Shown here piece after piece: positions 1 through 24,960 of a DNA stretch of 24,960 bases (the first letter of the stretch is position 1; each line of letters begins with the position of its first letter). The DNA comes from a virus. The notes under the pieces were generated by a model that saw nothing but the letters and a program-made list of their open reading frames with translations, was not told the DNA's origin and did not search any database. The stretch is taken from IMG/VR virus record IMGVR_UViG_3300009529_000872, positions 1 to 24,960 of that record; one strand, given 5' to 3'. Made by a program: the position numbers and the translations under genes.

Positions 1-628
1 CTAAACCACTGGCAAGAACCTGGGCGGTACTTCCGGCGGCAAAATGCGCCTCCGCCAGGGTGTCATAGAATACACAAACAACACGATGGTATCCAGCGGC
101 GGGAATTAGCGCGGCCAAATCGGGTTTTGAGGCTGCCAGTATCGTTCCAACGTCAGTCTGAAAACCCAGAAAATCATCTACAAAAGCGGGATTTTCGCGG
201 CGGGTAATCAAGGTGCTGGTATCGCCAGCATCAGAACCAACCGGGCGCGTTAACCAACGCACAAAATACTTTGTCTGTAGCCACTTGTTACTCGACGCTG
301 CAGGGTTGTGCGGGCGACTGTCAATTTCCGCCCGGTCATAAAATTTCGGGTGTACTCGGAAAATAGAGAGAACTTCGTCATAATCAATTTTAACCAGCAC
401 CTCTACATTGTTCTTCTCTGGGATTGCGCCTTCGCCAGCGTATCGAATCGGCAAAGCCTTTCCATAGGTGACAACATCGCTTTCGTCAACGCCCTCACGG
501 AAACGAACCCAATAACGCCCCCGCCCGGCATAAACATTGCCACTGCCATCACCTAGCGAGCCTTCAAGAACCCCACTATTTCGTATTACAGCGGTGCGCA
601 GGCGGTTTAATCTAACTAAATCGGTCAT
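1..628 (-). CDS. Putative tail/virion structural protein, 3' end beyond left edge
   Basis: An open frame begins at the ATG at 628-626 and runs through the left edge without a stop, giving 209 visible residues. It begins MTDLVRLNRLR. The start overlaps the stop of the large upstream tail gene as ATGA (4 bases), so the two are translationally coupled. I recognise no family. The residues look like a mixed beta-rich structural protein (for example VYAGRGRYWVRF near residue 32 and NNVEVLVKIDY near 73), with no signal peptide or membrane segment. Its place after tape measure and hub genes suggests a tail-tip, baseplate or receptor-binding component, which is an inference from gene order only. Confidence 0.75.
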   Translation of the reverse strand, partial: MTDLVRLNRLRTAVIRNSGVLEGSLGDGSGNVYAGRGRYWVRFREGVDESDVVTYGKALPIRYAGEGAIPEKNNVEVLVKIDYDEVLSIFRVHPKFYDRAEIDSRPHNPAASSNKWLQTKYFVRWLTRPVGSDAGDTSTLITRRENPAFVDDFLGFQTDVGTILAASKPDLAALIPAAGYHRVVCVFYDTLAEAHFAAGSTAQVLASGL

Positions 629-3600
629 AATGCCACGCTCCCCATCCCCGGCCCGCAAACCGTTACCAGCAGGGCGCGATTTTGATTGTCGGTGTACACC
701 CCATCCTCATCAGTGTAGCGAAATCCGATAAAAGCATTGCTTCCGGTGTACGTTAAAACATACTTGTGGTTGGAACTATAAAGCGGGATTCCGGCAGGCT
801 TAGCAAGGTCGATTAAAAACCCCTTGTCAGCGCCGTATAAAGCGGCCTGCCCTTCGCCCAGATTGTAGCTATGGTAAAAAGCATCACCGTACACATCATA
901 TGCGCCAGTTGTGCTGATATAAACATTGTCCATCCATACCGTAGCAGTTCCTACGGTATCGGCTCGTTGGTGTGAGATAATAGCGTAAGATACATTTGCA
1001 ACCGCCGGACTAACAGGCCATACCGTATTATGCCACACACTACGCGGAAGAACACCGCCATCCGCGCCACTATCAAGCAATCCATCTCCGCTATCGTATA
1101 ACCAGTATTGCAATGCGCCTTCCGCTTCTCCGGCTGTTCTGGTGTAATAATAATCAAAATTAATTGAATCCACTTCTACCGGGCTGGCAAAATCAATACG
1201 AATACAGGCGGTTGCTAAATCTTTGCCCGCCGGATTTGTTCCGTAACCGTTGCTTACTGTGCTTGGAAGCGGGTTCCCAAGTAAAGCATCAACGATTGAC
1301 AAGACAGCGTTGGGATAACCGGGCGGCTTAACAAAGGTGTACTTGGTAGCATCGGAAAAATCTATAAATGCGGGCACTCCACTATTAGCGGCAATCAGCC
1401 CGTCACCCTCAACCGTGATGACATACGTCTCCGCGTTCTGCGCGATGTTGGAAGTGGAATAATTTTGTGCATCGCGCATCGATACCGATATAATTTCACA
1501 ACCGATGGGCGGTTGCGGTTCGGTTGGACTGGGATGGTCAATAGGCCAGTCACCGTCGCCGGGTAATGTTATGTCAGGGTCGTCTACTGGATAATTTATG
1601 ATAGGGTCAATTGGGCCATCAGCGCCCCACGGCGGCAAAGTCGGCAGGCCAATATCGTTTACGTCCGGCACTTGTATAACAGCTATGCCGGCATTCCCAC
1701 CAGTAGTTACAATCTCAAAACGCCCTACCGGTTCCTGTATGCCGGTCTCGTGATTATGGACATAAGACACCTCTGTCAATATCCACTTGTTAGCGCTGGC
1801 GAACGCCCGCCCGCGGGTGTTGTCAGTAGCAGCTATATCAAATGCGTAAAGGTCATTTACTGATGGCAACATCCAATACAGGCTTGCCATAACTTGCACG
1901 TTTACTAGCAGTTCATGCGGGTTAACATATGCCAGATGGTTTGCGGTGCGCAACTTCACTTCCGTAATAGCATCAGCTTCCGATAAATCCGCTTTCAAAA
2001 TCTGATTGTCGAGCGGTGCTGTTTCCCAACCAGACCCAAATGCCTGCGCAGGCGCTTTCCCGATGTAGGTTATGGCCTTGCCTGCGGTAGTGTCGTAAGT
2101 AGCTGCCCCTATGAGTGACTGGGCATAAACTTCGATGTAATCATCCTCCAGTACAAAACCGGGAAGGTCGCTGTCACCACCACTATCGACTTCGATGGTC
2201 ATGATAGTTGTTAGGCCGCCGGTTCCGGTGTAGCTGGCGTGACGTTGGATAGTGGACTCGCCCGCGGCAGCAAATGTCATAATGGCGTTCTGGTCATTGG
2301 CAATCTGGTTAACCCACTCCAGGAGGGACGCTTCTTTAATCACAAAATCAGGCCACTGGTAGTCGTCGCTATCGGCATCAAAAGTCAAGCTGCACAAGTT
2401 TAGAAAGGTGGAGTGCCACGCCAACAGGTAGACAATAGCGCGCTTGATGGTCAGGTCTTCTATTTCACCCCATTCATCCGGGGCGGCAATGTTCTGGAGA
2501 TACAACCCCGGCCCAACCAGACGCGCCAGTTGCGCCCCGAATCCCTCGATGGTGAAAAAGGTTTCTTGCACCACGGCGTATTGTTCATCGCCGCGAGTGG
2601 GATTGGATTCAGTTCGCAACCGTCCTACAAATGCCTCTTTTGATGTAATCCACACCTGTTCGCTATCGGCGGCAATCGTGGCTACGTTATCATTCTGACC
2701 TTCGTTCAGGTCTTCAACTTCAAAAGTGCCGGACTGTTCGTAAATCCACAAATACCCGGCAGCATCACCAAATTTCCAAAACCCGCTATCCAGTTCGATC
2801 TCAACTATAACCCCCGTTGCTCCTCCGGTCGCGCCTGTGATGATGTCGTCAACCAGTAATTCATGTGTTCCGCCTGACGTAAAAGCCAGTCTCCGCACGC
2901 CGTTGTGGTTGTCAACCGATGCAATTGTGGCGCGTGTCCGGTCTAAAACGCTGTCGATACCTGCCCATCCGCGCACCGTCGCATTTAAGCCGTCCTCAAT
3001 CGATTTGGGGATAGTGTAATCGCCAGTATCTAGATAGATGTTGGTAGGAGTCAGGTCAGCCAGATCAACGGTATAAACCTCAAAAGCGAACCAGGATGCA
3101 ACACCGTTATCGTCCGTGACGGTCAACGTCACCCAACGGTGTTCATTAGTGGCAGCGCCCGGAAAACGAGCGGTAATATTCAGGGTAGTCGCATCCCCGA
3201 CTTGATACGCGCCGTCTTGAATATCCCACACCACCGAACTATAAGCCGCTCCGCTGGCAGTTGCATCTAAATCAGGGGCAAAGGCAATATCTACATTAGC
3301 ATCGCCGGAAATATCTACATAAACCGATTGAAGATTCTTAAATATTAAGGGCAAGGTCTCAAAGGTTTTATCCCAATCTTTGTATTCAGTGCCATCGGCA
3401 GTTCGCCGTTCTAACTTTTCGTGCATATCAAAATCATCAAGCACCGTTACGTAATAGGTTGTCTCTAAATTAGTAGAATTTTCATTGATGAAAAAGGTTG
3501 TAGCATCTGGCACAAGCCGCACTCGCCCACGATACAAAGGCGCTGTGAAGTCCGTATCGCCAGTTGTAATAAGTACAGTTTGGCCTTCTCTAACGTCGGC

Positions 3601-3789
3601 GCGCGCTCCCGCGTCTGTACCGTCCCAATCAAACTCAGCATATGGTGTCGTGCCATCAACAGCAACCAGCGGTTGTGTTTGCCAGACAACGGTGTTGGGA
3701 CACATCAATAGGTAGTTATCAAAGTAAACGTTTTCGGTCTGGCGTATCATTGCCAGTTCCCCGGCAGTTAGTTCGGTAGGGAAGGGCAT
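625..3789 (-). CDS. Large multidomain tail protein, hub/tail-tip-like
   Basis: A 1054-residue protein beginning MPFPTELTAGELAMI. I chose the ATG at 3789 because it overlaps the previous stop as TAATG and has GAGG eight bases upstream; the frame is open ten codons further. Visible parts in order: a beta-rich N-terminus; a PKD/Ig-like stretch at about 155-245 (WDIQDG, then TLTVTDDNGV); a small beta module at about 310-375 with the ITGATGGATG pattern seen in phage structural proteins; a mixed alpha/beta region at about 405-560 resembling tail hub domains; a proline/aspartate-rich linker near 735-790; and a C-terminal beta region that could bind carbohydrate or receptor. The position two genes after the tape measure fits the central tail hub or tail-associated protein. 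Domain names are pattern-based inferences. Confidence 0.7.
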   Translation of the reverse strand: MPFPTELTAGELAMIRQTENVYFDNYLLMCPNTVVWQTQPLVAVDGTTPYAEFDWDGTDAGARADVREGQTVLITTGDTDFTAPLYRGRVRLVPDATTFFINENSTNLETTYYVTVLDDFDMHEKLERRTADGTEYKDWDKTFETLPLIFKNLQSVYVDISGDANVDIAFAPDLDATASGAAYSSVVWDIQDGAYQVGDATTLNITARFPGAATNEHRWVTLTVTDDNGVASWFAFEVYTVDLADLTPTNIYLDTGDYTIPKSIEDGLNATVRGWAGIDSVLDRTRATIASVDNHNGVRRLAFTSGGTHELLVDDIITGATGGATGVIVEIELDSGFWKFGDAAGYLWIYEQSGTFEVEDLNEGQNDNVATIAADSEQVWITSKEAFVGRLRTESNPTRGDEQYAVVQETFFTIEGFGAQLARLVGPGLYLQNIAAPDEWGEIEDLTIKRAIVYLLAWHSTFLNLCSLTFDADSDDYQWPDFVIKEASLLEWVNQIANDQNAIMTFAAAGESTIQRHASYTGTGGLTTIMTIEVDSGGDSDLPGFVLEDDYIEVYAQSLIGAATYDTTAGKAITYIGKAPAQAFGSGWETAPLDNQILKADLSEADAITEVKLRTANHLAYVNPHELLVNVQVMASLYWMLPSVNDLYAFDIAATDNTRGRAFASANKWILTEVSYVHNHETGIQEPVGRFEIVTTGGNAGIAVIQVPDVNDIGLPTLPPWGADGPIDPIINYPVDDPDITLPGDGDWPIDHPSPTEPQPPIGCEIISVSMRDAQNYSTSNIAQNAETYVITVEGDGLIAANSGVPAFIDFSDATKYTFVKPPGYPNAVLSIVDALLGNPLPSTVSNGYGTNPAGKDLATACIRIDFASPVEVDSINFDYYYTRTAGEAEGALQYWLYDSGDGLLDSGADGGVLPRSVWHNTVWPVSPAVANVSYAIISHQRADTVGTATVWMDNVYISTTGAYDVYGDAFYHSYNLGEGQAALYGADKGFLIDLAKPAGIPLYSSNHKYVLTYTGSNAFIGFRYTDEDGVYTDNQNRALLVTVCGPGMGSVAL

Positions 3790-4223
3790 TATAGCGTCCT
3801 CACATTCGTGAACCACCAATTCAGCCAGTAACCAGCACCTACAAACGTTGGGTCATTCCATGCCGCATTAAACATCACAGCATCAAGTTCATTAAAATCT
3901 GGTAATGTCAGGGTTGCGTTGTAATTGACAAACGTCTCCGAATGGAATGAAGTCTTGATTGTAACCAACCCTTCATAGGTATCCTTGAGATACTCGTATT
4001 GCGCCAGCAGCACCGGGCTAAACCAATGCACCCAGTTACGGCCTTGCCGCGCCACAGTGCTATTAGCCCGCGTGACCCTTATCCCCCTGCTCTGATTGTG
4101 CAGCCATTGCGTAGGCTCTTGAAATACAATAGCATTAGCATCACTTAGGGTCGTCACCAGAGCCAACCCCCCGGCGTTATCGTTCCCCGCTGCGATTTGA
4201 TTATTATTAGCCAGATACGCCAT
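3789..4223 (-). CDS. Putative distal tail protein
   Basis: A 144-residue protein starting MAYLANNNQIAAGND. Its ATG overlaps the tape measure stop as TAATG, and its own stop overlaps the next start the same way. It is rich in aromatic residues (WVHWFSPVLLAQY near 64, and WLNWWF near the C-terminus) and is predicted to be mostly beta, with no membrane segment. In siphoviruses the gene between tape measure and hub normally encodes the distal tail protein, the ring joining tube to tip. Size and position fit that role, but I see no diagnostic motif, so the function rests on synteny. Confidence 0.6.
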   Translation of the reverse strand: MAYLANNNQIAAGNDNAGGLALVTTLSDANAIVFQEPTQWLHNQSRGIRVTRANSTVARQGRNWVHWFSPVLLAQYEYLKDTYEGLVTIKTSFHSETFVNYNATLTLPDFNELDAVMFNAAWNDPTFVGAGYWLNWWFTNVRTL

Positions 4224-6013
4224 TACACCATCCCCATATTCTGTAACGTGTCCATCACGGCGCGTTGTACATTACCGACGTTGCCGCCACTGATACTCAT
4301 ACTTAGATTATTGGTTGTGCTGGTATTATTCGAGTTGACCGGCGCTCCGGTCATAGCGCTTAAAGCCCGTTGCGCCATACCTATACTAGCCTCCCAGTAT
4401 TTGGCCTCTAATCCCAACTTGGCTTCAATTCCCTTTTGCGCCATTTCAAGCTCTCGATTGCGGGCGGTAGCGGCATCCTGCAACTGGCGACGTTTCGCTT
4501 CTCTTATGTCTTTAAGTTCATCTCTCTGTGCAATCGCCAAATCGCGGCGCTGTTCTCTAAAGGCAATCCGGCGCTCACGGCGCTCCGCTTCTTTTTCAAC
4601 TCGGAAGTCGCGTATGGCTTGCTCTTGCGCTATCTTGCGCTCGGCGGCCAAATCTTCGCCCGCCTGTTCAGCGTCTTCAAATTCACGTTTTGTCGTCTTC
4701 GCCAGCATATCCAATTCTAGGAAACTGCGCGTTGCCAGTAAATCCTCTTGTGAACGGTTGGCTTGTTTCTGAATATCTCGTATCGAGCGGGCAAAATCGC
4801 GCGCGTCTGACAACTCTTCGCGCTGGAATTCAATGGACATCTGGCGCTTGTCGTCTTGTATTTCTCGTGCCGCTTTACGCTCCTCGTCCCTGAATTCCAC
4901 AACCATATCGCGGAATTCGCGCCGGGTGTCTTTACGTGCATCCTTGATAGAGCGAATAGTATCTTTGCCAATGTCCTCTACCGTGTCGGCATACTTCTGG
5001 TGCGCGGCGGCCATCTTCTCGGCGGCTTGTTCCTGGGCGCGCTGCATTTCCTTGGCGGCTTTTTCAACGTCTTTAGCAGCTTGTTCGGCGCTGTCGGCTT
5101 CTGTCCTTTGCGCTTCGGATAACTCTTCCGTCGCCGCCGTTGCGTCATTGGCCGCCAGTCTTCCCCCCTCTAGAGCGCCTTCAAGGGCTTTAATTTCAGC
5201 ATCATACCCCTCGACAAGTCCCTTACTGGTTTCAAGTTCGCCGGAAAGTTTTTGCAAGCGCTCATCAAATATCTCAACCCCGCCGCGCAAGAAGCCTAAA
5301 CTCTCGTTAGCCTCACGGTTTCCCTCATCTAGCTTTGCTAATAAGTTAGCTTCCTCTTCCCGCAAACGGTTTAATTCTGCCAGTCTAGTTTCGGCCTCAT
5401 CACTGGTCAGACCACGCGCTATTTCTTGACCTAGTTTACGTTGGGCGTCAACAGCGGATTCAAACTCTTTTGCTTGGCGGTGCGCTTCGTCGCCGTAATC
5501 CTTCAAGGCGATTGTCAACAGAATCAGAGCCGGTGCTGCGATTGCCGCCGCGGGGCCGACGGTTTTAATAGCTGCAACCAGTCCCTTGCCGCCGCCGATG
5601 GACGATACCGCATTCTTGGCTTGACTGGCTAAATCCGGCAACGCTTCGGCAAGTTCGGCTATGCCCTGAACTGACCCCAACCCGCCGCCGCCAATAGCGC
5701 CAAGTCCGCCGCGTAATTGCCCGACGCGACTGCCGACGCGACCAGCATCTATACCTTTAGCGGCCTTCTTTTGAGTTTTATCAAGCTCTTGACCAAGTTC
5801 TCTAATTTCTTTGGTCGCTTTGTCCGCTCCAATAGCAAGCTGGCGCATTCCTTGCTTGCCAAGTTTATCAAGTGGGGAAGTCGCAGTTTTCGCGCTTTTT
5901 TCTACGCTCTTAATGGCCTTGTCAACCGACTTTAGCCCCTGTTGCGCTTTCGCAATAGAGGCATCATCAGTATCTATTCCTAACCCTAATCTGATGTCTT
6001 CGTCGGTAGTCAT
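4223..6013 (-). CDS. Tail tape measure protein
   Basis: A 596-residue protein that sets tail length and probably helps DNA cross the cell envelope. Features in order: a charged helical N-terminus with regularly spaced Lys and Ala (to about 95); a Gly-rich stretch at 100-145 (LGAIGGGGLG); a long hydrophobic segment at about 144-170 (AAAIAAPALILLTIAL); then some 370 residues of highly charged coiled coil (EERKAAREIQDD and similar), and a Ser/Asn/Gly-rich tail. That composition, and its place directly after the frameshifted chaperone pair, are typical of tape measures. At about 1.5 angstroms per residue the length predicts a tail near 90 nm, shorter than lambda. The ATG overlaps the chaperone stop as ATGA. 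No lytic transglycosylase or peptidase domain is seen. Confidence 0.9.
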   Translation of the reverse strand: MTTDEDIRLGLGIDTDDASIAKAQQGLKSVDKAIKSVEKSAKTATSPLDKLGKQGMRQLAIGADKATKEIRELGQELDKTQKKAAKGIDAGRVGSRVGQLRGGLGAIGGGGLGSVQGIAELAEALPDLASQAKNAVSSIGGGKGLVAAIKTVGPAAAIAAPALILLTIALKDYGDEAHRQAKEFESAVDAQRKLGQEIARGLTSDEAETRLAELNRLREEEANLLAKLDEGNREANESLGFLRGGVEIFDERLQKLSGELETSKGLVEGYDAEIKALEGALEGGRLAANDATAATEELSEAQRTEADSAEQAAKDVEKAAKEMQRAQEQAAEKMAAAHQKYADTVEDIGKDTIRSIKDARKDTRREFRDMVVEFRDEERKAAREIQDDKRQMSIEFQREELSDARDFARSIRDIQKQANRSQEDLLATRSFLELDMLAKTTKREFEDAEQAGEDLAAERKIAQEQAIRDFRVEKEAERRERRIAFREQRRDLAIAQRDELKDIREAKRRQLQDAATARNRELEMAQKGIEAKLGLEAKYWEASIGMAQRALSAMTGAPVNSNNTSTTNNLSMSISGGNVGNVQRAVMDTLQNMGMV

Positions 6014-6740
6014 GTCATCTTATCCTTCATGGTTTTAATGTGTCGCTTGGTTAACCTTTCCCTCTCGTAACACAAATTCTCAAACTCTGCTATGTCGTTG
6101 TAATGTGCAAAATCTTCCCATACCCACAACGGCTGATCAGCTATACCGCCCTCAAACGGCAATCTAACCCAACCTGAAGATTCAAAATAAGTCCACCATA
6201 CATAGCTCATATCATGGTGGGGTATCCAGTTCTTTTGGTTCATCCACTTCGCCAGTGGATACAATAATGCCTCAATATCAGCTAACCGCTGTGGTATATC
6301 CTCATCTTCTACTGGTTGCTGTGCTTTTACCCGGCGGGCTATTCTTTCGGAGATTTCTCCGAAGATTTCCCCTCGCCGGGCAATCCTTCCGGGTCAGGCG
6401 CTTCTAAATCAGACTCTTTTAGCGCCTTGCTCCACATTTTTAGTAATGATAATGGGCTATCCAAAAGTCCGTTAACCATCACAACTAACTGTTTATAGGT
6501 GGCGGTTTCGTATGGAAACCACTTAAATTCCAAACCACCCCTTACCGTTGACCTCAAAATGAAAGGTGCAACCTCATTACAATCTGCATAGTTCCAGTTT
6601 TGCATTTCGGTAGGTGCAATTGATTCTCTGTATGCAGCCTGTAACGTAGCCTGAAGAGTTTCCAGTCTAAAGTATTCGTGCCCGGTTTGTTCCCGCACCG
6701 TGATTTTCGCATCACCGTATTCAAACGTCACATCTGGCAT
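6010..6740 (-). CDS. Tail assembly chaperone GT-type product by probable -1 frameshift
   Basis: The zero-frame gene stops at 6341-6339, but a second frame one base back is open from 6393 to 6010. It has no ATG until 6243; a TTG at 6264 is the earliest plausible start. A -1 slip at GGGGAAA (6372-6366) after residue 124 would append 119 residues, giving about 243. Lambda gpG and gpGT are 140 and 279 residues and come from the same arrangement just before the tape measure, so the match in position, size and frame is good. The extension begins EIFGEISERIARR and is rich in Trp and acidic residues. In this family the longer form binds the tape measure while tube subunits polymerise. A separate TTG-initiated 84-residue gene is the alternative. 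Confidence 0.72.
6339..6740 (-). CDS. Tail assembly chaperone, short G-type product
   Basis: A 133-residue protein starting MPDVTFEYGDAKITVREQ, encoded between the tube protein and the tape measure. The N-terminal half has a beta-hairpin followed by helices (YFRLETLQATLQAAYRES), and the C-terminus is a charged, low-complexity tail (GEGKSSEKSPKE), as in many short tail chaperones. The AGGAG upstream lies about 12 bases from the ATG, rather far, so initiation may be modest. The assignment rests on size, position and the open -1 frame over its 3' end; sequence similarity within this family is usually too low to recognise by eye. Confidence 0.78.
   Translation of the reverse strand: MPDVTFEYGDAKITVREQTGHEYFRLETLQATLQAAYRESIAPTEMQNWNYADCNEVAPFILRSTVRGGLEFKWFPYETATYKQLVVMVNGLLDSPLSLLKMWSKALKESDLEAPDPEGLPGEGKSSEKSPKE
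6366..6372 (-). promoter_or_regulatory. Candidate -1 ribosomal frameshift site
   Basis: On the coding strand the zero-frame codons are GAG GGG AAA, giving the slippery run GGGGAAA. The tRNA on GGG can slip back one base and still read GGG; the A-site codon would become GAA, so this is an imperfect heptamer that suits P-site slippage. A Shine-Dalgarno-like GGAAGGA lies about 14 bases upstream, a known stimulator of -1 shifts in bacteria. No other good slippery run occurs between the -1 frame's upstream stop (6396) and the zero-frame stop. Confidence 0.55.
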
Positions 6741-6760
6741 TTAGGTTACAATCTCCTAGT

Positions 6761-7630
6761 CTAGCAGGTCGGCGTATACTTGACTTTGCAAACTGTCGCC
6801 GCGGCGGCGGCGGGGTCTGTTCCGACAAACGTAACTAGCCCGGTTGTAGTGCTCACCGAATAGTTGGTGGTGTGCGTTAGTTTCGTTCCGGCCTCCCAGA
6901 CCTGCAAGCCAACTGCGCTGTCAACATATGGAATTTCATCCAATGTGAATGTTTGCGCCGCGCCGCCAGTACCAATATAGGTGTGATAAAACACCGGATG
7001 AGTGCTCCAATAGGGGTCAAATTTCCATGCCCGTGTACGCCCATAATTGCCATTGGTGAATGTCTCACCCCACGGCGTAACCCCTCTGTCATTAAACGTC
7101 AGCGAGTGTGTGTAATCATGCGGTGTGTTGATTGATGTTGTATTGACACTCAACCCCTGTACAAAAACATACAAAAATTCTTGCACCTGAAACCCCGCCT
7201 CGCCAATCGACCCCGATTCCTGACTGTAAGCAGGGGAGTTAATCACAAGAAACACCGGCACATATACATTACATGAGCTGGAGGTGATGCTCAAATCATC
7301 CGGCCCCTCGGCCTTAATTGTTCTATCCGTGGCGACGGTATCAAACGTCTGGTCAAATGCGCCAAAAACGGTTGTGCCGCTCGGCGCATCAGCCGGTGTT
7401 ACCATGAAAGAACTGATATTGCCATTGTCGCCGCCTACCCCTACAGAGCCAGCCGCGGGAGTTGCCGCGCTAAAATCGCTAATGCCTAGCACTCTATCCA
7501 TGCCGCTGTCTTCGCCATTAGTCAATGCGCTATTTGTCCCTGAGATGTAATTGGCTTGAGTCGCGTGCCAGATGGCGTAATGCGCCGATCTCGCGCCCAA
7601 TGCGTTATATTTGTTCAGATTGTCAGTCAT
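6761..7630 (-). CDS. Major tail (tube) protein
   Basis: A 289-residue, beta-rich, Gly/Ser/Thr-rich protein starting MTDNLNKYNALGARSAHYA. It lies immediately upstream of the tail chaperone pair and downstream of the connector genes, the standard place for the protein that forms the tail tube. The first 200 residues would be the tube domain. The last 75 or so (from about LDEIPYVDSAVGLQVW to the end) look like an extra Ig-like or beta-sandwich domain with the pattern GLQVWEAGTKLTHTTNY then GLVTFVGTDPAAA, as found appended to many tube proteins. The ATG overlaps the previous stop as TAATG, with GGGGAG seven bases upstream fitting high expression. Confidence 0.82.
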   Translation of the reverse strand: MTDNLNKYNALGARSAHYAIWHATQANYISGTNSALTNGEDSGMDRVLGISDFSAATPAAGSVGVGGDNGNISSFMVTPADAPSGTTVFGAFDQTFDTVATDRTIKAEGPDDLSITSSSCNVYVPVFLVINSPAYSQESGSIGEAGFQVQEFLYVFVQGLSVNTTSINTPHDYTHSLTFNDRGVTPWGETFTNGNYGRTRAWKFDPYWSTHPVFYHTYIGTGGAAQTFTLDEIPYVDSAVGLQVWEAGTKLTHTTNYSVSTTTGLVTFVGTDPAAAAATVCKVKYTPTC

Positions 7631-7902
7631 TATTTACTCTCCCCTCTATGTACAATCTCCGGCTTTTTCCCTTTTAGTTCGGACATGCCCTTTTCCAGCT
7701 TGGCGACAATAGCGGGTTTGTCGGCGCGGTGTACGGCCTTCGCCAGCAGGCGATAGTAATATCCGCCGCCCAGACTAACATTTGTACACGCTCTGCCACG
7801 AGGCGCTTTTTGGCTGGTATAAGCGCACAGTTCCGGCTCATACTCGCCATGTTTGCCGACGTATGGCTTAACGTCTTTCACTTCTTTATCTAGCACGCTC
7901 AT
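7630..7902 (-). CDS. Small basic protein of unknown function in the connector region
   Basis: A 90-residue, lysine-rich protein starting MSVLDKEVKDVKPYVGK, with AGGAGAG six bases before the ATG. It sits between the putative tail terminator and the tube protein. Residues 28-45 contain YTSQKAPRGRACTNVSLGGG and the C-terminus is strongly basic (KLEKGMSELKGKKPEIVHRG). I do not recognise a family. Position suggests a minor tail or connector accessory; no signal peptide or membrane segment is present. Confidence 0.7.
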   Translation of the reverse strand: MSVLDKEVKDVKPYVGKHGEYEPELCAYTSQKAPRGRACTNVSLGGGYYYRLLAKAVHRADKPAIVAKLEKGMSELKGKKPEIVHRGESK

Positions 7903-7924
7903 ATTTCTCTCCTAAACCAACAAA

Positions 7925-8401
7925 CTAACCTACACAATGGCTTTGATAACTCACTGGCAAATTAAACGTCACGATGTAATACGTCACTTCCGATCCATCC
8001 TCCAGGGTATAAGACCTATTGTTCACCCCGGCATCGCCAGACATTATTGACGGCTCTACAAAATCCAATGCCGCGCCATCCAACTCCAAACGCGGGCGCG
8101 TCAAGAAAAAAGCATCTACCGCATCAATCAAATCTAAAATAAAATCCTCAGTTTCCCCGCCAGGTAAAAGCGTCGGGCCGGGGGCAATATAACACGTCAA
8201 ATCCCAATTTCGCGTAATAGTATAAAATGTACCAGCGGTTCGAACTCGTCTTCTCGCCCGTGGATAGTTTACAAATATCGGTGTTTCAAACGGCTGTATC
8301 CCCAACGGTACAAACGTCGCGGCATCTAATGTTATTGTCCCTACCGTGATGGTACGCTCCAACGCAATCAAGCGGTCTCGGATGTCTCTAGTAATCGCCA
8401 C
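7925..8401 (-). CDS. Putative tail terminator / tail completion protein
   Basis: A 158-residue protein starting from GTG (read MAITRDIRDRLIALE), which overlaps the upstream stop as TAGTG and has GGGAG seven bases before it. It has an N-terminal helix, then beta strands, and a helix at about 85-98 (EDFILDLIDAVDAFFL), ending in a beta-rich half (EDGSEVTYYIVTFNLPVSY). This alpha/beta pattern and length resemble the family that caps the finished tail tube (lambda gpU type). It lies two genes ahead of the tube gene, where that protein is normally encoded. The call is by synteny and fold-like pattern, not by a signature motif. Confidence 0.6.
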   Translation of the reverse strand: MAITRDIRDRLIALERTITVGTITLDAATFVPLGIQPFETPIFVNYPRARRRVRTAGTFYTITRNWDLTCYIAPGPTLLPGGETEDFILDLIDAVDAFFLTRPRLELDGAALDFVEPSIMSGDAGVNNRSYTLEDGSEVTYYIVTFNLPVSYQSHCVG

Positions 8402-9315
8402 TATGAAACTCCCATTAATGACCGTCTGCGCCGGTTGGCTACCGCCGCGATTTCCCTTGAGAATTGAGCCAGTATTATGCTCCCGTCCGGGAAAAAGTTT
8501 ACGCGCTCACCGGTGTCGTGGCGCTTGCCGTAAAAATAAGCGGGCAAACGAGTACCTAATTCCTGCACGTCGTATACTACATTCCAGCGCTCAATCGTGC
8601 TGGCGTTGTCGTGCGTTGCCGCCGTGTAACCGTTTACGCCCCGTTCTACCGTCAGGGTGTCATCAGCAGGGGCATCGGTGTTCTCCAGGTCGGTAATCAG
8701 CATAAGCTCATCATCAATCCGAATGTACTGATAAATCTGGAACAATAACGCGCCATCATCAGCCAGTGTAATCGTTGTTCCGGTGGTGTCCGCCATTGCC
8801 TCCGCCAGCGTGGTCACGTCGGTGTAAGCGTAGTCACTGCTGTCATGTACGCCCCACTCGCCAACGATGGTGATTTTAGTGTCAAAATCCCGGTCATAAG
8901 ACGGAACTTCATTACCATCAAAAAGTATCCGCGTGTATGGATATTCATCGGCGCTGCTGTTCGTGCCCACTAACCGGTATTCATCAGTCAACGCCGTGTC
9001 ATCCCACGTGATGCTATCGACGCTTAACAAATCTTCCCACAAGTCCAGTACATAACGCCCGGCGCTATTTTTGAAAAAGTTTCCATTTATAATCTCTTCG
9101 CCAAAATATTTATTTTTTGTTGCCGTATATGGTACAAACGTCCGATTGGTCTGGGTCTCAATCATGACCGAGTAGTCGCGGCAATAACGTTTGATTAAAT
9201 CCCAATCATCATCAAATTTCGTTTCAGTTGTTGACGTTGCCCCGGTGTTAGCCTTGTGCAATTGCTGCAAAATCAATGCCGGTGTGGTGTAGATACTTGG
9301 CGGTCTATTTTGCAT
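8401..9315 (-). CDS. Head-tail connector (adaptor) protein with inserted beta domain
   Basis: A 304-residue protein from the ATG at 9315 (MQNRPPSIYTTPALIL); a GTG two codons earlier is the alternative start. The N-terminal helical part (DWDLIKRYCRDYSVMIETQ, then TNRTFVPYTATK) follows the pattern of the gp6/gp15-type adaptor that docks under the portal. Residues about 165-245 form a beta module with the recurrent phage pattern YIRIDDELMLITD, LTVERGVNGYTAATH, interrupting the fold. A C-terminal helix rich in Arg (EIAAVANRRRRSLMG) could contact DNA or portal. Family adaptors are usually 100-200 residues, so this one is enlarged. It overlaps the preceding AT-rich gene by 11 bases. Confidence 0.65.
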   Translation of the reverse strand: MQNRPPSIYTTPALILQQLHKANTGATSTTETKFDDDWDLIKRYCRDYSVMIETQTNRTFVPYTATKNKYFGEEIINGNFFKNSAGRYVLDLWEDLLSVDSITWDDTALTDEYRLVGTNSSADEYPYTRILFDGNEVPSYDRDFDTKITIVGEWGVHDSSDYAYTDVTTLAEAMADTTGTTITLADDGALLFQIYQYIRIDDELMLITDLENTDAPADDTLTVERGVNGYTAATHDNASTIERWNVVYDVQELGTRLPAYFYGKRHDTGERVNFFPDGSIILAQFSREIAAVANRRRRSLMGVS

Positions 9316-9586
9316 CAGCACACTTTTCCAGTATGAACCTTACGCAGTCGGTGAAGCTATGACTTTTAAAATCAACGTCAACGAAACTCATATGACAGTC
9401 TTCTTTTAACCATACATACCAAACGTTATCATCAGGGTGACAAGCAAGTAAAATATTATATTTTCTATTAAAATATTCCTGCAAATATTTCACTACAAAC
9501 CTAAACTCGGTTGAGTCCTGCGTAATACCGCGCAACGCTTTCTCAAAATCTTTGTCCGTAGATTCAATATTTATACCTTCTATCAT
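9305..9586 (-). CDS. Unknown 93-residue protein, AT-rich gene in connector operon
   Basis: Begins MIEGINIESTDKDFEKALRG, with GGAG eight bases before the ATG. The predicted fold is alpha/beta: two helices (FEKALRGI, TEFRFVVKYLQEYF), strands (YNILLACH, VWYVWLKE) and a last helix (TDCVRFILEKCADAK). It is visibly richer in A and T than its neighbours, with stretches such as AAATATTATATTTTC on the plus strand. I recognise no family. It may be an acquired accessory gene placed between two connector genes rather than a virion protein. Confidence 0.7.
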   Translation of the reverse strand: MIEGINIESTDKDFEKALRGITQDSTEFRFVVKYLQEYFNRKYNILLACHPDDNVWYVWLKEDCHMSFVDVDFKSHSFTDCVRFILEKCADAK

Positions 9587-9589
9587 TAT

Positions 9590-10153
9590 CTATCTCCGTC
9601 TCGGTAACCGCGGCGTTATTGCACGCCGTCTAACCGTCACACCTAACCCGACAATCTTCTTACCCAGGTTAACGCGATACATGTCCCGATACAAGTCCAT
9701 CCACTCATTAACGATGGGGGAGGCGGTGAGCCAGCCCGTGATTTTGTGAAACTGTTGCTGAAACCTACTTGCCGCCGCGACGTTTTGCGCCAATGAACCA
9801 TATACGAACCGCGCCGCTTTGTTGGGGTTCTCTACTACCACTCTAAAACCCGCAGCCGTTCTCTCTGTGATTACGCGCCATGCCGCCGCCAATCCACCTG
9901 TGCGCTTATACGGAATTCCCGCGCCAAAACCATCAGTCGCAAAGTACGCCCGTCTCTGGCGCTCCGAAGTCCATTGAATAGGCGGACTGTTTTCGGTGCG
10001 CTCTGGCGGCTGTACTTGTAACCGCGCCAACAGTTCCGGCGTAAGCTGTCTAGCCGTCTCTTCGCCCGCTTCGGCTGCCAGTTCCGGAAAGCGCTCCAGC
10101 ATCACATATAAACCGTCAAGCGGTTTAGTGTTGGCCTCAAGTTTCAGGCGCAT
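9590..10153 (-). CDS. HK97 gp10-like / phage morphogenesis connector protein
   Basis: A 187-residue basic protein starting MRLKLEANTKPLDGLYVML. It shows a helical N-terminus (FPELAAEAGEETARQLTPELLARL), then the stretch WTSERQRRAYFATDGFG at about 61-77 and YKRTGGLAAAWRV at about 82-94. That combination recurs in minor head-tail joining proteins of the HK97-gp10 or virion-morphogenesis type. The C-terminus is rich in Arg (VRRRAITPRLPRRR). The ATG overlaps the previous stop as TAATG. The likely role is closing the head-tail junction or completing the tail; the call is moderate because the family is diverse. Confidence 0.65.
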   Translation of the reverse strand: MRLKLEANTKPLDGLYVMLERFPELAAEAGEETARQLTPELLARLQVQPPERTENSPPIQWTSERQRRAYFATDGFGAGIPYKRTGGLAAAWRVITERTAAGFRVVVENPNKAARFVYGSLAQNVAAASRFQQQFHKITGWLTASPIVNEWMDLYRDMYRVNLGKKIVGLGVTVRRRAITPRLPRRR

Positions 10154-10530
10154 TATGTCACATACACAATCGTGACGATCACACCATCATCATCATTAGC
10201 CCCTGTAATCGTAGCCATAATGTAATCATTTACAGCCACGAACATTCCAGGCCCCAAGGCAACCCCATCGGTTACATCGACGGCGGCGTGTACTGGCGCA
10301 TACCAGCCATCCGTCGCCGAATTAGTGAGCGTCAAAATTGCCATAGCCGGGTCATTGTTCGCCTCTACAATAACTACATCAGTTGTGCCCGCTGGCGGAG
10401 CACCAGTATATTCCAGGTATATGGCTGTAATGAGACCGTTGATGATTACATCGCTGTCGGCGGTAGCCGTTGATACACCAGCACCACCAGTCGAGCCGCT
10501 AACCGTAATGACCCTGCGAAATGTACTCAT
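10153..10530 (-). CDS. Beta-rich putative virion protein
   Basis: A 125-residue protein starting MSTFRRVITVSGSTGGAG. It is rich in Thr, Ala, Val and Asp, with alternating hydrophobic strands (TTDVVIVEANN, AMAILTLTNS, DDGVIVTIVYVT) suggesting a beta-sandwich. Position between GroES and the gp10-like gene suggests a neck, decoration or connector component. Its first four residues, start codon and the bases around them are identical to those of the GroES gene 300 bp upstream. It starts three bases after the GroES stop, and no clear Shine-Dalgarno is seen, so it probably depends on coupling. Confidence 0.65.
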   Translation of the reverse strand: MSTFRRVITVSGSTGGAGVSTATADSDVIINGLITAIYLEYTGAPPAGTTDVVIVEANNDPAMAILTLTNSATDGWYAPVHAAVDVTDGVALGPGMFVAVNDYIMATITGANDDDGVIVTIVYVT

Positions 10531-10537
10531 TGTTTAA
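10518..10537. repeat. 20-bp direct repeat at a start codon, copy 1
   Basis: A 20-bp exact match to 10818-10837 that spans the first codons and the initiation region of the gene starting at 10530. Here the GroES stop TAA lies inside the repeat three bases before the ATG. Confidence 0.9.
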
Positions 10538-10830
10538 TCCTTGATAATTCCTAGAATTTCGGTTTCCTTCATGATGACAAATTTTTCACCGTTTAACTTG
10601 ACCTCAATGCCGGCATATTTCGCAAAAAGTATACGGTCATTTTTTTTGACATCTAACTCTATGCGTCCCCCATTGTTATCGCGCCTGCCAAGTCCAGCAG
10701 CTAAAACTATACCCTGCTGTGGTTTCTCTTTGGCTGTCTCAGGTAAAAGTAATGCACCACCTGCGATAGCCTGGTCTTCTTCAACCAACTTAATCATAAG
10801 TCGGTCTTCTATAGGTTGAAATGTACTCAT
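10534..10830 (-). CDS. groES: Phage-encoded GroES-type co-chaperonin
   Basis: A 98-residue protein that matches Cpn10 end to end. PIEDRLMIKLVEEDQ (residues 6-20) corresponds to the family's PLxDRVLVK start. AIAGGALLLPETAKEKPQQG at 21-40 is the mobile loop that contacts GroEL and the following strand. LDVKKNDRILFAKYAGIEVK (59-78) and FVIMKETEILGIIKD at the C-terminus complete the fold. GroES caps GroEL and closes the folding chamber; phage versions such as T4 gp31 reshape the cap so the host chaperonin can fold capsid protein. This one is close to bacterial GroES in length and motif. No GroEL is encoded here, so host GroEL is the presumed partner. The ATG overlaps the previous stop as ATGA. 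Confidence 0.95.
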   Translation of the reverse strand: MSTFQPIEDRLMIKLVEEDQAIAGGALLLPETAKEKPQQGIVLAAGLGRRDNNGGRIELDVKKNDRILFAKYAGIEVKLNGEKFVIMKETEILGIIKD

Positions 10831-10837
10831 TGTTTAA
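10818..10837. repeat. 20-bp direct repeat at a start codon, copy 2
   Basis: Identical to 10518-10537, exactly 300 bp away, around the GroES start. The bases that hold a TAA stop before the start in copy 1 are read here as the in-frame codons TTT AAA CAA TGA of the upstream gene. Confidence 0.9.
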
Positions 10838-11093
10838 ACTCCCGTATAACCTGCAATACTTCGCTCTTTTTCCAGCGCGGTGACGTTTTGATGCCAATCA
10901 ACTTGGCGTGTTTCATCAACTCGCGTCGCTTCATGGTGTCGAATTTATCATCATTCACAGCAGCGGCGTATTCCGCCGCGCCCCTGTTCACCAGTTGCGC
11001 CGCTATATTATCGGGGCAACTGAACACGCCATCGGTGTAAGGCTGTTGTGTCATCCACTGCCATTGCGTTCTGTTTACTCGTATCTCAGCCAT
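10827..11093 (-). CDS. Small protein with C-terminal SAP/HeH-like helical motif
   Basis: An 88-residue protein starting MAEIRVNRTQWQWMTQQPYT, with GGAG six bases before the ATG. The C-terminal half (MKRRELMKHAKLIGIKTSPR then WKKSEVLQVIREF) has the helix-extended-helix pattern of SAP, HeH or Rho-N-like domains, which are common at the ends of small phage head genes and often bind nucleic acid. The N-terminal half has WQWM and a strand of unknown role. Position after the decoration gene suggests a head component or assembly factor; the domain call is a visual pattern match. Confidence 0.6.
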   Translation of the reverse strand: MAEIRVNRTQWQWMTQQPYTDGVFSCPDNIAAQLVNRGAAEYAAAVNDDKFDTMKRRELMKHAKLIGIKTSPRWKKSEVLQVIREFKQ

Positions 11094-11107
11094 ATTGACT
11101 CCGGTTG

Positions 11108-11135
11108 TGGGGCAGGGGGATTAACCCCCACCCCA
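11108..11135 (-). terminator. GC-rich intergenic hairpin, possible attenuator
   Basis: On the minus strand TGGGG-T-GGGGG, loop TTAAT, CCCCC-TG-CCCCA: ten base pairs with one small internal loop. It lies between the putative decoration gene and the next gene, the largest gap in the head/connector operon. There is no U-run on the 3' side, so a classical intrinsic terminator is unlikely. Partial termination, an mRNA-stabilising end for the upstream capsid transcript, or a processing site are possible. Confidence 0.45.
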
Positions 11136-11166
11136 TTGTGTTACGAGATATATTACATCCGCCTGC

Positions 11167-11523
11167 TTACGCTAACGTAACGCCTACGTTGGCTACCTGA
11201 ACCCAATAGCCTCCAACGCTGGCTAAAATTAAGCAGTCATCGATTGCCCCGCTAAAAGTTGCTACATCCTCGGTAGCACCTAGTCCATGCAAACCACTGG
11301 CAATGGTCACGGTATGCGTTTGCGCCGTCTTGGATGAAATCATCAATATCAGACCGTTAGCATCGGGCAACGCCAGTGTGACGGCTGATGCGCCCGCCTC
11401 GGTTAGTTCGACAATGCCATTAGAGATAGTAATTGCCCCAGAGGTAGTAATCACCTGATAAGGAAACTGCACCCCGCTTGGATTCGCCAAGTTATTGGGG
11501 ACTGGTTGTGTATTTGCTGCCAT
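11167..11523 (-). CDS. Putative capsid decoration / head-associated beta protein
   Basis: A 118-residue protein starting MAANTQPVPNNLANPSGVQF. After a flexible N-terminus it is nearly all beta strand: SGAITISNGIVELTEAGA (28-45), VTLALPDANGLILMISS (48-64), QTHTVTIASG, and DDCLILASVGGYWVQVANVG at the end. This pattern is common in small trimeric head-associated proteins encoded just after the major capsid gene. It is coupled to the preceding small gene by TAATG. The decoration role is inferred from fold-like pattern and position; a head fibre base is an alternative. Confidence 0.6.
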   Translation of the reverse strand: MAANTQPVPNNLANPSGVQFPYQVITTSGAITISNGIVELTEAGASAVTLALPDANGLILMISSKTAQTHTVTIASGLHGLGATEDVATFSGAIDDCLILASVGGYWVQVANVGVTLA

Positions 11524-11717
11524 TATTTATCCTCCTCGAATACTTCTTGCTCTGGCACTTCTGATTCTGTCGCCTCAGCATATTCAGCAGCAACGAGTAT
11601 CGCACCAATGTTAAATGGTACGGTGACGATCTCACCCGCGTTAGCATCAGGCGCGCCAGGAATGTGATTATAGTGATCTTCTATCATCAGTACGTCCATC
11701 GTGATATTACTACTCAT
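11523..11717 (-). CDS. Small acidic protein of unknown function
   Basis: A 64-residue protein starting MSSNITMDVLMIEDHYNHIPG, with a strong GGGAGG five bases before the ATG. The C-terminal third is very acidic (ATESEVPEQEVFEEDK). It lies between the beta-helix gene and the decoration-like gene and is coupled to the latter. I recognise no family; it is likely a head-module accessory. Confidence 0.65.
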   Translation of the reverse strand: MSSNITMDVLMIEDHYNHIPGAPDANAGEIVTVPFNIGAILVAAEYAEATESEVPEQEVFEEDK

Positions 11718-11728
11718 GTCATCCTCCC

Positions 11729-12643
11729 TTATGAGCCTGTGGTTTCTTTAGCGCCGGTAACGTTGTTCACGACACTGTTGCCGATGGTGAATGAAGCTCC
11801 GCCAGCGTGTTCAATCGCATCGTTTGCACGTATCCAGTTGCCATAGACGACTGAACCCCCTTGATTGTCGTCCACGCCTTTAGAACTTCCGCCGCTGCAC
11901 CGTATCATATTGAACGGGCCAATTCTGGCCTCGCTCGCGGTACAGGTATCCTCGATCCATACGCCTGTATCTGTTGTCATGATGCTGTTGTCATGTACGT
12001 GTATATTGTGGGCGTACTTGTTCGCGCCGCCAGAGAAGTACAAGCCGTGTTTCATCCCGGTTGTTTGCCCGGATTCGACCCAGTTATGATGGAAATGCAG
12101 GTGCGTACAGTTTTCAGTCGATAGTGCTGTTGCCGCAACCGCCGCGCCGTTGGTGAACACACAACCGGCGATCTCGCTGTTGTTGCAAATCCCAATGTCC
12201 AGACAATCAACAGCCTCATTAACCTCGAAACGCAGGTTAAGCAACACCGCGCCTAGCAGCGTACCGGTTAAACATACACCAGTAGTCGGGTGAATTTCCG
12301 CGCTTGTGTCCGTGCCGCGAATTCCACATCCGATGATATAGCAGTAATAGGCCGGCGTCAGATTTTCGTCGTACACACCGGGCGCTACAAATATAACACC
12401 GTAACGCATCGGAGTAGCTGACCAGTCGATGGTAGCGTTATTGGCTGTGATAGCCTCCTGCACTGTTAGATAGGCGCTATCCCAACTCTGGCCGTCACCG
12501 GTCTTGTCCATATTGGAGTCAACAAACCAGATATGCTCTTCGTCAATGCCTGTCGGGTATGTTCCCGCGGTGAATCCGTCGTATAGATTACCTAGTCCGG
12601 CAATCATGTTTTTTAGATTAAGACTCTGTTGTGGTTTCGTCAT
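11729..12643 (-). CDS. Right-handed beta-helix (pectate-lyase-like) protein in the head module
   Basis: A 304-residue protein with GGAGG a few bases before the ATG. Residues 37-65 have the pattern typical of the entry to phage beta-helix proteins (HIWFVDSNMDKTGDGQSWDS, then LTVQEAI). VIFVAPGVYDENL near 88 starts the coils, followed by turns such as NNSEIAGCVFTNGAA, CTHLHFHHNWVES and HNIHVHDNSIMTTDTG, each roughly one helical rung. Beta-helix proteins usually bind or cut polysaccharide in tail spikes, or act as stable virion surface proteins. Here the gene directly follows the major capsid gene, pointing to a capsid-surface role instead. No catalytic residues can be named. Confidence 0.72.
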   Translation of the reverse strand: MTKPQQSLNLKNMIAGLGNLYDGFTAGTYPTGIDEEHIWFVDSNMDKTGDGQSWDSAYLTVQEAITANNATIDWSATPMRYGVIFVAPGVYDENLTPAYYCYIIGCGIRGTDTSAEIHPTTGVCLTGTLLGAVLLNLRFEVNEAVDCLDIGICNNSEIAGCVFTNGAAVAATALSTENCTHLHFHHNWVESGQTTGMKHGLYFSGGANKYAHNIHVHDNSIMTTDTGVWIEDTCTASEARIGPFNMIRCSGGSSKGVDDNQGGSVVYGNWIRANDAIEHAGGASFTIGNSVVNNVTGAKETTGS

Positions 12644-12652
12644 GTCAGCCTC

Positions 12653-15322
12653 CTACACCGTGATGTCAAACGTGCCAGCAGCCGCATTATCCCCGCGTGC
12701 CGCCAGGATATGCCGCACACTGACCACCACAACTGTTGCACTAGACTGAGCGTAACGCTGCAATTCAACAGTAACCTCACGCTTGCGTCCATACTGCCAG
12801 TAAGGAGCATAAATCGCCGCTATGCTGCCTTCTGTGTTATTGCCAGCCGTATCGTGAATAAACCCGGTTGCCTGTGACAATCCCATTTGCCCGGACATGT
12901 AAACATCTACCCCGAACAGGGTTGGAATTTGACCGGCAAAGGACGAGTTCAGAACGGTTGCATCGGTAGTCGCAACATCCCGTGTCAACAATTCCGGCAG
13001 TTTGCGAGTAGCGGATTCGGTGTCGCTATCTACAACAAACAACATCATATCGCGCCGCTTGCGGATGGTAGCATCAAAGAGTTTCAGTGTGTCCTCATAG
13101 TCTGTGATTTGCAATCCAGCCGCCGCCGCGTTGCCGCGGGCGGTGAAGTCCACTAGATATTGATGTCGTATTCCATCCCACGCGATGTAGTCCGGTGTTT
13201 GAATACCAGTTGCCGGTACGCTGGTGGTGTTGATATTAGCGGCGGTTGCTGTGGTATCGCCGTTAATTAGCACGCTTTCCAGACTTTCGGCCAGCGTGAT
13301 AACCGCATCAGTATCTACAAACCCGACAATAGCGATAATGCTGTCTTCGTCCAGTTCGTCGGTATACGATACCGCCAGCATGTGCTTCTTTACATCCTTC
13401 TCAACTTCGTCAGTCGTGAACGGTGTAGTTTGCACCACAACTTCAGGCCGTCCGGTTGCGTCGGTGCTTTGCGCTTCCGGCGCGGTATAGACGGTGGGGG
13501 AGCCGGTGTTTAGCTTGACATTCATCGTTTTACCGGTTACATCAGCCGTCCGCATTCCACGCGCTACCAACAGATTAAACAATTCGGTGTCGTGCCGCGC
13601 ACGTTCCCATAGGCGGGTGTCATACCAGATAAACGCCCATTCAGCACCTTGATTTGTGATTGCAACTGCATCCAACTCATCGGCTTTCCACGGCATAGCT
13701 GCTTTCATCAGAGTACGGTCACGCGCAAGAGCGCGGTCATACCGACCAACACCCTTAAATCCTTCGCTGCCGCGGTGGTCGTCATTGACCTTATGCGCCA
13801 TGACCTTCAGATATGATTCGGAAACCGTTCCAGCTTCGACAAGATGTTGCAACTTCATACCCTTCGGTATCCCATAGGGGAAATGCTTCTGAGCCATAAT
13901 CCGCAATCCCAGCGCCATCTCCTCAGATGACAACCCGGCGTATTTCATTTCCTCATCTACAGAAATGTGCATTGCCGGTTGCCGCTGTGGATTACCTTCC
14001 TGTTGGCTGTAACCCCCGCGCTTTTTCTTATAACTTGTGGCGGGGGCGTTGGCCTTTACATCATCCAGAACGTCAGAAACCAACCCTTTTCGGTTGGCCA
14101 CGTCCTGTGCTTGTTTGTTTAGGTGTGCAGTCACCGCATCCGGCAACCACTTTCTCAGATTGGCCTTGACGATTTCATCTACATCTTCGTCTTCTACCTG
14201 TTTTAGTTCTTCCTCTTCCTTCGGTAGATCGTCCTCAGCCTTGCCCAGCATTTCATCGAGAAGCTCTTCCTCCTCTTGCTTCTCGGGTTCCATGCCGATC
14301 TCGTCAAGCAGTTCAGCCAGAATTGGCTCGACTTGCTTGGCAATCTTCTCCATTAATTCCTCTATATTCATGGGAGTAGATTCCTCTTCCTCGTTATTTG
14401 ATTTTCGATTTGGTTTGGTGAGAATACCTGCTAAACGCGACGTATTCACACCATCTGGTGCCGTCGCGCTTCTGGAAACGTCAGCGGCGCTTGTCCCGGC
14501 AGCTAACCCGGAATCGCCTACCCGTTCCCCTTTCGCGGTTATTTCTTTTTCTATTCTAAAGGTTTTCCTTTCATCTGTCAAATTTACAACTTCAGCCATA
14601 GCCGATTTGAACCTTACCATCGGCTGATGATCGTCAGCAGGCGTGGGTGTTAACGCCCCGTGTACTATGCCACAAATGTCGATATGCCCCGTTCTGTCAT
14701 TGACGTAAAATGCGGCGGGGTCAGCTCCCATGCTCATCTGTAACGGCACTGTTGTTATTAATTCCTGCACCGCTTTCACGGCCAAGCCTGATTTACGTTT
14801 CAACTGGGAGTCGTTTAGCTTGAGTTCCTTAAGCCTCCCCATTTCGCGTAGCATATCTATATAGTGAGCGCGGTCATTTAGCTGCGCCTCGACAAATAAC
14901 CCGATGTCGTCTTCGTCTTCAAAATCAAAAACAGCCATATTGAGCGCCCCAAATTCAGGCGTTAGCATGTGCTGGTAATTAGCCGGGCGGCCTTTAATAG
15001 AATAGCCGTTGTTGCGCATGAAATACGTCTGCCTATCAAACCACTCTTCATCCAGGTCTTTATCTTTAGGAGCGCCATAACGCACTAGATAGGCTTCAAA
15101 ACGGTCTGGAGCCGTCGCCTTGATAACTCCGCCCGCCCGCGCCCTACGTCCCTTGCTGCCCTGAAGGCGCGCCAGTAACGCAAGCCACTCCTGATCGGAG
15201 TACGCGCCCTTACACTGCTCATATACAATTGAAGCTGCTACATCAGGGGGGTGTCCAGATTGAATTAGTTCGCGGATATTCTCAGAAACAGTGGAATCAC
15301 TGTATTCATCTTGTAACGGCAT
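12653..15322 (-). CDS. Fused prohead protease - scaffold - HK97-fold major capsid protein
   Basis: An 889-residue protein that appears to hold three functions. Residues about 70-260 resemble the HK97-type (S78) prohead protease: NYQHML with His118, LFVEAQLNDRAHYIDML (142-158), LQMSMG with Ser197, and HGALTPTPAD at 221-230, where the family has SLTPTPA. Residues about 305-425 are acidic coiled coil (EEEESTPMNIEELMEKIAKQ onward), as in a scaffold. Residues about 540-889 look like an HK97-fold capsid protein with an N-terminal ITNQGAEWAFIWYD and a long beta/helix core. In most phages these are two or three genes. The 5' gap carries AGAGGAG seven bases before the ATG and a good promoter further up. 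The protease would mature the shell and remove scaffold. Residue assignments are from motif reading. Confidence 0.85.
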   Translation of the reverse strand: MPLQDEYSDSTVSENIRELIQSGHPPDVAASIVYEQCKGAYSDQEWLALLARLQGSKGRRARAGGVIKATAPDRFEAYLVRYGAPKDKDLDEEWFDRQTYFMRNNGYSIKGRPANYQHMLTPEFGALNMAVFDFEDEDDIGLFVEAQLNDRAHYIDMLREMGRLKELKLNDSQLKRKSGLAVKAVQELITTVPLQMSMGADPAAFYVNDRTGHIDICGIVHGALTPTPADDHQPMVRFKSAMAEVVNLTDERKTFRIEKEITAKGERVGDSGLAAGTSAADVSRSATAPDGVNTSRLAGILTKPNRKSNNEEEESTPMNIEELMEKIAKQVEPILAELLDEIGMEPEKQEEEELLDEMLGKAEDDLPKEEEELKQVEDEDVDEIVKANLRKWLPDAVTAHLNKQAQDVANRKGLVSDVLDDVKANAPATSYKKKRGGYSQQEGNPQRQPAMHISVDEEMKYAGLSSEEMALGLRIMAQKHFPYGIPKGMKLQHLVEAGTVSESYLKVMAHKVNDDHRGSEGFKGVGRYDRALARDRTLMKAAMPWKADELDAVAITNQGAEWAFIWYDTRLWERARHDTELFNLLVARGMRTADVTGKTMNVKLNTGSPTVYTAPEAQSTDATGRPEVVVQTTPFTTDEVEKDVKKHMLAVSYTDELDEDSIIAIVGFVDTDAVITLAESLESVLINGDTTATAANINTTSVPATGIQTPDYIAWDGIRHQYLVDFTARGNAAAAGLQITDYEDTLKLFDATIRKRRDMMLFVVDSDTESATRKLPELLTRDVATTDATVLNSSFAGQIPTLFGVDVYMSGQMGLSQATGFIHDTAGNNTEGSIAAIYAPYWQYGRKREVTVELQRYAQSSATVVVVSVRHILAARGDNAAAGTFDITV

Positions 15323-15380
15323 GGTGTTTCTCCTCTGTCTTCTTGTATGCCGAGTTTCGATTGTGTTCGCTATCTTAATT

Positions 15381-15402
15381 CTTATTGCTTCTCTTATTGC
15401 TT
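15381..15402. repeat. Tandem 10-bp direct repeat near the late-promoter start point
   Basis: On the minus strand AAGCAATAAG occurs twice (15402-15393 and 15390-15381), 12 bp apart, just downstream of and touching the -10 box of the putative capsid promoter. It may be a regulator site or chance. Confidence 0.5.
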
Positions 15403-15430
15403 ATATACCATTTTTTAACCAAACGGTCAA
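15402..15430 (-). promoter_or_regulatory. Sigma70-like promoter for the capsid/late operon
   Basis: Minus-strand TTGACC (15430-15425), exactly 17 bp, then TATATA (15407-15402). This is the best promoter match seen in the window. It would start transcription near 15395, about 70 bases before the capsid fusion gene, in the only long gap ahead of the head genes. It would let head and tail genes be expressed independently of the accessory cassette. Confidence 0.65.
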
Positions 15431-15488
15431 GTTTCGTTCTTAATCGCACTCCCCCAAACTGTCTACCTATAACGCCGGTAATATGTAG

Positions 15489-15848
15489 TCATTCTGGCAT
15501 TTCAAGCGTTCTATTGCGGGCAACGAGTATCTTGTATTCTGGATACCGTTCTATAATATCCAAAATAAAACACCCAACTCTAACTACATCATCAGACAAC
15601 CATTCAATATATTTTGCGCTGAAACTCACAAACTCCTCGCTCATTAGCAACGTGTTCCCGCCTGACCAATAAAACTCAACCTCATCGTCATCATTATCAT
15701 AAACATATAAATCGCCAGTATGCCTTGACTTCAACTGCGCGTGTTTATCATCTGGGTGAGCCTTTGCGTATTCTTGCCACTGGCGAACCTGTTCATTTTC
15801 CTGAGCTTGAAATTTGAGTAACTGTATAATCTCATCATTTGTAGCCAT
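15489..15848 (-). CDS. Unknown acidic protein, last gene of accessory cassette
   Basis: A 119-residue protein starting MATNDEIIQLLKFQAQENEQ. Of two close ATGs I chose 15848 because AGAGGAG then lies six bases upstream; the ATG at 15854 is too near it. The N-terminus is a charged helix, followed by an acidic strand region (VYDNDDDEVEFYWSGGN) and a mixed C-terminal half (VRVGCFILDIIERYPEYKI). I recognise no family. The gap of about 165 bases after it holds the putative late promoter, so it ends its transcription unit. Confidence 0.7.
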   Translation of the reverse strand: MATNDEIIQLLKFQAQENEQVRQWQEYAKAHPDDKHAQLKSRHTGDLYVYDNDDDEVEFYWSGGNTLLMSEEFVSFSAKYIEWLSDDVVRVGCFILDIIERYPEYKILVARNRTLEMPE

Positions 15849-15874
15849 TTTCATCTCCTCTAATCTGTCGTATA
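15846..15874. repeat. 29-bp gene-junction repeat, copy 1
   Basis: Matches 16187-16215 at 27 of 29 positions. It covers the last codons of the upstream gene (tyrosine, two threonines, aspartate, stop), the AGAGGAG site and the ATG of the next gene. Confidence 0.85.
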
Positions 15875-16189
15875 CATAAACACGTCATGCTCACCAAACG
15901 AACCCACCTTTTGGAAATCGCGCATGAAAATTTCTTGTATCTTTTGGTACTCATATATTCTAAGGTCTGGAATGTCGTTGCTTAGAATAAACAAGAGTTT
16001 ACTTTCGTTTAGCTCCTTGTCTGACAACTGTTCCCACGTCAGCCATTTATCCGTCTCTATCCAGAAACCGTGCATACTGGCATAGTCTGCGTTATTATTA
16101 TAACGCGCATATATATGCGTTACGCGATTGTTTTCTAATACCTCTAGAAACTCTCTGTGTTTATCTGTTGGGCGTGGCAATCCTATCAT
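15860..16189 (-). CDS. Unknown protein of the accessory cassette
   Basis: A 109-residue protein from the ATG at 16189 (MIGLPRPTDKHREFLEVLEN), chosen for its six-base distance from AGAGGAG; an ATG two codons earlier sits right against that site. Predicted alpha/beta with helices EFLEVLEN and YEYQKIQEIFMRDFQ and strands HIYARYN, KLLFILSND. It ends HDVFMYTTD. I recognise no family. It is AT-rich like the next gene and shares its junction sequence with it, but the two proteins show no clear similarity. Confidence 0.7.
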   Translation of the reverse strand: MIGLPRPTDKHREFLEVLENNRVTHIYARYNNNADYASMHGFWIETDKWLTWEQLSDKELNESKLLFILSNDIPDLRIYEYQKIQEIFMRDFQKVGSFGEHDVFMYTTD

Positions 16190-16215
16190 TTCCATCTCCT
16201 CTAAACTGTCGTATA
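16187..16215. repeat. 29-bp gene-junction repeat, copy 2
   Basis: Second copy of the junction at 15846-15874. Here the part that encodes the upstream gene's C-terminus is non-coding: the same frame reads IYTTV and stop, but belongs to no gene, so it may be the remnant of a lost one. Confidence 0.85.
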
Positions 16216-16234
16216 AATGCTCGAATGCGACGGT

Positions 16235-16492
16235 TTAGTCTTTCTTCAAAAACCCTATCGCCTTTTGCAGCATGTCGTGAACACCATCCATGCTGTAACA
16301 TTCCCACATTTTATATTCAAACTTCCAATCGCTGGTATCATTGGTTCGCAGTTGGATTTCAATTTCAACATTCCCATTAGAATTTACCCAGCCTTGAACC
16401 GCAAGAACGGCAGTTAAGTCCGGGTTGTCCTCATCTATTCTTACCAACCTTTGGTATTCCATCAATAGGTCTATCGTTTTCCCATCTATCAT
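16235..16492 (-). CDS. Unknown 85-residue protein next to the structured RNA
   Basis: Starts MIDGKTIDLLMEYQRLVRID, with GGGAGGG about six bases before the ATG. It has an N-terminal helix, then strands (TAVLAVQGWVNS, NVEIEIQLRTN, DWKFEYKMWE) and a C-terminal helix (VHDMLQKAIGFLKKD). This compact alpha/beta fold has no recognisable motif. The start lies 20 bases downstream of the 98-nt structured element, so the element may form its 5' leader. Function unknown. Confidence 0.7.
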   Translation of the reverse strand: MIDGKTIDLLMEYQRLVRIDEDNPDLTAVLAVQGWVNSNGNVEIEIQLRTNDTSDWKFEYKMWECYSMDGVHDMLQKAIGFLKKD

Positions 16493-16512
16493 CTCACCCT
16501 CCCTATGGTCAA

Positions 16513-16610
16513 GCGGCTAAAAGTGGTTGCTGTGTCACTAGACAGGTGGGACTTCAAGCCACCGTGCTTACATTAGACGTAAGCAAACACCCCAACGCAC
16601 CTTTAGCCGC
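16513..16610 (-). ncRNA. Candidate structured RNA: long closing stem with three internal hairpins
   Basis: Read on the minus strand. Outer stem: GCGGCTAAAGGTG (16610-16598) pairs with CACTTTTAGCCGC (16525-16513), 13 pairs including one G-U. It is extended by GTTG with CAAC after one bulged C, about 17 pairs in all. Inside, almost without spacers, are three hairpins: TGCTTAC/GTAAGCA with a 7-base loop (16585-16565), GGTGG/CCACC with a 9-base loop (16563-16545), and TGTC/GACA with loop TAGT (16544-16533). The one outer mismatch on the plus strand (A-C) is G-U on the minus strand, favouring minus-strand transcription. It fills the gap between two genes. It could be a free-standing RNA or a cis-acting leader of the gene at 16492. 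I recognise no known RNA family. Confidence 0.65.
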
Positions 16611-16662
16611 ATAACTCCCTGACTAGCGTTTACCACTGCAAAAGGCTAAACAAAATATGTAG

Positions 16663-17061
16663 TCAATCTATTTCCCAACTTTCAATCTTTTCAAACCGAT
16701 AGCTACATTGTTCAAATAATTCTGCATTACGTGGTGACATTGGGAAATACCGACAAAGCACTTCTCTTGTGCCGTTATGTGAAAAACAAGAATTTCCTTT
16801 CAAATCTTCGCAAGGTTGAAAATCTTTATCGTTGTTATCAATTCGCACATCCCAAAAATAATTGTCTTTGCCGTCCACTTGGACTTGATTGCATATACCA
16901 TGATAATTACCATTGGCCGTAGCTTCCTGTACATTTATATCTTCACTAGGCTTGTTGTATTTGACACATACTCGACAACAGTCTCCGCACTGATTACACT
17001 CGCCTCGACGTTCCCATTGCACAACTTCATTCTTATCAAAATCCCACTCGTAAATCAGCAT
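16663..17061 (-). CDS. CxxCxxCC metal-binding protein, YkgJ-like
   Basis: A 132-residue protein from the ATG at 17061 (MLIYEWDFDKNEVVQW), chosen because GGAG lies eight bases upstream; an in-frame ATG eight codons earlier is less well placed. Residues 22-30 read CNQCGDCCR, the signature of the putative zinc- or iron-chelating YkgJ family. The expected partner cysteines follow: Cys84 in PCEDLKG, Cys92, and LCRYFP with Cys103, matching the family's CRxFP ending. In cells these proteins probably bind iron or zinc; their biochemical role is poorly known. The phage role is unknown. It lies just before the structured RNA. Confidence 0.78.
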   Translation of the reverse strand: MLIYEWDFDKNEVVQWERRGECNQCGDCCRVCVKYNKPSEDINVQEATANGNYHGICNQVQVDGKDNYFWDVRIDNNDKDFQPCEDLKGNSCFSHNGTREVLCRYFPMSPRNAELFEQCSYRFEKIESWEID

Positions 17062-17118
17062 ATGTTTCACTCCATTATGGCGCATGTAAATGCGAATTTT
17101 AACGCGCTATCGTCTCAG

Positions 17119-17340
17119 CTACTTCCCGATACTATTCGTCGTTTCTTTTACTTCTCGCAACACTTGCCGTTCCAATTCACATAGTTGGTCATCGGTTATA
17201 CCTAACCCTTTTAAGTGACGGCCTGTGACAATAAGAGGCATCGCCAATACTTTGTGTTCAATAAAGGTTTGTGGGTTTGCGTCTATAATGTCTCGAAACT
17301 GTCGTTTGTATCTTGCGCTAAATGACGTTACATCGTACAT
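17119..17340 (-). CDS. Unknown 73-residue helical protein
   Basis: Starts MYDVTSFSARYKRQFRDIID, with AGGGAG seven bases before the ATG. It is basic and mostly helical (YKRQFRDIIDANPQTFIEHK; DDQLCELERQVLREVKETTN). I recognise no family. It follows the gene ending at 17343 by two bases, so the two form a coupled pair. Confidence 0.68.
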   Translation of the reverse strand: MYDVTSFSARYKRQFRDIIDANPQTFIEHKVLAMPLIVTGRHLKGLGITDDQLCELERQVLREVKETTNSIGK

Positions 17341-17342
17341 CG

Positions 17343-17570
17343 TTATTCTCCCTCATGCGCTATCCATTTTCCGGTTTTATATACTTCAGTGATTTTGCCG
17401 CCACTTTCCATGCGTAGTGTCATGGGGGCATTACCTAGCGTGAACGAGACGCGGTACTTTTTACTACCACGGCAACAAATGACTTCATACCTTCCGGGTG
17501 ACTCAATGACAAAAGAGTTGCTGAGGTTGGATACCAGATTGTCCTGTTTCTCGCTCGATGCAGTTTTCAT
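17343..17570 (-). CDS. Unknown 75-residue protein
   Basis: Starts MKTASSEKQDNLVSNLSNSF, with a near-perfect AAAGGAG site before the ATG. After a polar N-terminus, the rest reads as a small beta-barrel-like set of strands (GRYEVICCRGSKKYRVSFTL, APMTLRMESGGKITEVYKTG). It contains adjacent cysteines but no metal motif. Family not recognised. Confidence 0.68.
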   Translation of the reverse strand: MKTASSEKQDNLVSNLSNSFVIESPGRYEVICCRGSKKYRVSFTLGNAPMTLRMESGGKITEVYKTGKWIAHEGE

Positions 17571-17597
17571 GCGCTATCTCCTTTGGTATATAACTGG

Positions 17598-18530
17598 TCA
17601 TCTAAGTGGTTGATACTCCACTTCTTCTAGCTCATTCCGAGTCAACCCCGTCGGCGGTTCGCCCTCGTCTTGATACGATAAATATTTACTACCCTCGCGG
17701 GTGACTTCATTCCCGTCGCCGTCCCATGTTTTCACCGTCACATCTGGAAACTCCACTTCATCTTCATCTGGCGGTATTTGAAACGCCGGTTGCACTACGG
17801 TTTCCACTAGCTCCGCGTCCTGCCATTCTGGGTAATCGTCCGGTTGTATCGGGAACTCCGGTCTGATGCTAGGCGAATTGATTTTGGCATATTTAACTTC
17901 AGTATGCCCACCACTCAAACTGGTACTCGTATCCCCCTGCGTATTCAGCCAGTCAGCAATGCGCCCGGTGAGCAATTCCCACAGGTTGTCTCTGATTTTC
18001 TCTATGGTGATGTTGGCGGCAAGTAGTTCATTGTGCGCGTCTTCCTTGTGCGATTCGCAGTTCGGGCAAGTTTCCCCGCGCTCAGTCGCCTCGTCTGCTT
18101 TAATCAACTCCCATACCACCGCTAATGAGGGATAGATTTTCCCCTTATAGTCTACCGTGCCATCGGGGAATATTCGGACTACATCGGGATCGGCTACGGT
18201 GGGATATGATATTTCCGGGCCATAAGCGTCTGTGAGTGCATCTTCCAGTTCGGTTTCCAGTTCGGCTATGCGCTGTTGGCGGTGTTTCTCACCACTACGG
18301 AAACATCTTAATTCAAATTCCGCCGCCGCCAGTTCGGTCTTGAGTTTATGAATTTTTTCTAAACACTCGACGTTACTATCACGACAGTTAGTAAGCCATG
18401 TTTCCAGTTCGGCTATGCGCTTTTCATAGCGTTCTACTAGATGGTGATATTCTGTAAGATGCCAATCTTGGGTTTTAATCCTTTGCTTCAACCGCTTGAT
18501 TTCCTGCTTGCGCTTGCGTTTCTTGCTCAT
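17598..18530 (-). CDS. Coiled-coil protein of unknown function
   Basis: A 310-residue protein from the ATG at 18530 (MSKKRKRKQEIKRLKQRI), chosen because AGGAG is six bases upstream; a TTG two codons earlier is the alternative. Residues 5-100 form a strongly basic then mixed coiled coil. It contains two near-identical units, RIAELETWL at about 38 and RIAELETEL at about 87, exactly 49 residues (seven heptads) apart. Next comes a beta-like section (VRIFPDGTVDYKGKIYPSLA), a lone CPNC pair and a Pro/Asp/Glu-rich C-terminal half. It resembles no family I know. It is encoded directly after the proteasome-like gene, two bases before its AGGAG, so a partnership is possible but unproven. Confidence 0.7.
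   Translation of the reverse strand: MSKKRKRKQEIKRLKQRIKTQDWHLTEYHHLVERYEKRIAELETWLTNCRDSNVECLEKIHKLKTELAAAEFELRCFRSGEKHRQQRIAELETELEDALTDAYGPEISYPTVADPDVVRIFPDGTVDYKGKIYPSLAVVWELIKADEATERGETCPNCESHKEDAHNELLAANITIEKIRDNLWELLTGRIADWLNTQGDTSTSLSGGHTEVKYAKINSPSIRPEFPIQPDDYPEWQDAELVETVVQPAFQIPPDEDEVEFPDVTVKTWDGDGNEVTREGSKYLSYQDEGEPPTGLTRNELEEVEYQPLR
18253..18274. repeat. 22-bp direct repeat inside the coiled-coil gene, copy 1
   Basis: Identical to 18400-18421, 147 bp apart, which is 49 codons or seven heptads. It encodes the RIAELET unit and keeps the coiled coil in register. Confidence 0.85.
18400..18421. repeat. 22-bp direct repeat inside the coiled-coil gene, copy 2
   Basis: Partner of 18253-18274, in the same reading frame of the coiled-coil gene. 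Confidence 0.85.
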
Positions 18531-18539
18531 GCTCAACTC

Positions 18540-19091
18540 CTAACCTATCGTATCAACATAGTACGGGGCGCATACCGACATCGTGAGTTGCCCAGAAATT
18601 TCTAACGCGGTGAGTATCCGTTGCTTAGGCGGCTTGTCTGCCAGCGCAAGCATTACTCCTAACGCATAGTCGCCGCCACTGCCAATGGTGAGAATATCGT
18701 CAGACACCGAATGAACTTGGAAGTCCTCATAAATGCAGAATAACTGCCCTTTGATACCGATTATAAATCTTCCCTGTTCGCTTATACTTTCAGTCTCATT
18801 TTCTTTTTTCATCCATCCATGCTCTTGTAGCGTTTTTCGCAGTAAAGGCACAAACTCGCAGACAAGATACTTCTCGACGGGTACTGTAATTTTGGGCGGT
18901 GTCACATGGTAATGTAATATCTGCTCAGTTCTCACACTGCCGCTGTTGCCAATCAGAATGCGGTTGTCATTATTGCCAATACGAAAGACCTTCTTTTGGC
19001 TGGTTGGTCTCGTCTCCCAACCAGACGTCGTGCAACTGTCGCCACCGATGTACACTTTCTTTTTGTGCTTCAGGCCGATTATGCAGGTCAT
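18540..19091 (-). CDS. Proteasome beta / HslV-like Ntn-hydrolase
   Basis: A 183-residue protein beginning MTCIIGLKHKKKVYIGGDSC. If the initiator Met is removed, Thr1 is the N-terminal nucleophile, GGDS places Asp at 17 and KKVFRIG places Lys at 33, exactly the spacing of catalytic residues in proteasome beta subunits and HslV. FIIGIKG (109-115), LTIGSGGDYALGVMLAL (134-150; the GSGG motif with its conserved Ser) and ILTALEISGQLTMSVC (159-174) continue the fold to a VDTIG end. The length is that of HslV (about 175). Such enzymes cut peptides inside stacked rings fed by an ATPase; none is encoded here, so it would use a host ATPase or act alone. No propeptide is present. The ATG overlaps the upstream stop as ATGA. 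Fold call firm, substrate unknown. Confidence 0.88.
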   Translation of the reverse strand: MTCIIGLKHKKKVYIGGDSCTTSGWETRPTSQKKVFRIGNNDNRILIGNSGSVRTEQILHYHVTPPKITVPVEKYLVCEFVPLLRKTLQEHGWMKKENETESISEQGRFIIGIKGQLFCIYEDFQVHSVSDDILTIGSGGDYALGVMLALADKPPKQRILTALEISGQLTMSVCAPYYVDTIG

Positions 19092-19312
19092 TTCTTGGAT
19101 ACCCTTCCGCCTCCAGGTCTACCCTTGCAAAAGTCAGTGCCCCGCTCCCGGTCTAGCGGATAGTTGCCATGTACCGTTTGCGGCGTAATATCGCTGTCTG
19201 GCTTCCGTTTGCGCTTCGGCTTCTGCCTGCCTGAATTCCAGATCATCTCGCAGACTCGGATTGTAAGCAACGTATACACCAGACAGGTGATTAACTCTCG
19301 ATATGGGAACAT
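19088..19312 (-). CDS. Small basic protein with N-terminal hydrophobic segment
   Basis: A 74-residue protein starting MFPYRELITCLVYTLLTIRV. Residues 8-19 form one short hydrophobic stretch that could anchor in a membrane, followed by a very basic region (RQKPKRKRKPD) and a Gly/Arg tail (CKGRPGGGRVSKK). The Shine-Dalgarno is weak (AAGGGAA). It overlaps the previous gene by 22 bases and the proteasome-like gene by 4. A membrane or nucleic-acid role is possible; family not recognised. Confidence 0.55.
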   Translation of the reverse strand: MFPYRELITCLVYTLLTIRVCEMIWNSGRQKPKRKRKPDSDITPQTVHGNYPLDRERGTDFCKGRPGGGRVSKK

Positions 19313-19644
19313 GATTTCCCTTTCAAGGCATCCGCGTGCTGCTTGCGAACTTCAACCAGTGTAACCATTTCAGTGAACAGTCTCAGAAACTCACAACTAA
19401 ATTCCCCCAATTCAGACAACTCATCTTCGTTGGATTCTCTGGCTAACGATAGCGCCAAACCCGCTTCATTCGGGTCAATCAGATGCACCATTGACGGTAT
19501 ATCTGGATTCGGGCGGTGGGTTCGGATGTAAAAATCGCAGCCGAAGCCTAAAGACATGTGTATTTTATACGAATACCAAAGATCATCCCATCGTCCGTCA
19601 AGCAGCCACTCTTTCATTTCCGCTTCTGGCATCAAATCACTCAT
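19291..19644 (-). CDS. Unknown acidic protein
   Basis: A 117-residue protein from the ATG at 19644 (MSDLMPEAEMKEWLLDGR), one base after the previous stop; a GTG seven codons earlier is the alternative start. It is alpha/beta, with DDLWYSYKIHMSLGFGCDFY near the N-terminus and an acidic helix (RESNEDELSELGEFSCEF) before LRLFTEMVTLVEVRK. Family not recognised. Confidence 0.65.
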   Translation of the reverse strand: MSDLMPEAEMKEWLLDGRWDDLWYSYKIHMSLGFGCDFYIRTHRPNPDIPSMVHLIDPNEAGLALSLARESNEDELSELGEFSCEFLRLFTEMVTLVEVRKQHADALKGKSCSHIES

Positions 19645-19645
19645 G

Positions 19646-19990
19646 TTACTTCTCGCCCCCCTCACCCGTCAGCGCTTCGTCCAATCCCTTGCGAAATTCT
19701 TCTGGGTTCTTAACTCCCCGAAACTCTATTCCCATATAATCAGTGGTCTCACTTGCAATTACTACCGCTTCGTTTTGTGTCAACACAACCAGGCTCATCG
19801 TTTCAAGCGATTTCTCAGAGACAACGTACACCGTGTCCCCTTCGGACATACGTACATCAAATTCAACTGACGGCTTGCCATGAAGATGATTATAAGCCCG
19901 CGTAATCCCTACTATAAATTCAGCGCGAACGTAAACTACCCCGTCCTCGCAATCAAACTTCACAAATGCTATTTCGTGTTGGTTACTCAT
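19646..19990 (-). CDS. Unknown beta-rich 114-residue protein
   Basis: Starts MSNQHEIAFVKFDCEDGVVY, with GGGAG seven bases before the ATG; it overlaps the previous gene by eight bases. Strands such as IAFVKFDCEDGVVYVRAEFI, SVEFDVRMSEGDTVYVV and MSLVVLTQNEAVVIAS suggest a small beta-barrel, loosely like FlbD-type proteins in the pattern of a strand pair then GDTVYVV. That likeness is weak and I do not assign a function. The C-terminus is helical (PEEFRKGLDEALTG). Confidence 0.65.
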   Translation of the reverse strand: MSNQHEIAFVKFDCEDGVVYVRAEFIVGITRAYNHLHGKPSVEFDVRMSEGDTVYVVSEKSLETMSLVVLTQNEAVVIASETTDYMGIEFRGVKNPEEFRKGLDEALTGEGGEK

Positions 19991-20216
19991 CGCCCAACTC
20001 CCACACCTTTAATGCCTTCTCAGAATATTCGCCGTGTTTATACTCATATTGAAGCACAGCATTAATCAACCCTGTCGAGTAGCCCCCAACAACACTACAA
20101 AACAGACTACATTTAGGGCAATAATATTCATCAATACTATAACACCCTGAGTCTCTATGCTTCATAGAATTATCACAACGCGGGCAAGTGGGGGCGGTCT
20201 GTGGTTCGTCACTCAT
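19983..20216 (-). CDS. Small zinc-ribbon protein
   Basis: A 77-residue protein from the ATG at 20216 (MSDEPQTAPTCPRCDNSM); a TTG two codons earlier is the alternative. Two CxxC pairs, CPRC at 11-14 and CPKC near 33-36, with a further cysteine between and one after, form a typical zinc ribbon. The remainder is helical (LINAVLQYEYKHGEY). Such small ribbons often bind nucleic acid or a protein partner; the partner here is unknown. It overlaps both neighbours by eight bases. Confidence 0.65.
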   Translation of the reverse strand: MSDEPQTAPTCPRCDNSMKHRDSGCYSIDEYYCPKCSLFCSVVGGYSTGLINAVLQYEYKHGEYSEKALKVWELGDE

Positions 20217-20421
20217 GGTCAAATCCCCCTATCCTCGCGGGGTAAACGGGTAATGTAAATGCCTGCAGTTTTCCCGGACAGCACTCGAAGAACATCTCTA
20301 TACAATTCGCAATAGTGTGAAGAGTATAGCCGCGCAACTTCATACCGTCTGTGAAACCAAACACCTTGAGCATTGCGTCTATATCCACCTGATATGGATT
20401 TGTTTCTGCAAGGTCACTCAC
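20209..20421 (-). CDS. Unknown 70-residue protein
   Basis: I set the start at the GTG at 20421 (read MSDLAETNPYQVDIDAML) because GGGGGAG lies six bases upstream and begins in the previous stop. An upstream ATG at 20496 would overlap the regulator gene by 62 bases and has no such site. The protein has a helix (VDIDAMLKVFGF), a polar loop, and a second helix with three cysteines (TIANCIEMFFECCPG). Family not recognised. Confidence 0.6.
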   Translation of the reverse strand: MSDLAETNPYQVDIDAMLKVFGFTDGMKLRGYTLHTIANCIEMFFECCPGKLQAFTLPVYPARIGGFDHE

Positions 20422-20434
20422 CGTCGGCTCCCCC

Positions 20435-20638
20435 TCACAACAATATCTTGACTTCACGCTCGCGGTTTTCATCATCCACCACGAACACCTTACCATTACT
20501 CTCTAACACCTCCAGACCCAGACGCAAAAAAACGCGCATTATATGTGCGGTAGATACGTCCCTGTCTTTAGCTTTTTGCTCAACATGCTCAAATAAAGTT
20601 GTAGGTAAATTAAAGTTGTAGCGCTTGTCGTTTGCCAT
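20435..20638 (-). CDS. Ribbon-helix-helix (Arc/CopG-type) regulator
   Basis: A 67-residue protein from the ATG at 20638 (MANDKRYNFNLPTTLFEHVE), chosen for GGAGG four bases upstream; an ATG nine codons earlier is possible. KRYNFNLP fits the DNA-contacting beta-strand of the fold, LFEHVEQKAKDRDVS the first helix and turn, and TAHIMRVFLRLGLEVLE the second helix, so the fold runs over residues 5-45. These proteins bind DNA as dimers at short repeated half-sites and usually repress their own operon. It is the first gene of the accessory cassette, and two ACACATG repeats lie just upstream, a probable own operator. Confidence 0.8.
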   Translation of the reverse strand: MANDKRYNFNLPTTLFEHVEQKAKDRDVSTAHIMRVFLRLGLEVLESNGKVFVVDDENREREVKILL

Positions 20639-20655
20639 ATGTCCTCCATACCCCC

Positions 20656-20684
20656 ATCTTAACACATGTTAGACACATGCGCAA
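20656..20684 (-). promoter_or_regulatory. Possible promoter and operator of the accessory cassette
   Basis: Minus-strand TTGCGC (20684-20679), 17 bp, TAAGAT (20661-20656). The spacer holds two direct repeats, ATGTGT, 11 bp (one helical turn) apart. The match to sigma70 consensus is weak (3 and 4 of 6) but the spacing is exact. It lies just before the ribbon-helix-helix gene, whose protein would bind such repeats and block the promoter. The leader would be only about 11 bases. Confidence 0.45.
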
Positions 20685-20689
20685 CCCTG

Positions 20690-23053
20690 TTATGAGTGCA
20701 ATCCCACTCGCGGCAAGCGGCCTCTAGATATGCGCTGATCGGTGTCCGTTAGCACACATCCACATCTAAATCCGTGGCAAGCCAACTGCCACGATTTTGG
20801 GATTACGCCGCTGTTGCGCCAGAAACTAGCCCGCCGAACTTGCCCGTTCAAAGCAGCACAAGAAACACAATGTTCCTTACGGACATCCCATTTCCATATT
20901 AAAGCCTTGTCACCGGACGCAACCAGATACCCCGTCTCCTTGACCATCATGTACCGCGCTACCCACAGGTCAACCCTACTCCGCACTGACTGCAACTTGC
21001 CCACGTCCTTACGATTGCGGTAGATGTAATCGGCCAATTGGCTGACGAAGCCCTTCTCGTTTTCAATCAGGTCGTCAAGCTCCTGACGTTCGCTGTCTTC
21101 CAGATCGGCAACTGCCATTCCGCCCCGTTGCACGCCCGATACAAAGGCCGAACGGAACTCGCGTTCTATCAGGTTCTCCATGCCGACTTCGTACTGCCCC
21201 CGACTTACGCTGTTATTCCACAAGCCCCGCGCCAACTCCCTGATGCCGCGTTGGTAGCTGGTGATAGTCTTGATGTGCGGCGCGTCCATTACGGTATCGA
21301 AAGCGTTCACAATTTCTGATTTACGTTTGCATTCGTCCAGCCGGTCTATGATTTCAAAGCGTACCCACGGCGGGATGATCTCAGTCTCAAATTCGCGTGT
21401 TCGTTTCTTGCGTGGGTTAGCGCCAAACCGTTCTACCTCAAATCTTTTCCAGGCGTGCAATTCACGGGCTAGTCGTGCATCTATGACTTCCTCAGCCGGA
21501 AACAAGTATTCGCCCTCGTATAGCTTGAAGTGCGGCAACAGGTCGGGCGCTGATTTGGTTTCATCGGTCTCGCCAACCCCCTCCACCAGTTCACCCGCCT
21601 GAGCTTCCTCTTCCTCCGCGGCTGCTTCGGCCTCAATAGCAACGTCTCGCGCTTCGCCCTCAACTACCGGTACTCCCCCCTCTGGCGTTGGGATAACTTC
21701 CTCTGGCGCGGTAGGCTCTGGTAATGGCTTGCCCGTGATTTCTTCAGCCCCAAATGGCGACGGCGCGACAAGCAACTGTTTTTCCCACAAGTCCTGAATT
21801 TCATCTAGTGGAACAAACAACTCGCCAATGCGGTAAATGCCCCTTAGCTTTTCAGGCGGCTCTAGTTCTTGTTTAGCCGCCGCGTCATACAGGTCAATTA
21901 TTCCGTCCCTCAGTTGGATGCTCGTAACCTGCGCCTCTAACATATCGGCATCGGTCACGGTATCATACGGCGACGTATCAAACTCAAGTATCGTCATGCC
22001 TTCCAGGTCAAAGAAGGGCATAATTTTTAAGTTGATGTACCGCTGAAACACATGCGCCAGAGGGATAACCCTGTCTAGATAAAAGCGTTGAATTAAACCG
22101 TCGTCAGTTTTATATGGCGACGTGTTGGTATTGCCGCGCATGGCTTGCGGAACCCCAAAAGCGTCGAATATATTTTGCGACTGTTGGGTATTGAGTTGTA
22201 AGTTCTTGGCTATGTCGGGCTGCTCAAATGCTGTAGCCTGAACAGGGTGCCTAACTACCATCGTATTGTATTGTCCGCCAGCGCCCTTTAGCTGCTCGCG
22301 CACTATGTTAAGCATCCTTTGATGATCTTCAACAGACCATATAGTTTCTTCGCTCAATGGCGTTATTATCATGCCGGGTCGGGCATTGTTTATGAAGTAG
22401 TCGCGCAACCAGCGGTCAAGGTTGCGCGCTATGTTAATTTCATCCAACACCGTTAAAGCCGTGGGCAAACCTACAAAGTCGCTGTTAGGGTTGCGGTTGT
22501 GCAAGTACGCCACACGCTCCGGTTCGAGGTTGACATACACCATGTTCCAGCCGTAGCGGAAACTATCTATCGCGCCGCTGTGGTGGTCAACTTGCACGCC
22601 CAACGGATTAAGCCACTCCAATGATTTATTGCTGCCGAATACGTTCTCTACTTTCTCAACGTAAAATTCACCGTATAGCAGGTAGTCGGTAACCATCACG
22701 TCCATGAAGCCCATGTCGTTTTCGTCTTCAAATCTGAGCAGCGCTTCCGACAATGGATGACGGGGCAGCAAGTCCATGCGGTTAGCTATAGGGTCGCCGG
22801 TCTCGCCTTTTCGAACACCGTCGGGATAATGCACGATGTTCCAGTCCAGCATACCGATACCACTCACAATCGACTGAATGCAGGCGTTAACTTCATACAC
22901 CATCGTGTACGCCGCCGCCGCCCCCGCCTTGCTAAAGGTGATGTCCTGGTTGGGACTGACGAAGCCCAGCGGCCAATAATCGGAGCTACCGCCAGAGAAC
23001 GGAATACTTTTAAGAGCCTTTGGTTTGCGCTTGAATCTATCCAATAATGCCAT
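20690..23053 (-). CDS. Portal protein with C-terminal MuF-like domain
   Basis: A 787-residue protein. Residues about 25-430 are a phage portal: conserved-type stretches include AYTMVYEVNACIQSIVSGIG (48-67), MVTDYLLYGEFYVEKV (120-135), RVAYLHNRNPNSDFVGLPTA (180-199), a helical DRWLRDYFINNARPGMII (213-230), and NIFDAFGVPQAMRG (294-307). An acidic low-complexity linker follows (430-500, many Glu and Ala). Residues about 510-787 resemble the MuF minor head protein, ending in the cysteine set Cys729, Cys732 (HCVSC), Cys759 and CGC at 764-766. The portal forms the DNA channel; MuF-type domains are thought to sit inside the head. The two are separate genes in many phages. A GAGG site lies nine bases before the ATG. 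Confidence 0.9.
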   Translation of the reverse strand: MALLDRFKRKPKALKSIPFSGGSSDYWPLGFVSPNQDITFSKAGAAAAYTMVYEVNACIQSIVSGIGMLDWNIVHYPDGVRKGETGDPIANRMDLLPRHPLSEALLRFEDENDMGFMDVMVTDYLLYGEFYVEKVENVFGSNKSLEWLNPLGVQVDHHSGAIDSFRYGWNMVYVNLEPERVAYLHNRNPNSDFVGLPTALTVLDEINIARNLDRWLRDYFINNARPGMIITPLSEETIWSVEDHQRMLNIVREQLKGAGGQYNTMVVRHPVQATAFEQPDIAKNLQLNTQQSQNIFDAFGVPQAMRGNTNTSPYKTDDGLIQRFYLDRVIPLAHVFQRYINLKIMPFFDLEGMTILEFDTSPYDTVTDADMLEAQVTSIQLRDGIIDLYDAAAKQELEPPEKLRGIYRIGELFVPLDEIQDLWEKQLLVAPSPFGAEEITGKPLPEPTAPEEVIPTPEGGVPVVEGEARDVAIEAEAAAEEEEAQAGELVEGVGETDETKSAPDLLPHFKLYEGEYLFPAEEVIDARLARELHAWKRFEVERFGANPRKKRTREFETEIIPPWVRFEIIDRLDECKRKSEIVNAFDTVMDAPHIKTITSYQRGIRELARGLWNNSVSRGQYEVGMENLIEREFRSAFVSGVQRGGMAVADLEDSERQELDDLIENEKGFVSQLADYIYRNRKDVGKLQSVRSRVDLWVARYMMVKETGYLVASGDKALIWKWDVRKEHCVSCAALNGQVRRASFWRNSGVIPKSWQLACHGFRCGCVLTDTDQRISRGRLPRVGLHS

Positions 23054-23065
23054 GATGTAATTCCT

Positions 23066-24523
23066 CTATATCATCTTGCAGACACAATCCCACGCCAGCA
23101 TCCGCGCTATCACGGTGTCGTCATGAGCGCCATCCATGTGTTCAAATCTGTACTTGCCCGACTCAAGCTGGTTACTGATAAACGTCCTAAGCTCCGATGT
23201 GGCATAATCCACGTCTTGTAACTTTAATCCGGCGTTGTGAATGCCGTCGTACAGGTTGCTCACCAACTTTTGCTTCTTGCGGTTGTCCATCGTAATTGAC
23301 CGCCGGGTGATGTCAACGCCCGCATCAATAAACTTGTCGTCCATATTTTCGATGTTAACTGTGCCCATGCTGTTCTTTTCAGGTTGGATGGTTTCCACGT
23401 GCCACTTAGCACAGTTGGCTACAATGCGGTTTTGCATTTCATCCCACGGCATTCTACGCCAGCGCCCGATAAACACCTCTATATCGTCCGTCGCGTCAAT
23501 GATGCTCAGTGTGGTGTAATCGTTCTCTTGCCCCCAGTCCACGCCCGCCATGTATCTATGACCCTCGATGTACTCTATTTCTTCCATCTCATCTCGTGTC
23601 AACAGACAATGTTCGAACTCTCCGAATACGCTGTTGCCGTCACTCAAGAAACACTGCCGAACGTCTTCCGGGTATTCCTGTTTGAACGTATACGGCAACT
23701 CTTTAACCTTAGCCCGCCGCCACTTGATCTGTTCCATCGTCAGTTCATGGTGAGATACTAGACGCTTTTCCTCTTCACTTAAATCCAGCACCTCACCCTC
23801 ATCTAATAATAATCTATATTTCGGCTCCCACCACCACGGGTAGAAATGGATCGTCCACGGGCTATCGCCGTCTAGAGCTTCCATACAACGCTCGTAAAAC
23901 CAGCCGCGCGCGCCATCGGGCGTACTCTCAAATACGATTGTGCCGTTGGCGGGTACACCCTGAATCAGGTTGCTCATGATGCTTTCGGCATCTTTCCACT
24001 TAGCAATCTCCGTGCCGTGTACATGATGGTACACCGCGCCGATTCCGCTGGTCGGGCTGCCCGCCGTGGTCAACGTCACGAGGCTGTTGGTAGCCGGATA
24101 TGCTATCTGCGTGGCATTATCAATTGAGCGCTCCGGTTTCATGGCTTCCGGCAAATTGTCGTAAAAGCGGCGGTGCATCCTGCGCATGGTGTTAGTAGTA
24201 TTGGAGTCGTGCGCCAACGTCGCCGCCAAACACGGCTCGAATGCCACGCGCCGAAACTGTAATGCCTGGATAAACGTTGACATTCCCAACTGCCGCGCCT
24301 TCACAATCAAATCGCGCCCCGTCAGTTTGGGGTACAAATCAAGCTGCGCTGGTTTCAATTCCATTGGCACAATCGTACCCGTCTCTTTGACTTGCACCTT
24401 CAAGTTATGAGATGCGAATTCTATGAAGGGCAATGCAACAGCGGAGCTTGTCGGAATTCCCAACAACCCCGCTACAAATACACTATCGCTTATGCCTTTA
24501 CTGTGCGAACTGGTCTCTACCAT
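23066..24523 (-). CDS. terL: Terminase large subunit (TerL)
   Basis: A 485-residue ATPase-nuclease that pumps DNA into the head. KARQLGMST at 75-83 is the Walker A variant; AVYHHVHGTE at 163-172 is the Walker B region, ending in the catalytic Glu with HGT before it. FESTPDG (198-204) is the coupling motif. In the nuclease domain Asp329 (VDWGQENDYTTL), Glu382 and the AHDD pair at 466-469 give the expected acidic metal-binding set. Length is usual for the family. The ATG lies inside the end of the small-terminase gene (26-base overlap) with no clear ribosome site, so it is coupled. The sequence is complete. Confidence 0.93.
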   Translation of the reverse strand: MVETSSHSKGISDSVFVAGLLGIPTSSAVALPFIEFASHNLKVQVKETGTIVPMELKPAQLDLYPKLTGRDLIVKARQLGMSTFIQALQFRRVAFEPCLAATLAHDSNTTNTMRRMHRRFYDNLPEAMKPERSIDNATQIAYPATNSLVTLTTAGSPTSGIGAVYHHVHGTEIAKWKDAESIMSNLIQGVPANGTIVFESTPDGARGWFYERCMEALDGDSPWTIHFYPWWWEPKYRLLLDEGEVLDLSEEEKRLVSHHELTMEQIKWRRAKVKELPYTFKQEYPEDVRQCFLSDGNSVFGEFEHCLLTRDEMEEIEYIEGHRYMAGVDWGQENDYTTLSIIDATDDIEVFIGRWRRMPWDEMQNRIVANCAKWHVETIQPEKNSMGTVNIENMDDKFIDAGVDITRRSITMDNRKKQKLVSNLYDGIHNAGLKLQDVDYATSELRTFISNQLESGKYRFEHMDGAHDDTVIARMLAWDCVCKMI

Positions 24524-24960
24524 CGACTATCGCATTCGCTTGTTTTTCCATCTCTTGAAATACTTGCACCGGGTCTTTGCCCGCACGTTTTAATGCTTCA
24601 ACTGCTGGCATGATAACTTGCACAACCTCAGTGGGCAATCCTTGCACAAGTCGATACTTATCTAGCACAATCCCCATAGCAGTGTACGCTTGCGCCCCCT
24701 TCAATTGATCAACAGTCTCATCACCTAAAGCATGGTTATATAACTTCCAAAACAAAGCTTCCAGTGCAGTTCCCATATCTTTTTTATATTGGACAACATT
24801 GTCCACTTGGACATTTGGTATATGCTCACCATCTGCCCACCGCTTAATTGTTTTCCTGGAGACGCTTGAACCTTGCGCTTGCATGTGCTTATAGACTTCC
24901 ATCACAGCATACTTATTTTCGGGATACCCCGCGCCGTGAAGTAGTGCTATTACACCTGCC
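24498..24960 (-). CDS. terS: Terminase small subunit (TerS), 5' end beyond right edge
   Basis: The frame is open through the right edge with no start needed inside the window; 153 residues are visible. The visible start contains ALLHGAGYPENKYAVM and then GSSVSRKTIKRWADGEHIPN, a helix-turn-helix with SVSRKTIKRWA as recognition helix, followed by helices for oligomerisation. A GTG at 24905 would cut off part of the DNA-binding domain, so I treat the gene as incomplete. Small terminases bind the packaging site and hand the DNA to TerL, encoded next. Confidence 0.8.
   Translation of the reverse strand, partial: AGVIALLHGAGYPENKYAVMEVYKHMQAQGSSVSRKTIKRWADGEHIPNVQVDNVVQYKKDMGTALEALFWKLYNHALGDETVDQLKGAQAYTAMGIVLDKYRLVQGLPTEVVQVIMPAVEALKRAGKDPVQVFQEMEKQANAIVDGRDQFAQ

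Follow-up and report, generated by a model that had tools for sequence, protein, structure and literature searches.

A most likely AAH-type proteasome-family threonine peptidase encoded between the portal and capsid genes of a phage

The window (the whole stretch of 24,960 nucleotides analysed here, from virus record IMGVR_UViG_3300009529_000872) is a linear fragment in which the terminase (23066-24523), portal, peptidase, capsid and tail genes follow each other on the same strand (Table 1). Since terminase, portal and capsid profiles match the neighbouring genes, the peptidase gene resides in a phage. An earlier, sequence-only reading had located the open reading frame exactly, without giving its (minus) strand, and had put it in a cassette; the profile matches indeed place that cassette between the portal and capsid genes. 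The gene runs from the ATG at 19091-19089 to the stop at 18542-18540. The frame is open over 192 codons and holds no earlier ATG, GTG or TTG; because there is no other in-frame start, the encoded protein must begin with Met-Thr. The overlap with the upstream ORF implies translational coupling, and by its arrangement the gene belongs to the run of late structural genes. To the genes immediately beside it no function could be assigned. The accessory cassette also encodes a cysteine-rich protein, and a co-chaperonin gene lies among the head-tail genes; Psychrobacter phage D'Alembert (L002) encodes relatives of both the co-chaperonin and the peptidase.

Table 1. Features of the peptidase gene and its surroundings in the window (active-site residues numbered with Thr as 1)
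Feature	Position	Strand	Evidence
Proteasome-family (Ntn) threonine peptidase subunit, most likely AAH type, 183 aa	18540..19091	-	ORF, PF00227, phrog_1040, AF2 model, tree
Thr1, predicted nucleophile once Met is removed by methionine aminopeptidase	19086..19088	-	residue 2 of the model is superposed on residue 1 of BPH and HslV
Asp17	19038..19040	-	invariant in 14 phage homologues
Lys33	18990..18992	-	invariant in 14 phage homologues; present in 55/57 rows
Oxyanion-hole glycine (Gly47 equivalent)	18948..18950	-	invariant in 14 phage homologues
GSGG motif (Ser129 region)	18672..18683	-	GxG (first and third residues) invariant in 14 phage homologues
Predicted long, mildly acidic pore loop, H2 to next strand, residues 91-106	18774..18821	-	model and loop comparison
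Shine-Dalgarno-like GGAAGGG, 10 nt 5' of the peptidase ATG (putative)	19102..19108	-	read from the sequence
74-aa ORF upstream; its TGA overlaps the peptidase ATG (ATGA)	19088..19312	-	sequence/ORF reading
312-aa coiled-coil-like protein, downstream; start 3 nt past the peptidase stop	17598..18536	-	ORFs and profile searches
Portal protein, upstream of the peptidase	20690..23053	-	PF04860 2.2e-24, phrog_12 2.4e-32
Major capsid protein with N-terminal extension of about 580 residues, downstream	12653..15322	-	phrog_10 1.6e-7, PF05065 4.5e-4 (below its cut-off), C-terminal part
Cysteine-rich protein, CxxCxxCC-like pattern, accessory cassette	16663..17085	-	PF03692 below cut-off
GroES co-chaperonin among head-tail genes	10534..10830	-	PF00166 6e-27

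The family assignment is supported by profiles as well as by individual residues. The Pfam Proteasome profile PF00227, the search proposed earlier, matches the peptidase with an E-value of 1.1e-4, exactly at its curated cut-off, and the viral family phrog_1040 matches with an E-value of 2.4e-16, its description 'peptidase HslV family' being an annotation name only. In the alignment of the 14 phage homologues Thr1 is near-invariant, and a Thr or Ser occupies this position in 56 of the 57 aligned rows. The variants in the family alignment comprise a Ser1, a Cys or Thr within GSG, and a Glu17 in two IMG/VR members; because of such variants Ser129 was not treated as required. The two viral homologues with Glu in place of Asp17 (L041 and L050) represent a variant active site. 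The protein thus combines the features that define the superfamily: a Thr/Ser nucleophile with Asp17, Lys33 and the oxyanion glycine, and a beta-sheet core flanked by the helices H1-H4. The Met-Thr start, Asp17, Lys33 and GSGG motif pointed out in the sequence-only reading are present as claimed, and the profiles, the invariance and the structural model together indicate that their alignment is not accidental. Its description of the product as a proteasome beta/HslV-like and probably active enzyme accordingly finds support in the profiles, conserved residues and predicted fold. We regard membership of the proteasome-family Ntn hydrolases as virtually certain, and judging from the conserved sequence the enzyme is very probably active. 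No experimental test of any member of PHROG 1040, or of the phage family, was found in the literature.

For the AlphaFold2 model, relatives from viral and bacterial contigs were used; it reached high scores (pLDDT 93.2, pTM 0.89) and contains the complete beta core and all of H1-H4, with H2 formed by residues 72-90. HslV and BPH ranked first in a Foldseek search with this model (E-values of about 5e-11 to 1e-10). By VIA-align the model superimposes on BPH with Z 20.6 (169 residues, 2.5 A) and on HslV with Z 19.6 (166 residues, 2.5 A), which is effectively a tie. The Ntn hydrolase fold, which had been left as a point that could fail, is therefore predicted over the whole chain.

The relation to HslV holds for the fold, for Thr1/Asp17/Lys33 and for the GSGG motif, and to that extent the earlier label 'HslV-like' stands; in the strict sense it does not. 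The NCBIfam HslV models give the peptidase 34.1 and 31.1 bits, against cut-offs of 137 and 157.75, and give E. coli HslV 304 and 288 bits. In addition, the HslV pore segment RTDRxLRKLEA is absent from the peptidase and the protein falls outside the HslV clade, so that an HslV orthologue was rejected. The window, itself a fragment, contains no hslU. The trees included HslV from E. coli and other species, BPH, short PPH-like proteins, and phage and bacterial relatives; the BPH reference L207 was confirmed by its match to PDB 5ovs (E-value 2.6e-80). The peptidase was found outside the HslV, BPH and PPH-like clades alike. BPH (PDB 5ovs, 5ovt and 5ovu; PMC5777263) shares with it a long acidic pore loop, the absence of a propeptide and the lack of the basic pore cluster of HslV, and is its best structural match (HslV being tied within 1 Z unit), but forms a separate clade, and BPH membership was rejected on this ground. 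PPH is likewise a phage-borne group-I proteasome homologue; whereas it has about 140 residues and lacks helix H2, the peptidase has 183 residues with H2 present, and its clade is separate from the short PPH-like proteins, which excluded PPH as well.

Instead, the peptidase is part of a clade of 22 rows (support 98/90; L243, L244 and L245 included) that unites phage proteins with proteins from plasmids of Rhizobium, Sinorhizobium and Streptomyces. Among plasmid proteins it best matches those of Sinorhizobium (4e-29) and Streptomyces (1e-22). Two chromosomal genes of Myxococcota encode its nearest relatives, the closer-scoring one being 41-44% identical; support for this pairing is moderate, with 97/82 and 90/90 in the two trees. 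Fuchs et al. (2021, PMC8665760) described the AAH type, which many phages share with alphaproteobacteria, Streptomyces and Firmicutes. Because the distribution of the relatives equals that of AAH in that study, and considering the tree, we take the peptidase to be most likely an HslV/BPH-related 'group I' protein of the AAH type. In line with this it is predicted to be a compact group-I subunit with H1-H4, without a propeptide and without an extra C-terminal helix. It differs in being at most 36% identical to the Rhizobium, Sinorhizobium and Streptomyces plasmid proteins and in sitting among phage head genes, and it is possible that it belongs to CPH or to an unnamed neighbouring group rather than to AAH. 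The novelty implied by the sequence-only reading did not survive, since phage members were described in 2021 (PMC8665760): the peptidase is a divergent new member of a known family. Among the bacterial relatives, the Myxococcota genes lie at 8496-9029 (L236), directly following a gene for a putative FHA-domain protein, and at 2405-2941 (L202); the relative on plasmid B of Sinorhizobium americanum (L243, 6001-6546), a symbiotic megaplasmid, lies inside a nif cluster between nifQ and nifS.

A structural difference from HslV concerns the pore, where the loop of the peptidase takes the place of the short basic RTDRxLRKLEA segment. In the 57-row comparison the segment from H2 to the next strand counts 21 residues in the peptidase (5 acidic, 3 basic), 12 in HslV (net positive) and 23-26 in BPH (6-10 acidic); in the phage proteins and their bacterial relatives, with the PPH-like proteins left out, it counts 14-22 residues and is mostly net acidic. 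The link in E. coli HslV is short and basic (RTDRMLRKLEAL), and its Arg86, Arg89 and Lys90 are required for activity (PMC5777263). In BPH this segment is replaced by a long acidic loop and no unfoldase is known (PMC5777263); the loop of the peptidase is shorter and less acidic. By analogy, the missing HslV segment argues against the use of host HslU, and its hijacking by the phage enzyme seems unlikely.

A search for an AAA+ unfoldase revealed no AAA_2 domain in the window. The earlier remark that no ATPase gene is visible is thus correct for the window, which as a linear fragment proves nothing by itself. Of 18 phage genomes encoding relatives of the peptidase, 17 lack the AAA_2 domain (ClpX/HslU/ClpA). 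The exception, phage 121Q, encodes a Clp-like protein of 771 aa; next to its HslV-like gene lies a gene for a ClpP-like protease. AAA ATPases of the PF00004 type are found in 14 of these 18 phages, and many have the size of clamp loaders; since large phages commonly encode generic AAA ATPases, PF00004 was dropped as an uninformative marker. An AAA+ partner for these homologues was also missing in the study of Fuchs et al. (2021, PMC8665760). HslV without HslU had been reported earlier from a jumbo phage (2020; PMC7823757). We therefore think it likely that the peptidase has no dedicated unfoldase.

Combining these observations, the following mechanism can be proposed. The Met-Thr start and the lack of a propeptide suggest that the host methionine aminopeptidase would remove Met1 and thereby expose Thr1. 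Going by the fold, the subunits would form a homo-oligomeric double ring like that of BPH or HslV, and on the strength of the model we consider ring assembly probable. No dedicated AAA+ unfoldase would be needed for substrate chains to pass the pore, whose lining would be the long acidic loop; as the conserved residues suggest, Thr1 would then cut them with the help of Asp17 and Lys33. The gene order suggests that the gene is transcribed together with the late head genes and coupled to them in translation, so that unfolded or selected host or phage polypeptides may be degraded independently of ATP, late in infection. As a whole, an active group-I ring peptidase that is made late and degrades polypeptides without ATP is the explanation we favour, and we hold it to be reasonably probable. 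The late degradation is suggested by the arrangement of the gene with late head genes; bulk or selective degradation as the actual purpose of the enzyme is put forward tentatively. The protein shares no more than 42-44% identity with any known protein, too little for a function to be transferred. Several points weigh against the favoured explanation. The pore loop is less acidic than that of BPH. A non-Clp partner among the AAA ATPases is possible, and HslU, ClpX or Mpa could be supplied by the host. Moreover, no protein was found to interact with BPH in published pull-downs, nor was BPH able to substitute for other self-compartmentalising proteases (PMC5777263), which makes ring formation without bulk degradation conceivable.

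The peptidase belongs to a family that is widespread among viruses. At E < 0.01 it matches at least 178 phage records, and a degenerate DNA pattern for GSGGD[YF]ALG, used to find relatives in IMG/VR, identified true family members in 119 of the 120 stretches listed, that is, on at least 119 contigs of uncultivated viruses. The same pattern was far less specific in bacterial genomes (14 of 79 matches real, the rest mostly chance). Scans of viral_contigs with single proteins (the peptidase, the capsid fusion and the terminase) yielded no close relative, and a comparison of the portal protein with Myxococcota genomes, intended for host inference, gave no match.

The genomic context of the relatives varies between lineages and was for that reason rejected as proof of function. 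In T5-like, jumbo, Vibrio and Geobacillus phages the gene is found beside genes for thymidylate synthase, DHFR, ribonucleotide reductase or PhoH and has no head genes as neighbours. Such a position among accessory and metabolic genes in large phages, together with the patchy spread over unrelated phages, plasmids and bacteria, would suit a host-takeover or counter-defence factor that eliminates particular regulators or defence proteins of the host; for jumbo-phage peptidases with a patchy distribution an action on the host has in fact been proposed (PMC7824862). In the window, however, no substrate, adaptor or defence gene is linked to the peptidase, which travels with late genes, and we consider this role unlikely.

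A different context is seen in about 71 of the 109 uncultivated-virus loci listed, where a portal gene (phrog_104, 4e-29) lies directly upstream of the peptidase gene and is itself preceded by the terminase gene. The orientation is the same in every case, and a protein of about 150 aa and a giant one of about 1800 residues are encoded downstream. The full order in this group of probable actinophages (L043, L083, L006 and about 70 others, and also the record ct2KA10) is terminase, portal, Ntn peptidase, the 150-aa protein, the giant protein, a scaffold-like and a capsid-like protein. At least one of the giant proteins has an ADP-ribosyltransferase domain (L122, PF03496, 4.5e-15). A WhiB-like ORF, read by eye on L043, points to actinobacterial hosts. 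With the DSL-LC01 phage protein as query, 296 actinobacterial genomes gave no match, a blank that we ascribe to sampling or sensitivity because Streptomyces plasmids do carry relatives. The portal-linked context appears to be new with respect to Fuchs et al. (PMC8665760), who found the gene context uninformative and reported no AAH from actinophages. These loci essentially represent one lineage and prove no function.

Head-maturation proteases usually lie directly behind the portal gene. The portal-linked loci, and in the window the position between portal and capsid genes on the same strand, coupled to the neighbours, therefore raise the alternative of a virion-processing protease that cuts the capsid extension, a portal-associated or a giant internal protein during assembly, and so fills or supplements the slot of the head-maturation protease. 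The sequence-only reading had taken a serine protease to be apparently already fused to the capsid protein; such an S78-type fusion is unproven. Profile searches (Pfam, PHROG) with the 580-residue N-terminal extension matched no protease, which favours the alternative. The first 37 residues of the capsid ORF do match phrog_2423 (9e-9) and are 46% identical to the N-terminus of the head-maturation protease (DUF2213) of Acinetobacter phage WCHABP12; the remainder up to the capsid part matches nothing, and a stand-alone single-sequence model of the extension is too poor to decide (pLDDT 46). By eye an HK97-like pattern can be read in the extension, with His, GLxV and then GLAV in place of the GMSV of HK97; this would place Ala at the nucleophile position, with Ser three residues before. 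Against a virion-processing role, the portal-linked loci stem mostly from one lineage, the genes of the T5-like, jumbo, Vibrio and Geobacillus phages sit away from head genes, and active sites in the interior of a ring suit unfolded chains and not precise cuts in an assembled procapsid. For the phage in the window we judge the role improbable; the broader notion that a proteasome-type threonine peptidase has replaced or supplements the serine head-maturation protease of some tailed phages, and processes capsid, portal-associated or giant injected proteins, appears more doubtful still. Docking of the phage protein on host HslU (or ClpX), redirecting ATP-dependent proteolysis, would agree with the HslV fold and with phages mostly lacking a dedicated unfoldase, but is very unlikely given the absent conserved pore segment, the scores far below the HslV orthologue cut-offs, and the loss of the HslU interface in the related BPH, to which no HslU was found bound (PMC5777263).

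ATP-independent degradation by a ring peptidase, the reading preferred here, bears on a larger group of proteins. Phage proteasome homologues are common, and in the literature we found none for which a substrate is reported. The peptidase and its relatives have an intact active site, lack the HslV pore segment and mostly occur without a Clp/HslU unfoldase, and this combination makes them good test cases for ATP-independent barrel proteases. More specifically, the T5-like members make the role directly testable on E. coli K-12, and the portal-linked group offers one lead, a specific head-assembly hypothesis that would be surprising if true. In Aeromonas phage 2L372X (L018, 3001 onward) two adjacent genes are annotated as peptidase HslV family, and a ring of two different subunits is possible there.
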